The position numbers and the translations under genes were made by a program. This document shows positions 1-64,000 of a DNA stretch of 64,000 nt, piece after piece (position 1 is the stretch's first letter; each line of letters starts with the position of its first letter). Source of the stretch: Mesohalobacter halotolerans (GTDB lineage Bacteria; Bacteroidota; Bacteroidia; Flavobacteriales; Flavobacteriaceae); assembly GCF_006120725.1 (NCBI RefSeq), contig NZ_SWMU01000004.1, positions 62,001-126,000 on the forward strand, given 5' to 3'. The notes under the pieces are model-generated. The model saw only the letters and a list, made by a program, of their open reading frames with translations, made no database searches and was not told the DNA's origin.

Positions 1-446
1 GGAATACTAAAATAAAACTCGAGATAAGCACAGATGAATCTTTGTTATTAGAATCTTCAACACAAGTCATCATGCATCCTTATTCAGATGCGTTGACAGG
101 GCTTAACAACATTAACTGTTATGATTTAAAAGAAGTTATATCAGAAAAGTTAAGAGCACTAAAGCAAAGATCTTACACAGCGCCCAGAGATTTTTATGAC
201 TTGTATTACCTGACAAAGGATTTTAATAAAGAAGACTGGCATACCATAAAACTCTATTTCTTAAAGAAAATGAAGTTAAAGAATTTAGAATATACTTCTC
301 CAAAAGATTTAATTGAAGAATCTAAACTTACCAATGTAGAAAAAGCTTGGAAAAATAGCATACAGCATCAAATCAAAATAGAAAATCAAGCAGATGCTCA
401 TAAAATTATAACAACTGTAGCCCAACGCATAAAAAAATATTTATAA
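1..446 (+). CDS. AbiEii/AbiGii-type nucleotidyltransferase toxin, C-terminal part (5' end outside window)
   Basis: The reading frame is already open at base 3, so the gene begins before the window; the first ATG at 42 is not the true start. The visible 148 or so residues contain the family signature near DLKEVISEKLRALKQR, followed by PRDFYDLYYLTKDF, as in the C-terminal half of AbiEii (DUF1814) proteins. Known members are the toxin of type IV toxin-antitoxin systems that abort phage infection by transferring nucleotides. The catalytic GSxD motif would lie upstream and cannot be checked, nor can a partner AbiEi antitoxin. The helicase gene starts 1 base after the stop, so the two were probably co-transcribed. 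Confidence 0.8.
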   Translation, partial: NTKIKLEISTDESLLLESSTQVIMHPYSDALTGLNNINCYDLKEVISEKLRALKQRSYTAPRDFYDLYYLTKDFNKEDWHTIKLYFLKKMKLKNLEYTSPKDLIEESKLTNVEKAWKNSIQHQIKIENQADAHKIITTVAQRIKKYL

Positions 447-447
447 A

Positions 448-3400
448 ATGGCCAATAACTTTATTTCAAATAAAAGCCCACAAAAAACCTTAAGCGGTCG
501 CTTAAACAACATCATAAAATTCAGTAAAGAATTACGATGGTTGGTAGGTTTCTTTTACTTCTCAGGTTGGAAAGAAGTCTATCAAAATCTTAAAAATAAT
601 CCAGATATTAAAATAAAACTTTTAGTAGGCTTACAGGTGGGCAATCACTTAGAGAAAATATTTGAACACGACGTGCAAGATTTAAATTTAAGTAGTGATG
701 AATATTTTAATGATTTTATGACCTCAATGGGTTTTGCTGTAAATAACGAGCAACAAGACACCAAAGCCTTTTATGAGCAAGTTCATTTTTTTCTGGATAT
801 GATTCGTCAAGAACGTTTAATCATCAAAAAAACCAGAGAACCCAATCATGCCAAATTGTATTTGTTTGAAATGAATGACGAAGAACGAGCCAAGCATAAT
901 TTTGAGGGCTATCTTATCACAGGCAGTAGCAATCTAACACGAAGCGGTTTGCAAGGCCAACAAGAATTTAATGTAGAGATTAAAGATTATGGCTACGAAG
1001 AAGCTGTAACCTATTTTGAAGAATCATGGGAATTGGCTATCCCTATTACAGAGTTAGACCAACGCAAACAGCATTTAATTGACTTTATCATTCACCGTTC
1101 TCAAGCCGCATTAGTCAAACCATTTGAAGCTTATGCCTTAGTCTTAAAAACCTATTTAGATCTTCAAAACCAGAAGAAACTAAAACCACAGGTAGAGCGC
1201 TTGCTTGAGGAAAACGGTTTTAAAAAATTTTCATACCAATTAGATGCAGTCAATCAAGCCATTGGTATAATAGAAGAAAATAATGGTGTTGTCATTGCAG
1301 ATGTGGTAGGCTTAGGCAAATCGGTTATCGCTTCGTTAATTGCTCGTCATTTAGATACTAAAGGTATTATTTTATCTCCTCCGGGTCTTATTGGTAATTG
1401 GGAAGACAAAACAGGCTGGGAAGGCTATGTTAGAAATTTTGAGTTGAATGGATGGCGTGTTTACAGTCGTGGTCAGGTTGAAAATCTCGCAGAAGATTTT
1501 GATGATACAGACATTGAAACCGTTATTATAGATGAAGCACATAACTTTAGAAATCAAGATACTGCTGCTTATGAAGCTTTAGTTCAAATATGTAGAGGTA
1601 AAAAAGTAATATTACTTACGGCAACACCGTTTAACAATTCGCCGGCAGATATATTTTCTTTATTAAAACTATTTATCATTCCAGGCTTGTCAACAATAAC
1701 ACTTGAAAACAATTTAGAAGGTTTATTTAGAAGTTATACTTATAGATTTAATAAACTATCTGATATATTAAAAAACTACAATTCTAATAATCCAGATAAA
1801 CGAGACAAAGCTGAAAAATTATACATTAAATTATTAGATAAAGAATTACCTGTTGACCCTAAAATTGTTCGCCAAGAATCGGCAAGATTGGCTAATAAAA
1901 TAAAAGAAGTTATTTCACCAGTAGTGATAAGAAGAAACCGTATAGACTTAGAAAACGATCATGAATACAGCCAAGAAATAGGCGACCTTCCTAAAGTCGC
2001 TCCACCTGAAGAATTATTTTATTACTTAACAAAATCTCAATCTGATTTTTACGACCGAATTGTTCGTGATTACTTTGCAGAAGGAGGTTTATTTAAAGGC
2101 GCAATATATCAACCTTCAAGTTAAGAGACCATTCAGGATGAAAGCGATTTAGACATGGAAGGCAACAGAACCTTTCAGCAACAACGTAACTTATTCGACT
2201 TCATGAGGCGTCTTCTAGTAAAACGCTTTGAAAGTTCGTTTGGAGCATTTCAAAAAACCATAGAGCGATTTATTCATGTTCATCAAATTGTCCTCGAATT
2301 TATAGAAAATACGGATGGTAAATATATAATGGATAGGGGTTTGATGGAAAAAATCTATGAGTATGATGCAGATGAAATATTAGATGTATTATACAGATTT
2401 GAAAATGATTTATTAAAAAGAAAAACCCCTAAAAATAATACAGTCTATAATGTCAAAAAGTTTCAAAAAGAAGAAGATTTTATAGCAGACATTAATAAAG
2501 ATTTAAATTTATTCAATAAAATACAACAGGAAATTGAAGAGGAGCAACTCGTTGTAAATGACCCAAAAAGAGAAAAAATATACCAAAAAGTAACCGAAAT
2601 TTTAAATAAAAATGACGACAGAAAAATCATTTTATTTACTGAATATGTGGATACGGTTTTACACTTAGAAAATTATTTCAGGTCTAAATTAGGTGATAAA
2701 GTTATTATTTGTGATGGCAAAGTCACCAAAGCTTTAGCTAAAGATTTAGAGCGTAATTTTAATGCGCAATATGAAGGCTCAAAACACAATGATTTTCAAG
2801 TGCTAATTACCAGTGATAAACTGTCTGAAGGTTTTAAATTAAACCGGGCAGGAATAATTATAAATTATGACATCCCATGGAATCCAACTCGTGTTATTCA
2901 AAGAGTAGGTCGTATCAATCGTATTGGCAAAAAAGTATTTGACGAATTGTTTATTTTCAACTTTTTCCCGTCTGAAACCGGAGCAGGTTTTGTGAAATCA
3001 AGAAAAATAGCAGAACAAAAAATGTTTATGATACATAATGCGCTTGGTGAAGATTCTCAAATTTTTCATCCAGACGAAGAACCACAAGCGTCAAATCTTT
3101 ATGAGAAGTTAAACGATAACCCGGAAGATGATGAAGAGTTAAATATAATAACCTACATTAGAAATGAGTATAATAATATTAAAGAAAAATATCCCGAAGT
3201 AATTGAAAAAATAGAAAAGTTACCCAATCGAGTGAAGACTTCTAAAGAGTTTGAAGAATCTAACGTCAATGTGTTACGCAAAAAAGGCTTGAGTTTATTT
3301 GCACAACAAGCTGAAACCAAAGAAAATGCAACTGTAGGAAGTTTAACATTTGAAAAGTTCTTGCAATTTGTAGAATGTGAACACGGAACAAAACGAGTGC

Positions 3401-3801
3401 CAATGTCAAAGGCTTTTTGGCGTGTTTATGAAGCCATCAAAACACATAAAGAAAAAATACGTTCAAACAATTCAGATTTAGCCATAGAAAAGAAAGCACA
3501 CGATAATTTAAAAGTGGCCTTAAAAGTAATTGATGCTTCAGAAGAAGAAAATATAAATTTTATCAAAACTATAATTAAAGACATAAAGCATTATTATACA
3601 ATGCCTAAATATACCCTGAGAAGATTAGCATTTGAAGTGCTTTCCCCAAATTCTACAAAAGCCAAATGGAAGCAGTTCTTTAAAGAATTAAACTATATTA
3701 AAAATAGATATGGCATTGATTATCTTGATAGGATATTAGAAAAAGTAAAAAACAAAAAAGATGAAGTTATTATAGCTATTGAAAACAGGGAAACAGCATA
3801 A
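448..3801 (+). pseudogene. PLD-domain SNF2/DEAH helicase split by an in-frame TAA
   Basis: Two open stretches in the same frame (448-2124 and 2155-3801) are separated only by a TAA at 2122-2124; the codons between them are open and fit the family. Read through, the protein would have about 1117 residues. The N-terminal half shows a phospholipase D-like HxK motif (H134, K136) with a GSSNLT stretch, then a SNF2 helicase domain with Walker A lysine near 291, DEAH at 362-365 and a TATPFNN motif. After the stop come helicase C motifs (LITSDKLSEGFK and the QRVGRINRIGKK arginine finger). Tyrosine (TAT/TAC) is the simplest ancestral codon. The two halves could still be made separately, the second from ATG 2155, but loss of function is more likely. 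The role is probably phage defence, given the AbiEii neighbour. Confidence 0.85.
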
Positions 3802-3803
3802 AT

Positions 3804-3838
3804 AAAAAAACTCTCCTAAGCTCAGACTCAGGAGAGTA
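3804..3838 (-). terminator. Rho-independent terminator of ssrA
   Basis: ACTCTCCT and AGGAGAGT form an 8-bp stem around a 12-base loop. Read on the minus strand it is followed by a run of T residues, so it ends tmRNA transcription. The plus-strand helicase gene stops just before it, at 3801, but has no T run on its own side. Confidence 0.85.
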
Positions 3839-3844
3839 ATATTG

Positions 3845-4240
3845 TGGAGTCGGGGAGACTCGAACTCCCGTCCAAACAAGATACCCAAAAGCTTTCTACA
3901 CGCTTAGTTTTCATTTTGATTTCAATGCAAAGCCGGCCGAAAACCACCTACTTTACATCTAGTCTCTCAAATGTCAACACAACATCGAGACACTGCTGTG
4001 TTTAGATTTACTTTACCGGTGCCTCTTGATGGAACGCCGCAAATCAAGGCTTTCCAGAGACATCTTAGCTCCCGACCTTGTCGGGATTAAGCGAATCCTA
4101 CTATAATTCAGATTACGCAGCTAAGGCGTAGTTATTCTCGCCGTTTAAAAAAGGTTGAAACATGAGATTTACGAGCAATATTCCAACGCTCGACGTGCTT
4201 ACTCCTCGATAAGTCTTGCTGTCAAAACCAAATCGACCCC
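3845..4240 (-). ncRNA. ssrA: Transfer-messenger RNA (tmRNA)
   Basis: On the minus strand the RNA starts GGGGTCG and ends CGACTCC plus discriminator A, giving a 7-bp acceptor stem with one G-U pair. The T arm is GGGAG-TTCGAGT-CTCCC. The tag reading frame encodes GENNYALAA then TAA at 4142-4113, a typical Bacteroidetes tag. The length of about 396 bases fits. The RNA rescues ribosomes stalled on broken messages and marks the unfinished protein for proteolysis. The bases after the discriminator are CAA, so the terminal CCA is not encoded and must be added. Pseudoknots were not modelled. The 3' end faces the defence-type genes. Confidence 0.96.
4113..4142 (-). other. tmRNA tag reading frame
   Basis: Nine codons specify GENNYALAA, followed by TAA. 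The Leu-Ala-Ala end is the degradation signal recognised by ClpXP-type proteases. The resume codon is taken as GGC (glycine) from comparison with known tags; the exact first codon is inferred. Confidence 0.9.
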
Positions 4241-4289
4241 GTTTTTTTAACTCATCAATATGTCAATGTGCATTTTTAATAAGAACATA

Positions 4290-4321
4290 CAAAAATAGAG
4301 AGAATATCCTTATACATCAAA
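4290..4321 (-). promoter_or_regulatory. Bacteroidetes-type promoter of ssrA
   Basis: On the minus strand a -33 TTTG (4321-4318) is followed after exactly 20 bases by a -7 box TATTTTTG (4297-4290), a full match to TAnnTTTG. Transcription would start about 40 to 45 bases before the mature tmRNA, leaving a 5' leader for RNase P to remove. Confidence 0.7.
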
Positions 4322-4363
4322 GGACTTATCAATATTTTAATATTTTGAAATTAATGTAGAATA

Positions 4364-6007
4364 TTAGGTTTGAATAACCCCTAAATTAAAATCTCTCTCA
4401 ATCGGTGCATGATTGGCAACTTCAATACCATTTGATATCCATTGTCTTGTATCTAGCGGATTAATCACCGCATCTGTCCACAATCTTGCCGCCGCATAAT
4501 AAGGACTGGTTTGCTTATCGTAATTGTTTTTAATTTTATCGTAAAGTTCTTTTTCTTTAGCTTCAGTGATTTTCTCGCCTTTGGCTTTTAGTCTTGAGGT
4601 TTCTATTTGCAATAAGACTTTAGCGGCAGAATTACCGCTCATTACCGCCAATTCTGCACTTGGCCAGGCTACAATCAATCTCGGGTCGTATGCTTTGCCA
4701 CACATGGCATAATTGCCGGCACCGTAGGAATTACCAATAATTACCGTAAATTTAGGCACCACCGAATTACTCACCGCATTGACCATTTTTGCACCATCTT
4801 TTATAATCCCACCGTGTTCACTTTTGCTACCAACCATAAAACCTGTGACGTCTTGTAAAAACACCAATGGAATCTTTTTTTGATTACAATTGGCAATAAA
4901 TCGAGTGGCTTTATCAGCTGAATCACTATAAATCACACCACCAAATTGCATTTCACTGGGTTTGGTTTTAGCCTTTGTGGTTTTTACTATTTTACGTTGA
5001 TTGGCCACGATACCAATCGCCCAGCCATCTATTCGAGCATAACCGGTGATAATGGTTTGACCATAACCTGCTTTATATTCTTCAAACTCTGAGTTGTCGA
5101 CTAAACGCTCAATGATGGGCATCATATCGTATTGATCGCTGCGTTTGGCTGGTAATAGTCCAAATATTTCTTCTGGATTGGCTTTGGGTTTCTTTGATTC
5201 TTTTCTATTAAAACCGGCTTTATCAAAATCGCCTATTTTATCAACGATATTTTTGATTTTATCGAGTGCATCTTTGTCGTTTTCGGCTTTATAATCGGTG
5301 ACACCGCTCACATCACAATGGGTTGTAGCGCCGCCGAGACTTTCATTATCAATACTTTCGCCAATAGCTGCTTTCACCAAATAACTTCCGGCTAAAAAAA
5401 TACTGCCTGTTTCTTTAACGATTAATGCTTCGTCACTCATAATGGGTAAATAAGCACCGCCAGCGACACAACTGCCCATAACCGCAGCTATTTGGGTGAT
5501 ACCCATACTGCTCATAATGGCATTATTTCTAAACATGCGACCAAAGTGTTCTTTATCGGGAAAAATTTCGTCTTGCATGGGTAAAAACACGCCAGCACTA
5601 TCGACAAGATAAATAATTGGCAGCCTATTTTCTATGGATATTTCTTGAGCACGTAAGTTTTTCTTTCCCGTAATAGGAAACCAAGCACCAGCCTTAACCG
5701 TGGCGTCATTGGCAACCACAATGACTTTTTTACCGGAGACTTTAGCGATTTTCACAACCACACCACCACCGGGACAGCCGCCGTATTCTTCATACATTTC
5801 ATCGCCGGCAAAAGCACCTATTTCTATACTATCCTTAGGGTCATCAATCAAATAATCAATACGTTCTCGTGCGGTTAATTTTCCTTTGCTGTGGTGTTTT
5901 TCTATTTTTTTTTTGCCACCGCCGCGGTAAATTTTTTTCAATTTTGAATTTAAATCTGAAACAAGAAGTTTATTATGGTCTTCGTTTTTATTGAATTTTA
6001 TGTCCAT
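4364..6007 (-). CDS. Acyl-CoA carboxylase, carboxyltransferase beta subunit (methylcrotonyl-CoA type)
   Basis: The 547-residue protein is a biotin-dependent carboxyltransferase of the crotonase fold, which moves a carboxyl group from carboxybiotin to an acyl-CoA. It has both halves of the family: an N-terminal domain with GGCPGGG near 77 and the stretch FPDKEHFGRMF, and a C-terminal domain with GGIIKDGAKMV and GNSYGAGNYAMCG. The FPDKEHFGRMF and GGATTHCDVSGV segments resemble the methylcrotonyl-CoA (leucine degradation) beta subunit more than the propionyl-CoA one, but substrate is not proven. The biotin carboxylase alpha subunit is not adjacent. No clear promoter was found in the 6008-6087 gap. 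Confidence 0.9.
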   Translation of the reverse strand: MDIKFNKNEDHNKLLVSDLNSKLKKIYRGGGKKKIEKHHSKGKLTARERIDYLIDDPKDSIEIGAFAGDEMYEEYGGCPGGGVVVKIAKVSGKKVIVVANDATVKAGAWFPITGKKNLRAQEISIENRLPIIYLVDSAGVFLPMQDEIFPDKEHFGRMFRNNAIMSSMGITQIAAVMGSCVAGGAYLPIMSDEALIVKETGSIFLAGSYLVKAAIGESIDNESLGGATTHCDVSGVTDYKAENDKDALDKIKNIVDKIGDFDKAGFNRKESKKPKANPEEIFGLLPAKRSDQYDMMPIIERLVDNSEFEEYKAGYGQTIITGYARIDGWAIGIVANQRKIVKTTKAKTKPSEMQFGGVIYSDSADKATRFIANCNQKKIPLVFLQDVTGFMVGSKSEHGGIIKDGAKMVNAVSNSVVPKFTVIIGNSYGAGNYAMCGKAYDPRLIVAWPSAELAVMSGNSAAKVLLQIETSRLKAKGEKITEAKEKELYDKIKNNYDKQTSPYYAAARLWTDAVINPLDTRQWISNGIEVANHAPIERDFNLGVIQT

Positions 6008-6087
6008 TAAAAAAAGCTTAATTGGTTTGGCAACTAAAATACGAAAACCTTGTAGTTTTTTAGTTTTAAATGGCTGTTAATTCTGAT

Positions 6088-6113
6088 AAAAAAAGCTGCC
6101 TTTAACAGGCAGC
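6088..6113 (-). terminator. Terminator of the glpK-glpD fusion gene
   Basis: On the minus strand a GCTGCC/GGCAGC stem with a 7-base loop is followed by seven T residues, 41 bases after the stop codon of the fusion gene. It separates that gene from the downstream carboxyltransferase gene. Confidence 0.85.
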
Positions 6114-6153
6114 CTCATCATTACAAAATCACTCAAATGTAATGAAACATTAT

Positions 6154-9100
6154 TTAAATACTTTCAAATTCTTTATCGTAATAGGTTGTCGCGTCTTGCA
6201 TTAACATGTCTAAATATTGATTTTCGCGATCGCAATGAGCTTCATCCCATTTTAAATATTTTATTAAATCTTCCTCTACGACATGTCTAAACTGACGTAC
6301 ACTTTCTATATCAAAATATAATCTACCTGTTCGACGAACAAAAAAATCGGATAATCCATTGACCATTTCATGATGCACTGTATACCACAACTCAGCTCTT
6401 ACTAATCTTTCAATCGGTGTGGGGTTGATAAAGAAATTCATTTTTTTCAAAATAATATCAGCTTGTCTACCATAATTAGAGGTCAAATACCAGGCTTGAT
6501 AATCGTCGTCTATGCCTTCATTTTCAAGTTTGTGCGTTAATATTTTTTGGTATTTTTTGACATCATCTAGATTTTTAAGAGGCGCTGAGGTTAATTGAAT
6601 TTGCTTAGTTGTTGATGGCTTTAGCCGTTTGAGTCTTTTCTTTTTAAATTGTTTTAAAGCTTCATCAATCGTACGTTGTGCCATTTTGCGATAACCAGTG
6701 AGTTTCCCACCGGCAATAGATACCAAACCAGAGTCAGACACAAAAATCTCATCTTTTCTAGACAAATCTGAAGGATCTTTACCATCTTCATGGATAAGTG
6801 GACGCAAGCCAGCCCAATTGGATTCGATATCATCAATTTTTAAATTCAATTTAGGAAACATATTATTGACGGCATCTATCAAATAATTAGCATCATCTTT
6901 GGTCGCCACTACCCTATTCAAATCGCCTTTATATGTGGTATCTGTAGTCCCAACATAAGTGGCTCTACCCCGTGGAATAGCAAAAATCATTCGGCCATCA
7001 GGCACGTCAAAATAAATGGATTGGGACAGTGGAAAACGCTCGCGTGAAAACACCAAATGTACGCCTTTAGTTAAATGCAAACGCTTATTATTTAAGGATG
7101 TATCTTTTGTCCTGACTTTATCTACCCATGGTCCTGCTGCGGAAATGTAAGCTTTGGATTTAATGATAAATTTTTCATTAGAATTATGATCTTTAACATA
7201 GATATGCTTGATTTTACCATTGTCTTTATACACAAATTCTGTCATTTCACAATAATTCAAAATATCTGCACCATAAGCAGATGCTTTTTTGAGCAACTCA
7301 ATGGTCAAGCGTGCATCATCTGTGCGGTATTCTGCATAAAATCCACCACCTTTTAGGTTATCTTTGTTTAATAAAGGTTCTTTTTCAAGCGTTTCTTTTG
7401 CAGATAGCATTTTCCGCTTGTCATCACCTTCCACATCAGCGAGAAAATCGTAAACTTTTAAACCAATTGAAGTCATTGTTTTGCCATAAGTTCCACCTTC
7501 TATTAATGGCAAAAGCATTTTTTCAGGGACGACCAGATGTGGCACAAGATTGTGAACAATAGCGCGTTCACTACCAGATTCTTTGACTAAACCAATTTCC
7601 ATCTGCTTGAGATATCGTAGCCCACCGTGAATCAATTTTGTGGATTTATTACTGGTACCGGAAGCAAAATCATTTTTTTCTATTAAGCAAGTTTTAAGAC
7701 CACGAGACGCAGCATCAAGCGCAATGCCAGCTCCAGTCACACCACCGCCGATGATGAGAATATCGTATTTGGTATGTTTGATTTGATGAATTAAGGGTTT
7801 TCTATCTAAAACTGAAAAGCGAATCGGCGTATCTTCTCTTACAGCCAACTGGTTAGCATGAGCGGTTTTGGTCCTCTCCACAGCATGTTTCCAACCATCG
7901 TAAAGTTTGGTTCGCTCAAATTGAGATATTTTGGGTTTAAAAATTTGGTCTATATCTCTAATTTCTGTAATATCTTCTTTGGTCCATATCCCAGCTTGAA
8001 TACCAGCGAGAAATGCCGCTCCCATGGCGGTCACCTCTAACATTTCTGGTCGTTCTACTTCAGCGTTTAAAATGTCGGCTTGAAATTGCATCAAGTAATT
8101 ATTAGCAGAAGCGCCACCATCGACGCGCAAAGCTTTCATTTGTTGACCACTATCTTCAACCATAGCTTCTAACACATCGCGTATTTGGTAAGCAATAGCT
8201 TGAACAGTCGCTTTAGTCAATGCATTTTTATCGGTATCTAAAGTCAACCCAAAAATAGAGCCTTTGGCTTTCATGTCCCAATGAGGTGCACCCAGACCAG
8301 CAAAGGCAGGAACGACATACAAACCAGAATTAATTTTAGTCTCGTTACATATTGTCTCTGTATCGGCAGATTGTTCAATAAAATCCATCTTATCCCTAAG
8401 CCATTGCACAGAAGCGCCGGCAACAAAAACACTGCCCTCTAAAGCATATTTAATTTTCTCATCAGGTAATGTGCAAGCTAAAGTTGTCAATAAACCATTT
8501 GTGGAGATATTGGCTTTTTTACCCGTATTCAGCAACATAAAACAGCCTGTGCCGTAAGTATTTTTAGCAATACCGGATTTAAAGCCACCTTGACCAAACA
8601 ACGAAGCTTGTTGATCGCCGGCAACACCGAGAATGGGTATTTTAATATCTTTATATTCTGCATATCCAAAATCTGAAGATGAATATTGTACTTTGGGTAA
8701 ACTAGATTTTGGAACATCAAGGGCTTTTATTAATGTATCGTCCCATTCTAAATTATGAATATTAAATAACAGAGTCCTAGACGCATTGGTATGGTCTGTC
8801 AAGTGTTTTTCGCCCTTGGTGAATTTCCAAATCAACCAAGAATCAATGGTGCCAAATTTTAGCCTATTTTGTTTAGCCAATTCTCGAGCTTCCGGTACGT
8901 GGTCTAAAATCCATTTGAATTTTGTGCCCGAAAAATAAGCATCTACTTTAAGGCCTGTTGTTTTTATAATGTTGTCCTCGTGACCGTCTTCTATAAGTAT
9001 ATCGCAAATATCGCTACTGCGTTTGTCGAGCCAAACAATAGCGTTGTAAACAGGCTTACCTGTTTTGGCATCCCAAACGACGGTAGTTTCTCGTTGATTG

Positions 9101-9339
9101 GTTATACCAATACCTGCGATGTCTTTTACAGGTATCTTATTTTGATTAATGACCTCATAAAAAACCTGTTTTTGATCTTCAAATATTTCAATAGGGTCTT
9201 GCTCTACCCAACCTGATTGAGGGTGATGTTGTTTTAACTCCTTTTGGGCGATGCCATGAATTTGTCCTGATTTATCAAATATGATAGCTCTGGTACTTGT
9301 TGTCCCTTGATCGAAAGCAATAATGTATTTTGAAGCCAT
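6154..9339 (-). CDS. glpK-glpD: Glycerol kinase-glycerol-3-phosphate dehydrogenase fusion protein
   Basis: One uninterrupted 1061-residue frame holds two complete enzymes. Residues 1 to about 495 are glycerol kinase: DQGTTSTR at 10-17, NQRETT at 81-86, catalytic Asp242 in GVAGDQQ, and VDGGASAN near 407. Residues from about 507 are FAD-dependent glycerol-3-phosphate dehydrogenase: FAD motif GGGVTGAG at 531-538, then FASGTSNKSTK and the C-terminal DAO domain. The first enzyme makes glycerol 3-phosphate and the second oxidises it to dihydroxyacetone phosphate at the membrane, feeding quinones. The linker is only about 12 residues. The fructose-bisphosphate loop of E. coli GlpK (GxR) is not conserved (KDIKIP). 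In other bacteria these are separate, often adjacent genes. No glpF is present nearby. An assembly or indel artefact cannot be excluded. Confidence 0.93.
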   Translation of the reverse strand: MASKYIIAFDQGTTSTRAIIFDKSGQIHGIAQKELKQHHPQSGWVEQDPIEIFEDQKQVFYEVINQNKIPVKDIAGIGITNQRETTVVWDAKTGKPVYNAIVWLDKRSSDICDILIEDGHEDNIIKTTGLKVDAYFSGTKFKWILDHVPEARELAKQNRLKFGTIDSWLIWKFTKGEKHLTDHTNASRTLLFNIHNLEWDDTLIKALDVPKSSLPKVQYSSSDFGYAEYKDIKIPILGVAGDQQASLFGQGGFKSGIAKNTYGTGCFMLLNTGKKANISTNGLLTTLACTLPDEKIKYALEGSVFVAGASVQWLRDKMDFIEQSADTETICNETKINSGLYVVPAFAGLGAPHWDMKAKGSIFGLTLDTDKNALTKATVQAIAYQIRDVLEAMVEDSGQQMKALRVDGGASANNYLMQFQADILNAEVERPEMLEVTAMGAAFLAGIQAGIWTKEDITEIRDIDQIFKPKISQFERTKLYDGWKHAVERTKTAHANQLAVREDTPIRFSVLDRKPLIHQIKHTKYDILIIGGGVTGAGIALDAASRGLKTCLIEKNDFASGTSNKSTKLIHGGLRYLKQMEIGLVKESGSERAIVHNLVPHLVVPEKMLLPLIEGGTYGKTMTSIGLKVYDFLADVEGDDKRKMLSAKETLEKEPLLNKDNLKGGGFYAEYRTDDARLTIELLKKASAYGADILNYCEMTEFVYKDNGKIKHIYVKDHNSNEKFIIKSKAYISAAGPWVDKVRTKDTSLNNKRLHLTKGVHLVFSRERFPLSQSIYFDVPDGRMIFAIPRGRATYVGTTDTTYKGDLNRVVATKDDANYLIDAVNNMFPKLNLKIDDIESNWAGLRPLIHEDGKDPSDLSRKDEIFVSDSGLVSIAGGKLTGYRKMAQRTIDEALKQFKKKRLKRLKPSTTKQIQLTSAPLKNLDDVKKYQKILTHKLENEGIDDDYQAWYLTSNYGRQADIILKKMNFFINPTPIERLVRAELWYTVHHEMVNGLSDFFVRRTGRLYFDIESVRQFRHVVEEDLIKYLKWDEAHCDRENQYLDMLMQDATTYYDKEFESI

Positions 9340-9370
9340 ATTTTAAACATTAAATCCTAACAAATATGCT

Positions 9371-9402
9371 AAAAATTAATAGGTATATCTAAGAAAAACA
9401 AA
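9371..9402 (-). promoter_or_regulatory. Probable promoter of the glpK-glpD gene
   Basis: On the minus strand TTTG (9402-9399) and TAATTTTT (9378-9371, 7 of 8 to TAnnTTTG) are separated by 20 bases, the usual flavobacterial spacing. The start codon lies about 30 bases further on. Confidence 0.55.
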
Positions 9403-9413
9403 GCTTAAAATCA

Positions 9414-9428
9414 TGTAAGCGTTTGTAT
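9414..9428. promoter_or_regulatory. LacI-type operator between glpK-glpD and the sugar porter gene
   Basis: TGTAAGCGTTTGTAT is a near palindrome centred on CG, the form bound by LacI-family repressors. It matches the site at 17778-17792 in 14 of 15 positions on the opposite strand. The 257-base divergent gap 9340-9596 also holds the glpK-glpD promoter and a TAAATTTG box (9515-9522) that may serve the porter gene; nothing else was recognised there. Confidence 0.6.
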
Positions 9429-9596
9429 TTTAAACTATTTAATAAAAAGACTAATTCACTACTATTTTCTAAATCGTTATCGTAAATCTCTAAACTCCAT
9501 CTTTAATTTCGAATTAAATTTGTAATATTGGGCAATTTAGATGAAATTTTATGGGATAAAAATCCACTAAAACCAACATCAATAAACCTTTAAGCC

Positions 9597-10985
9597 ATGA
9601 ACAAAAAAGCCTTTTTAATTTTAATTACCAGTGTCTCTGCGCTTGGCGGATTACTTTTTGGATATGATACCGGTGTGATTAACGGCGCACAATTTTTTCT
9701 CAGCAAGTATTTTGAATTAGATCCCGGTATGAAAGGTTGGGTAGTGGCTAGTGCACTTTTAGGATGTCTGGTGGGTGCAATTTCTTCTGGGTTTTTTAAT
9801 ACTTTATTTGGTAGAAAATATACATTAATCCTTTCAGCCATACTGTTTACACTATCAGCTTGGGGCTCAGGAATGCCTTCATTTTTACCTGAAAGTGTAA
9901 GTTTACTTGTCGTTTTTAGAATTATTGGCGGTATTGGTATTGGCTTAGCCTCAATGTCTGCACCCGTTTATATTGCAGAAATCGCGCCTTCGAAACAACG
10001 TGGGATTTTGGTGAGTTTTTATCAATTGGCTATTGTGGTTGGGTTTTTTGTGGTGTTTCTCGTCACTTACTTTATTGGAAAAGATCTCACTGAAGCACAA
10101 AATATTCAATTTGGCTGGCGACAAATGTTTTGGTCTGAATTGATTCCGTGCGCCTTATTTTTATTTGCATTGTTTTTTGTCCCTAAAAGTCCGAGATGGT
10201 TGTATTTACAAGGTCGAGATATAGAAGCCTTAAAAACTTTGACCAAAATTCATGGCGAAATGGTCGCCATTGACGAACAGCGAGAAATCAAAAAATCTAT
10301 CGAAAAAAACCAAAATCAAACTAAAAAGGTCAATTACTTCTCTAAAACCATCCTTGGCATTATTGTGATTGGAACCGTTTTCTCGATGCTGCAGCAGTTT
10401 ACAGGCATCAATGCCGTATTGTATTACGGTGCCGATATTTTTGAAAAAGCACTTGGCTTTGGTAAGGATGATGTATTGGCTCAGCAAATCTTATTAGCCG
10501 GTGTAAATTTGATATTTACGTTTGTCGCTATGTTCTCCGTAGATAGATTTGGACGTAAACCTTTGGTAATCATCGGTAGTATTGGGATGATTATTGGATT
10601 TTTATTACTGGGCTTTAGTTTAAAAAACGACGCTGTTGGATTAGTCTCTTTAATTGGCGTATTGTTGTTTATCGCTTCGTTTGCCATGTCTATGGGACCT
10701 GTGGTTTGGGTCGTGTTATCCGAAATGTTTCCTAACCGCATAAGAAGTGTGGCCATGTCTGTTGCGGTTGCAGCACAATGGGGTTCCAATTATATTGTCT
10801 CCCAAAGTTTTCCAGTGGTAATGGAAAGCGAACTTAACGATAGCCCGTTTTGGAATGGCTCTCTGCCCTACTTTATCTTTATAGGTTTTATGATAATTCT
10901 GATTGTATTTATTATAAAATTTATTCCAGAAACCAAAGGGAAATCGCTTGAAGAATTGGAAGAAATTTGGGAGAAAAAATTATAG
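9597..10985 (+). CDS. Sugar porter, major facilitator superfamily
   Basis: The 462-residue inner-membrane protein has the signature of proton-coupled sugar porters (XylE/GLUT type): GYDTGVINGAQ in the first helix, GRKYT in loop 2-3, RIIGGIGIGLAS, IAPSKQRG, PKSPRWL after helix 6, QQFTGINAVLYY in helix 7 and PETKGKSLEELE at the end. Twelve hydrophobic segments are evident. Its probable job is uptake of a monosaccharide or disaccharide such as the products of the GH13 enzyme at 17887. A LacI-type operator upstream supports this link. The stop codon lies inside the end of the convergent hydratase gene (6-base overlap). Confidence 0.92.
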   Translation: MNKKAFLILITSVSALGGLLFGYDTGVINGAQFFLSKYFELDPGMKGWVVASALLGCLVGAISSGFFNTLFGRKYTLILSAILFTLSAWGSGMPSFLPESVSLLVVFRIIGGIGIGLASMSAPVYIAEIAPSKQRGILVSFYQLAIVVGFFVVFLVTYFIGKDLTEAQNIQFGWRQMFWSELIPCALFLFALFFVPKSPRWLYLQGRDIEALKTLTKIHGEMVAIDEQREIKKSIEKNQNQTKKVNYFSKTILGIIVIGTVFSMLQQFTGINAVLYYGADIFEKALGFGKDDVLAQQILLAGVNLIFTFVAMFSVDRFGRKPLVIIGSIGMIIGFLLLGFSLKNDAVGLVSLIGVLLFIASFAMSMGPVVWVVLSEMFPNRIRSVAMSVAVAAQWGSNYIVSQSFPVVMESELNDSPFWNGSLPYFIFIGFMIILIVFIIKFIPETKGKSLEELEEIWEKKL

Positions 10986-11744
10986 TGTATTAAACCTAAC
11001 CTCACCAAAGCCTTTTAATTCAGCAGAAACCTTAGTTTTAGGCTTCAACCATTCTGCAGCCGTAGCAGCACCAGCGAGAATGATTTGTCCTTTTTTTAAT
11101 ACTAAATTTTTTTCAGCAGCCAAACGAGACAATTCAACGATAGATTGATAAGGATTATCCAGAATAGCTTGGGTAAATCCACTTTGCACCGTTTTATCGT
11201 TAAATGTTAATTGAATGGGTAAATTGGTAATGTCTTCTTTTAAATCTTGCCACTGACCTATACAATAGCCTATTGACGAACAATTATCAGCAATGACATC
11301 TTCCAATGAAAATTTGAAATCCTTGTAGCGCGAATCAATAACTTCAATAGCAACCGCCATCTTATCAATATATTGTGGAATATCATTTAATGTGATTTCC
11401 TGTGCAATGTCATTAGAAATTCTAAACGCCACTTCAGGTTCTGCTCTAGGATGGATGTATTGGTTTAAATCGATATTTTCATCAGGTTTAATTTCCATGT
11501 TATCTGTCAAGACGCCCCAAATTAAGTCATCAACACCCATTTGTTGCATTTTGGCTTTACTGGTAAACCCGAGTTTGTAACCTGTGATGGTTTCTCCCCT
11601 ATCCAAACGAAGTTGTATAAGTTTGTGTTGAATATTGTAGGCTTCTTCTAATGAAAACTTGACGGCTTCAGAAGGTTGAGCGATTGGTGTTGCTGTTGTG
11701 GCAGCTTTGTCAAGTTGTTGGGATATTGTGGTTTTATTATTCAT
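10980..11744 (-). CDS. 2-keto-4-pentenoate hydratase / 4-oxalocrotonate decarboxylase family enzyme
   Basis: This 254-residue protein belongs to the fumarylacetoacetate hydrolase-like superfamily, with GYKLGFTSKAKMQQMGV near 55 and the metal-binding HPRAEPEVAF motif near 98 (ExE). Members hydrate 2-oxopent-4-enoate or decarboxylate 4-oxalocrotonate in meta-cleavage pathways. It lies 62 bases after the kynurenine monooxygenase gene on the same strand, so a role in the lower branch of kynurenine (2-aminomuconate) degradation is likely; which of the two reactions it performs cannot be told from the sequence. The intervening gap has a short CTGAC/GTCAG hairpin (11771-11784). Confidence 0.82.
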   Translation of the reverse strand: MNNKTTISQQLDKAATTATPIAQPSEAVKFSLEEAYNIQHKLIQLRLDRGETITGYKLGFTSKAKMQQMGVDDLIWGVLTDNMEIKPDENIDLNQYIHPRAEPEVAFRISNDIAQEITLNDIPQYIDKMAVAIEVIDSRYKDFKFSLEDVIADNCSSIGYCIGQWQDLKEDITNLPIQLTFNDKTVQSGFTQAILDNPYQSIVELSRLAAEKNLVLKKGQIILAGAATAAEWLKPKTKVSAELKGFGEVRFNTL

Positions 11745-11806
11745 TCTGTTTGGTTTTCTCGATAACCTAACTGACAGCAGTCAGGGACGCAAAGTATCTA
11801 AGGTTT

Positions 11807-13189
11807 TTAAACGTTTATCACTTCATCCTCTAAATAGCGGTTCGTGTGTGTTTTGACAATCTCAAGTTTTTCTTTTAAACTTAAATGTTCTGGTAGGTGG
11901 CCTTCTTTTAATAAATACAAAATCACTTTATCCTGAGCACGACCACGAACTTTGGCATCGTGATAACCGATGTCTTCATTAAAGGTGACTAAAGAATATT
12001 TAGACGCATAATCATCAGGGAATTCCTTTTCAAAAGCCAATTCTAATTGGCGTTTTTGTAAAAACAACTCTTGCGCCGTATGGGCTTTCATTTCATGAAA
12101 ATTATCTAGTGCCAAATCGGCAATGCCATCGGCGTCTTGTTTTCGGGTTTGACTAAATTCAGAAAACGCTTTGTCTAAATCAAAATCGACTTCGTTTAAA
12201 ATATCATCAAACACGGCTACATCTTCAAAAGAAGCATTCATCCCTTGTCCGTAAAACGGCACAATAGCGTGAGCGGCATCACCCATAATCAATGTTTTTT
12301 TATACGTCCAAGGCGAACATCTTACCGTGCCAAGTGCTGCTGTTGGATTGTCAAAAAACTCTTCTTTTAAATGTGGCATCAAAGCGTGGGCATCGGGATA
12401 GTCTTTTTTGAAATATTCTTCAACTATTTTAGGGTTTGTTAAATTATTAAAATTATAATCGCCTCCTTCATATGCTAAAAATAAAGTCACCGTAAAACTT
12501 CCATCTAAATTAGGCAAAGCAATCAGCATATTTTCGCCTCTTGGCCAAATGTGTAGCGCATTTTTATAGATTTGATGTTCTCCATTTTTAGGTAAAATAC
12601 TCAGTTCTTTGTAACCGTGGGTTAAAAAGTTCTGAGAAAAGCTAAAACGCAATTCTCTATTTTTCATTAAAGCTTGCCTCACCACAGAACCTGCGCCATC
12701 GGTGCCAATGATATAGTCAGCTTGAACGTGAAAATTTACGTCAGTTTTTTCATTTATGAATTCAGCTTTAGCACTTTCAACATCAACATTTTGACATGCG
12801 GCCTGAAATATCAAATGGACATTGTCGTGTTTCTCGACTTCATCCAAGAGTAAAGCGTTAAGACCAGATCTGGAAATAGAATTAATATAATTACCATCTT
12901 GTCCGCTGTAAGGCGATAATTTTGTATTGGAATTTTTATCGTGAAGCATCCGGCCATTCATCGGAATGCAAAGCACTTTGACTTTGTCTTCGAGACCAAC
13001 GCGTTTTATGCCTTTAAGACCTCGATCAGAAAAAGCGAGGTTAATAGATCGCCCTGCAGAAATATCGGCATTTCTCAAATCTGGACGTTTTTCAACTAGT
13101 GTGATTTTATAGCCGTGTTGGGCGAGTTTTAAGGCTAGTAATGAGCCGCACAATCCTGCGCCAACGATGAGCAAATGCTTATCCTGCAT
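11807..13189 (-). CDS. kmo: Kynurenine 3-monooxygenase
   Basis: The 460-residue flavoprotein hydroxylates L-kynurenine to 3-hydroxykynurenine with NADPH and oxygen. It shows the FAD-binding GAGLCG at 10-15, GRSINLAFSDRG near 46-57 typical of KMO, a GTDGAGSVVR motif in the middle and GDAAHAIVPFYGQGMN for the flavin pyrophosphate near 310. The start overlaps the end of the kynureninase gene by 11 bases, so translation is probably coupled. With kynureninase it converts kynurenine to 3-hydroxyanthranilate. Genes for 3-hydroxyanthranilate dioxygenase and tryptophan dioxygenase are not in the window. Confidence 0.95.
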   Translation of the reverse strand: MQDKHLLIVGAGLCGSLLALKLAQHGYKITLVEKRPDLRNADISAGRSINLAFSDRGLKGIKRVGLEDKVKVLCIPMNGRMLHDKNSNTKLSPYSGQDGNYINSISRSGLNALLLDEVEKHDNVHLIFQAACQNVDVESAKAEFINEKTDVNFHVQADYIIGTDGAGSVVRQALMKNRELRFSFSQNFLTHGYKELSILPKNGEHQIYKNALHIWPRGENMLIALPNLDGSFTVTLFLAYEGGDYNFNNLTNPKIVEEYFKKDYPDAHALMPHLKEEFFDNPTAALGTVRCSPWTYKKTLIMGDAAHAIVPFYGQGMNASFEDVAVFDDILNEVDFDLDKAFSEFSQTRKQDADGIADLALDNFHEMKAHTAQELFLQKRQLELAFEKEFPDDYASKYSLVTFNEDIGYHDAKVRGRAQDKVILYLLKEGHLPEHLSLKEKLEIVKTHTNRYLEDEVINV

Positions 13190-14444
13190 ATCTAATATGT
13201 TTTAAAATTTGAACAAATTGGTAAACGTCTTCAAAACTGTTATAAAGCGGTGCCGGCGCAACGCGTATCACTTGCGGCTCACGCCAATCGGCTACAACTC
13301 CGGCTTGAGTTAATTTATCAAACAAGCTTTTATCAGCATCGAGAAATTGTATGGATAACTGGCAGCCTCTTTCGTTTGGTTTTTTTGGTGTAATGAGTTT
13401 TAGATTATCATCATTTAATTCTAATAATAAATATTCCAAAAAACCAGTCAAATCTTTTGATTTTTTAACCACATTGTCAAATCCAGCTTGTTGAAAAATA
13501 TCTAGGGAAGCTCTAATGGCTGCCATAGATAATATTGGCGGATTGCTTAACTGCCAGGCTTCTGCGGTTGGGATGGGTTTAAAATCCTGACGCATGTTAA
13601 AACGTGTGGATTTGTCATGTCCCCACCAACCCGTAAAGCGATGTAAGTCTTTGGTATGATGCTTTTCATGCACAAAACAACCCCCGAGACTTCCGGGTCC
13701 TGAATTGAGATATTTATAAGTGCACCACACCGCAAAGTCAACACCTAAATCGTGCAAATGGGGTTGAATATTACCAACACCATGTGCTAAGTCAAAGCCA
13801 ATTTTAATATCATTTTGATGACATGAATCAGTGATATATTTCATGTCAAAATGTTGTCCGGTGTAATAGTTCGTATTGCCAATTAAAACCAAAGCAATTT
13901 CATCGCCATGATTTTGAATAATTTGATTAAAATCTTCTATATCATAATATTGGTCTTCTCGAGGTTTCCAAAGAATTAAAGCATCTTTGGGGTCGTAATC
14001 ATGATATTTTAATTGAGACTCCACAGCGTATAAATCGGACGGAAATGCATCGGCTTCTATAAGGATTTTATGGCGTTTTGATGTAGGTTGATAAAACGAA
14101 ACCATCATCAAATGTAGATTGACCGATAATGTATTCATGATAATGACTTCGCTTTCTTTTGCTCCAACAATATTTGCCATAGGTTTTGACAGAAACTCGT
14201 GATAAGGCATCCAAGGATTTTTAGCGTCGGTGTGACCATCAACTCCATAATCAGACCAATCATTTAATTCCTGTTGGATATAATCAGAGGTTGATTTAGG
14301 TTGAAGTCCGAGTGAATTGCCGCACAAATAAATTTTATTATCCCCTAGATTAGTTTTTGGGAAATAAAATTGATTTCTAAATTTTTTTAAACGGTCATTT
14401 GTATCGCAATTTTGCGCAAATTCTAAGCTATTTTCAAATTTCAT
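13179..14444 (-). CDS. kynU: Kynureninase
   Basis: This PLP enzyme of about 421 residues cleaves kynurenine or 3-hydroxykynurenine to alanine and (3-hydroxy)anthranilate. Diagnostic stretches are LCGNSLGLQPK near the N-terminus, FDLAHGVGN, and CTYKYLNSGPG, which carries the PLP lysine. A longer frame starts at 14462, but the seventh codon (ATG 14444) gives MKFENSLEFA, matches where homologues begin, and leaves 1 base after the upstream stop. It forms an operon with kmo, which follows with an 11-base overlap. Confidence 0.94.
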   Translation of the reverse strand: MKFENSLEFAQNCDTNDRLKKFRNQFYFPKTNLGDNKIYLCGNSLGLQPKSTSDYIQQELNDWSDYGVDGHTDAKNPWMPYHEFLSKPMANIVGAKESEVIIMNTLSVNLHLMMVSFYQPTSKRHKILIEADAFPSDLYAVESQLKYHDYDPKDALILWKPREDQYYDIEDFNQIIQNHGDEIALVLIGNTNYYTGQHFDMKYITDSCHQNDIKIGFDLAHGVGNIQPHLHDLGVDFAVWCTYKYLNSGPGSLGGCFVHEKHHTKDLHRFTGWWGHDKSTRFNMRQDFKPIPTAEAWQLSNPPILSMAAIRASLDIFQQAGFDNVVKKSKDLTGFLEYLLLELNDDNLKLITPKKPNERGCQLSIQFLDADKSLFDKLTQAGVVADWREPQVIRVAPAPLYNSFEDVYQFVQILKHIRYAG

Positions 14445-14445
14445 A

Positions 14446-15144
14446 TTAATTGATGCTGACATTTCTAAAATTGAGCTGAAAACCAGTATCAGGATTGCGA
14501 TGAATCATATTAATCTTGATGCCATCAAAGTTTGATAAATCTTCAAATGTATTGAGCAATGCAGGTTCTTTTTTTCCGCTTGGGTAATATGCCCATTCTA
14601 TAATGTGTTGATTTTGGTCAAGATAGACATCGTAACGGTCACCTGGTGTGTAGCCACCTTCATTTGGATATTTCACGATGAGTTTTGTGCTTTCTTTTTG
14701 TTGAATTGGAGATTTTACCCCTTCAATAGTCTCATAATTAAAAACTCCCCATTCCAAATGAAATGGAAACAATAACCAAAAGCTATCATTGACAAAGGCC
14801 TTATCAGTATCAACGAATTCTTGCATAATATTATCTCTCTTGTAAGTTATTCTTTCGTTTTCTTTAACCAATGTGACCTTATCATTTTTAGGATACCAAA
14901 TCCAATGCCTTATCATTTCTTGTTCGCCAGGATTAACGACAAAACTAAATTCAATTTTTTCTACTGACGGCCAGTGTTCATAACCATGAGCATAAGCGAT
15001 TTTTTCTAAGATAGTTTTGGTTTCTTCTTTCTTTTCCTCAGTTTGCTCTGAAATGGTGTTGGTCTTTTCTTTATTTTGCTTTTTATTGTTTTGACAAGAC
15101 GTCAACGTCAAAAATGTGATAAGGGCTAAAAATAGTGTTTTCAT
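14446..15144 (-). CDS. Putative lipoprotein of unknown function
   Basis: The 232-residue protein begins with a short signal peptide ending in a lipobox (LTLTSC), so it should be a lipid-anchored envelope protein. A charged, low-complexity linker (about 20-45) is followed by a globular part with many aromatic residues, including HWIWYPKNDKV and WAYYPSGKKEP. The fold recalls the family of outer-membrane lipoprotein carriers or DUF-type envelope proteins, but I do not recognise a named domain. It sits between the BLUF gene (9-base gap) and kynU (1-base gap), so it is the second gene of the kynurenine operon; a link to the pathway is only positional. Confidence 0.75.
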   Translation of the reverse strand: MKTLFLALITFLTLTSCQNNKKQNKEKTNTISEQTEEKKEETKTILEKIAYAHGYEHWPSVEKIEFSFVVNPGEQEMIRHWIWYPKNDKVTLVKENERITYKRDNIMQEFVDTDKAFVNDSFWLLFPFHLEWGVFNYETIEGVKSPIQQKESTKLIVKYPNEGGYTPGDRYDVYLDQNQHIIEWAYYPSGKKEPALLNTFEDLSNFDGIKINMIHRNPDTGFQLNFRNVSIN

Positions 15145-15153
15145 AAGTAAATT

Positions 15154-15585
15154 TTAAGTCGATAAGCTATTTGTAAAGTTATATAAAACCTTTAAAACGG
15201 GATGTGTTTTTTCTTGTTTAGGAAATAAAAATAAATCGTCTAAATTTAAAGCCGTATGACCTAAAATGGCTTTGACTTGGTCGTCGCCAATTTTTTTGTA
15301 AGCCATAGACCAGTTTTTAAATTGCCTGTTTTCCAAATCTCCTGAGTCTAGTAACACCAAATCATTATGTCTGCTATCGTGTTTTATTTTTTCATAAACT
15401 TTATCAATTTCTGGTGCTTTGCCTTCAATGTATTGCACAAATTTACCTTGAATGAGTAGCAAAATACCTGTAATAGCTAGTCGTTTATTTTTTTCACGAA
15501 TCTGAAACAATAATTGTTCAATGTCTTTATTGGTAAGGATTTGAGCTTGGTTGCTCATGTAAGACACAAATTTTAAACTGTCCAC
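15154..15585 (-). CDS. BLUF-domain blue-light photoreceptor
   Basis: The 143-residue protein is almost only a BLUF domain, which binds FAD and senses blue light. Spacing matches AppA exactly: Tyr9 (YMS), Asn33 (EKN), the AITGILL strand and Gln51 in FVQYIEG, then DSRH and the RQFKNWSM segment with Trp and Met. All residues needed for the photocycle are therefore present. It has no output domain, only about 45 extra C-terminal residues, so it must act by protein contact, as in short BLUF proteins. It is the first gene of the kynurenine operon and diverges from a LacI-type regulator gene. Confidence 0.9.
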   Translation of the reverse strand: MDSLKFVSYMSNQAQILTNKDIEQLLFQIREKNKRLAITGILLLIQGKFVQYIEGKAPEIDKVYEKIKHDSRHNDLVLLDSGDLENRQFKNWSMAYKKIGDDQVKAILGHTALNLDDLFLFPKQEKTHPVLKVLYNFTNSLST

Positions 15586-15626
15586 AAATTTTTTTTGTTA
15601 AAATAAGAAATTTTAATCATTTAAAC

Positions 15627-15637
15627 CACTTTAAGTG
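15627..15637. promoter_or_regulatory. Short palindrome in the BLUF/LacI divergent gap
   Basis: CACTT-T-AAGTG is a perfect inverted repeat in the 96-base gap between the BLUF gene and the LacI-type regulator. It is flanked by two copies of AATTTTTTTTGTTAA (near 15591 and 15644). It may be an operator for either gene; evidence is only position and symmetry. Confidence 0.3.
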
Positions 15638-15681
15638 TGATCTAATTTTTTTTGTTAATTTTACCTTATCATAAGGAAGTC

Positions 15682-16683
15682 ATGAAGCAAAAAACTACAC
15701 TTAAGCAGTTATCTAAAGAACTTAACGTTTCTGTTTCTACAGTATCTAAAGCTTTAAATAATAGCTCTGAAATCAGCACAAAGACAATAAAACGCGTTAA
15801 GGAATTAGCAAAGCTTTATGGCTATAAGCCTAACCCGGTTGCTGTTAGCCTTAAACGCAACAAGACCTTTACCATCGGTATTTTAATTCCTGATATCCTC
15901 AATCATTTTTTTGCTAAAGTTTTACATGGGATTGAAGAACAAGCAAGTCTTAAGGGATATAAAATCATAACTTGTTTAACCAATGAATCTCTCGATAAAG
16001 AAAAGGAATATCTTGAAATGCTAGAATATAATAAAGTTGATGGTATTATTGCAGCGCTTAGCAAGGAAACGCAGGTTAAGGAGGACTTTTCACATTTTAA
16101 AAACTTTAAAAGTTTAGACAAACCTTTAGTACTATTTGACAGGATAACTGATGAAATAGATTGCGACAAAGTGCTAGTCGATGATCAGAAAGCCGCTCAA
16201 GATGTTTTTGAGTATTTGAAAGAACAAAATCGTAAAAACATTGCGGTAGTTTCTACTTTGCCTCATCTTAGTGTGATTGTCGCGAGACTTCAAGGTGTCA
16301 TGACATCTGCCAATCAAACTTCTACAAACGTCAAAACCCTCATGATCAGTGAAACTAAAGACGCAGAATCTAAAATCAATGATTTTTTTAAAAACGAATC
16401 CTTTGATGCTTTGATTGGTTTAGATGAAACTGCAGCGTCTATTGCTATTAATGCCGCAAAGCATTATCAAGTAAAAATACCAAAAGATTTAGCTATAGTT
16501 GGATTTACAGATGGGTTATTAGCCAAAAATGCTTATCCCAAAATGAGTGTTGTGTCTCAGCATGCTATAGAACTAGGCAAAAATACCGTAAAAATATTAT
16601 TAGAAAGAATTGAGAATAAAACTTTGAAACCAAAGCGATTTATTCAACCTACAACACTTATTAAAAGAGCCTCTTCAGAGTAA
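15682..16683 (+). CDS. LacI-family transcriptional regulator
   Basis: The 333-residue protein has an N-terminal LacI helix-turn-helix (TLKQLSKELNVSVSTVSKAL, followed by RVKELAKLYGYKPN) and a C-terminal periplasmic-binding-protein-like sensor domain, seen at TFTIGILIPDILNHFFAKVL and GFTDGLLAKNAYP. It should bind a near-palindromic operator and respond to a sugar or phosphorylated sugar. The frame is open from 15652, but ATG 15682 gives MKQKTTLKQL, is preceded by AAGGAAG, and fits the family. The gene converges on a second LacI gene with one base between the stops. Either regulator could read the operators at 9414 and 17778. Confidence 0.92.
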   Translation: MKQKTTLKQLSKELNVSVSTVSKALNNSSEISTKTIKRVKELAKLYGYKPNPVAVSLKRNKTFTIGILIPDILNHFFAKVLHGIEEQASLKGYKIITCLTNESLDKEKEYLEMLEYNKVDGIIAALSKETQVKEDFSHFKNFKSLDKPLVLFDRITDEIDCDKVLVDDQKAAQDVFEYLKEQNRKNIAVVSTLPHLSVIVARLQGVMTSANQTSTNVKTLMISETKDAESKINDFFKNESFDALIGLDETAASIAINAAKHYQVKIPKDLAIVGFTDGLLAKNAYPKMSVVSQHAIELGKNTVKILLERIENKTLKPKRFIQPTTLIKRASSE

Positions 16684-16684
16684 A

Positions 16685-17728
16685 TCATCGCGTAGTATCG
16701 CGATAGACCAATTTAGTTGGCAATACAATTTCGCTATTTTGGTCGGTATTTGAGATAAAAAAACCTTTATCAATTTTATTTAGTAGCATCTCAGCCACTT
16801 TTTCCCCCATTTTAAAACTGGGTTGAGAGACACATGTTAACTCTGGTGTAAACATATTACTGTAATGTAAATTCCCAAACCCTATGACTTCAATGTCTTG
16901 AGGAACTTTATAACCTAGTTTAGTCAAAGCTTTAATACACAAAATAGCATAATTATCGGTTGAGCAAAAAAAAGCATTTGGCACATCTTGAAGCTTAGAG
17001 AGAAAATTGAAAACTTCATAAAACTCGTGCTCTTGATGATATGACTTGCAATTTAATACATGCCGGGTTTTAAAAGATTGGTGATGTTTTTTATGGGCTT
17101 CAACAAAGCCATCAAAACGTTGATTAAACACACTTTTTTTTGAAGTGCCACCTATATAACCGATGCTGTTATTCTTATGTTTTATAAGTATTTCAACAGC
17201 CTTAACAGCAGAGCTGAAGTCATCAATTTTAACATGACCGGCGCCATCGATTTTATGACTAATATTATCAAATAAAACTAGTGGCATTTTTCTGTCAATA
17301 AGTTCTTCAACATGCTCATATGAATTTGTTTCATGAGTAAAACACATCGCAACACCGTCTACTGTGCCTCTTTCAAAAGCTAAGACATTTTCTTTTTCGT
17401 ATTTAAAAGAGTTTCTGGAAGAATTAATTAGAATTCTGTAATCATGTTTTCTGACATAATAGTCGATCCCTCTACAAACCTCTATAAAAAAAGGTTCATC
17501 ATATCTTGGAATAATAACCCCTAAGACATTTGTTTTACCAGAGCTCAAACTTTTAGCAATTTGATTAGACCTATATCCCATTTGTTTAGCCTTAGACAAG
17601 ACCCTTTGTTTTGTTTCAGGCTTTACTCTGGAACTGTCAGACATAGCTCTTGAGACAGTAGCAATGGAGAGTTTTAAAGCTCTTGCCAAATCTTCAAGTC
17701 TTACTCTACTGTTAATCTTTGAATTCAA
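16685..17728 (-). CDS. LacI-family transcriptional regulator of the GH13-SusCD operon
   Basis: The 347-residue protein has a LacI helix-turn-helix (LEDLARALKLSIATVSRAMS) with the hinge AKSLSSGKT, then the sugar-sensing domain (LGVIIPRYDEPFFIEVCRGI, IGYIGGTSKKSV, CVSQPSFKMGEKVAEMLL). It is transcribed away from the GH13 gene, and the 158-base gap between them holds a LacI-type operator. It is therefore the most likely local repressor of GH13-susC-susD and of itself. It is only distantly similar to the neighbouring LacI protein by eye, so the two are not a recent duplication. Confidence 0.93.
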   Translation of the reverse strand: MNSKINSRVRLEDLARALKLSIATVSRAMSDSSRVKPETKQRVLSKAKQMGYRSNQIAKSLSSGKTNVLGVIIPRYDEPFFIEVCRGIDYYVRKHDYRILINSSRNSFKYEKENVLAFERGTVDGVAMCFTHETNSYEHVEELIDRKMPLVLFDNISHKIDGAGHVKIDDFSSAVKAVEILIKHKNNSIGYIGGTSKKSVFNQRFDGFVEAHKKHHQSFKTRHVLNCKSYHQEHEFYEVFNFLSKLQDVPNAFFCSTDNYAILCIKALTKLGYKVPQDIEVIGFGNLHYSNMFTPELTCVSQPSFKMGEKVAEMLLNKIDKGFFISNTDQNSEIVLPTKLVYRDTTR

Positions 17729-17777
17729 ATTTTTAAATAATTAACAACAAAAATCCTTTTTTAATGAAAAATTGATA

Positions 17778-17792
17778 ATACAAACGTTTACA
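17778..17792. promoter_or_regulatory. LacI-type operator before the GH13-susCD operon
   Basis: ATACAAACGTTTACA, read on the other strand as TGTAAACGTTTGTAT, is a near palindrome centred on CG. It is the same site, with one difference, as 9414-9428. It lies about 95 bases before the GH13 start and 50 bases before the divergent lacI start, where it could control both. Confidence 0.65.
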
Positions 17793-17886
17793 TTATAATT
17801 TCATATTAATCTTATGTAAAACTAAGATAAATAATCATTTAATTAGTAGATACAAATATAAAACGAAAAGGTTTTAGTCTCAATTT

Positions 17887-19563
17887 ATGAATTTAAACTG
17901 GTTTAAAAAAGGTGTAGTTTATCAAATTTACCCGAGAAGCTTTAAAGATAGTAATGCAGATGGAATTGGAGACTTAAAAGGAATTACGTCAAAACTAGAT
18001 TACATCAAATCATTAAACGTTGACATTATTTGGATTAGCCCAATTTTCAAATCCCCAAATAAGGATAATGGATATGATGTAAGCGATTATTGTGCAATTA
18101 TGCCGGAGTTTGGTACAATGTCAGATTTCGATGAACTATTAAATGAGGCACATCAAAGAGATTTAAAAATCGTACTTGACCTTGTACCAAATCATACTTC
18201 GGATAAGCACAGCTGGTTTAAGAAAGCCAAACAAAGCAAAAATAGTCCCTACAGAGATTTTTATATTTGGAAAAAACCAAGTCCAGACGGAGGACCACCT
18301 AACAATTGGAAATCTTTTTTTGGAGGATCTGCCTGGACTTTTGACGATAGTACAGAAGAATATTACTTGCACCTTTTTACAAAATACCAACCAGATTTAA
18401 ATTGGGAAAACCCCAAAGTTAGAGAAGGGATTTATGAGGTGATGAGGTTTTGGTTGGATAAAGGTATAGATGGATTTAGGATGGATGTGGTAAGTTTATT
18501 ATCAAAAGATTTGAGTTTTGAAAATATTGATCCTAATATCGGATTTAGAAAAATCATAGAAAAACACTACGCTAATGGCCCTAAAATCCATCAATATTTA
18601 CATGAAATGCATGAAAAAGTCATGAAACATTACGATGCATTTTCAATGGGTGAAGGTGTTGGTATAACCCAAGATAATGCACATCTCTATGTTGGTGAAG
18701 ATCGAAAAGAACTCGATATGATATATCATTTTGACATCTTAGAAAATAATATTATCAATGGCAAATATGAAGACATATCAGAATTTGAGCTTATTAATAT
18801 CAAAAACATATTTAGAGGGTGGCAAAAAGTGATGACCAAAGGTGGTTGGATTGCCAATGCTCTTGGTAATCATGATTTTGCCCGTTTAGTATCACGTTTT
18901 GGCAATGATAAAAAATATCATAAAGAATCTGCGAAAATGTTGATAACGCTTATGGCTACTCAAAATGGTACGCTTAATATATATCAGGGAGATGAAATTG
19001 GGATGACAAATATACAATTAGACAATATTGAAGAGGTCAATGATATACAATCCAGAAACTTCTACTATGAAAATTTAGAATCTCAAAAATTCTCAGAAGA
19101 AGAAGCGCTAGAAATGATAAATAATGAAGGTAGAGATAATGCCAGAACGCCAATGCAATGGAATAAAGAAGATTATGCTGGTTTTTCTGAAATTCAACCT
19201 TGGCTACAAGTCAATCCAAACTTTGAAAAAATAAATGTAGAGCAACAAATCGCTGATTCTGAATCAGTATTAAATTACTATAGGTCTATTTTAGCTCTCA
19301 AAAAAGAGCATAATGTCTTCACATATGGAAAATTTGAAGAATTTGAAAAAAATAATAAAAATATTTACACATACAGTAAAACACTTGGTTATCAGAAGAT
19401 TGTTGTCTTTTTAAACTTTTCAGAATTCGAAAACGTTATCGATTATGAATTTGGAAATGAAAAAAATTATGATTTGTTAATAAATAATTATAAATTTGTT
19501 ACGAAAACATTAGAGAATATTTGTTTAAAACCTTATCAATCAATAATTTTCAATGTCAATTAA
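17887..19563 (+). CDS. GH13 alpha-glucosidase (oligo-1,6-glucosidase-like)
   Basis: The 558-residue enzyme has the GH13 TIM barrel with catalytic Asp200 (GFRMDV), Glu256 (MGEGVG) and Asp330 (GNHD), as well as DLVPNHTSD near 98-106 and NARTPMQW, found in the oligo-1,6-glucosidase/alpha-glucosidase subgroup. Val201 follows the nucleophile; in the characterised Bacillus enzymes Val at this position goes with alpha-1,6 cleavage while Thr or Ala goes with alpha-1,4, so an isomaltose-like substrate is inferred. No signal peptide is seen, so it should act in the cytoplasm on oligosaccharides brought in through SusC. It heads an operon with susC and susD, 26 bases apart. Confidence 0.92.
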   Translation: MNLNWFKKGVVYQIYPRSFKDSNADGIGDLKGITSKLDYIKSLNVDIIWISPIFKSPNKDNGYDVSDYCAIMPEFGTMSDFDELLNEAHQRDLKIVLDLVPNHTSDKHSWFKKAKQSKNSPYRDFYIWKKPSPDGGPPNNWKSFFGGSAWTFDDSTEEYYLHLFTKYQPDLNWENPKVREGIYEVMRFWLDKGIDGFRMDVVSLLSKDLSFENIDPNIGFRKIIEKHYANGPKIHQYLHEMHEKVMKHYDAFSMGEGVGITQDNAHLYVGEDRKELDMIYHFDILENNIINGKYEDISEFELINIKNIFRGWQKVMTKGGWIANALGNHDFARLVSRFGNDKKYHKESAKMLITLMATQNGTLNIYQGDEIGMTNIQLDNIEEVNDIQSRNFYYENLESQKFSEEEALEMINNEGRDNARTPMQWNKEDYAGFSEIQPWLQVNPNFEKINVEQQIADSESVLNYYRSILALKKEHNVFTYGKFEEFEKNNKNIYTYSKTLGYQKIVVFLNFSEFENVIDYEFGNEKNYDLLINNYKFVTKTLENICLKPYQSIIFNVN

Positions 19564-19589
19564 TATGAATAATTTTAAACCTAAATACA

Positions 19590-22500
19590 ATGAAAAAAAT
19601 GTTACTTAAACACGCTTTTTACATTATAGCGATGCTGTTTAGCACAGCTATGCTAGCACAAGTCACGGTGACGGGTGTGGTTTCCGATCAAATGGGGCCT
19701 TTGCCTGGCGTAAATGTGTTAGAAAAAGGAACCCAGAATGGTACAGTTACGGGTTTTGATGGTGATTTCACGTTAGAAGTTGCTGAAGATGCCACATTAG
19801 TATTCAGCTATGTTGGCTTTAAAACTCAAGAAGTTGCTGTAGATGGACAAACTACAATTAACGTTACATTGGTCGAAGATGCAGCTAAGCTCGATGAGGT
19901 TGTTGTGATTGGTTATGGGACAACAACCGTAAAAGATGCTACAGGCTCAGTATCCTCTGTAGCTTCTGAAGATTTTAACGGAGGTGTAATTTCTTCACCT
20001 GAGCAATTAATACAAGGTAAAACCGCAGGTGTTCAAATTTCTGTAGCAAGTGGTGAACCGGGTGCTGCTGCAAATATTCGTATTAGAGGTTCTAATTCTA
20101 TTCGATCTAATAACAATCCATTATTTGTAGTAGATGGAATACCGTTATCAGATCAAGGAACAGTGCCGGCTACTGGTGGGATAATTGATGGTGGTAGTAC
20201 GCCACGAAATCCCTTAAGCTTTATAAACCCCAATGATATAGAAAGTATATCTATTTTAAAAGATGCTTCTGCAACAGCCATATATGGTTCAAGAGGTGCA
20301 AACGGTGTTGTTATAGTCACAACAAAATCCGGAAAAGCAGCCAAAGGTGGTGTTTTTACGTTTTCTTCAAATTTAAGTGTGTCTTCTCCTGCTAATGATT
20401 TCGATTTATTCGATGCAGAAGCTTATAAAACAAACATATTAGACGTGACTGGAAGCCCAGTACCAAATGTTGATGATACTGGTGCTAATACAGACTGGCA
20501 GGATGTTATTACCCGAACTACATTTTCATCTGAAAACAACTTAACCTATTCAAGAGCTTACACAGATGGTAATTTAAGAGCAAGTTTTTCTTATACAGAT
20601 CAACAAGGTGTTTTAGAAGAATCTTCTCAGGAGAGAATTGTTGGAAGATTAAATTTAAGACATCGGTTTTTTGACGATAAATTAAAACTTCAAATTCAAT
20701 CTTCCATTGCAAGAGTTAATGATGAATCGCCATTTATAGGTGCTCAGGCAGGAGCAAGTGGTAATATTATAGGTTCTGCATATTCTGCCCCTCCTACATG
20801 GCCAAATGATCCAGACTTTTTTGTAGAAGGAAATAGACTTAATCCTGCTAACATATTAGCTTATTACGATTCAAACACAAAAACAAATAGATTACTCTTA
20901 AATGGTTCCCTTGAATATGAGATTAATAGTAATTTTTCAGCTAAATTAAACCTAGGTTATGACAATTCAGATGCTGAAGCTGAGTCTTTAGCAACAGCTG
21001 ATTTTAACAATAATCCTGGAGTTTCTGGTGAAGGTCGTGCATCTTTTAACACTTTAGAAGCTACCAGTAAGTTACTAGAAGCTACGGTTAACTATAAAAA
21101 GGATTTTGATAACTCTAACTTAGATATCATCATAGGTTACTCCTTTCAAGACTTTAGACGAAAGGGTTTAAACTCACAAGGTTGGGGACTAGGCTTTAAT
21201 GCAAATTTATCAAACAGTGTTGGTGCTTTACAGTCTAGGATACGTGGAACTTATCAGCAATTCGGTTATGATTCGGATGGAAGTTTTTTAAATAGGCTTT
21301 TCCCTTTTGATGATACTGATGAGCTACCCTTTTTCGTTCAGCCTTTTGAATCTTTAGTGGTGGACACATTTGATAATACTGATGAGTTGCAATCCTTTTT
21401 TGGTAGAGCTAACTATTCTTTAAATGATAAATTTTTATTTACAGCTACAGTAAGAGCTGACGGTTCGTCTCGTTTTGGTAGTGATTACCAATATGGTATT
21501 TTCCCATCTGGTGCTTTTGCTTGGAAACTATCTGAAGAAGATTTTATAGGTGATAATGTTTCAACATTAAAGCTCAGATTGAGTAGCGGTGTAACTGGTA
21601 ACCAAGCTGGTTTAGGTTATGCCCAATTTTTAAAGAGACAACGCTTTGCCGCACCAGGGATTGGAGATGATGGAAATGTTAACAGACCTGGATTGGCTAC
21701 TGTTGCAGTACAGAATGAGGAGTTAAAATGGGAATCCACGTTAGACATGAACTTAGGTATAGATTTTGGTTGGAATTTTGACAGAATCAGAGGTTCTTTT
21801 GATGTTTACCGTAAAGAAACAAGTGATTTGTTGTTTAGACAAGCTGCTGCTGCACCAGCTTTTGACCCTTTTGTATTTAGAAATTTACAAGATGGTAAAG
21901 TAATAAACCAAGGTATAGAATTAAACCTAGGCTATGATTTTATTGCAACAGAAGACTCTAATTTTTCTGTAGACTTTAATATTGCCTATAATGATAATAC
22001 TGTTGAAGGTTTAAATGGAACCACCGCAGAGTTTGGTGCCTTAAACGGTCCTGGGCTGACTAATGCTTTTGTACAACGTTTAGGGGAAGGGCGTTCGTTA
22101 TTTTCATACTATTTAGCAGAATACTCTGAAGACGAAAACGGTGAGCCTAATTTCTCACCAGATGACAAAAAATTTGTCGATAAAGATGGATTACCGGATA
22201 TCACAACAGGCTTATCCTTAAATTATACTTTAGGTAATTTTGATGCTTCTGCATTTTTTACGGGTCAATTTGGTTTTTATGTGTATAATAATACAGCAAA
22301 TGCTTTTCTTAACAGAACAACATTTGCAACAAACAGAAACGCCACACCAGAGGCTTTAACAAGACAATCACAAGAAATTTCAACACTTTATTTAGAAAAG
22401 GGTGATTTTGTAAGATTACAAAACCTTTCACTAGGTTATAACTTTACACTTAATGAAAACAGCACTTTAGATTCATTGAGAATTTCAGTCAATGGGCAAA

Positions 22501-22652
22501 ACTTATTTCTAATCACTGGTTATAGTGGTTTAGATCCTGAAGTATCTTCTAATACCGGTGACGGTGGAACTGGAATACCAAGTGCCAGTATAGACTATAC
22601 ATCATTTCCAAGACCAAGAACGATAACACTTGGTTTAAATGCAAAATTTTAA
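19590..22652 (+). CDS. SusC/RagA-family TonB-dependent outer-membrane transporter
   Basis: The 1020-residue protein has a signal peptide (about 1-23, ending MLAQ), a carboxypeptidase-regulatory-like domain (about 24-105), the SusC signature LDEVVVIGYGTTTVKDATGSV, a plug domain with IRIRGSNSIRSNNNPLFVVDG and a C-terminal beta-barrel ending in an aromatic residue (Phe). It imports oligosaccharides across the outer membrane using TonB energy, with the SusD lipoprotein as lid. It is located between the GH13 gene and susD, which makes an alpha-glucan substrate plausible. Length is normal for the family, and no break was found. Confidence 0.95.
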   Translation: MKKMLLKHAFYIIAMLFSTAMLAQVTVTGVVSDQMGPLPGVNVLEKGTQNGTVTGFDGDFTLEVAEDATLVFSYVGFKTQEVAVDGQTTINVTLVEDAAKLDEVVVIGYGTTTVKDATGSVSSVASEDFNGGVISSPEQLIQGKTAGVQISVASGEPGAAANIRIRGSNSIRSNNNPLFVVDGIPLSDQGTVPATGGIIDGGSTPRNPLSFINPNDIESISILKDASATAIYGSRGANGVVIVTTKSGKAAKGGVFTFSSNLSVSSPANDFDLFDAEAYKTNILDVTGSPVPNVDDTGANTDWQDVITRTTFSSENNLTYSRAYTDGNLRASFSYTDQQGVLEESSQERIVGRLNLRHRFFDDKLKLQIQSSIARVNDESPFIGAQAGASGNIIGSAYSAPPTWPNDPDFFVEGNRLNPANILAYYDSNTKTNRLLLNGSLEYEINSNFSAKLNLGYDNSDAEAESLATADFNNNPGVSGEGRASFNTLEATSKLLEATVNYKKDFDNSNLDIIIGYSFQDFRRKGLNSQGWGLGFNANLSNSVGALQSRIRGTYQQFGYDSDGSFLNRLFPFDDTDELPFFVQPFESLVVDTFDNTDELQSFFGRANYSLNDKFLFTATVRADGSSRFGSDYQYGIFPSGAFAWKLSEEDFIGDNVSTLKLRLSSGVTGNQAGLGYAQFLKRQRFAAPGIGDDGNVNRPGLATVAVQNEELKWESTLDMNLGIDFGWNFDRIRGSFDVYRKETSDLLFRQAAAAPAFDPFVFRNLQDGKVINQGIELNLGYDFIATEDSNFSVDFNIAYNDNTVEGLNGTTAEFGALNGPGLTNAFVQRLGEGRSLFSYYLAEYSEDENGEPNFSPDDKKFVDKDGLPDITTGLSLNYTLGNFDASAFFTGQFGFYVYNNTANAFLNRTTFATNRNATPEALTRQSQEISTLYLEKGDFVRLQNLSLGYNFTLNENSTLDSLRISVNGQNLFLITGYSGLDPEVSSNTGDGGTGIPSASIDYTSFPRPRTITLGLNAKF

Positions 22653-22673
22653 AAACAAAAAATAATTAATGTT

Positions 22674-24299
22674 ATGAAAAAACAAATAAAACTTATAATA
22701 TTCTTTTTTTCTATAGCTCTTGTACAGTTTTCATGTACAGATCTAGAAATAGAAGAGACAGATTCAATCCTCGCAGAAAACTTTAGTGGTTTAACTGCAG
22801 AGGAGGCAAATAGTTCTTTGACTAATATGTATAATAGCTTAAACAACTTCATTGCAACGCAAGAAAATTTATATGCCCTAAGTGAGGTTACTTCTGACGC
22901 ACTATTGATTCCAACTAGAGGTTCAGACTGGGGTGACAACGGGCTATGGAGACAACTTCACCAACACACCTGGAATCCAGACCATAGATTCATTACCAAT
23001 ACATGGAATGAATGGAATGGACTTCAGCTAAATGCTTCAGAAATTATTGATGACAGAACACCAGCATCAGCTGAAGCTAAGGGTGAAGCCCACTTTTTAA
23101 GAGCACTTGCAATGTTTATTATTCTCGATCATTACGGTCAGGTACCATTCAGAGACACAAAAGCTTTACCTTCAGTTGATCCTGAGGTTTTTACAGGTGC
23201 AGATGCAGTAAACTTTATTGTAGAAGATTTAAATACTGCAATTTCTAGTTTACCAGATGCTACTCCTAATGGAGATAATCAAAGAGCTACAAAAACTTCT
23301 GCTCAACTTTTACTGGCTAAAGTATTGTTAAATAAACATGTATACACTGATACTGAAGTTAATAATGCAGATATGAACCAAGTAATTTCATTAGTTGATG
23401 ATATAACTAATACAGGTTTTCAACTGCATGATGGTTATTATGATATCTTTAAGGAAGATGCTGATAGCGAGACTATTTGGTACAGACCAAGAGCTGTTGG
23501 AGAAAGAACTTTCCATACTTTACACTATAATTCTACCGAATTAGGTGGCGGCGGTTGGAATGGATTCTCAACACTTGCAGAATATTATGACTTATATGAA
23601 GGAGATCCTAATAGCAATAGAGTAGATTTAGATGGAAATCTATTAGACGGTCAAGAAGAAAGAAGAGGTGGTGTTCCTCCTCAAGGTATTCCTATTGGCG
23701 ATGCAACCGACCCACTCTTACAGGGCGATGAAAACGGTGATGGATTTGTAGATGGCTCTAACGTTGGTAGTGGATATTTGATAGGACAGCAATACGCCCC
23801 TGATGGTAGCCCTCTTGAAGATAGAAACGGTAATCCGCTAAACTTCACAAGAGACTTCTTTGATGCAGGTTCTGGTGAGCCGAGTTTAGTGGGTAATAAT
23901 GAAGTTACAGGGATAAGAGTGATTAAATACAATCCAAGATTTGGAGGAGGATTCCAAAATCATCTTATTTATATGAGATATGCAGATGCTTATCTAATGA
24001 AAGCAGAGGCCATGTTTAGATCTGGGCAAGACCCTACAACAATGATTAATGATTTGAGATCACTCAGAGGGGCTTCGCCACTCAGTTCAGTATCAGAACA
24101 AGATATTTTGGATGAGAGAGGTAGAGAATTATTCACTGAGACATGGAGAAGAAATGATTTAATACGTTTTGGACAATATACTAGAGACTGGGCTTTTAAA
24201 GACCCTAGCGCTGTCAATAATCCAGACAGAAAATTGTTCCCAATACCTGCAACTCAAGTAAATTTAAATCCTAATTTAGTACAAAATCCAGGTTACTAA
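22674..24299 (+). CDS. SusD/RagB-family glycan-binding lipoprotein
   Basis: The 541-residue protein starts with a lipoprotein signal (ALVQFSC) and has the SusD fold: an N-terminal TPR-rich region with EAKGEAHFLRALAMFIILDHYG, the central variable part, and the C-terminal segment RYADAYLMKAEAMFR followed by DERGRELFTETWRRNDLIRFG. It binds sugar at the cell surface and closes over the SusC barrel. The gap to susC is 21 bases, and a terminator follows 24 bases downstream, so it is the last gene of the GH13-susCD transcript. Confidence 0.95.
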   Translation: MKKQIKLIIFFFSIALVQFSCTDLEIEETDSILAENFSGLTAEEANSSLTNMYNSLNNFIATQENLYALSEVTSDALLIPTRGSDWGDNGLWRQLHQHTWNPDHRFITNTWNEWNGLQLNASEIIDDRTPASAEAKGEAHFLRALAMFIILDHYGQVPFRDTKALPSVDPEVFTGADAVNFIVEDLNTAISSLPDATPNGDNQRATKTSAQLLLAKVLLNKHVYTDTEVNNADMNQVISLVDDITNTGFQLHDGYYDIFKEDADSETIWYRPRAVGERTFHTLHYNSTELGGGGWNGFSTLAEYYDLYEGDPNSNRVDLDGNLLDGQEERRGGVPPQGIPIGDATDPLLQGDENGDGFVDGSNVGSGYLIGQQYAPDGSPLEDRNGNPLNFTRDFFDAGSGEPSLVGNNEVTGIRVIKYNPRFGGGFQNHLIYMRYADAYLMKAEAMFRSGQDPTTMINDLRSLRGASPLSSVSEQDILDERGRELFTETWRRNDLIRFGQYTRDWAFKDPSAVNNPDRKLFPIPATQVNLNPNLVQNPGY

Positions 24300-24322
24300 T
24301 ATTGTTTAAATTTTGTTTATTT

Positions 24323-24351
24323 AAAGGGATATTTCTAATATCCCTTTTTTT
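24323..24351 (+). terminator. Terminator of the GH13-susC-susD operon
   Basis: AAAGGGATAT and ATATCCCTTT form a 10-bp stem around a 5-base loop, continued by a T run. It means that the FG-GAP genes from 24528 need their own promoter or depend on read-through. No convincing promoter was recognised in 24352-24527. Confidence 0.85.
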
Positions 24352-24527
24352 ATGGTTTTATCTTAAATTTATTATCCAGTATTTATAATCTATATCTTAA
24401 TTTGATTGATTATGAGAGATTTATTTAATAATTTTACATCTCTTTTGTTTTAGAAAAATTGTATAAATATCAGACATTATCTATGAATAGAAAAAAATGT
24501 AACATTAATAGACTTAAAAGATACTTG

Positions 24528-27500
24528 ATGAATTGTAAATTGATTTCCATTTTTTGTTTGTCTATAATGTTAAGCTCATGTAGTAGATATAAAACAAATA
24601 CGATAAAAAAACCTATAGAAAATAAACTTTTTACTTTGCTAAGCCCTGATAGTACAGGGGTAAAATTCTTTAATGAAGTTATCAATCAAAAAAACTTTAA
24701 TATTTTCAAATACCGTAATTTTTACAATGGTGGTGGTGTTGCAATAGGTGATATTAATAATGATGGTTTACCAGATATCTATCTCACCGCAAATATGAAA
24801 CCAAATAAACTTTACTTAAATAAAGGTGATTTTAAGTTTGAAGACATATCAAAATCAGCTGGAATACAAGGTGATAAACCATGGTCTACAGGAGTAGTTA
24901 TGGCAGATGTTAACCAAGACGGTTTATTAGATATCTATGTAAGTAATGCCGGTAATATGGAAGGCAATAACCACGACAATGAATTATTCATCAATAACGG
25001 CGACTTAACCTTTGCAGAAAAAGCAAAAGACTACAACCTCGCCGAAACAGGTTTTTCTACCCATGCTTCGTTTTTCGACTATGATAAAGACGGCGATTTA
25101 GATGCTTATATTTTAAATAATTCTAACATCCCTGTAAGTAGTTTAGGCTATGCGCACCAAAGAGATAAAAGAGCTCAAGATTGGGAAAATGTTCCTCATA
25201 TATTCAGAGGTGTTGGTGATATGCTATTGAGAAATGATAATGGTAAATTTGTAGATGTTAGTGAAGAAGCCGGCATTTATGGCAGTTTAATTGGATTTGG
25301 TTTAGGCGTCATGATTACCGATATCAATAATGACTTGTATCCAGATATTTACATATCTAATGATTTTTATGAGCGCGACTATTTATACATTAATAATCAA
25401 GATGGTACGTTTAGTGAAGAAATAAAAAAATGGACCTCTCACCTATCCCTCTCTGCGATGGGTGTAGATATTCAGGATATTAACAATGATGGTCATTCAG
25501 ATATTTTTATTACAGATATGCTCCCGGATCCCGATCAGCGAATAAAATCTGTGATGGAATTTGAAGGCTATGATGTTTTTAAGCTCAAACAAAGTAAAGA
25601 CTTTTATCAACAATACATTCAAAATACACTTCAGCTCAATAATGGAAATGGTAGCTTTTCAGAAATTGCTAACTTTAGTGGAATATCAAAAACAGACTGG
25701 AGTTGGGCAGGACTTATATTTGATATGGATAATGATGGCTATAAAGATATCTATGTTACAAATGGTATTAATCACGATCTAACAGATTTAGATTTTGTAG
25801 ATTTTTTTGCTAATGAAATTATTCAAAAAATGGCTTTAACCGGAAAAAAACAAGCTATAGATTCCATTATTCAAAAAATGCCTCAAACACCTTTGCCGAA
25901 TTATGCTTTCAAAAACAACAAAGATCTCACTTTCAATAATAATACAGATAAGTGGGGATTTAGTAAACCTAGTTTCTCTAATGGGGCTGCTTATGGTGAT
26001 TTAGATAATGATGGAGATTTAGACTTGGTTGTGAATAATGTTAATATGCATTCATTTGTTTATCAAAACAATGCAGATAAAATGCTTGACAACCATTATT
26101 TAAAGATCAAACTGAATGGAACCGAGTCCAATAAATTTGCTATTGGCAGTTCAATAAAAGTTTACGCTAACGGTAAAGTATTTAAACAAGAACAAGTGCC
26201 CTCAAGAGGCTTTCAATCTTCAATGGATTATGTGCTTAATTTTGGCTTAGGAAAAGTAAACACCATAGATTCAATTAGAGTGATATGGCCGAGCAGTAAA
26301 ACTACACTACTTAAAGATGTAGCCACAAACCAACAATTGGTTTTAAATGAATCGGATGCCAGCGAAACCTATACACCAAAAACACCTCACAAAAAAGATT
26401 TGTTATTTGAAGAAGTCTCTCACAACCTCTTAGCTCACGATGAAAACGTGTACACCGATTTTGACCACGAAGGTCTGATTTCATCAAAAGTATCACAAGA
26501 AGGACCGGCTTTTGCAAAAGGTGATATTAACAATGATGGATTTAATGATCTATTTATTGGTGGGGGCAAAAATCAACAGGCAGCTGTTTACATAAATGAT
26601 CAAAACGGAAATTTTAAAATTCAACAAAATCCTGTTTTTCAGGATGATATTGAATTAGAAGATACTGCTGCAGCTTTTTTTGATGCTGATAATGATGGTG
26701 ATTTGGATTTGATGGTTGGCAATAGCGGTAATGAAGTCAATCGCAAGGAAGTCTATAAAGTTCGTTTATATATCAACGATGGAATAGGAAATTTTTCTAA
26801 ATCAGAGCAAAACATGCCCTACACCAACAATAATATTTCTGCCATAGCACCATATGATTTTGATGACGACGGAGATGTTGATGTTTTTGTGGCTTCTAGA
26901 AGTGTGGTTGGGACTTATGCTGTAGATCCTGAACATTTATTCTTAGAAAATACAGGTTATGGTTACTTTCAAGATGCGACAGAAAGATACGCTTATGATG
27001 TAAATAAAGCCGGAATGATCACAGATGCCATTTGGGAAGATATTGATGGTGATTCTAAAAAAGATTTAATTACAACATCAGATTGGGGCTCAACAACTAT
27101 TTATAAAAATACGGGCAGAAACCTCACTAAACTCGATACGACTTTAGATGATTATCACGGCTGGTGGAAAACTGTAACCGCATTTGATATAGATAATGAT
27201 GGAGACCTAGACCTAATTTTAGGGAATCAAGGGAGTAATACTTTGTACAAAGCAACTCGTAAAAATCCTATGAAATTATGGATTAATGATTATGACAATA
27301 ACGGTACTATAGAACAGATCTGTACAACAACTATTAATGATGGAGACTATCCGCTACACATGAAAAAAGAACTGACTAATCAAATTGTTTCTTTAAAAAA
27401 ACAAAACCTTAAAGCTTCAGATTATGCTAAAAGAACAATAAATGAACTTTTTTCAGAAGATATTATTAACAATACAATTGTTAAAAAAGCTAATACTATG

Positions 27501-27869
27501 GAATCTATCATTGCTGTAAATAATGGCAACGGTAACTTTAATATAAAAAAGCTACCACCCAGAACTCAGCTGTCTTCAGTCAATAGCATTATGGTAATAG
27601 ATGTGAATAAAGATGGTTTTAAAGATATCATTACGGGCGGTAATAATTTTGAACTTAAACCTCAATTTTCCAGACTCGATGCCAATTATGGTTCTGTACT
27701 TTTAAATGATAAGAACAATAATTTTGAATGGCAGGCCTATTCCGAAACTGGTTTTTTTATTAAAAATGAAGTTAAACACCTCAGCCGATTTAAAAGTAAA
27801 ATTGGTAAAAATTATGTATTAGTAGTAATTAATGATGATAAACCCAAGATTTTTGAACTTAATAACTAA
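24528..27869 (+). CDS. FG-GAP/VCBS-repeat lipoprotein with ASPIC/UnbV domain (copy 1)
   Basis: The protein has about 1113 residues when started at ATG 24528, which puts a good lipoprotein signal (SIMLSSC) at the N-terminus; the frame is open from 24459. It contains many calcium-loop repeats of the form DINNDGLPDIY, and a central ASPIC/UnbV domain at about residues 520-605 (PSRGFQSS, then NFGLG and VIWPSS), followed by a second block of FG-GAP repeats. Such repeats build beta-propellers that bind calcium and often other proteins or glycans. It is anchored to the envelope and probably faces outwards. Copy 2 follows directly with a 38-base overlap. Function is unknown. Confidence 0.88.
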   Translation: MNCKLISIFCLSIMLSSCSRYKTNTIKKPIENKLFTLLSPDSTGVKFFNEVINQKNFNIFKYRNFYNGGGVAIGDINNDGLPDIYLTANMKPNKLYLNKGDFKFEDISKSAGIQGDKPWSTGVVMADVNQDGLLDIYVSNAGNMEGNNHDNELFINNGDLTFAEKAKDYNLAETGFSTHASFFDYDKDGDLDAYILNNSNIPVSSLGYAHQRDKRAQDWENVPHIFRGVGDMLLRNDNGKFVDVSEEAGIYGSLIGFGLGVMITDINNDLYPDIYISNDFYERDYLYINNQDGTFSEEIKKWTSHLSLSAMGVDIQDINNDGHSDIFITDMLPDPDQRIKSVMEFEGYDVFKLKQSKDFYQQYIQNTLQLNNGNGSFSEIANFSGISKTDWSWAGLIFDMDNDGYKDIYVTNGINHDLTDLDFVDFFANEIIQKMALTGKKQAIDSIIQKMPQTPLPNYAFKNNKDLTFNNNTDKWGFSKPSFSNGAAYGDLDNDGDLDLVVNNVNMHSFVYQNNADKMLDNHYLKIKLNGTESNKFAIGSSIKVYANGKVFKQEQVPSRGFQSSMDYVLNFGLGKVNTIDSIRVIWPSSKTTLLKDVATNQQLVLNESDASETYTPKTPHKKDLLFEEVSHNLLAHDENVYTDFDHEGLISSKVSQEGPAFAKGDINNDGFNDLFIGGGKNQQAAVYINDQNGNFKIQQNPVFQDDIELEDTAAAFFDADNDGDLDLMVGNSGNEVNRKEVYKVRLYINDGIGNFSKSEQNMPYTNNNISAIAPYDFDDDGDVDVFVASRSVVGTYAVDPEHLFLENTGYGYFQDATERYAYDVNKAGMITDAIWEDIDGDSKKDLITTSDWGSTTIYKNTGRNLTKLDTTLDDYHGWWKTVTAFDIDNDGDLDLILGNQGSNTLYKATRKNPMKLWINDYDNNGTIEQICTTTINDGDYPLHMKKELTNQIVSLKKQNLKASDYAKRTINELFSEDIINNTIVKKANTMESIIAVNNGNGNFNIKKLPPRTQLSSVNSIMVIDVNKDGFKDIITGGNNFELKPQFSRLDANYGSVLLNDKNNNFEWQAYSETGFFIKNEVKHLSRFKSKIGKNYVLVVINDDKPKIFELNN

Positions 27870-30800
27870 ATATCCTTTTTTTATAAGTATAGCAATGGTG
27901 TTACTTTGGTCTTGCAAAGAAAAAAACGATGTAGTTTTTAGAACTGTATCTGCTGAAAAGACAAATATTAGTTTTACCAATCAAGTCACACCAACTGAAG
28001 ATGTCAATATCTTAGACTACATGTATTTTTATAATGGCGGTGGTGTTGCTGTTGGTGACATTAACAATGATAGTCTACCTGATATTTTCTTTTCCGGCAA
28101 TCAAGTTAAAAATAAATTATATTTAAATCAAGGTGACCTAAAATTTAAAGATATTTCAAATAAAGCCAATATTGAAGGCAACAGTTCCTGGAATACCGGT
28201 GCTGTTATGGGAGATGTTAATGGCGATGGTCTCTTAGATATTTATGTTTGTGCTGTTGTTGGACTTAATGGATTCAGTGGGTATAATGAATTATTCATTA
28301 ATAATGGTGATGAAACTTTTACAGAATCTGCTGCAGAATATGGATTGGATTTTGATACCTATAGTTCATCAGCTGCTTTTTTAGATTATGACAAAGATGG
28401 CGACCTGGATCTTTATTTACTTAACCATGCAACACATACACCAGAATCATACGGTAAAGTAGAAGTACGCTATAAGAGAGATTATCAAACAGGAGATAAA
28501 TTGTTGAGAAATGACAATGGTAAATTTGTAGACGTCAGTGAAGAAGCTGGGATTTTTGGAGGTGTAAATGGATATGGCTTAGGGATTTCTGTTGCAGACT
28601 TTAATCAAGATGGTTTTCCGGATATCTATATAGGAAACGATTTTCACGAAGATGATTATTATTACATTAATAATGGAGACGGGACTTTTTCAAACAAACT
28701 CATGTCTTCATTTGGGCACACCTCACGCTTTTCTATGGGAAGCGATGTCAGTGATATTAACCACGATGGTTTACCTGATTTACTGTCTTTAGATATGCTT
28801 CCTGAAAATGAAAAAGTTCTAAAGTCTTCTGTCGATGATGAAGATTACCAACTGGAAAAAATCAGAATTGAAAATTATGGATATTACAACCAGTACTCAA
28901 GAAATATGCTCCAAATCAACCAAAAAAATGGTGATTTTAAAGAAATTGGGCTTTTAAGTGGTGTTGCCGCTACAGACTGGAGTTGGAGTGCTTTATTTGC
29001 AGATTTTAATCAAGATGGAGAACAAGACCTGTACATCACAAATGGAATTATAAGAAGACCTAACGACTTAGATTACATCAATTTTATATCAAGTGATCAG
29101 ATTAAAAATAAAATTGATAAAACCAATTTAGTTGATCAAAAAGCATTATCTAAAATGCCCTCTGGAAAAGTAGCTAACTACATCTTTAAAGGAAATGGTG
29201 ATCTCACTTTTGAAAATAAATCTCAATCCTGGGTAGATCACAATAAAGCCAATGTCTCAACCGCAATGGCATTAGGTGACTTAGACAACGATGGTGATCT
29301 AGACATTGTCATAAACAACCTGAATGAAACGGCTAGCATTTTAGAAAACCAAACTAATTCAAAATCCAGATATCTAAAAGTAAATCTACTTTACCCAAAA
29401 CCCAACACATCTGCTATTGGTGCTAAAGTTTATGCCTATACAGACAATAAATTGCAATTCAAAGAAAATTACACTTGCAGAGGTTATCAAGCTTCTTCAG
29501 AGCCTATGATTCATTTTGGCTTTGGCGATAGTAAAAAAATTGATTCTTTAAAAATTATTTGGCCCGATAATACCTATCAAATTATAAAAGACTTACCTAC
29601 AAACCAGACGATTACTGTTAAACCTAACCATACTATTCCAGTAAAAAATCAAAGTAAAGAAACCAAAACTATTTTTAGTAAAGTTGAAGGTAACTTAGGT
29701 ATAGACTTCACTCACACTGAAGATAGCTATAAAGATTTTGCCAGACATAAATTGATTCCTTATCAATTATCCAACAAAGGGCCGGCTGTTGCTATTGGTG
29801 ATTTAAACAATGATGGCAAAAAAGATATTTTTTTTGGTGGCTCAAAATTTAAGAGGTCTCATGTTTATATTCAAAGAGATACAAGTTATGTATCTAAAGA
29901 ATTCAACAACATTCTGAAAGATTCTATAAAAGAAGAAGTTTCTGCTGCCATAGATGACTTTAACAATGATGGTAAAAACGAATTGTTTGTAGGCTCTGCT
30001 GGGAATGATTTTCAACCACCATCAAAACCATTATTAGATAGCTATTATACGTTGAAAGATACCACTTTTGTTAAGGAAAGCACACCAGAATTATACAATA
30101 ATAATTCAACCCTAGAACCTTACGACTTTGACGAAGACGGAGATTTAGATATTTTTGTTGGGAATTACACGATTACCAACGATTTTGGAAATATACCAGA
30201 TTCCTATATTTTGGTCAATGACAAAGGCATATTTTCAGTGCTTGACCCCAATCCATTTGAAAAACTTGGTATGGTGACCGATGCAGTTTGGGAAGATTTT
30301 GATAGTGATGGGCTAAAAGATTTGATAGTCATCGGCGAATGGATGAGTCCTAAATTGTTTAAAAACAACGGTAAAAATTTTGAGGAAGTCAATTTACCAG
30401 GAGACCTCAACGGGCTTTGGCAAGCCATTCAGCCTTTTGATATAGATAATGACGGCGATACCGATTATATTCTGGGCAATTGGGGTACTAATACAAAATT
30501 TTCAGCATCAGACGACTATCCCATGAAAATGTATTATGCTGATTTTGATAATAACGGCCAAACCGAAACAATTGTGTGTACCGCTAAAGACGGCAATTAT
30601 TACCCTATTGCCGGTTTAGATGAGTTAGCAAGTCAACTGGTGTTTTTAAAGAAAAAGTTTACTACTTATAAGTCATTTGCCGGTCAGTCTATCGAAAGTG
30701 TTTTAAGTAAAAATATGATAGATAAAGCAAAAGTATTAGAAGTAAATGAACTCAAATCGGGCTATCTTGCAAACGATGATGGTCAATTTAAATTTATGCC

Positions 30801-31101
30801 TTTTAAAAATATTTTACAAGTTGCACCAGTGACATCCTTTTTGAAGTATGATTTTAACAACAATGGTAGTAATAGCATACTTTTAGGTGGTAATTACTTT
30901 GGCTTAACCCCTTATCACGGAAGGTTGGACGCTTTTTCCGGTGCTTTGATTAATGACATTAATTCAATAAATTTAGGCCCAAAAATAGGTCTAAATTTCT
31001 TAAAAAAAGAAATAAGGCATTTAAGTATTATTAAGATGGATAAAAAATCTTACCTTATGGTAACAACAAATAACAATAAAGTTGAAATTTATAAATTTTA
31101 A
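27832..31101 (+). CDS. FG-GAP/VCBS-repeat lipoprotein with ASPIC/UnbV domain (copy 2)
   Basis: The 1089-residue protein has the same plan as its neighbour: lipoprotein signal (MVLLWSC), FG-GAP blocks with DVNGDGLLDIYV-type calcium loops, an ASPIC/UnbV domain at about 510-580 (CRGYQASSEPMIHFGFG, IIWPDN), and more repeats. The two proteins are clear paralogues from an old tandem duplication, with low but collinear similarity. The start at 27832 overlaps copy 1 by 38 bases; ATG 27835 is an alternative. The haloperoxidase-like gene follows after 5 bases. No function is known; a partner or scaffold role for the SusCD or haloperoxidase neighbours is inference. Confidence 0.88.
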   Translation: MMINPRFLNLITKYPFFISIAMVLLWSCKEKNDVVFRTVSAEKTNISFTNQVTPTEDVNILDYMYFYNGGGVAVGDINNDSLPDIFFSGNQVKNKLYLNQGDLKFKDISNKANIEGNSSWNTGAVMGDVNGDGLLDIYVCAVVGLNGFSGYNELFINNGDETFTESAAEYGLDFDTYSSSAAFLDYDKDGDLDLYLLNHATHTPESYGKVEVRYKRDYQTGDKLLRNDNGKFVDVSEEAGIFGGVNGYGLGISVADFNQDGFPDIYIGNDFHEDDYYYINNGDGTFSNKLMSSFGHTSRFSMGSDVSDINHDGLPDLLSLDMLPENEKVLKSSVDDEDYQLEKIRIENYGYYNQYSRNMLQINQKNGDFKEIGLLSGVAATDWSWSALFADFNQDGEQDLYITNGIIRRPNDLDYINFISSDQIKNKIDKTNLVDQKALSKMPSGKVANYIFKGNGDLTFENKSQSWVDHNKANVSTAMALGDLDNDGDLDIVINNLNETASILENQTNSKSRYLKVNLLYPKPNTSAIGAKVYAYTDNKLQFKENYTCRGYQASSEPMIHFGFGDSKKIDSLKIIWPDNTYQIIKDLPTNQTITVKPNHTIPVKNQSKETKTIFSKVEGNLGIDFTHTEDSYKDFARHKLIPYQLSNKGPAVAIGDLNNDGKKDIFFGGSKFKRSHVYIQRDTSYVSKEFNNILKDSIKEEVSAAIDDFNNDGKNELFVGSAGNDFQPPSKPLLDSYYTLKDTTFVKESTPELYNNNSTLEPYDFDEDGDLDIFVGNYTITNDFGNIPDSYILVNDKGIFSVLDPNPFEKLGMVTDAVWEDFDSDGLKDLIVIGEWMSPKLFKNNGKNFEEVNLPGDLNGLWQAIQPFDIDNDGDTDYILGNWGTNTKFSASDDYPMKMYYADFDNNGQTETIVCTAKDGNYYPIAGLDELASQLVFLKKKFTTYKSFAGQSIESVLSKNMIDKAKVLEVNELKSGYLANDDGQFKFMPFKNILQVAPVTSFLKYDFNNNGSNSILLGGNYFGLTPYHGRLDAFSGALINDINSINLGPKIGLNFLKKEIRHLSIIKMDKKSYLMVTTNNNKVEIYKF

Positions 31102-31106
31102 ATGTA

Positions 31107-32450
31107 ATGTATAAAACAGGTAAATTTATTACCCACTCGGTTATCATTTTTTTGATTGTTTTGGCAAGCTCATGTCAAAAAAAAGAGCCTATTGTCATCA
31201 CGCCAGATCATTTTCACAAGTCTATTGATAAGGTTGTAGATATTATGGTGCATGATATTTTCTCACCACCTGTTGCCAGTCGTGTATTTGTATACCCTAA
31301 CATTGCTGCTTATGAAATTATCTCACTAAAAGAGGGAAAATTTAAATCTTTAAGCAATCAACTTAACGGGTTTCAAAACATCCCTAAGCCAAATAATCCA
31401 GAAGATATCAACTATGAACTTTCAGCCTTAATTGCCCATATGGATTTAAGTAAAAAGCTTATTTTTTCTGAAGCAATGATGGAAAGTTTTAGAGACAGTC
31501 TATACCTCAAGTTGGAAGACCAAAATAAAACGGTTTTCGAAAACTCAAAAGACTATGCCCTGCAGGTGTCAGAACATATTTCACAATGGATGGATAAGGA
31601 TAACTACAAAGAAACGAGAACCATGTCTAAATACAGTATAGACACAGAAGATATTTCAAAATGGCAACCTACACCACCTGCTTATATGGATGGTATAGAG
31701 CCGCACTGGAACAAAATAAGACCTCTGGTTTTAGATTCTGCCAGTCAGTTTAAACCCGCTCCACCTCCTGAATTTTCAATGGAAGAAGGCACAGATTTTT
31801 ATAAAGAAGTAAGAGAAGTCTATGACATCAGTAATAAAATCACCAAAGATGGAGATGATTCTGAAGAAATTGAAATCGCTCAGTTTTGGGACTGTAACCC
31901 TTATGTATCAGTAACAAGAGGACATTTAATGTTTGCTACAAAAAAAATAACCCCAGGTGCACATTGGATTGGAATTACCAAAATAGCGTCTAAAAAAAGT
32001 AATTACAATATAGCCGAAACACTTCATGCTTATACCCTCACCTCTATTGCAATTTTTGATGCCTTTATCAGTTGCTGGGATGAAAAATACCGAAGCGATT
32101 TAGTAAGACCAGAAACACTAATAAATAAATATTTTAATGACAACTGGAAACCCATTTTACAAACGCCTCCATTTCCAGAATATACCAGTGGGCATTCTGT
32201 GGTTTCTAATGCTGCCTCAATAGCGCTAACTGATATATTCGGCGAGAATTTTCAATTCGATGATGATACTGAAGTTAAATACGGCCTACCAGTGCGAAGT
32301 TTTGACTCTTTTAAAGACGCAGCAGCAGAAGCAACAATCAGTAGAATGTATGGTGGCATTCACTACAGAGTTGCAGTAGAAGTTGGGGCGACACAAGGCA
32401 TAGATCTTGGTAATTATGTCATTGAAAACATCCAAACTATAAATGAATAA
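31107..32450 (+). CDS. Vanadium-dependent haloperoxidase/PAP2-superfamily lipoprotein
   Basis: The 447-residue protein has a lipobox (VLASSC23) and the three vanadate/phosphate-binding motifs of the family: K327 and R334 (KYRSDLVR), S361-G362-H363 (YTSGHS) and R413 with H419 (RMYGGIH). Spacing (K+7=R, R+6=H) equals that of fungal vanadium chloroperoxidase. Such enzymes oxidise halides with peroxide; the same fold also gives acid phosphatases, so halide use is not certain. It is probably tethered to the envelope. It lies 5 bases after the second FG-GAP gene and overlaps the next gene by 8 bases, so it is part of a tight operon. Confidence 0.88.
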   Translation: MYKTGKFITHSVIIFLIVLASSCQKKEPIVITPDHFHKSIDKVVDIMVHDIFSPPVASRVFVYPNIAAYEIISLKEGKFKSLSNQLNGFQNIPKPNNPEDINYELSALIAHMDLSKKLIFSEAMMESFRDSLYLKLEDQNKTVFENSKDYALQVSEHISQWMDKDNYKETRTMSKYSIDTEDISKWQPTPPAYMDGIEPHWNKIRPLVLDSASQFKPAPPPEFSMEEGTDFYKEVREVYDISNKITKDGDDSEEIEIAQFWDCNPYVSVTRGHLMFATKKITPGAHWIGITKIASKKSNYNIAETLHAYTLTSIAIFDAFISCWDEKYRSDLVRPETLINKYFNDNWKPILQTPPFPEYTSGHSVVSNAASIALTDIFGENFQFDDDTEVKYGLPVRSFDSFKDAAAEATISRMYGGIHYRVAVEVGATQGIDLGNYVIENIQTINE

Positions 32451-33345
32451 AAAGATTCTGCGGTATTTTACATTAACTGCTTTAATTGCTGTTATAGTTT
32501 TAGGTGTTTGGTATTTTACAAAACCTTATGACTATAGGGTTACTTTTGAGTCCAAAACTTTACCCGGCACAATAAATCAATCATTAAAATTATGGGTAAA
32601 GTCCTTAGATAACTCAAAAATTATTGAAAGCAATTCTTTAAACAACATCAAGCAAAATTTTAATTATAACGATGATTCTTATACTTATAATTGGATACTT
32701 GATAACAAACATGATTCTTTAACTAAAGTTACCGTGAATATCACTGGTTCTAAAAGCAATATTTCTAATAGAATATCCCATATCTTTAAAAACACTAAAC
32801 TAAAACAGAGATCTAAAGACAATATTCACGATTTTATGACTTTGCTTCAAAGCCACTTAGAGAGTCATGATGTAAAAATTATTGGAGAAGCAGTGTCTCC
32901 GGAAGTGTATTGCGCATACCTTTCGTTTCAAACAGAGCAAATGCTAAAGGCCAATGAGATGATGAAAAGTTACAACTATTTAAGTACAGAACTTCTTAAA
33001 AACAAAATTGAATTGCAGGGCAATCCTATGGTAGAAATCACAAAATGGGATAAGAAAAAAGATAGTATCTATTTTAATTTTTGTTTTCCAATTGTAGAGA
33101 TAGACAGCTTGCCAAAGCATCCCAAGATCAAGTATAAAACAATAAAGTCTCAGAAATCAATTAAAGCCATTTACCATGGCAATTATATTTCTTCAGATAG
33201 AGCGTGGTATAAATTATTACATTATGCTGAAAAGAAGAATATAGAACTAAACAGCAAGCCCATTGAAGTTTTTCATAATAATCCAATGTATGGAAGAGAA
33301 GACAGAAATTGGAAAACAGAAATCTACATGCCAATCAAAGAATAA
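32443..33345 (+). CDS. Membrane-anchored protein with GyrI-like effector-binding domain
   Basis: The 300-residue protein has one N-terminal membrane segment (about 8-25), a middle part resembling the SRPBCC/polyketide-cyclase fold often paired with this family, and a C-terminal GyrI-like domain recognisable at AIYHGNYISSDRAWYKLL and the end NWKTEIYMPIK. GyrI-like domains bind small hydrophobic or drug-like molecules; this one has no DNA-binding part. Its ATG lies inside the end of the haloperoxidase gene (8-base overlap), implying coupled translation. A role in binding a substrate or product of that enzyme is inference. Confidence 0.75.
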   Translation: MNKKILRYFTLTALIAVIVLGVWYFTKPYDYRVTFESKTLPGTINQSLKLWVKSLDNSKIIESNSLNNIKQNFNYNDDSYTYNWILDNKHDSLTKVTVNITGSKSNISNRISHIFKNTKLKQRSKDNIHDFMTLLQSHLESHDVKIIGEAVSPEVYCAYLSFQTEQMLKANEMMKSYNYLSTELLKNKIELQGNPMVEITKWDKKKDSIYFNFCFPIVEIDSLPKHPKIKYKTIKSQKSIKAIYHGNYISSDRAWYKLLHYAEKKNIELNSKPIEVFHNNPMYGREDRNWKTEIYMPIKE

Positions 33346-33369
33346 ATCTTTAAGATTAACAAGTGACAC

Positions 33370-33400
33370 TTTGTCAGAAACTCAAGACCTCGTATCTTTG
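33370..33400 (+). promoter_or_regulatory. Promoter of the miaB-secG operon
   Basis: A -33 TTTG (33370-33373) and a -7 TATCTTTG (33393-33400) are 19 bases apart, a full match to the Bacteroidetes sigma factor consensus. The start codon of miaB lies 20 bases downstream of the -7 box. Confidence 0.75.
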
Positions 33401-33420
33401 CAAAAATCCAAAAGCCACAC

Positions 33421-34866
33421 ATGGAAAAGATTATTGATGAAACCAAGCAAGGCGAAACTTTAGTAAAGTCTAAAGACAAGAGAAATACCAAAAATTTATA
33501 CATTGAAAGTTATGGCTGTCAAATGAATTTTAGCGACAGCGAAATCGTCGCCTCTATTCTTTCAGAAAATGGCTATAACACCACTCAAACCTTAGAAGAT
33601 GCCGATTTAGTATTGGTCAATACTTGTTCTATTCGCGACAAAGCAGAGCAAACTGTAAGAAAACGCTTAGAAAAATTTAATGCCGTCAAAAAACACAACA
33701 ATCAAATGAAAGTTGGTGTGCTTGGCTGTATGGCTGAACGCCTGAAAAGTAAATTTCTAGAAGAAGAAAAAATTGTTGACCTTGTCGTAGGTCCGGATGC
33801 TTATAAAGATTTACCCAATTTATTAGAAGAGGTAGAAGGTGGTCAAAGTGCCGTCAATGTGATTTTATCCAAAGAAGAAACCTACGCCGATGTATCACCG
33901 GTAAGGTTACGGAGCAATGGCATATCGGCGTTTGTATCCATCACAAGAGGCTGTGATAATATGTGTACATTCTGTGTAGTGCCATTTACACGTGGCCGTG
34001 AACGTTCTCGTGACCCGCAAAGTATTATCGAGGAAGTTAACGATTTATGGAACAAAGGCTACAAAGAAATTACCTTACTCGGCCAAAATGTGGATAGCTA
34101 TTTATGGTATGGCGGTGGACTGAAAAAGGATTTTAAGAAAGCTAGCCCGATGCAGCAAGCTACAGCCGTCAATTTTGCTAAACTTTTGGACATGGTTGCT
34201 CAAGCTCAGCCCAAAATGCGTATTCGTTTCTCAACATCCAATCCGCAAGACATGACTATGGATGTCATAGAAAGCATGGCAAAACATAAGAACATTTGTA
34301 ACTATATTCATCTACCAGTACAAAGTGGAAGTAATAGAATATTAAAAGCCATGAATCGCTTACATACGCGAGAAGAATATATCAACCTGATAGATAATAT
34401 CAGAAAAATTATTCCTGATTGTGGTATATCTCAAGACATGATTGCTGGTTTTCCAACAGAAACAGAAGAAGACCACCAAGACACACTATCACTAATGGAA
34501 TATGTTAAATACGATTTTGGTTTTATGTTTGCATACTCTGAACGACCTGGCACGATGGCTGAAAGAAAACTTGAAGACGATGTCCCGGAAAAGGTCAAAA
34601 AAAGACGATTACAAGAAATTATAGCTCTTCAACAAAAACACTCTTTATATCGTACACAACAACACCTTGGAAAAGTCGAAGAAATCTTGATTGAAAAGGA
34701 GTCTAAGAAATCAGACCAGCATTGGGCAGGACGTAATACCCAAAACACCATGGTCGTTTTCCCAAAAGAAAATTATAAAATTGGTGATTTTGTAATGGTT
34801 AAAATTAATGATTGCACAAGTGCAACATTATTAGGTGAAGCTGTTGGTTATTCAAAAAATCAATAA
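33421..34866 (+). CDS. miaB: tRNA-2-methylthio-N6-dimethylallyladenosine synthase
   Basis: The 481-residue radical SAM enzyme adds the methylthio group to i6A37 in tRNAs reading U-starting codons. The N-terminal cluster cysteines are C33, C69 and C103; the radical SAM cluster is C178, C182, C185 ([10 protein letters not shown]). A C-terminal TRAM domain ends the protein. The sequence [14 protein letters not shown] and [10 protein letters not shown] are those of MiaB rather than RimO or MtaB. It starts the operon with the regulator, lptE and secG; the next gene begins 3 bases after its stop. Confidence 0.96.
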
Positions 34867-34869
34867 AAC

Positions 34870-36153
34870 ATGGAGACTGTTCAAGCTATCAAACAACGTT
34901 TTGAAATCATTGGTAACGATGAAGGTCTTAATCGTGCAATTGAAAAATCAATTCGTGTTGCTCCGACTGATATTTCGGTTTTAGTCACTGGCGAAAGCGG
35001 TGTGGGTAAAGAGAGTTTACCTAAAATCATTCATTCGCTTTCACATCGTAAACATAGCAAATATATTGCTGTTAATTGTGGTGCTATTCCGGAAGGCACC
35101 ATAGACAGTGAACTATTTGGTCACGAGAAAGGTGCATTTACCGGCGCTAGTCAGTCTCGTGATGGTTATTTTCAAGAAGCTGATGGCGGAACCATCTTTC
35201 TGGATGAAGTTGGTGAATTGCCCTTAACAACTCAAGTTAGATTATTAAGGGTTTTAGAAAATGGTGAATTTTTAAAAGTTGGCTCCTCAAAAGTGCAAAA
35301 AACCAATGTCAGAATTGTAGCTGCGACAAATGTCAACATGACTGAAGCCATTAAAAAAGAAAAATTTAGAGAAGATTTATATTATCGTTTAAGCACTGTA
35401 GAAATCCACTTACCGCCACTTAGGGAGCGCAAAGATGATATTCATCTCTTATTCAGAAAATTTGCTTCCGATTTTGCACTGAAATACAAAATGCCAACCC
35501 TAAGGTTGACAGATGATGCTGTAAAACAACTCCTCAATTGCAGATGGCAAGGTAATATTAGACAATTAAGAAACGTAACGGAGCAACTCTCAGTCTTAGA
35601 AACCAATCGCGAGGTTGATGCTCAAACTTTATTTCAATATTTACCGGATTCTGGAAACAATTTACCTTCAGTAGTTGAACAGAAAAATGATAACGCTGAC
35701 TTCAGTAACGAAAGAGAAATTTTATACAAAGTTTTGTTTGATATGAAACGCGACCTTGGTGATTTAAAAAAATTGACTTTAGAACTCATAAAGTCTGATG
35801 ATAATACAGAGGTAAAAAAAGAAAACCAAAATCTCATTAATAAGATTTATGGTAAAAATGAAGAAGACTTTGAAACCAGTGATACCGAAAGAAACCTCAC
35901 TGACGAACAAGAACTAGAAATCCTGCAAGTACCCGAAAAAAAGCCAACTCAAGCTTTAGAACCACATCAAGACAATTATGATTTTGCTGAAGATATTGAG
36001 GAAGAAGAAACCTTATCTTTACAGGATAAAGAATTAGAACTCATTAAAAAATCACTTGAACGCCATCAAGGCAGACGAAAACCAGCGGCTGAAGAACTCG
36101 GTATCAGCGAACGCACCCTTTATCGCAAAATAAAACAGTATGATCTATCATAA
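34870..36153 (+). CDS. Sigma-54-type transcriptional activator without a sensor domain
   Basis: The 427-residue protein begins almost directly with the AAA+ domain: Walker A GESGVGKE at 41-48, GAFTGA at 88-93 (the loop that touches sigma-54), and Walker B IFLDE near 109-113. The C-terminus is a Fis-type helix-turn-helix (GRRKPAAEELGISERTLYRKI). Between them is a long, acidic, low-complexity linker (about 265-380). No receiver, GAF or PAS domain is present, so activity may be set by expression or a partner. The intact GAFTGA implies that it needs sigma-54 (RpoN). It sits between miaB and lptE, an arrangement known in flavobacteria. Confidence 0.9.
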   Translation: METVQAIKQRFEIIGNDEGLNRAIEKSIRVAPTDISVLVTGESGVGKESLPKIIHSLSHRKHSKYIAVNCGAIPEGTIDSELFGHEKGAFTGASQSRDGYFQEADGGTIFLDEVGELPLTTQVRLLRVLENGEFLKVGSSKVQKTNVRIVAATNVNMTEAIKKEKFREDLYYRLSTVEIHLPPLRERKDDIHLLFRKFASDFALKYKMPTLRLTDDAVKQLLNCRWQGNIRQLRNVTEQLSVLETNREVDAQTLFQYLPDSGNNLPSVVEQKNDNADFSNEREILYKVLFDMKRDLGDLKKLTLELIKSDDNTEVKKENQNLINKIYGKNEEDFETSDTERNLTDEQELEILQVPEKKPTQALEPHQDNYDFAEDIEEEETLSLQDKELELIKKSLERHQGRRKPAAEELGISERTLYRKIKQYDLS

Positions 36154-36154
36154 A

Positions 36155-36661
36155 ATGGTTACCAAACTCTGTAAAGTAATAAGTGTTGTCTTGATTGGAT
36201 TCTGCATAGGTTGTGGTGCGTATTCTTTTACGGGTGCAGACACTGGAAATGCCGAAACCTTTCAAGTTAATTTCTTTCAAAATGTTGCTCCTATTGTTGA
36301 ACCAGGCATTGATAGACAATTTACTTTAGCCCTCCAAGATTTGATTCAAAACCAAACTAATCTGGGATTGACCAACTCTAACGGCGACTTAATTTATGAA
36401 GGTGAAATCACGCAATATTATGTCGCTCCTATGACGGCAACGTCTGATGAAAGAGCAGCACAACAACGATTAACTATTGCAGTAAATGTACGTTTTTTCA
36501 ATACTTTAGATACCGAAAAAGATTTTGAAAAAAAATTCTCATTTTATTTTGATTTTGATGCTAACAGCCAATTGGTAGGTTCTGTTAGAGATGAAGCCAT
36601 CAACGAAATATTTTTAAGAATCACACAAGACGTATTTAACGAATCGCTTACAGATTGGTAA
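36155..36661 (+). CDS. lptE: LptE-like lipopolysaccharide-assembly lipoprotein
   Basis: The protein of about 168 residues has a signal peptide with the lipobox GFCIGC, directly followed by GAYSFTGAD, the typical start of Bacteroidetes LptE. In known systems LptE plugs the LptD barrel and helps to place lipopolysaccharide in the outer leaflet. A frame is open from 36140 inside the previous gene, but ATG 36155 leaves 1 base after that stop and gives a better signal peptide. The lptD gene is not in the window. It is followed 3 bases later by the TPR-like gene. Confidence 0.88.
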   Translation: MVTKLCKVISVVLIGFCIGCGAYSFTGADTGNAETFQVNFFQNVAPIVEPGIDRQFTLALQDLIQNQTNLGLTNSNGDLIYEGEITQYYVAPMTATSDERAAQQRLTIAVNVRFFNTLDTEKDFEKKFSFYFDFDANSQLVGSVRDEAINEIFLRITQDVFNESLTDW

Positions 36662-36664
36662 TTT

Positions 36665-37402
36665 ATGGAAATTGGCGAACTCACTTCAAAAATAAAAACC
36701 CCAGAAACCCTTCAAGCCTCTGATGAAATGGAGTTTAAAAAACTAGCTATCAACTACCCTTACTTTCAAGCTGCTCAAGCGCTTCACTTAAAAATACTCC
36801 ATACTGAAGATAGTTTTGAATTTAAACGCTATTTGAGGCTTGCAGCTTTACATACTGCAGACAGACGTATACTTTTTGATTTTATAAATCAAGACCTCGA
36901 AGCACAACAAAAAGCCGTACAGACCATAACAAAGCATCGAGAAAAAAATGATTTAGGCATTTCTGAGGATGAAGCAAAACAGATTAATGACCCTAATCTA
37001 TTTAAAAAAGCGGCACAAAAATCTAAAACTAATAGCGAAAAACACAGTTTTTACGAATGGCTTAACTTAACTAGACTTCAGCCGCTTGAACAAAATCAAG
37101 AGGAGCAAAAACAAAAAACTGATCCAAAAAAACAAAAAAAAGAAGCACTGATTGATAAATTCATAAAAGAAAATCCTAAAATTAAACAAGCAGACAAATC
37201 TGATTCATCAAGCAAAGTTTCAGTAAAGACAAAACCTAGCCAAGAAATGATGACTGAGACTTTGGCTAAAATTTACCTCGAACAAAAAAAATATGAGAAG
37301 GCAATTGAAGCTTATAACATATTAATTTTGAATAATCCCAAAAAAAGTGGTTTCTTTGCAGACCAAATTAAAATGATTAAAACATTACAAGAAAATAAAT
37401 GA
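36665..37402 (+). CDS. Uncharacterised helical, TPR-like protein
   Basis: The 245-residue protein lacks a signal peptide or membrane segment. The first 90 residues are helical (YPYFQAAQALHLKILH), a lysine- and glutamine-rich linker follows (about 140-195), and the last 50 residues look like one tetratricopeptide repeat (TLAKIYLEQKKYEKAIEAYNILI). I recognise it as a gene commonly found between lptE and secG in flavobacteria, without a known function. Position suggests a role in envelope biogenesis or protein export, but that is inference. Confidence 0.75.
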   Translation: MEIGELTSKIKTPETLQASDEMEFKKLAINYPYFQAAQALHLKILHTEDSFEFKRYLRLAALHTADRRILFDFINQDLEAQQKAVQTITKHREKNDLGISEDEAKQINDPNLFKKAAQKSKTNSEKHSFYEWLNLTRLQPLEQNQEEQKQKTDPKKQKKEALIDKFIKENPKIKQADKSDSSSKVSVKTKPSQEMMTETLAKIYLEQKKYEKAIEAYNILILNNPKKSGFFADQIKMIKTLQENK

Positions 37403-37403
37403 T

Positions 37404-37754
37404 ATGAGTACGTTTACAATATTTCTTTTCCTGATCATAATTGTAGCCTTTTTACTGGTTTTAGTGATTATGGTTCAAAATCCAAAAGGTGGCGGTTTAT
37501 CTTCATCTTTTGGTGGTGGTGGATCTCAGCAGATTGGCGGTGTTAAACAAACTTCAGACTTTTTAGATAAAAGTACTTGGGTTTTAGCCACTTTGCTCTT
37601 GGTATTGGTTTTACTATCAAATGTCAGCATTATGTCTAATAAGACTTCAGATTCAAAAATTTTAAAAACTGACAACCCTACAGAAACCCAAACTGAAACA
37701 CCTTCAGATAATATACCAACATTGCCAACTGATGAAAATGGGTCTCCTCAATAA
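37404..37754 (+). CDS. secG: Preprotein translocase subunit SecG
   Basis: The 116-residue inner-membrane protein has two hydrophobic segments (about 3-23 and 52-72) and the conserved MVQNPKGGGLSSSFGGGG loop, which identifies SecG, the non-essential subunit of the SecYEG channel. The C-terminal tail of about 35 residues is polar and rich in Thr and Pro, longer than in E. coli. It is the last gene of the operon from miaB; one base separates it from the TPR-like gene and a strong terminator follows. Confidence 0.94.
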   Translation: MSTFTIFLFLIIIVAFLLVLVIMVQNPKGGGLSSSFGGGGSQQIGGVKQTSDFLDKSTWVLATLLLVLVLLSNVSIMSNKTSDSKILKTDNPTETQTETPSDNIPTLPTDENGSPQ

Positions 37755-37778
37755 TTATTAATACTATAAATACTGTAT

Positions 37779-37812
37779 AATGCCAGCTTGTGACAAGCTG
37801 GCATTTTTTTTT
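37779..37812 (+). terminator. Terminator of the miaB-secG operon
   Basis: AATGCCAGCTTG and CAAGCTGGCATT form a perfect 12-bp stem with a TGA loop, followed by nine T residues. It isolates the groES-groEL operon from upstream transcription. Confidence 0.95.
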
Positions 37813-37886
37813 ACCAAAATGTCAGTATTGATAGGGTGGCATAATTTTAGGGATTAGTTGGTAAGTATAACTTAAATTTTAATACA

Positions 37887-38162
37887 ATGGCATTAAAAAT
37901 TCAACCATTATCTGATCGCGTTCTTGTGGAGCCACAAGAAGCTGAAACTAAAACTGCTTCTGGTATAATAATACCTGATTCTGCAAAAGAAAAACCTCAA
38001 CAAGGCAAGGTAGTCGCCGTAGGAAAAGGCAAAAAAGACCATGACATGACGGTTAAAGTTGGTGATACAGTTTTATATGGTAAATATTCTGGCACTGAAC
38101 TAAAGCTTGAAGGCGAGGATTATTTGATGATAAGAGAAGACGATATTTTAGCAATAGTATAA
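37887..38162 (+). CDS. groES: Co-chaperonin GroES
   Basis: The 91-residue protein is a standard Gro[38 protein letters not shown] contains the mobile loop that binds GroEL, and the C-terminal [14 protein letters not shown] is typical. As a heptamer it caps the GroEL chamber. The gene is 26 bases before groEL. The 74 bases between the upstream terminator and the start must hold the promoter, but no good Bacteroidetes consensus was visible; neither was a CIRCE element. Confidence 0.97.
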
Positions 38163-38176
38163 ATTAATAATTTTAA

Positions 38177-39838
<1,662 letters not shown>

Positions 39839-39860
39839 TAAATATCAACAAAATTTGAAT

Positions 39861-39890
39861 AAAACCGTCTCAAATTGAGGCGGTTTTTTT
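39861..39890. terminator. Terminator after groEL, possibly bidirectional
   Basis: AAACCGTCTC and GAGGCGGTTT pair (with G-U) around AAATT, followed by seven T on the plus strand. The minus side has a shorter run of T, so it may also end the convergent TSUP-gene transcript. Confidence 0.8.
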
Positions 39891-39924
39891 ATAACAAATA
39901 TTCTGTAAAATAAGTTATATCGTA

Positions 39925-40293
39925 TTATTTAAAGAAAATCAGTTTAATGGAAGCAATAAGCATTATAACTCCAAAAATACGTTTCAAAAGAAGATCACCA
40001 ATATTCACGGCTAGTTTTGAACCTAAATAGCCTCCAACAACAAAAGACACCGCTATAATTAATGCATATTTCCAGTTCAATCCTTCTTCCATATGATAAT
40101 TGTAAGCAGCCAAGAAGGTGACTGGTACTGCTAAAACAGCTAAACTTGTTCCTTGTGCTTCATGTTGTGAAAAACCTAACAAAAAGACCATGAGTGGCAC
40201 CATGATAACTCCACCTCCTACACCCATCATGCCACTTAAAAATCCTGATAATATTCCTATGATAACTAAAAATAAAATAATCGTTAAATTCAT
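39925..40293 (-). CDS. Half-size TSUP (TauE/SafE) family permease
   Basis: The 122-residue membrane protein has four hydrophobic segments and the family motif GMMGVGGGVIMVPLM near 20-34. Full-size TauE/SafE transporters have about 250 residues with two such repeats; this gene encodes one repeat, so it should work as a dimer. Short forms are common in Bacteroidetes, so truncation is not implied. Family members export sulfite, sulfoacetate and related anions; the substrate here is unknown. It is the last gene of a minus-strand row with the transglycosylase and hydrolase genes. Confidence 0.82.
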   Translation of the reverse strand: MNLTIILFLVIIGILSGFLSGMMGVGGGVIMVPLMVFLLGFSQHEAQGTSLAVLAVPVTFLAAYNYHMEEGLNWKYALIIAVSFVVGGYLGSKLAVNIGDLLLKRIFGVIMLIASIKLIFFK

Positions 40294-40309
40294 GTGCAGA
40301 AATCTAGAG

Positions 40310-41251
40310 TTAATATTGGTTTTTAATAGGTATTTTTATTTGATAGACTTTCCTTGATCGGTTGACTAGATAGTTATCTCTCAACCAAGGATTGTGTATT
40401 TTAAACTGTTTATAGTTTAATCCAAAAGTATCAGCAAAATCAGGAATATCAGTAATTGGAGTATCCACTTCTATAGTTTTGGTTTCTATTTGCTTGTAAA
40501 GATGACTTTCTTCAATATTGAAAGCGTATTTTTCAGGATGACCCAAAATCTCTTTAAGAGCTAATATTCTAAATACGTAACGCTCAGTTTCCTCATTTAA
40601 GAGTAAATTGTAGTAGCCCGCAGCTTTCTGACGTTCCATTTGGTTTGAAATACCAGCCATACCGGCATTATACGAAGCGGCAGCGAGTGTCCAGGTACCA
40701 AATTTTTCTTTAGCCTCTTTTAAATAGTCGCAAGCGACTTGCGTTGCTTTTTCGATGTGATAGCGCTCGTCAACATTACTGTTAACCTCTAAACCGTATT
40801 CTCTTGCCGTAGACTTCATGATTTGCCAAAACCCTGTCGCCCCTGCTGGAGATACAATTGGGGTTAATCCACTTTCTGCAACAGCAAGATATTTGAAATC
40901 ATCAGGAACACCATTGGTCTTGAGAATAGGTTCTATAACGGGGAAATACTTCTTTGCACGTTTTATTAAGAGAATTCCATTAGACTGCCAATATGTATTG
41001 ACTAAAAGTTCTCTATCCATGCGTTCGTAAATATCCGGTTGGTTTAAAGGCACTGGTTCACCGGCAAAATTCATAGACTTTGGCACTTCGAGTGAAAAAA
41101 CATTGTAGTTGTTTTCAAATGTTTTTTCTGGACTGTCCAGTTTAGGGTTTGTTTTAACTTCATTTTGACTGATGAAAGCATAGCCTAGGCTCAATATGGT
41201 TATTAAGCCCACTCCAAAAATCGTTTTGTAAAAAATATTAGTTTTCAACAT
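40310..41251 (-). CDS. Lytic murein transglycosylase (SLT domain)
   Basis: The 313-residue protein has an N-terminal membrane anchor or signal (about 8-26), then the SLT domain with catalytic Glu in VAESGL, SPAGATGFWQIM and AAASYNAGMAG. Such enzymes cleave the MurNAc-GlcNAc bond and form 1,6-anhydro-MurNAc in the periplasm. The last 55 residues (LNYKQFKIHNPWLRDNY and YQIKIPI) look like a divergent LysM-type binding part. The start overlaps the upstream hydrolase gene by 14 bases. Confidence 0.9.
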   Translation of the reverse strand: MLKTNIFYKTIFGVGLITILSLGYAFISQNEVKTNPKLDSPEKTFENNYNVFSLEVPKSMNFAGEPVPLNQPDIYERMDRELLVNTYWQSNGILLIKRAKKYFPVIEPILKTNGVPDDFKYLAVAESGLTPIVSPAGATGFWQIMKSTAREYGLEVNSNVDERYHIEKATQVACDYLKEAKEKFGTWTLAAASYNAGMAGISNQMERQKAAGYYNLLLNEETERYVFRILALKEILGHPEKYAFNIEESHLYKQIETKTIEVDTPITDIPDFADTFGLNYKQFKIHNPWLRDNYLVNRSRKVYQIKIPIKNQY

Positions 41252-41942
41252 TGTTTTTTTCTTTTATTATTCCGTGTTCTATAAGTTCTGGTAAATGTTC
41301 ATTAAACCACCTAAAACGGTTTAAAATCATAATATGAGTCCCATCTTTCACAATAATACATTGTTTTATATTTTTAATTGAAAAAACCTTGTCCATGTCC
41401 CCATGAATATGAATTACATTTTCCATAGGTTCATTCTGATTCCAGCACACCATTTCCTTAACTGCCCAATCTAAGTAAACTTTATCGTTGACTGACAAAT
41501 ATTGTTTGTAGAGCTTCAGTCGTTTTCTAATGATATTCCCAACAGGTAGTTTTTCAATTTCATTGATATAATTAAGTAAACCAAAAGGCAAATATTTATA
41601 AACCCCTGTTTCTCGCGCTAATTTCATATGTTTAGGTATCTCTAAACTTTGTTTTACACTTGATATGATAATAAGGCGTTCAACTTCAATCAGTTTTGCG
41701 ATTTCCTGAACTAAGACGCCGCCAAAAGAGACACCAATTAAAATTGGTTTTTCGTGTTTGATATGGCTTAACATTCGTTGAGCATAATCTTGAATGCTTT
41801 CACCTTCAATTGGAATTTGCCAACTTAACCAATGGGTGTCAAAGCGAGAATTATCGAGTTTTATATGCTCAAAAATTGAAGGGTTTGCCGCCATTCCAGG
41901 CATCATATAAACTTGATATTTATTAAGCGATGACTCTAACAC
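41238..41942 (-). CDS. Alpha/beta-hydrolase family protein
   Basis: The 234-residue cytoplasmic protein has an alpha/beta-hydrolase nucleophile elbow GVSFGG (Ser72), a later acidic residue in HGDMDKVF and a His in KDGTHIMIL, so the triad is complete. The substrate cannot be named. It is transcribed divergently from the GNAT gene at 42052; the gap of 109 bases carries an inverted repeat TTTACAAA/TTTGTAAA (41959-41979) and a -7-like TATATTTG (41987-41994) for the GNAT gene. Confidence 0.8.
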   Translation of the reverse strand: MLESSLNKYQVYMMPGMAANPSIFEHIKLDNSRFDTHWLSWQIPIEGESIQDYAQRMLSHIKHEKPILIGVSFGGVLVQEIAKLIEVERLIIISSVKQSLEIPKHMKLARETGVYKYLPFGLLNYINEIEKLPVGNIIRKRLKLYKQYLSVNDKVYLDWAVKEMVCWNQNEPMENVIHIHGDMDKVFSIKNIKQCIIVKDGTHIMILNRFRWFNEHLPELIEHGIIKEKNNVEN

Positions 41943-42051
41943 AACTGAAAATAAATTCTTTACAAATATTTTTTGTAAATTTACGATATATTTGAGGTAT
42001 CACATAGAAGTTCATTTAATATTTATCAATTTCATTTAAAGTTTTTGTGAC

Positions 42052-42345
42052 ATGAGTTTAGAGATAAAAAAAAATGATTTTTTGAGACAATTCGAAGCTA
42101 AAGTTGAGGGTTGTTTAATAAAACTTGAATATTCAGAACAGGCCAAAAACATTTTTTTAACTCGCTTTGAGATTGACAAATCCTTATCAGAGGAAAAATA
42201 TCAAGATTTATTTATCACAAAGGTATTGGACCTGCTTGTTGAAGAAGATGGCAAAGTTGTACCAACTTGTCCAAAAGTTGCTGCTTTTTTCAAAAAAAAT
42301 CGTTCAGAATACAAGCACCTACTGCCTGTAGGAATTACCCTTTAG
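42052..42345 (+). CDS. Small GNAT-type N-acetyltransferase, YjdJ-like
   Basis: The 97-residue protein resembles the short GNAT family (YjdJ/PF14542): it begins with a strand pair around EGCLIKLEYSEQ and ends with VVPTCPKVAAFFKKNRSEYKHLL, matching the P-x-C-P-x-V plus PEY-type ending of the family. The middle, which normally carries the acetyl-CoA loop, is less clear (LITKVLDLLVEEDGK), so activity is uncertain. The stop codon is separated by 1 base from that of the convergent mtaB. Confidence 0.6.
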   Translation: MSLEIKKNDFLRQFEAKVEGCLIKLEYSEQAKNIFLTRFEIDKSLSEEKYQDLFITKVLDLLVEEDGKVVPTCPKVAAFFKKNRSEYKHLLPVGITL

Positions 42346-42346
42346 G

Positions 42347-43681
42347 TTAAATAGTTTCTAAGACTTCTCTTTCCACTAATTCACCTCTCACTATGCCATC
42401 AGCATCTATATGGTTTAATATTACAGATTGAAGTGTATTGACCAGGTAAGGATCCCAGGGCAACTTTACCTTAACATAATTTTCAGTAAAACCCTGAATA
42501 TAACCTTCCTTGTTTTGATCTTCAAATAAAACGGTTTTTGTTTTGCCAATTTGACTTTCGTAAAAAGCACGTCGTTTTTTAACGGAAAGACCTCTTAGCA
42601 TTTTACTGCGTTTTTTCCTGACTGCTTTAGGCACAACACCGTCCATTTCTGCTGCGGGCGTATTGTCCCGCTCCGAATAGGTGAAAACGTGTAAATAAGA
42701 AATATCTAGTTGATTTAAAAACTCGTAGGTTTCTAGAAAAAACTCATCAGTTTCACCTGGAAAACCTACAATGACATCCACACCTATACAAGCATCGGGC
42801 ATCACAGACTTAATGCGCTCTACCCGATTGACATAGAGTTCTTTCATGTAGCGACGACGCATTTTTTTTAATAAAGTATTGCTACCGCTTTGTAATGGTA
42901 TGTGAAAGTGTGGTACAAAGCGTTCACTCTTTGCAACAAAGTCAATAGTTTCATCTTTAAGTAAATTAGGTTCGATTGAAGAAATACGCAATCGTTCGAT
43001 CCCTTTGACATCATCTAAAGCCTTGACCAGATCTAAAAATGTATGTTCGTGTTTTTTATTGCCAAATTCTCCTTTACCATAGTCGCCAATATTGACGCCA
43101 GTTAACACAATTTCTTTGATGTCTTGTTCTGAAATGTCTTTAGCATTTTTTAAAACATTATCTAATGTATCTGAACGCGAAATCCCTCTTGCCAGGGGAA
43201 TGGTACAATATGTGCACTTGTAATCACAACCGTCTTGCACTTTTAAAAACGCACGTGTACGATCACCAATAGAATACGATCCGACATAAAAATCAGCTTC
43301 ATTAATTTCACAAGAATGCACTTCGCCAAAATCATTTTTGCTTAAGTCGTTGATATAGTTTGTAACTTTAAATTTTTCGGTGGCTCCCAAAACCAAATCT
43401 ACACCATCAACACTTGCCAATTCTTGTGGTTTAAGCTGTGCATAACATCCAACACCTATAATAAAAGCATCCGGGTTGGTTTTCAAAGCTTTTTTAACGA
43501 TGGTTTTAAAACGTTTATCTGCATTTTCAGTCACACTACAAGTATTGATAATGTAAATATCTGCTTGCTGATTAAAATCTACACGCTCAAAACCTTCATC
43601 TTGAAATTGACGAGCTATTGTAGAAGTCTCAGAAAAATTGAGTTTACAACCCAAAGTGTAAAATGCAACTTGATTTGGCAT
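42347..43681 (-). CDS. mtaB: tRNA t6A37 methylthiotransferase
   Basis: The 444-residue radical SAM enzyme converts t6A37 to ms2t6A in ANN-decoding tRNAs. N-terminal cluster cysteines are C12, C48 and C79; the radical SAM cysteines are C152, C156 and C159 (DGCDYKCTYC). The start FYTLGCKLNFSET and NTCSVTENAD are typical of MtaB (YqeV) rather than MiaB. A C-terminal TRAM-like region follows (VLFEDQNKEGYIQGFTENYV). This is the second methylthiotransferase in the window, next to miaB at 33421. Confidence 0.94.
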   Translation of the reverse strand: MPNQVAFYTLGCKLNFSETSTIARQFQDEGFERVDFNQQADIYIINTCSVTENADKRFKTIVKKALKTNPDAFIIGVGCYAQLKPQELASVDGVDLVLGATEKFKVTNYINDLSKNDFGEVHSCEINEADFYVGSYSIGDRTRAFLKVQDGCDYKCTYCTIPLARGISRSDTLDNVLKNAKDISEQDIKEIVLTGVNIGDYGKGEFGNKKHEHTFLDLVKALDDVKGIERLRISSIEPNLLKDETIDFVAKSERFVPHFHIPLQSGSNTLLKKMRRRYMKELYVNRVERIKSVMPDACIGVDVIVGFPGETDEFFLETYEFLNQLDISYLHVFTYSERDNTPAAEMDGVVPKAVRKKRSKMLRGLSVKKRRAFYESQIGKTKTVLFEDQNKEGYIQGFTENYVKVKLPWDPYLVNTLQSVILNHIDADGIVRGELVEREVLETI

Positions 43682-43765
43682 ATTTTAATTTGTAATTATC
43701 GACTTGTAAATGTGATATTCTTTATCTTCGAATATGGTTTTGCAAATATATCAACTATAAACGTC

Positions 43766-45370
43766 TTGAAAAAATTGAAATTCAAAAGATTATACATTGT
43801 TCTAATTTTAGCCATTCTCACAGCTTGTCAAAACAAAAATAAGCCGGATCGGTCAAATTTAGTCTTTCGCTACAACGAGCATTCTGACATCACGTCTTTA
43901 GATCCCGCTTTTGCCAAAGACCAAAGAAATATATGGGCTGTGCATCAACTTTACAACACTTTAATTGGTTTAAATGACAGCCTAAACCTTAAACCCGAGC
44001 TGGCAAGATCTTGGACAGTTAGTGAAGACGGTTTAACTTATACATTTAAGCTCAGAGATGATGTTTATTTTCATAAAAGTTGGGTTTTTAAAAACAAAAA
44101 GCGACGACTTGGTGCAAGAGATGTCGTTTTTAGCTTAAAACGCCTTACTGACCCAAACCTCGCTTCTCCAGGTTCTTGGATTATGAAACCTGTAGAATCA
44201 ATAAAAACTTTGGATGATGTTACAGTAGAAATAAAACTCAAAGAACATTTTCCTGCATTTCTTGGTTTGCTCAGCATGAAATATTGCTCTGTGGTGCCAG
44301 AAGAAGTGGGCTCTGGTGAAATTGATTTTAGAAAAAATCCTACAGGTACCGGGCCATTTCAGTTTAAGCGCTGGATTCCTCAAGAAAAACTGGTGCTTAG
44401 AAAAAATCCATTGTATTTTGAAACTGATAGTACAGGTCAACAACTTCCCTATTTAGAGGCTGTTGCCATTACGTTTTTGCCAGACAAACAAAGTGAATTT
44501 ATGCAGTTTGTTCAAGGCAACTTAGACTTTATGAGTGGACTTGATGTGTCTTACAAAGACGAACTCTTGAAAGCTGACGGTCAGCTGAAAGAAAAATATA
44601 AAAACCAAATTATTTTAGATAAGTCACCTTATTTAAATAGTGAATATATTGGGTTCTATTTAGGCAATTCTCAATCGGATGTTCAAAACAAAAATTTACG
44701 TAAAGCCATTAATTATGGGTTTGATCGGCAAAAAATGATTAAGTATTTAAGAAATGGTATAGGAATACCAGCAAATCAAGGTTTTATCCCAAAAGGTTTA
44801 CCCGGTTTTGGCGGTATAGAAGGTTTTACTTATCAACCTGAAAAAGCTAAAAAATTGATGAAAAAATACATCCAAAACACAGGTCATAAAACGCCACAAG
44901 TTACAATTTCAACAAACGCCCAGTATGTAGATTTAATAGAGTTTATCCAAGCAGAATTAAGCGATTTTGGCATCAAAGTAAAGGTTAATGTTCTACCGGC
45001 TTCAACCTTAAGACAAAAGCGCTCATCAGGGCAATTAGACGCTTTTAGGGCAAGTTGGATAGCAGATTATCCCGATGCTCAAAATTACCTCAGCTTATTT
45101 TACAGTAAAAATAAAAGCCCAAATGGTCCAAACTACACCCATTTTGAATCTCGTTTTTACGATAGTATTTATAAAAAGAGTTTGAAGACTTCATCTCAAA
45201 AGCAAAGGGTGCAGTACTACCATCAATTAGATTCATTAATTATTGATGAAGCTGTTATAATACCATTATTTTATGATGAGGTCATTCGCTTTAAACAGCA
45301 AAATATCAAAGGTTTGGGTATTAATCCGGTAAATTTACTAGACTTAAAAAATGTCTATAAGACTAAATAA
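43766..45370 (+). CDS. Peptide/nickel-type ABC transporter substrate-binding lipoprotein, TTG start
   Basis: The protein of about 534 residues is a family 5 solute-binding protein (DppA/OppA type): SLDPAFAKDQRN near the start, LKPELARSWTVSEDGLTYTFKLRDDVYFH, and GTGPFQFKRW. The frame is open from 43424, inside mtaB, but no ATG precedes the signal sequence; TTG at 43766 gives MKKLKFKRLYIVLILAILTAC, a good lipoprotein signal, so it is taken as the start. It should deliver oligopeptides to a permease, though no ABC permease or ATPase gene is adjacent. A hairpin terminator follows at once. Confidence 0.85.
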   Translation: MKKLKFKRLYIVLILAILTACQNKNKPDRSNLVFRYNEHSDITSLDPAFAKDQRNIWAVHQLYNTLIGLNDSLNLKPELARSWTVSEDGLTYTFKLRDDVYFHKSWVFKNKKRRLGARDVVFSLKRLTDPNLASPGSWIMKPVESIKTLDDVTVEIKLKEHFPAFLGLLSMKYCSVVPEEVGSGEIDFRKNPTGTGPFQFKRWIPQEKLVLRKNPLYFETDSTGQQLPYLEAVAITFLPDKQSEFMQFVQGNLDFMSGLDVSYKDELLKADGQLKEKYKNQIILDKSPYLNSEYIGFYLGNSQSDVQNKNLRKAINYGFDRQKMIKYLRNGIGIPANQGFIPKGLPGFGGIEGFTYQPEKAKKLMKKYIQNTGHKTPQVTISTNAQYVDLIEFIQAELSDFGIKVKVNVLPASTLRQKRSSGQLDAFRASWIADYPDAQNYLSLFYSKNKSPNGPNYTHFESRFYDSIYKKSLKTSSQKQRVQYYHQLDSLIIDEAVIIPLFYDEVIRFKQQNIKGLGINPVNLLDLKNVYKTK

Positions 45371-45404
45371 AAAAGGAGTAACTTCTTTTGAAATTACTCC
45401 TTTT
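45371..45404. terminator. Bidirectional terminator between convergent genes
   Basis: AAAAGGAGTAA and TTACTCCTTTT form an 11-bp perfect stem with A residues before and T residues after, so it works for both the peptide-binding-protein gene and the OmpA-like pseudogene. Confidence 0.88.
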
Positions 45405-45431
45405 AAAAACATTTTAAAAAACTAGCTCACA

Positions 45432-46801
45432 TTATTTGAGTTTAATCATAACTTTTCTAGATAGTTTTCTAGAGTATTTAGAGTTATTCTCAAAGTTTGG
45501 ATTAACACCAGAACCTTTAAATTCTATTCTAGACTGCTCTACACCGGCAGAAACTAAGATATCGTTAATATATTTAGTTCTACTTTTAGATAATCTTTCG
45601 TTGTAAGCTTTGTTTCCTATAGGATCTGTATAGCCTGTAAGTTCGATGTTTTCTTCAGGATTTTGCTTTAAGAACAACACAATTGAGTTAATGTCTTGTA
45701 TTGATGACGCTTCTGGCACAACACTATCAAAACCAAAACATACATTTATATATCCTTTATTGATAAGAAATCTGACAACGTCTGAGGCTTCAGCTTTTGA
45801 CTGACTATCTCTGAACTCAGATTTTGAAACATAACTTGTCTCAAGAGTATTCTCAAGTTCATCAGGGATACCATTTTGATTTCTGTCAATGGCAATTCCC
45901 TTAGTGTTAACTTCCACACCATTTGTTGTACCTGGTTCTCGGTCTAAGAAATCAAGTACGCCATCTTGATCCGAGTCGGTTAATTTTTGTTTTAAAGCAT
46001 CAACTTCTTCTCTCAATAATGCTAATTCTGTTTCTTCATTATTGTAAACGTGATACCAATCTATATTTCGTTGTTTTTTACCTAACGCAATATTCAAACC
46101 TACTGAGGCATTAAACATTAAACCATCAACTGCACGCTTAGTAACCGATGATATGCCATCCCAGTTGTATCCTGACCAAAATTGACAGCCGTCATAAAGT
46201 CAAATTTTAAGAACACTTGATCACTTATTCTAAACATAGGTGTAACTCCAGCAACTGCTGAAAACACTAAGTCTTGATCATCAATAAATTGATCGTCCGG
46301 CATTAATAATCCAGCGCCTACACCCGTATAAAACTGAAGGTTAAAATTGTTTGTCCAGTTTTGAAAATCTAGAATACTACCTAAGTTAAAAACTGTTTCT
46401 AAGCTTGACTGAATGTAAGTAGAATTATAATCTTAAGTACTTGAATCTTCATCTGCATTAATATCATTGTATCCACCTTTCAATCTCAAACCAAACTTAT
46501 CATTAAACATATATCGCAGTGCCAAATTAGCATGAATTCCTGAAATAAGAGAAGTGTTCGTAATATCTGTTATACCGCTAGAGGGATTCAGAAATTCTGG
46601 CTGAGCACCAGTGTGTGCTCTTGCAGCTTTATTACCCCCAATTCCAAATTCTAAAAACCATTGATCGTAATCATCAAAAGGTTCGTATTCCTGATAAGTC
46701 TACTCACTATTAGACTCATCATTATTTGTTTCATCATTTTGTTAATCTTGCGCCATCATAAATAATGGCATAAACAAAATTAAATACACAAAATTTTTCA
46801 T
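45432..46801 (-). pseudogene. OmpA-like outer-membrane protein, broken by three stops and a frameshift
   Basis: Read from ATG 46801 the frame gives a signal peptide (MKNFVYLILFMPLFMMAQD) and then beta-barrel sequence, but is stopped by TAA (46744-46742), TAG (46702-46700) and TAA (46435-46433). Near 46170 the frame shifts: before it the barrel reads MTAVNFGQ, after it NWDGISSVTKRAVDG in another frame. The last 228 residues, from ATG 46118, are open and hold thrombospondin type 3 calcium repeats and a complete OmpA peptidoglycan-binding domain (ELTGYTDPIGNKAYNERLSKSRT). The full protein would be about 455 residues. Sequencing errors are possible, but four lesions in one gene favour real decay. 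Confidence 0.88.
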
Positions 46802-46899
46802 TTTAAAAAATTTAGATTGATTAATATTAACACATTTATAATTCAAATAAAATAAAAATAATATAAAACTAAAATTTAATTGCTAAAAAGAGCTTGAAA

Positions 46900-49218
46900 T
46901 CAAGACAATAACTCCAATTTAGCAAACCGCAACAGCAAGTTTTTTAGCCCGGCCTTTTCAAATTGAATTTCTGCTTTTTTATCTTGACCCACACCAGAAA
47001 TACTTAACACCTTACCTCTACCAAACCTGCCGTGCTTTACCATTTGTCCTTTTTTTAATGTCATCAGATCTTCTTTTGCTGAGTTTTGATTTGAAGTGGG
47101 TTTAACTTTTCTCAATTTTCGCAGTTGCTTCTCTGTTGGTTTATGGCTTGGTGGTGGCGTCCCTTTTTTGGGTTTGGTTTGCCTTAACTTAGACTTGTCT
47201 ACTTCACCAAATATATCTGCATCAATCTGAGGTTTGTAACGGTATGAATCTTCAGAAATATTATACTCTATGGCATTCTCATCAATTTCATCTATGAAGC
47301 GACTTGGTTCAGCATCTATCAACTTTCCCCATCGGTATCGCGATAAGGTATAAGTAATGTAAGCCTGTTTTTCGGCTCGGGTTAAGGCGACGTAAAACAA
47401 TCGTCGTTCTTCTTCTAGCTCACTTCGGGTATTCATACTCATTGCTGAGGGAAATAAATCTTCTTCCATCCCGACAATAAATACATATGGAAACTCCAAG
47501 CCTTTAGCTAAATGGACCGTCATTAAGGAAACGCGATTGCTATCTCCTTTTTCATTATCAAAATCTGTCGCTAAGGCCACATCTTCTAAAAATTCACTGA
47601 TTGAACCTGTAGCCTCTTCCACTTCATTTTGACCTTCTACAAAATCTTTAACGCCATTGAGCAATTCTTCTAAATTCTCTACTCTCGTTATGCCTTCAGG
47701 TGTGCCATCTTTTTTGAATTCTTGGAGTAAACCCGTTTTTTTTATGACTAGATCTGTCAATTCAAATGCGTTGAGTTTATCAGCAGTAATCTGAAAACTC
47801 TTAATCATATTGACAAAATTGATCAGTTTTGTCTGAATCCCTTTGTTAATAGGCAAATCAATTTTTTGAATATTTTCTATGATTTCAAAAATAGAACGCT
47901 TGTAGTGATTGGCTGCCAAAACCAATTTGTCTAAGGTAGTTTGACCAATACCACGTGTAGGATAATTGATTATTCGTTTTAAAGACTCTTCATCTTTAGG
48001 ATTAACAATGAGTCGCAGATAGGCCAAAGTATCTTTTATTTCTTTACGTTGGTAAAAGGATAAGCCGCCATAAATACGGTAAGGCATGTCTTTTTTGCGC
48101 AAGGCATCTTCCATTGCGCGACTTTGCGCATTAGTTCTGTAAAGAATTGCAAATTGATCGTAATCCAACTGGTTTTGCATCTGCAGTTCAAAAATGGTAG
48201 AAGCTACATATCGACCTTCCTCAGCGTCATTGAGTAATCGGTTGATTTTAATTTTATCTCCTTGATGGTTTGAAGTCCAAACCACTTTTTCGAGCCGTTT
48301 TTTGTTTTTTTCAATGACAGAATTGGCAGCTTGGACCAAGGTTTTAGTCGAACGGTAATTTTGCTCAAGTTTATAGGTTTTGACCTCATCATAATCTCTT
48401 TGAAAATTTAAGATATTATTGATATTGGCACCTCTAAAGGCATAAATACTTTGAGCATCGTCACCAACCACACAAATATTTTGGTATCTATCACTTAAAG
48501 CCCGAACAATTAAATATTGAGAGTGATTAGTATCCTGATACTCATCGACTAAAATGTATTGGAAACGGTGTTGATATTTAGATAACACATCAGGAAAGCG
48601 CGTTAATAATTCGTTGGTTTTCAATAATAAATCATCAAAATCCATAGCGCCAGCCTTAAAACAACGATTGACGTATTCTTCGTAAATATCGCCGAGACGT
48701 GGGCGCTTTGCCATGGCATCGGCTTCTTGAAGTTCTGGGTTTTGGCGATAAGCTTTAACCGTAATAAGGCTATTTTTATATGATGAAATTCGCGAATAAA
48801 CTTGTTTATACTTATAGACATCTTTGTCTAAGTTCATTTCTTTAATGATACTATTGACTAATCTTTGGGAATCTTGTGTATCATAAATGGTAAAATTAGA
48901 AGGAAAACCTAATTTGTCAGCTTCAAATCGTAATAGCCTTGCAAAAACGGAGTGAAACGTTCCCATCCATAAATTTTTTGCTTCACTTGGCCCCACAATT
49001 TTAGCAATCCGACTTTTCATTTCTCGAGCAGCTTTGTTGGTAAAAGTCAATGCGAGAATGTTAAAAGGATCAATCTCTTGATTCATTAGGTGCGCAATAC
49101 GGTAAGTTAAAACTCTTGTCTTACCGGAACCCGCACCGGCAATAACTATCATTGGCCCATCTTTTTGCAATACAGCTTCGCGTTGGGCATCGTTCAATTC
49201 GTCTAAGTAGGCTTGCAA
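46900..49218 (-). CDS. pcrA: UvrD/PcrA-type ATP-dependent DNA helicase
   Basis: The 772-residue superfamily 1 helicase unwinds DNA 3' to 5' in repair and replication. It has Walker A AGAGSGKT with K33, the Q motif LNDAQREAV, VDEYQDTN, VVGDDAQSIYAFRGA, EQNYRS, SLMTVHLAKGLEF and VALTRAE. The C-terminal tail (about 700-772) is a PcrA-type Tudor-like domain (VKHGRFGRGKVLSISG). A symbol of uvrD would be equally defensible. The upstream 80 bases hold the OmpA pseudogene promoter side; the gene stands alone on the minus strand. Confidence 0.95.
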   Translation of the reverse strand: MQAYLDELNDAQREAVLQKDGPMIVIAGAGSGKTRVLTYRIAHLMNQEIDPFNILALTFTNKAAREMKSRIAKIVGPSEAKNLWMGTFHSVFARLLRFEADKLGFPSNFTIYDTQDSQRLVNSIIKEMNLDKDVYKYKQVYSRISSYKNSLITVKAYRQNPELQEADAMAKRPRLGDIYEEYVNRCFKAGAMDFDDLLLKTNELLTRFPDVLSKYQHRFQYILVDEYQDTNHSQYLIVRALSDRYQNICVVGDDAQSIYAFRGANINNILNFQRDYDEVKTYKLEQNYRSTKTLVQAANSVIEKNKKRLEKVVWTSNHQGDKIKINRLLNDAEEGRYVASTIFELQMQNQLDYDQFAILYRTNAQSRAMEDALRKKDMPYRIYGGLSFYQRKEIKDTLAYLRLIVNPKDEESLKRIINYPTRGIGQTTLDKLVLAANHYKRSIFEIIENIQKIDLPINKGIQTKLINFVNMIKSFQITADKLNAFELTDLVIKKTGLLQEFKKDGTPEGITRVENLEELLNGVKDFVEGQNEVEEATGSISEFLEDVALATDFDNEKGDSNRVSLMTVHLAKGLEFPYVFIVGMEEDLFPSAMSMNTRSELEEERRLFYVALTRAEKQAYITYTLSRYRWGKLIDAEPSRFIDEIDENAIEYNISEDSYRYKPQIDADIFGEVDKSKLRQTKPKKGTPPPSHKPTEKQLRKLRKVKPTSNQNSAKEDLMTLKKGQMVKHGRFGRGKVLSISGVGQDKKAEIQFEKAGLKNLLLRFAKLELLS

Positions 49219-49352
49219 ATTTTTTATTTTTTAAAATTCAAAATTAATTAAACCTTAATGAAATCAAGCTGAGATTGTATTTTAATTTCAAAAAGCAATT
49301 CAGACGTAATTGTGTTAACCAATGTTTATATTTACACTCAAATTTTCAAATA

Positions 49353-49877
49353 ATGACAGATTTTAATTTTTCAATTTTAGTCTCTTTCTTTCTATCGAGT
49401 TTAATTGTAGGAGGTGTTGCGTTTTATTTTTTTAAAACCCATGTCGAACATCTTCAGCAAAAACAACGTCTAGATATTCGACTTAAATACCAAAAAGAGA
49501 CCTTACCCATTCGCTTACAAGCCTACGAAAGGCTAGCACTACTCACAGAAAGGCTTTCTTTAGGCAGTTTGCTGAATCGTGTTAAGCCTATAAGCCAAGA
49601 CAAAAATGCTTATGAAGATTTATTAATTAAGACTATAGATCAAGAGTTTGAACACAACTTAGTACAACAAATCTACGTTAGTAATCAATGCTGGAATGTA
49701 ATTAAAACTGCCAAAAACACCACAATTTCTAGAATCAGAAAAACCAATATGAGCGATAATATTACCGATGCTTATAAACTTAGAGAAACTTTATTAACAA
49801 ATTTACTTGATCAAAAAAATTCACCTCATGATATTGCTCTACAAATGATTAAAAAAGAAATGAAGGCTATGTTTTAA
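49353..49877 (+). CDS. Uncharacterised single-membrane-segment protein (DUF7935-like)
   Basis: The protein of about 174 residues starts at ATG 49353; the frame is open from 49275 but the extra residues do not fit. One membrane segment (about 6-27, ILVSFFLSSLIVGGVAFYF) is followed by a helical cytoplasmic domain with IRLKYQKETLPIRLQAYERLALL and the end LQMIKKEMKAMF. I recognise it as a gene conserved in flavobacteria but with no known role. It lies between pcrA (divergent) and fabD. Confidence 0.7.
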   Translation: MTDFNFSILVSFFLSSLIVGGVAFYFFKTHVEHLQQKQRLDIRLKYQKETLPIRLQAYERLALLTERLSLGSLLNRVKPISQDKNAYEDLLIKTIDQEFEHNLVQQIYVSNQCWNVIKTAKNTTISRIRKTNMSDNITDAYKLRETLLTNLLDQKNSPHDIALQMIKKEMKAMF

Positions 49878-49902
49878 TAAATCAATTTCCTTAAAAATAG
49901 GA

Positions 49903-49934
49903 CTTGTAAAGTCATAAAAAAGGCTCTACTTTTG
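49903..49934 (+). promoter_or_regulatory. Probable promoter of fabD
   Basis: CTTG at 49903-49906 and TACTTTTG at 49927-49934 are 20 bases apart; the -7 box matches TAnnTTTG fully while the -33 box has one mismatch to TTTG. This leaves a leader of about 65 bases before the fabD start. Confidence 0.6.
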
Positions 49935-50008
49935 TACTTTAAGCAACAATTCTAAAATTATGAATAAATTTCAATTTGTTCATGTTTTGACCATAAAATT
50001 AAAATCAG

Positions 50009-50890
50009 ATGAAAGCATACGTATTCCCGGGACAAGGTGCTCAATTTTCGGGCATGGGGCTTGACCTTTACGAAAGCTCAAACCAAGCTAAACAACGTTT
50101 TGAAGAGGCCAATTCTATTTTGGGCTTTGACATTACAAAAACCATGTTTGAAGGTTCTGCTGAAGACCTCAAACAAACAGAAATTACACAACCTGCTATA
50201 TTTTTGCACTCTGTCATTTTAAGTCAAGTTTTGGGTGATAAATTTCAGCCCGATATGGTAGCTGGCCATTCCCTCGGTGAATTTTCTGCTTTGGTAGCAA
50301 ACGGAACCTTAAGTTTTGAAGATGGTCTAAAATTAGTTCACCAACGTGCTTTAGCGATGCAAAAAGCTTGCGAAGCTCAAGCATCGACAATGGCTGCCGT
50401 TTTAGGACTGGACGATGATGTCGTTGAAGAAGTTTGTTCAAATACAGAAGGCATAGTCGTCCCTGCAAATTACAACTGTCCAGGACAATTGGTGATTTCA
50501 GGTGAAGTAAAAGCCGTAGAAAAGGCTTGTGAAACTTTAAAAGAAAAAGGCGCTAAACGCGCTCTAATTTTACCCGTCGGTGGTGCATTTCATTCACCTT
50601 TAATGTCACCTGCTAAAGAAGCTCTGGCTTCAGCTATTGAAAATACCAAGTTTTCAAAACCGCAATGCCCGATTTATCAAAATGTCAATGCCCAAGCTGT
50701 TCATACACCTGATGAAATTAAAAGAAACCTTGTTGAACAATTGACTTCAGCTGTGCGATGGACGCAAATTATGCAGAATATGCTCAAAGATGGTATGACG
50801 CATTACACTGAAGTTGGTCCTGGAAAAGTGCTTCAAGGTTTAATGAAAAAAATTGATCGACGATTTCCTACTGAAAGTGCAAGTATTTAA
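50009..50890 (+). CDS. fabD: Malonyl-CoA:acyl-carrier-protein transacylase
   Basis: The 293-residue enzyme moves malonyl from CoA to acyl carrier protein at the start of fatty-acid synthesis. Visible are FPGQGAQ (Gln9-11 region), the nucleophile Ser88 in GHSLGE, Arg113 and His195 in GGAFHSP. The next gene, queD, begins 4 bases after its stop. The fatty-acid gene fabH in this window is not adjacent, so this copy is not in a fab cluster. Confidence 0.96.
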   Translation: MKAYVFPGQGAQFSGMGLDLYESSNQAKQRFEEANSILGFDITKTMFEGSAEDLKQTEITQPAIFLHSVILSQVLGDKFQPDMVAGHSLGEFSALVANGTLSFEDGLKLVHQRALAMQKACEAQASTMAAVLGLDDDVVEEVCSNTEGIVVPANYNCPGQLVISGEVKAVEKACETLKEKGAKRALILPVGGAFHSPLMSPAKEALASAIENTKFSKPQCPIYQNVNAQAVHTPDEIKRNLVEQLTSAVRWTQIMQNMLKDGMTHYTEVGPGKVLQGLMKKIDRRFPTESASI

Positions 50891-50894
50891 AATT

Positions 50895-51347
50895 ATGTCT
50901 GAAATTAGAATTACAAAACAATTTACTTTTGAAATGGCTCATGCTTTACACGGCTATGACGGTAAATGTAAAAATATTCACGGTCACAGCTATAAGCTCG
51001 ATGTTTGCGTAATTGGAGAACCTATTGAAGATTCTTCTCACCCTAAATGTGGTATGGTGATTGACTTTGGTGACTTAAAACATATCGTAAAATCTGAAAT
51101 CGTCGATAAGTTAGACCACGCCATAATGCTCAATACAAATTCTCCACATCAAAATTTGGCACAGGAATTACAGTCTTCCGGACATAAAATTGTTGAAGTC
51201 AATTACCAACCTACAAGTGAAAATATGGTGGCTGATTTTGCTGAAACAATTAAAGCCAAATTAGATAAAAACCTTAGACTACATTCACTCAAATTAAGAG
51301 AAACGGAGACCGCCTTTGCCGAATGGTATGCCGCTGACCAAAATTAG
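50895..51347 (+). CDS. queD: 6-carboxytetrahydropterin synthase family protein
   Basis: The 150-residue enzyme of the PTPS fold makes 6-carboxy-5,6,7,8-tetrahydropterin for queuosine, or may be a pterin synthase. Zinc ligands H16, H29 and H31 are present (FEMAHAL and IHGHSY), and Cys25 is the likely catalytic residue. The frame is open from 50853 inside fabD, but ATG 50895 gives MSEIRITKQFTFEMAHAL, the normal family start. It sits between fabD and bioA, all on the plus strand. Confidence 0.93.
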   Translation: MSEIRITKQFTFEMAHALHGYDGKCKNIHGHSYKLDVCVIGEPIEDSSHPKCGMVIDFGDLKHIVKSEIVDKLDHAIMLNTNSPHQNLAQELQSSGHKIVEVNYQPTSENMVADFAETIKAKLDKNLRLHSLKLRETETAFAEWYAADQN

Positions 51348-51371
51348 CGAGATTTTTTAAAAAAAGAACCA

Positions 51372-52676
51372 TTGTCAAAAAAAACGGACACACCAGTAAA
51401 AGATAATACCTCACTATCACAACGTGATAAGTCCGTGATATGGCATCCCTTAACGCAGCATAAAACGCAACAAATCACCTTACCAATTGTAAAAGCTAAA
51501 GGATGTAAACTTTACGACGTAGATGGAAACGTTTATATTGACGCGATCAGTTCTTGGTATACGGCGATGTATGGACATTGTCATAAAAAATTAGTCAACG
51601 CTATACAACAACAATCACAACAACTCGACCAAATTATTTTTAGTGGGTTTACACATCAACCCGCTGTTGAGCTGGCAGAAAATCTATTGGCTGCTTTACC
51701 TGACAAAATTTCAAAAGTATTTTATAATGACAATGGTTCAACAGCCACAGAAATTGGGATTAAGATGGCTTTGCAGTACCATCATAACCTCGGTCGGGAC
51801 AAAGATACTCTCATAGCTTTTGAAGAAGGATTTCACGGTGATACTTTCGGCGCAATGTCTGTTTCAGGCCTATCGGTTTACAATGGTGCGTTTGAAAAAC
51901 ATTTTATAAAAGTCGTTAGACTTCCAAAACCTAATGGTAAAAATAATAAGCTTGTTTTAACTCAACTGAAAACACTTTGCAGTCAAAATAAGGTTGCTGG
52001 TTTTATTTACGAACCATTAATTCAAGGTGCTGCAGGAATGAAAACTTATGATAAATCGGATTTAAATGATATTTTAAACTATTGTAAAACCCAGAACATT
52101 ATATGCATCGCAGACGAAGTGATGACAGGCTTCGGCAAAACTGGTACTTGTTTTGCTTCTCAGCAAATTGAAACACAACCCGATGTCATTTGTTTGAGTA
52201 AAGCCCTTACAGCAGGAATGCTGCCAATGGGCATCACGGCATGTCAAGACTATATTTATGATGCCTTTTACGACGATGATGTGGCTAAAGGTCTATTTCA
52301 CGCCCACACCTACTCTGGCAATCCTCTAGCCTGCGCTGTGGCTATTGAAGCTTTAAAATTGTATCAATCACCTGAAATTCAACAACAGATACAACATATT
52401 ATTGAAGCGCATCAGAGTTTTAAAACAAAAATTAAAAACCATCCTAATTTGAAATCTATTAGGCACATTGGCGTAATTTTAGCTTTAGATCTGGATCTCA
52501 ACATAGAACGATATAGTAATGTTAGAGATCGTTTATACCAATTTTTTATGACCAAAGGGATTTATCTGAGACCTTTAGGTAATACCGTTTACATCGTCCC
52601 ACCTTATGTCATTTCTAGAGCAGAATTAAGTCAGGTTTACAGAGCATTAGAAGAGGTTTTAGAATTTGAATTTTAA
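51372..52676 (+). CDS. bioA: Adenosylmethionine-8-amino-7-oxononanoate aminotransferase
   Basis: The 434-residue PLP enzyme converts KAPA to DAPA in biotin synthesis using SAM. It shows VIWHPLTQH near the N-terminus, SSWYTAMYGH, FHGDTFGAMS, ADEVMTGFGKTG and the PLP lysine in LSKALTAGMLPMG. The frame has no ATG before the conserved WHP motif; TTG at 51372 is the only reasonable start and gives MSKKTD. Other biotin genes are not in the window. Its stop lies 4 bases from that of the convergent mltG. Confidence 0.95.
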   Translation: MSKKTDTPVKDNTSLSQRDKSVIWHPLTQHKTQQITLPIVKAKGCKLYDVDGNVYIDAISSWYTAMYGHCHKKLVNAIQQQSQQLDQIIFSGFTHQPAVELAENLLAALPDKISKVFYNDNGSTATEIGIKMALQYHHNLGRDKDTLIAFEEGFHGDTFGAMSVSGLSVYNGAFEKHFIKVVRLPKPNGKNNKLVLTQLKTLCSQNKVAGFIYEPLIQGAAGMKTYDKSDLNDILNYCKTQNIICIADEVMTGFGKTGTCFASQQIETQPDVICLSKALTAGMLPMGITACQDYIYDAFYDDDVAKGLFHAHTYSGNPLACAVAIEALKLYQSPEIQQQIQHIIEAHQSFKTKIKNHPNLKSIRHIGVILALDLDLNIERYSNVRDRLYQFFMTKGIYLRPLGNTVYIVPPYVISRAELSQVYRALEEVLEFEF

Positions 52677-52680
52677 AAAC

Positions 52681-53718
52681 CTATCTATAAATTTGTTGCT
52701 GATTGATCCAGCGCCTATACTGTCTGGCGTTTCTATTATGCTCGCGAAGTGTTTTAGCAAAAATATGGTATCCAGGATTAGTGGTGCTGGCGACAAAATA
52801 CAAATACTTATGTTGTTCATAATTCAGCACCGCATCAATCGAAGAAATATCTGGCATAATAAGCGGTGCAGGTGGCAGACCTGCATATTTGTAGGTGTTA
52901 AATGGCGAGTCAATTTTTAAATCTTTGGTTAAAACTCTTCTGATGATAGTGTCAGGGGTTTTATATTTTTGCTTTAAAGCATAAATCACAGTTGGGTCTG
53001 CTTGGAGTTTCATACCGCGTTTTAGCCTATTGATATATACGCCAGCCACTTTTGGTCGTTCATCGACTTTTAGGGTTTCTTTTTGAACAATTGAGGCCAA
53101 CACCGAAACTTCTAAGCGATTTAAGTTTAAAGCTTTTCGTTTGTCTTCACGTGAGGCATTCCAGAACTTTTCACTTTGCTCCAGTAGCCGATTTTGAATA
53201 TCTTTAGGTTTTGCGTTCCAATAAAACTCATAAGTGTTGGGGATATAAAGGGATAAAGATTGTTGTGGAGTCATTTGTTTTTGCTTTAAAAATGACTCTG
53301 CGCTAAGCACTTTATGGAGTTCAATAGAATCTACATCAAATTGTGACGCCAGAATTCCGCTCAGCTCTGCGAGACTTTCTGCATTGTTAAACGTGATATC
53401 AATTGGTGTGTTTTGACTTCTTAACACATTGACCATTTCGTTATTATTCATATCTTTTTTAATGATATAGTGTCCTGCTTGAGGTTGATATTCTTTTCGC
53501 TTAGCCACACTGATAAAGCTTTCAGTATCTTTTAAAACGGGTTCTAATTGTTGAATTAGACTATCGTAATTGTCATGTTTTGAAATATAAACTGAAACCG
53601 ATTTTGCCTTAAAAGCAGTGTTTGGAGAAAAAATCGCTTGATAAATTGTATAACTCATATAGCCTAAAACCAAAGCTAGAGCAATCGCAATAAACAAAAG
53701 AATTCTTTTAATGTACAT
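52681..53718 (-). CDS. mltG: Endolytic murein transglycosylase
   Basis: The 345-residue inner-membrane enzyme cuts nascent glycan strands and sets their length. It has one N-terminal membrane segment (about 4-24), then the YceG domain with the catalytic Glu in ASIVQKETLKVDERPKVAGV and the stretch KRGMKLQADPTVIYAL. The frame is open from 53814, but ATG 53718 places the anchor at the N-terminus, as in homologues; it overlaps the preceding GNAT gene by 11 bases. It forms a row with GNAT and dapF genes. Confidence 0.93.
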   Translation of the reverse strand: MYIKRILLFIAIALALVLGYMSYTIYQAIFSPNTAFKAKSVSVYISKHDNYDSLIQQLEPVLKDTESFISVAKRKEYQPQAGHYIIKKDMNNNEMVNVLRSQNTPIDITFNNAESLAELSGILASQFDVDSIELHKVLSAESFLKQKQMTPQQSLSLYIPNTYEFYWNAKPKDIQNRLLEQSEKFWNASREDKRKALNLNRLEVSVLASIVQKETLKVDERPKVAGVYINRLKRGMKLQADPTVIYALKQKYKTPDTIIRRVLTKDLKIDSPFNTYKYAGLPPAPLIMPDISSIDAVLNYEQHKYLYFVASTTNPGYHIFAKTLREHNRNARQYRRWINQQQIYR

Positions 53719-54238
53719 GTCTAATATTTTGATATATGGCTTCAGTGTAAAATTGACCGTGATGATAGTTCCAATCTTTTTTTTCACCGGTTTTTTCAAA
53801 ACCACAAGCTTCAAAGAGTTTTATACTTTCAAAGTTGTCTAATTCTATGTGAGCAAAAAACTGATGTAAATCTAAGTGTTCAAATCCATATTTTGATATG
53901 GCATTAATGGCTTCCTTAGCAAATCCCTGACCTCGAAAAGTTTGTTCAATCACAATGCCTAAACCAGCGCGTTTGTGCCGTGGTGAAAAGTCGTAAATAT
54001 CGATAAAACCGACACGCTGATTATCTTCATTTTTGCAAATGACTAGGCGCAATTGTTTGACTTCAAAAATATCTCGATGCCGATTGTCTAAATAGTTTTT
54101 TAAAATATCATTAGAAAACGGCGTTTGTGTATTACTTAAATGCCATAACTTTTCATCGTTTTCGATATGTTCTAAAAATGACAAATCTTCAGCCTCTAAG
54201 GCTCTTAGATAAATATGCTTAGCGCCAAAACTTAACAT
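53708..54238 (-). CDS. GNAT-family N-acetyltransferase, RimJ/RimL-like
   Basis: The 176-residue protein has the GNAT fold: IYLRALEAEDL at the start, GFIDIYDFSPRHKRAGLGIVIEQTFRGQGFA, which is the acetyl-CoA loop (RGQGFA), and the C-terminal ELDNFESIKLFEACGF. This pattern is typical of acetyltransferases that modify protein N-termini or antibiotics or polyamines; the substrate is unknown. Both ends overlap neighbours (7 bases with dapF, 11 with mltG), so the three genes are one transcription unit. Confidence 0.88.
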   Translation of the reverse strand: MLSFGAKHIYLRALEAEDLSFLEHIENDEKLWHLSNTQTPFSNDILKNYLDNRHRDIFEVKQLRLVICKNEDNQRVGFIDIYDFSPRHKRAGLGIVIEQTFRGQGFAKEAINAISKYGFEHLDLHQFFAHIELDNFESIKLFEACGFEKTGEKKDWNYHHGQFYTEAIYQNIRHVH

Positions 54239-55014
54239 AGTATTTCACCTTTAAAGACCATTTTTGCTGGACCAATTAACCAAACATTTTCATAGCCAGA
54301 AGTTGACTTATCAAATTTTACACTTAAGCTTCCACCGGGAGTTTTTATGTTTATAAGATTTGTAGAAATCAATTTTTGATCTGCAGCAGCTATAGCAACA
54401 GCTGTTACACCGGTTCCACAAGACAAAGTTTCATCTTCAACACCTCTTTCGTATGTTCTAATCTTTAGAGTGTCTTTCTCTACATGAGCAAAATTGACAT
54501 TGATACCGTCTTTTGTAAAAGGGTCAGAATACCTAATATCAGCACCCTTTTTATGAACATCTATGTTTTCTACATTTTCAATAAACGACACAAAATGAGG
54601 TGAGCCTGTATCTAATACGATATTATTATCATAATTATTAATTTCATCAACATCTGACATTTTTAATTGAACTTGACCATTGCTTTCTATTTGTGCTTTA
54701 TGAAGCCCATCTACAGCTTCAAAAGTGCAGTGTTTCTCTATTATGCCGAGGTGTTTTGCAAAGGCAACAATACATCTTCCGCCGTTACCACACATGCTAC
54801 TTTCATGTCCATCGGCATTAAAATAAACCATTTTAAAGTCATGGTTCATAGAGTTTTCTAAGCAAATCAACCCATCGGCTCCAATGCCAAATTTAGGGTC
54901 ACATAACTTTTTAACAAGTTTGGTATTATTTTTGAAATTATTTGTTCGGTTATCAATAATGACAAAATCGTTACCTGTACCTTGATATTTATAAAATTGA
55001 AGTGCTTTGGACAT
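54232..55014 (-). CDS. dapF: Diaminopimelate epimerase
   Basis: The 260-residue enzyme interconverts LL- and meso-diaminopimelate for lysine and peptidoglycan synthesis. Its two catalytic cysteines are visible, Cys75 in CGNGGRC and Cys199 in SCGTGVTA, along with GTGNDFVIIDN near the N-terminus. A -7-like TATCTTTG on the minus strand (55041-55034) lies about 20 bases before the start. It heads the dapF-GNAT-mltG unit. Confidence 0.96.
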   Translation of the reverse strand: MSKALQFYKYQGTGNDFVIIDNRTNNFKNNTKLVKKLCDPKFGIGADGLICLENSMNHDFKMVYFNADGHESSMCGNGGRCIVAFAKHLGIIEKHCTFEAVDGLHKAQIESNGQVQLKMSDVDEINNYDNNIVLDTGSPHFVSFIENVENIDVHKKGADIRYSDPFTKDGINVNFAHVEKDTLKIRTYERGVEDETLSCGTGVTAVAIAAADQKLISTNLINIKTPGGSLSVKFDKSTSGYENVWLIGPAKMVFKGEILC

Positions 55015-55110
55015 AAAATGAAAAATTGGAGCTCAAAGATACAATTTTTGATCAAGTAGAAACAGGTTAAAATGTCGTTAAAACCAAAAGAATATAGAAT
55101 CTTAAAAAAC

Positions 55111-55118
55111 TAAATTTG
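55111..55118 (+). promoter_or_regulatory. Probable -7 box of the HtrA-type protease gene
   Basis: TAAATTTG matches TAnnTTTG fully and lies 17 bases before the start codon; no clear -33 TTTG lies at the right distance. Confidence 0.4.
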
Positions 55119-55135
55119 AATAAAAGTATGACGTT

Positions 55136-56551
55136 ATGAAAAAAATTGCAAGTTATCTCAGCATCGCTATTTTAGGCGGAATGATAAGCTTAGGAACTTA
55201 CCATTTTGCATTTCAAACAGAAATAGAGCGACCTCATCAAGAGGCCGTAAATCTTAATCAACCACCAGTGCATCAAACAGCAGCTTATAATTATTCTAAA
55301 GCTGTTCCAGAAAATTTTAATTTTACTGAAGCCGCAAATAATACGGTAAGCAAAGTTGTGCATGTAAAAAATGTCACGACTTATTCTAGACCACAAAGTT
55401 TTTTTGAATACTATTTTGGTCAGGGTTCTGGTGAAACGCAAAAAGCGGTTAGAGGTATTGGTTCAGGTGTGATTATTACACCTGATGGTTATATTGTAAC
55501 CAACCACCACGTGATAAAAGGTGCGAGTGAGGTGGAAATCACATTAAATAATAATGAAACTTATCAAGCTGAAGTCATCGGTAGTGCACCAGACAATGAC
55601 TTAGCTTTACTCAAAATTGATGCGCAAGGTTTAGACTACATATCTTTTGGCGATTCAGACCATATTAATTTAGGTGAATGGGTTTTAGCAGTTGGCAATC
55701 CATTCAATTTAACGTCTACAGTCACAGCGGGAATTGTCAGTGCCAAAGGTCGTAGTCTTGATGAATCTAGTAATATGATACAATCGTTTATACAAACCGA
55801 TGCTGCAGTCAACCCTGGAAACAGCGGAGGCGCTTTGGTGAATGCTAAAGGTGAATTGATAGGAATTAACACCGCAATCACTTCTAGAACAGGAAGTTAT
55901 ATTGGTTATTCGTTTGCTATTCCTTCAAATAATGTCAAAAAAATTGTTGAAGATTTAATAGAATATGGCAATGTGCAAAAAGCGATTCTCGGTGTGAGAG
56001 GCACTGATATTACAGCTGAAAATTACAAGCAATTTGAAGATCTAGAACAAACACAAGGCTTTTATGTTGCTAAAGTTGATGATGGTAGCGGTGCTCAAAA
56101 AGCCGGGCTTCAAGAAAAAGATGTTATCATCAAATTGGATGACATAAAAATTAGGAAATTTTCAGATTTGAGTGGATTTTTAAGTTCAAAAAATCCCGGA
56201 GATCGCGTTTTGGTTACTTTTATTAGAAATGGCAAAGTTAAAACAACAACAGTTACCTTAGAAAAATACGAATATTACAGAATTAAAGAAATTGGAGTTG
56301 AAGTGGTTAACCCAACTAAAGAAGAACGCAGAGAATATGGTATTGAAAACGGAGTTAAAATTAACAAGCTTCTTAATGACAGCATGATTGCAGAGAATTT
56401 GGTAGGCATTTATATCACAAAAGCAGAAGACCAAACAGTAAAAGATATAAAATCTTTACGTGAGATATTAGATAATCGTGACCCCTACGAACCATTATCA
56501 TTAACCTTTACAGCACCTAATGGTGAAAGTAAAACTTATGTATTTAGGTAA
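55136..56551 (+). CDS. degP: HtrA/DegP-type periplasmic serine protease
   Basis: The 471-residue protein has an N-terminal signal or anchor (about 5-25), a trypsin-like domain with His125 (TNHHVI), Asp155 (DNDLALL) and Ser230 (GNSGG), and two PDZ domains (about 285-375 and 390-470). Such proteases degrade or refold damaged envelope proteins. The chain ends with the second PDZ; length is normal for the Do family. The gene stands alone, and a large inverted repeat lies between it and the convergent yaaA. Confidence 0.95.
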   Translation: MKKIASYLSIAILGGMISLGTYHFAFQTEIERPHQEAVNLNQPPVHQTAAYNYSKAVPENFNFTEAANNTVSKVVHVKNVTTYSRPQSFFEYYFGQGSGETQKAVRGIGSGVIITPDGYIVTNHHVIKGASEVEITLNNNETYQAEVIGSAPDNDLALLKIDAQGLDYISFGDSDHINLGEWVLAVGNPFNLTSTVTAGIVSAKGRSLDESSNMIQSFIQTDAAVNPGNSGGALVNAKGELIGINTAITSRTGSYIGYSFAIPSNNVKKIVEDLIEYGNVQKAILGVRGTDITAENYKQFEDLEQTQGFYVAKVDDGSGAQKAGLQEKDVIIKLDDIKIRKFSDLSGFLSSKNPGDRVLVTFIRNGKVKTTTVTLEKYEYYRIKEIGVEVVNPTKEERREYGIENGVKINKLLNDSMIAENLVGIYITKAEDQTVKDIKSLREILDNRDPYEPLSLTFTAPNGESKTYVFR

Positions 56552-56576
56552 GGTCAAAAATTAACAGATTTAAAAG

Positions 56577-56705
56577 AAGGCGTCTCAAAACCTGTTGTTT
56601 CGTCAATCTGAACTCGTTTCAGATTCTTATAACAACTGAAAACCAAATTATTAAGATTCTGAAATAAATTCAGAATGACATGGTTTCTGGTTTTGAGACA
56701 GCCTT
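56577..56705. repeat. Nested inverted-repeat element between degP and yaaA
   Basis: The outer arms AAGGCGTCTCAAAACC (56577-56592) and GGTTTTGAGACAGCCTT (56689-56705) pair along 16 bases with one extra base. Inside, 56602-56629 and 56652-56679 form a second imperfect arm pair of 28 bases with the GTCATTCTGAA and TTCAGAATCTTA motif seen in intergenic repeats of Bacteroidetes. The whole can fold into a long hairpin ending in a T run, so it may be a bidirectional terminator derived from a palindromic repeat. Confidence 0.75.
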
Positions 56706-56709
56706 GTTT

Positions 56710-57471
56710 TTACCTTACAAATACAGGTTGCAAATCATTTTTAGTTTCAGACTTACTAAAAGCGTAGTCGTCTTCATTAAATTTTAAAATATCTTCATAA
56801 CCAGGATTGTCAATCTTTGCAAGATGTTTTGTCATCATGCCTCTGGCTTTTTTAGCATAAAAACTAATGACCTTCAGCTTGCCATTTTTATAATCTTTAA
56901 AAACGGGCTCAACCCACTGCCCTTTCAATTTTGATTTTTGTATAGATTTTGAATACTCTTTACTGGCTAAATTGACCACGAACTCTTCTTCTGCAATCTC
57001 ATCGTTCAGGAATTCTGTCAGTGTTTCTTGCCAAAATTCATATAAGTTTTTGGATTTTTGAACTTTTAGTGATGTGCCCATTTCTAATCTATAAGGTTGC
57101 ATTAAATCTAAAGGTTTAAGGAGACCATAAAAACCAGAAAGGATCCTTAATCGCTCTTGTAAGCGATTGATATCATCTTGAGCAAGATCGTAAGCCTGAA
57201 TACCATCATAAACATCACCGTCAAATGTGTAAATAGCTGGTCTGGAATTTTGAGGCTGGTGATCTATGGAGAAGTCTTGAAATCTATTGTGATTCAGTTT
57301 AGCTAATTTATCACTGATTGACATCAAGTCTTTCAACTCATTTTTGGAAGATTGTTTTAAAACCTTGTGAAGTTTTTCGGTTTTATCTAAAAATTGTGGT
57401 GTTGTATAGTTTTTGGTTGGTAACTTTTGATCTAAATTCAAAGATTTAGCCGGTGATAATAGAATTTTCAT
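56710..57471 (-). CDS. yaaA: Peroxide stress protein YaaA
   Basis: The 253-residue protein is a YaaA (DUF328) family member, which in E. coli lowers free iron and limits Fenton damage under peroxide stress. MKILLSPAKSLN at the start, YTFDGDVYDGIQAYDL, LSGFYGLLKPLDLMQPYRLEMG and the C-terminal AKKARGMMTKHL are diagnostic. It is a single gene; a terminator-like inverted repeat follows. Confidence 0.93.
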   Translation of the reverse strand: MKILLSPAKSLNLDQKLPTKNYTTPQFLDKTEKLHKVLKQSSKNELKDLMSISDKLAKLNHNRFQDFSIDHQPQNSRPAIYTFDGDVYDGIQAYDLAQDDINRLQERLRILSGFYGLLKPLDLMQPYRLEMGTSLKVQKSKNLYEFWQETLTEFLNDEIAEEEFVVNLASKEYSKSIQKSKLKGQWVEPVFKDYKNGKLKVISFYAKKARGMMTKHLAKIDNPGYEDILKFNEDDYAFSKSETKNDLQPVFVR

Positions 57472-57575
57472 TTTAATTTTTTCATGTAAATTTAATAGAA
57501 AAATAGCTTCAAAACGACTATATGATATAGAAAATTAAGATTCTGAATAGGGATTGCTTATGATGTGAACTGTAA

Positions 57576-58604
57576 TTAATATTTGGCGTGTTTTGCATAA
57601 TTGCGCCATTTATCAACACAGTCATACATATCTTTTGGTAATTCAGAACTAAACGACAGTTGCTTCCCTGTTTTAGGATGTTCAAATCCTAAAGTTTTAG
57701 CATGAAGGGCTTGGCGAGATAAAACTTTAAAGCAATTTTCTACAAATTGTTTGTATTTACTAAAGCTGGTACCTTTTAAAATTCTATCACCGCCATAACG
57801 TGAATCATTAAATAAAGTGTGCCCGATATGTTTCATATGAACGCGAATTTGATGGGTACGACCCGTTTCGAGTTTGCAAGACACTAAAGTCACATAACCT
57901 AAACGTTCAAGGACTTTATAATGTGTTACTGCAGGTTTCCCATATTCAGCTTTATCGCCTTCGTAAACAGTATTTTGCAATCTGTTTTTAGGATGCCTGC
58001 CAATATTGCCTTCTATTACACCGTCGTTGTCTTTAACATCACCCCAAACTAAGGCAACATATTCACGTTGACTCGTTTTGTGAAAAAACTGATTACTGAG
58101 ATGCGTCATCGCTTCTTCAGTTTTGGCCACTACCAGAAGACCGCTGGTTTCTTTATCAATTCTATGAACCAAACCCGGTCGATTTGAACTATTGTTTGGT
58201 AAATTTTCAAAATGATAGACTAAGGCATTAATTAAAGTACCCGAATAGTTGCCGTGTCCTGGATGAACAACCATCCCAGCTTCTTTGTTGACCACCAGTA
58301 GGTCATCGTCTTCGTAGACAATATCAATCGGGATATTTTCAGGCTCCAACAGATTTTCATAAGGTGGATAAGACATCAAAACTTTAACTTCATCACCGCC
58401 TTTTACTTTATGATTTGGCTTTACGGGCTGTGCATTAACAAATATATTACCTGATTTTGCCGCTTTTTGAATTTTATTCCTTGAAGCATTTTCTATAAAA
58501 TTCATCAAAAATTTATCGACACGAAGTGGTTCTTGTCCTTTTGATGCTGTAAAATGATAGTGTTCAAAAAAATCCTCGCTGTTGTCGTTCTGACTATTCT
58601 TCAT
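57576..58604 (-). CDS. rluD: RluD-family ribosomal large-subunit pseudouridine synthase
   Basis: The 342-residue enzyme has an N-terminal S4 domain (about 25-80) and a catalytic domain with Asp150 in HRIDKETSGLLV, plus GRTHQIRVH and the KTGKQLSFSSELP end. It converts uridines of 23S rRNA to pseudouridine, probably at the RluD sites of helix 69. It overlaps the PASTA gene by 11 bases, an arrangement common in flavobacteria, so the two share a transcript. Confidence 0.93.
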   Translation of the reverse strand: MKNSQNDNSEDFFEHYHFTASKGQEPLRVDKFLMNFIENASRNKIQKAAKSGNIFVNAQPVKPNHKVKGGDEVKVLMSYPPYENLLEPENIPIDIVYEDDDLLVVNKEAGMVVHPGHGNYSGTLINALVYHFENLPNNSSNRPGLVHRIDKETSGLLVVAKTEEAMTHLSNQFFHKTSQREYVALVWGDVKDNDGVIEGNIGRHPKNRLQNTVYEGDKAEYGKPAVTHYKVLERLGYVTLVSCKLETGRTHQIRVHMKHIGHTLFNDSRYGGDRILKGTSFSKYKQFVENCFKVLSRQALHAKTLGFEHPKTGKQLSFSSELPKDMYDCVDKWRNYAKHAKY

Positions 58605-59193
58605 CTTTAGAAGATTTTGATGAATTGGATTCTAAATAGTTTAAGCTACCGTCACCAACTACAATATCTATAACACTAGTTTTTTTAAGTTTGTCGCCTG
58701 GTTTTAAGACTTTATCATCTTGTTTCAGCTCTAATACGACATCTCTAGCAATATCTGGTTTTGTTGAAATCTTTCCTATTTTAAAACCCAATGATTGTAA
58801 AGTCGGTAAGACTTGTCTTTTGGTATTGCCAATAATGTTATCCGGTATATTCACAAAAGCGAAATCTTTAGGATTAATCGTTAAGTAAATCTTTCTGTTT
58901 TCTTTGACAGATTGACCTGGTTTTGGGTTTTGATCAACAACTGAAAATGAAGGGTATTCTGGATTGTATGCGGTTGAGTCCATTATGACATACCTTAAGC
59001 CCATTTGGTCTAATTTTTTTTCTACTATATCCATTTCTAACTTACTGAGATCTGGGACTTCAATATAATCATTGTGATTGGTATAATAATTTAGCCAATA
59101 AAATAAGCCTACAATTATTGCAAAACTTACAAATACAGCTATGATTAGATTTTTAAAAAATGTCTTGCTCAGTAAAAATTTAAAAAAACTCAT
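58594..59193 (-). CDS. PASTA-domain membrane protein
   Basis: The 199-residue protein has one membrane segment (about 13-31) and PASTA domains (about 38-108 and 113-185), seen at VPDLSKLEMDIVEKKLDQMG and DQNPKPGQSVKENRKIYLTI. PASTA domains bind peptidoglycan or beta-lactams in Firmicutes kinases and PBPs; here there is no kinase, so it is a stand-alone periplasmic binder. A -7 TATATTTG on the minus strand lies 18 bases before the start codon. Confidence 0.88.
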   Translation of the reverse strand: MSFFKFLLSKTFFKNLIIAVFVSFAIIVGLFYWLNYYTNHNDYIEVPDLSKLEMDIVEKKLDQMGLRYVIMDSTAYNPEYPSFSVVDQNPKPGQSVKENRKIYLTINPKDFAFVNIPDNIIGNTKRQVLPTLQSLGFKIGKISTKPDIARDVVLELKQDDKVLKPGDKLKKTSVIDIVVGDGSLNYLESNSSKSSKDEE

Positions 59194-59210
59194 GTTTTGA
59201 ATATATAAGG

Positions 59211-59218
59211 CAAATATA
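59211..59218 (-). promoter_or_regulatory. Probable -7 box of the PASTA-rluD operon
   Basis: TATATTTG on the minus strand matches TAnnTTTG fully, 18 bases before the PASTA start; no clear -33 box is seen. Confidence 0.4.
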
Positions 59219-59320
59219 ATGAAATGATAGCTTGAAAAATTTATCCTTCAATTGAAATATAGTTTTAGTAATCCAATTGCAAAAATCACAATTTTAAACC
59301 ATAAAAGATTTTAAAAATTT

Positions 59321-59336
59321 ATTATGCGCGCATAAT
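59321..59336. promoter_or_regulatory. 16-bp perfect palindrome before fabH
   Basis: ATTATGCG-CGCATAAT is perfectly symmetrical and contains CGCGC, rare in this AT-rich DNA. It lies 67 bases before the fabH start in a 210-base divergent gap that otherwise shows only the PASTA -7 box. It could be a binding site for a dimeric regulator. Confidence 0.5.
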
Positions 59337-59403
59337 TAATATTGAATTTTAACAGATTTTAAAAAGTGAATTATACTTACATTGCATATTTAATATATAA
59401 AAT

Positions 59404-60411
59404 ATGTATCGATCACAAATATCTGGTTTAGGTAAATACGTTCCTGAAAATGTTGTCACAAATGACGATCTTGCTCAAATAATGGAGACCAGCGATGAGT
59501 GGATTCAAGAACGTACCGGCATTAAAGAACGAAGACATATCAAAAAAGGTAGCGAAGACACCACTGCTGTCATGGGTTTTAAAGCTGCTCAAGTAGCTTT
59601 AGAGCGCGCTAATATTGATAAAAATGACATTGATTTAATTGTGTTTGCAACCTTAAGCCCGGATTATTATTTTCCGGGATGTGGTGTTCAGATTCAAGAT
59701 ATGTTGAATATTTCAACTTGTCCGGCATTGGATGTAAGAAATCAATGTAGTGGATTCGTATATGCGCTGTCTGTCGCAGATCAATACATCAAAACAGGAA
59801 TGTATGAAAATATACTTGTCATTGGTAGCGAAAATCACAGCGGTGGACTTGATATGACTACTCGTGGTCGTAATGTTTCAGTCCTTTTTGGCGATGGAGC
59901 CGGTGCTGCTGTATTGTCAAGAAGTAAAGATAAACATACGGGCATTCTATCAACACATCTTCATTCTGAGGGTAAATTTGCTGAAGAATTATCACTCATA
60001 GGGCCAAGTACAAAATACTGGGTGCCGGAAATTATTAAAGATAATCCACAAGACAATATCCCTTATTATCCATATATGAATGGTCAGTTGGTTTTTAAAA
60101 ATGCAGTGGTGAGATTTTCTGAAGTCATTCATGAAGGATTGGCTCACAACGATTTATCACTAGAAGACATTGACATGTTTATACCGCATCAAGCCAATTT
60201 GAGAATCGCTCAATTTATTCAGAAAAAATTTAAGTTAAGTAATGACCAGGTGCACAACAATATACAAAAATACGGCAACACTACCGCAGCATCTATACCT
60301 ATTGCACTTACCGAAGCATGGGAAAATAATAAAGTACAAAAAAATGATACAGTGGTGTTGGCAGCATTTGGTAGTGGTTTTACATGGGCAAGTGCGATTA
60401 TTAAATGGTAA
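59404..60411 (+). CDS. fabH: 3-oxoacyl-ACP synthase III (KAS III)
   Basis: The 335-residue enzyme starts fatty-acid chains by condensing acetyl- or branched acyl-CoA with malonyl-ACP. The triad is Cys115 (QCSGFVYAL), His262 (PHQANLRI) and Asn292 (YGNTTAASIP). The sequence GLDMTTRGRNVSVLFGDGAGA is typical of the FabH-like group. As Bacteroidetes often have more than one KAS III, a role in another lipid is possible. It is a single gene with a hairpin right after it. Confidence 0.93.
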   Translation: MYRSQISGLGKYVPENVVTNDDLAQIMETSDEWIQERTGIKERRHIKKGSEDTTAVMGFKAAQVALERANIDKNDIDLIVFATLSPDYYFPGCGVQIQDMLNISTCPALDVRNQCSGFVYALSVADQYIKTGMYENILVIGSENHSGGLDMTTRGRNVSVLFGDGAGAAVLSRSKDKHTGILSTHLHSEGKFAEELSLIGPSTKYWVPEIIKDNPQDNIPYYPYMNGQLVFKNAVVRFSEVIHEGLAHNDLSLEDIDMFIPHQANLRIAQFIQKKFKLSNDQVHNNIQKYGNTTAASIPIALTEAWENNKVQKNDTVVLAAFGSGFTWASAIIKW

Positions 60412-60414
60412 AAA

Positions 60415-60445
60415 AAATCCTTTGAAATATTTCTTCAAAGGATTT
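60415..60445 (+). terminator. Terminator of fabH
   Basis: AAATCCTTTGAA and TTCAAAGGATTT form a 12-bp stem with a 7-base loop and a loose T-rich tail. The following 177 bases (60446-60622) hold only a -7-like box. Confidence 0.75.
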
Positions 60446-60592
60446 CTATTTAAAATATTGTATTTATAAAAAGGCTAATTCAAATAAATGCAATCACTTA
60501 TATATCAAACGTATTAAAACAGCAAAAGTTACAGGAATTAACAATGTTTAACTTTATATCGGTTTTCTATTAAAGTTTTCACAATTGTAAAT

Positions 60593-60600
60593 TACATTTG
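60593..60600 (+). promoter_or_regulatory. Probable -7 box of the fasciclin gene
   Basis: TACATTTG matches TAnnTTTG fully and lies 22 bases before the start; a -33 TTTG at the normal distance was not seen. Confidence 0.4.
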
Positions 60601-60622
60601 TCAAAACATAAAATTATTTCTA

Positions 60623-61549
60623 ATGGATTTTTTAAAATCAAGCTTAATAGGTCTTCTATTCTTTTTTATCACAATATCATGTGCAGACGATGAAGCTGGT
60701 CAAATTATAGATACAAATCTTACAACCTTCGATATCATTGCAGATAGTGAAAACCACAACACCTTAGAACAATTATTAATCGATACAGGACTAGATCAAA
60801 CCCTTGACAATGGGACTTTTACTGTTTTCGCACCTCATGATGAGGCGTTTAACCAAATTGATTTGGCAAACTTTAACAGCGATGAACTGACCCAATTATT
60901 ACTGAATCATGTACTTACCGGCAATGCTGAATCTACTGATTTTAATAATTCTTATATTCTAACCAATGCGACAGAAACAGTATCTGGTAATGAAAATACT
61001 ATAAATAGTTATGTAAATGTCGATGGCGGCATTGTTGTAAACGGAATATCTAATGTTACCATATCAGATCTGGAAGCTTCAAATGGCGTTGTGCATGTTG
61101 TTGATGCTGTAATTCCTATACCTGACCTCACGACATTTGTTTCAGCTGATCCTAGATTTTCAAATTTACAATCAGCTTTGAGTAGAGATGATCAACCTGA
61201 TTTTTTAAATCTACTCAACGACTTTGATGGTCAAGCGCCGTTCACTGTTTTTGCTCCAACAAATACAGCTTTTGATGATCTTTTAGCAGAACTCGAATTA
61301 GAGGCTATAGATGATATAGATACAGCCGTATTGACTTCAACCTTAAATACTCATATATTAGATAATTCCAATTTAAGAGAAGAAGACATGAATACTGAAA
61401 CGCTATCAACGCTTGGTAGTTCAATAGATTTGGATGCTTCTACCTTAACAATAACCGATCAAAACAATAGAATGGCTAATGTCATTATCACAAATATACA
61501 AGCTGGTAATGGTGTGATACATGCCATAGATAAAGTAATTCTCCCCTAG
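60623..61549 (+). CDS. Fasciclin (FAS1) repeat lipoprotein
   Basis: The 308-residue protein begins with a lipoprotein signal (FITISC) and has two FAS1 domains (about 37-172 and 180-305). Each shows the family H1/H2 boxes: TVFAPHDEAFNQI and NGVVHVVDAVIPI in the first, TVFAPTNTAFDDL and NGVIHAIDKVILP in the second. FAS1 domains mediate adhesion to surfaces and matrix. It is a short single gene, 31 bases from the convergent M1-like gene. Confidence 0.93.
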   Translation: MDFLKSSLIGLLFFFITISCADDEAGQIIDTNLTTFDIIADSENHNTLEQLLIDTGLDQTLDNGTFTVFAPHDEAFNQIDLANFNSDELTQLLLNHVLTGNAESTDFNNSYILTNATETVSGNENTINSYVNVDGGIVVNGISNVTISDLEASNGVVHVVDAVIPIPDLTTFVSADPRFSNLQSALSRDDQPDFLNLLNDFDGQAPFTVFAPTNTAFDDLLAELELEAIDDIDTAVLTSTLNTHILDNSNLREEDMNTETLSTLGSSIDLDASTLTITDQNNRMANVIITNIQAGNGVIHAIDKVILP

Positions 61550-61580
61550 GATTAGAATCTTAAATACTGCTTTTAAAAAT

Positions 61581-64000
61581 TTAATACCATCGTCTGGTAA
61601 AGAGTCTAAAGAGGGTTTGAAAATCTAGAGACACAATAAAACGAATATTTTCATCGTAATTAGGCTCATTAAACTCCCAACCTTTATTTGAATAAACTGG
61701 AAAATACAATTCGAAATAGTCTTCTACTAGATTTAAACGAATTCCGGAATCATACAAAAACTTTGGTGAATTGTATTTATTGCCAACAAGACCGGCATCA
61801 GCATAGGCAAAGATCCAATTCCATATCGTTGTACTTGTATTAAAGGTGGCAAGCCATTCATTGGCAAAATCAGGCTCGAGTTGAGACTTAAAACCACCTT
61901 CTGCCATAATAAATTGTTGACTAAACAACCCACTTTCTTCACTTCGTCCATAATAATTTAAGTCAAACATATAGTCTGAAGGTCTGTCTAAAGCGAAACT
62001 AAAAAAGTCAGAGTCTCGTGTATCATTAAATAAAAATGTCCCTAAAAACAGACGAACATTAATTTGCCTATTGTTTTCATAAAGTCTCCTAAAAGTAGCT
62101 GTAGCAAATATTTTACTAAATTTTTGTGCAATTTCATAATCGATTGAAGCCACAAAAAAGCGATCCAAATTTTTGTTTTGATACGTATATCTCGCATTAA
62201 ACACATTGTAGTCGGGATCGTCTACTGTATTTGTAATATCTCTATCACGGCGCACGTTGACCGTACGCAAGGTTAAAAATTGTCGCTTATTACTTCTACG
62301 ATCTTTGTTGTTGCGATACATTAAAGTCAAAAAACCAGAATAGCGTTCAAAAAATAAGTCAAAATTGTAAGAAAACCGAGATCCATTAATCCCCATTTTT
62401 ACGCCAAATAAATCTTTGTTGTATTGCCAAGACGTATAGTTTATTGAAGCTGAACCTACTAATGCACCACTATTAAATCCATATTTGGGTGATAGTTTAT
62501 AATCAAATTGTCTTGGTAGAAAGGTGCCGTTATAAAGTTTTGGTCCAATAGAAATACCATCGTAGAGATTGTAAGAAAATTCAGGCATGACAAAAAGTTG
62601 ATTGTATTTTGGATCTTCTACATCTTCTAAAAGCCTGACCTGTATAGGCTTGTTAAATAGTTTTGTAACGCCTTTATAGTTATTTCGTTTGTTGACCTCC
62701 GGTATTACTGCATCATGATTTAAACCTACTCTTTGAGCAGATTTTCTAGCCACTTTTACTGCTATGATACTATCAAAGGGTTCAATCCACATTTTGTCTA
62801 TAACCTTTTTATCTTTTAACCAAAACAAAGACACGGGAACTTTAGTTTTGTTTCTGTTAATAATTTTGATTTTTAAAGAGTCTTTTTCTCGTTTGAGTGA
62901 CTTGATTTTAAAATCTATAGGACTTTTTAAATTTGTGTAATCTTCAAAAAACCAATCGATATTCTTTTCAGTGGTTTGACTAAGATATTTTTTAAAGTCC
63001 TTCACTTCAGAAAACTGAAGTTTATGATGTTTATAAAAAAGTTGAATGCCTTTTGAGACTGATTCTCTGGATGTATAGTGTTTTAAAAAATTCATACCAA
63101 GACCAGCTTGATAAGGATTTGCAATTTTCTGATTAAATTTAATTAATGAATCTTGGGGTGTGTTTAAGGATTGTTGTAGATTATTTCTAGTCACATTTTT
63201 ATATAAAAAATCATACTGATCGTTAAAATCCAAGTCTGCTACATGAAACCACTTAATCACATAAAAGTCACTCAGCTTTCCAAGCAATTTCATTTTAGGA
63301 TAATACGTGTTGACATAATCGATTATTAAACTGATCTGAATAGCGTCAAGCATCCATTTGTCCTGTCGGGTGTTTATGAGGATAGTATTTTTTAAGTATT
63401 TTGCTGTTAGGGCTTTAATCAATTTGATATCGTACTGAAATCCATCTGGAAATGGACGTATAAAAGCAGGGAGTTGGTTTAAACCATATACAGGTGCGGT
63501 TTGGTAATCTTCCTCTGAAACCAATATATTTTCAAATGGATAAAATCCTAAGTTTTGATCTAAATACTCTAAAATTCGATGAGCAATAATCGATTTGATT
63601 TCAGCTTGAAGGTCATCTGATTCAATATTGGTAACTAAGGTCGAGAAGTCTGTCTTAATAATATCAAAGTTTTGCTTTCGTTGAATGTAGATATCTGTAT
63701 CAACTGTACTTTGATTGGGAAAATCATAAATTTTTTGATTGCCAATTTCCCGGACAGTTTCACCTTTGAAAGAAGTTGTCAAGTCGTAACCAGAGGGCAG
63801 ATTAAATTTTAATTTTATATCAAAAACCTGCTGTGGCATATCAAAGAGTCTTCTGTGAGAATAAATAAACCATCGATTTTTGTAAAATGCTGGTTTTAGT
63901 AGCCAATATTTAAGTTTGAGCTGATTTTCTTCAAATCCAAAGTTTGTAAACTTAGCATCAGGAGCTTTGATAAGATAATTTATCTCGAAAGTAAAAGTAT
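61581..64000 (-). CDS. Peptidase-M1-like protein without zinc motif, outer-membrane barrel at the C-terminus (5' end outside window)
   Basis: The frame stays open to the right edge (it reads KYWLLKPAFYKNRWFIYSHRRLF before ATG 63839), so the gene starts beyond 64000. The visible part, over 800 residues, has an M1-type N-terminal domain (FDIKLKFNLPSGY) and the gluzincin region. Where active enzymes have HExxH and a distant WLxEG, this one has ALTAK and WMLDA, so the zinc ligands are lost. The last 330 residues alternate aromatic and polar residues and end in Tyr (RRWY), as a surface beta-barrel would. It is probably a binding or assembly protein of the outer membrane. Confidence 0.78.
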   Translation of the reverse strand, partial: TFTFEINYLIKAPDAKFTNFGFEENQLKLKYWLLKPAFYKNRWFIYSHRRLFDMPQQVFDIKLKFNLPSGYDLTTSFKGETVREIGNQKIYDFPNQSTVDTDIYIQRKQNFDIIKTDFSTLVTNIESDDLQAEIKSIIAHRILEYLDQNLGFYPFENILVSEEDYQTAPVYGLNQLPAFIRPFPDGFQYDIKLIKALTAKYLKNTILINTRQDKWMLDAIQISLIIDYVNTYYPKMKLLGKLSDFYVIKWFHVADLDFNDQYDFLYKNVTRNNLQQSLNTPQDSLIKFNQKIANPYQAGLGMNFLKHYTSRESVSKGIQLFYKHHKLQFSEVKDFKKYLSQTTEKNIDWFFEDYTNLKSPIDFKIKSLKREKDSLKIKIINRNKTKVPVSLFWLKDKKVIDKMWIEPFDSIIAVKVARKSAQRVGLNHDAVIPEVNKRNNYKGVTKLFNKPIQVRLLEDVEDPKYNQLFVMPEFSYNLYDGISIGPKLYNGTFLPRQFDYKLSPKYGFNSGALVGSASINYTSWQYNKDLFGVKMGINGSRFSYNFDLFFERYSGFLTLMYRNNKDRRSNKRQFLTLRTVNVRRDRDITNTVDDPDYNVFNARYTYQNKNLDRFFVASIDYEIAQKFSKIFATATFRRLYENNRQINVRLFLGTFLFNDTRDSDFFSFALDRPSDYMFDLNYYGRSEESGLFSQQFIMAEGGFKSQLEPDFANEWLATFNTSTTIWNWIFAYADAGLVGNKYNSPKFLYDSGIRLNLVEDYFELYFPVYSNKGWEFNEPNYDENIRFIVSLDFQTLFRLFTRRWY

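Follow-up and report, generated by a model that had tools for sequence, protein, structure and literature searches.

Can two consecutive enzymes of glycerol metabolism be made as one protein, and if so, how did the join arise and what might it bring? Glycerol kinase (GlpK) and FAD-dependent glycerol-3-phosphate dehydrogenase (GlpD) are textbook enzymes acting in sequence, so their union in one chain is a natural test of a benefit from gene fusion. The question is raised by a single open reading frame in a 64,000-nucleotide stretch of the Mesohalobacter halotolerans genome (the window; all coordinates refer to it). The locus has the following layout:

6154–9339, minus strand: fused glpK-glpD gene, 1061 amino acids, ATG at 9339 and stop codon at 6154–6156
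7861–9339, minus strand: GlpK (glycerol kinase) domain, residues 1 to about 493
7819–7860, minus strand: linker, residues about 494–507, predicted to be disordered
6157–7818, minus strand: FAD-dependent glycerol-3-phosphate dehydrogenase domain, residues 508–1061

An initial annotation of this DNA had described a frame of 1061 codons with entire GlpK and GlpD domains, which our analysis confirmed; the strand, left unstated there, is the minus strand, and the plus strand across 6154–9339 is full of stop codons. The two remaining frames are closed by stops at 7841 and 7855, as had been stated. The linker, put at about 12 residues, measures about 12–15 in our analysis, and the mass, given as about 118 kDa, comes to 119.9 kDa when calculated from the fused sequence. 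Pfam models matched in the order FGGY_N (residues 5–249), FGGY_C (259–448), DAO (526–856) and DAO_C (944–1035), and the two DAO models scored above their cut-offs in all 17 fused members scanned. The fused protein was the sole match in the source genome, which is rated 99.99% complete.

The kinase half can be aligned to E. coli GlpK over residues 3–505, and the fused protein scored 674.3 bits against the TIGR01311 glycerol kinase profile, above the curated cut-off of 590.35. R83, E84, Y135 and D242 are invariant in all 68 alignment rows having a letter at these positions; in E. coli GlpK, we take R83, E84, Y135 and D245 to be glycerol-binding and catalytic residues. We therefore predict that this half is a glycerol kinase with ATP-dependent phosphorylation activity.

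The dehydrogenase half carries a GGG FAD motif at residues 531–533 and can be aligned to Bacillus halodurans GlpD (3da1) over residues 508–1043. Its predicted model matched solved GlpD structures over the whole domain. Since it scored below the cut-offs for both the E. coli-type GlpD (NF008899, 315.3 bits against 360) and the type 1 glycerol-3-phosphate oxidase (NF033461, 477.4 bits against 840), Bacillus-type FAD-dependent glycerol-3-phosphate dehydrogenase is the fitting name. R575, Y576 and H761, whose roles are presumably those known from the E. coli enzyme, are invariant in 77 of 77 rows, as are R846 and K879, which we assume to be substrate contacts, across the 17 fused rows of alignment A1. 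Membrane association and reduction of quinone would be expected of this half as a member of the GlpD family.

A frame of this kind could be mimicked by an assembly or sequencing error that deleted a stop codon at the junction, as the initial annotation had cautioned, and the closure of both remaining frames at that point would agree with such an error. We regard this as practically discounted, and reject it for the join, which relatives share: at least 22 further distinct sequences lack a stop between the halves. In all, the same join occurs in at least 23 distinct sequences, from at least 19 sampled Flavobacteriaceae genomes and four Dokdonia loci, D. pacifica among them. Checking relatives for the two-domain architecture, as had been suggested, thus revealed a fusion common to a scatter of related genera. 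In the sample of the source genus, four of 27 genomes carry the fused gene, namely the source, G016 (91%; copy L057), G024 (85%; copy L058) and G019 (88–90%). Among the matches listed for the family sample, which includes the source genome as the genus sample does, a one-frame fusion was found in at least 15 of 397 genomes and at least 12 of 237 genera; the frames were checked, and one is cut at a contig end. One further fused sequence came from G610. In the G019 copy (L110, 4762–7942) the frame is broken near residue 730, within the GlpD half and away from the junction, through either real decay or a sequencing error.

Within the source genus, seven genomes (G004, G006, G007, G009, G021, G025 and G026) have separate glpD and glpK genes of a distant form, and no glpD/glpK pair was matched in the remaining 16 of 27. 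Among other genomes, G125 has glpD and glpK separately on different contigs (L076, L077), and in four more (L053–L055, L083) the 1.5 kb fetched next to glpD contained no glpK. Beyond the Flavobacteriaceae, no fusion turned up among matches at E values of 1e-190 or better in order and phylum samples of 395 genomes each; these samples overlap the earlier ones, the output does not give the share of genomes outside the family, and phyla beyond that of the source were reached through the plasmid collection only. Several candidates were set aside. Six matches outside the family with apparent read-through frames proved to be separate genes upon frame analysis. Of 108 plasmid records with one place covering 80% of the query, the two inspected both held separate genes, as did those fetched among the open frames of 990–1120 residues (43–46% and 56–60% identity), with a stop in between.

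How did the join arise? The kinase tree (55 rows, careful method) gathers all 23 fused rows into a single 32-row clade (support 100/100), which also contains nine nested separate rows from eight genomes; four changes of state are needed, three of them forced by starred branches. In the dehydrogenase tree (61 rows), a clade of 34 rows (95/86) takes in all 22 fused rows along with 12 separate ones; three changes are required, all three forced by starred branches. As separate genes lie outside the clade, one old fusion followed by two or three splits appears to be the simplest history that the trees allow. Several independent fusions instead of one fusion with later splits would also explain the interleaving of fused and separate states, with its four changes in one tree and three in the other, as well as the position of G102, whose separate genes lie inside the fused clade in the kinase tree and just outside in the dehydrogenase tree. 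We consider this history unlikely: only three changes are forced in each tree, the fused rows sit on deep branches of the clade, and a history free of splits would call for many more fusions.

A pair of genomes also speaks against repeated fusion. G304, with the fused gene, and G194, with separate genes, have flanking genes in common and hence one locus. In G194, 188 bases separate the kinase stop from the first glpD ATG (L127, gap at about 6500–6693), and this gap holds a palindromic repeat found at 11 places in the G194 genome and absent from G304 with up to three mismatches (reversed control, zero). G194 looks like a case of splitting by insertion, the direction being our reading of the comparison. 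Fusion of a neighbouring pair can be pictured from one separate sister clade: in five of its loci (L046, L047, L049, L050, L052) the junction reads TAAGATG, glpD occupies the +1 frame, and one base separates the genes when the first glpD ATG is taken; in the sixth member, L048, the genes overlap, and in L082, from another lineage, they stand slightly farther apart. Such a pair could have become fused long ago through a small frameshift. The initial annotation had proposed that a small indel made the frame, which remains a fair guess for an ancient event. As a recent local event it does not hold, since the fused state is common to at least 12 genera of the family.

The dN/dS ratios between the source gene and L057, 0.045 for the kinase half and 0.054 for the dehydrogenase half, indicate that both halves are under purifying selection. 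Over codons 491–507 (17 codons), the same pair differs by ten synonymous and two nonsynonymous changes. Against two Dokdonia sequences, the halves gave ratios of 0.056–0.097 and the linker 0.17–0.33, so the linker evolves faster at that distance; against L058, synonymous sites were saturated in all three parts and gave no ratio.

We modeled the fused protein using an alignment of 123 of 144 rows, which omitted four plasmid-record rows and 17 near-duplicates or fragments; a model from a 17-row alignment was poor (pLDDT 55). In the larger alignment, the tails of some kinase-only rows strayed into dehydrogenase columns 536, 846 and 878–883, and these columns were not counted. The model reached a mean pLDDT of 88.1, and both predicted domains match solved enzymes; the pTM of 0.63 leaves their relative placement unfixed. 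The final helix predicted for the kinase ends at residue 488, pLDDT falls below 50 over residues 493–505, and GlpD starts near F508. Each enzyme is thus predicted to be well folded, with a disordered tether between the two, a picture that speaks against a rigid tunnel. The initial annotation had proposed that the fusion may channel glycerol 3-phosphate to the membrane; the disorder, together with the pTM, would fit a tether better than a tunnel.

A disordered linker might also allow one frame to yield two working proteins, through an internal start or cleavage in the linker, and GTG at residue 487 and TTG at residue 498 stand in frame as alternative start codons just before GlpD. We hold this to be quite improbable, as the source gene has no in-frame ATG from codon 470 to residue 580, a point past the FAD motif.

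What, then, does the fused protein do? We conclude that it is very probably a genuine bifunctional enzyme, which arose when neighbouring glpK and glpD genes fused long ago; the kept catalytic residues, the purifying selection, the shared frame and the placing of every fused row in one clade all count in its favour, and the broken G019 copy counts against it. The kinase domain would convert glycerol and ATP to glycerol 3-phosphate, which the FAD domain would oxidize to dihydroxyacetone phosphate, passing electrons to the membrane quinone pool. The flexible linker of about 14 residues would keep the two enzymes at a 1:1 ratio, and GlpD would bring the kinase, which is normally soluble, to the membrane. 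Both activities, the membrane location and any kinetic gain are our deductions; if a kinetic gain exists, it would more likely come from proximity at the membrane than from a closed channel.

The fusion could instead be neutral, a harmless by-product of a tight gene pair that secures equal expression with no benefit from channelling or targeting, and we give this reading a chance only a little short of even. The one-base spacing of TAAGATG pairs, the seemingly recurrent splits (in one case with a palindromic repeat in the gap) and the predicted disorder of the linker are what neutrality would lead one to expect. Fusion has apparently been undone on two or more occasions and is therefore not indispensable. 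Against neutrality, the fused state has persisted, with linkers of similar length, in at least 12 of the sampled genera, and one clade of the source genus has no glycerol kinase match other than the fused gene.

That clade invites a closer look at glycerol entry. In a quick RpoB tree (30 rows, 26 of them from the 27 genus genomes), the four fused genomes group in a clade of five rows, the fifth being G021 with the separate glpD-glpK type. The ancestor of the clade likely acquired the fusion, which would then have descended vertically. Gene surroundings in the genus are unlike those in the other fused genera seen, save that G362 also has, near its fusion, a sugar porter belonging to the same cluster. 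A gene for a MIP channel (GlpF/aquaporin) was present in 32 of 36 chosen genomes tested, among them the four fused genus genomes and six of the seven with separate genes, and the four exceptions are the fused genus genomes. In the six tested of the seven genus genomes with separate genes, the channel gene adjoins glpK. All 15 fused genomes of other genera that were tested have a MIP gene (GlpF or AqpZ), although never within 200 kb of the fusion on the same contig, as far as contig ends allow. Hence the fusion by itself does not accompany channel loss, and the missing channel gives the four genus genomes a physiological angle of their own.

One could picture the fused enzyme of the genus clade as a membrane-held glycerol trap that replaced the aquaglyceroporin and is adapted to glycerol-rich saline waters: a single protein on the inner side of the membrane would phosphorylate and oxidize glycerol that had diffused in, making GlpF unneeded. 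In salterns, glycerol counts as a main source of carbon, according to the accessible part of one report (PMC4021199). We consider a trap of this kind unlikely. The available text on Candidatus Berkiella, which has glpK and glpD and no glpF, proposes passive diffusion as one glycerol source (PMC9803151), and as far as that text goes, the example weighs against tying the fusion to a missing channel.

Upstream of the fused gene, the window shows three further features:

9340–9596, no strand assigned: upstream intergenic region between the fused gene and the divergent transporter gene
9414–9425, plus strand: candidate LacI/CcpA-type operator-like site, 11-base core identical in four of four fused genus genomes
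9597–10985, plus strand: sugar-porter gene (MFS, XylE-like), divergent from the fused gene

The operator-like site was missing, with up to one mismatch, from 22 other upstream stretches (18 of fused genes in other genera, four of separate glpK genes) searched over 400 bases, or 252 in one of them; the site is therefore linked to the genus and not to the fusion. A second exact site lies at 17781–17792, beside two regulator-like genes (about 15646–17740), the first of LacI type and the second clustering with the first. The sugar porter is divergent beside the fused gene in three of the four fused genus loci and scored under the cut-off of its XylE-like model. It is a possible uptake partner, and one may speculate that it carries glycerol. 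Beyond it, a three-gene run on the minus strand (10980–14462) appears to us to resemble a hydratase-type enzyme, kynurenine 3-monooxygenase and kynureninase. On the other side, adjacent plus-strand frames of 558 and 548 residues (448–3801) match successive parts of anti-phage SNF2-type helicases (DrmD, HKD/PLD helicase) and look like a single defence gene broken near 2124–2155.

The locus holds a true, shared fusion of two consecutive enzymes, each already of a known kind, and the fusion may already be known to database annotators. In searches of the open-access literature on glycerol kinase, its fusion or channelling, judged mostly from listed records, we found no description of a GlpK-GlpD fusion, nor was one described in the accessible portions of PMC4450592, PMC6737245, PMC3245297, PMC4021199, PMC13400652, PMC9803151, PMC6888959, PMC10480196 and PMC3788122. 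The Flavobacteriaceae supply fused, separate and apparently re-split forms, and at least in G304 and G194 two of these forms occupy one common locus, so that proximity and channelling could be told apart with matched natural proteins from a single family.

Among known systems, GlpK of the FGGY family (TIGR01311) resembles the N-terminal half, which lies above the cut-off with its catalytic residues intact. The solved GlpK chains matched are free-standing and about 485–526 residues long, whereas the fused chain runs on into GlpD. Bacillus-type GlpD (3da1, 9a53) is likewise covered almost entirely by residues 508–1043, C-terminal DAO_C included, and is present in the source organism as the C-terminal half of the kinase fusion. 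The type 1 oxidase GlpO (NF033461; 2rgh, 2rgo) has the fold in common at 35–36% identity, but the match to 2rgo is split in two (chain residues 2–374 and 351–597), as expected if the fused protein lacks an insert, which we take to be the oxidase insert. The genus glpD-glpK-glpF cluster encodes the same two enzymes in adjacent genes but as two chains of a distant form (50–54% identical for the kinase, 30–34% for the dehydrogenase), and the glpK-glpD clusters of relatives likewise pair the enzymes in adjacent genes and two chains. The name "glpKD", in the available part of PMC6888959, denotes two genes, each with its own ribosome-binding site. According to the accessible text of PMC4450592 and PMC10480196, the multidomain glycerol-3-phosphate dehydrogenase of Giardia, Entamoeba and Eggerthella is GlpA-like and also fused to another enzyme, but the partner there is a pyridine nucleotide-disulphide oxidoreductase, and the glycerol kinase of Entamoeba is a separate, simple protein.
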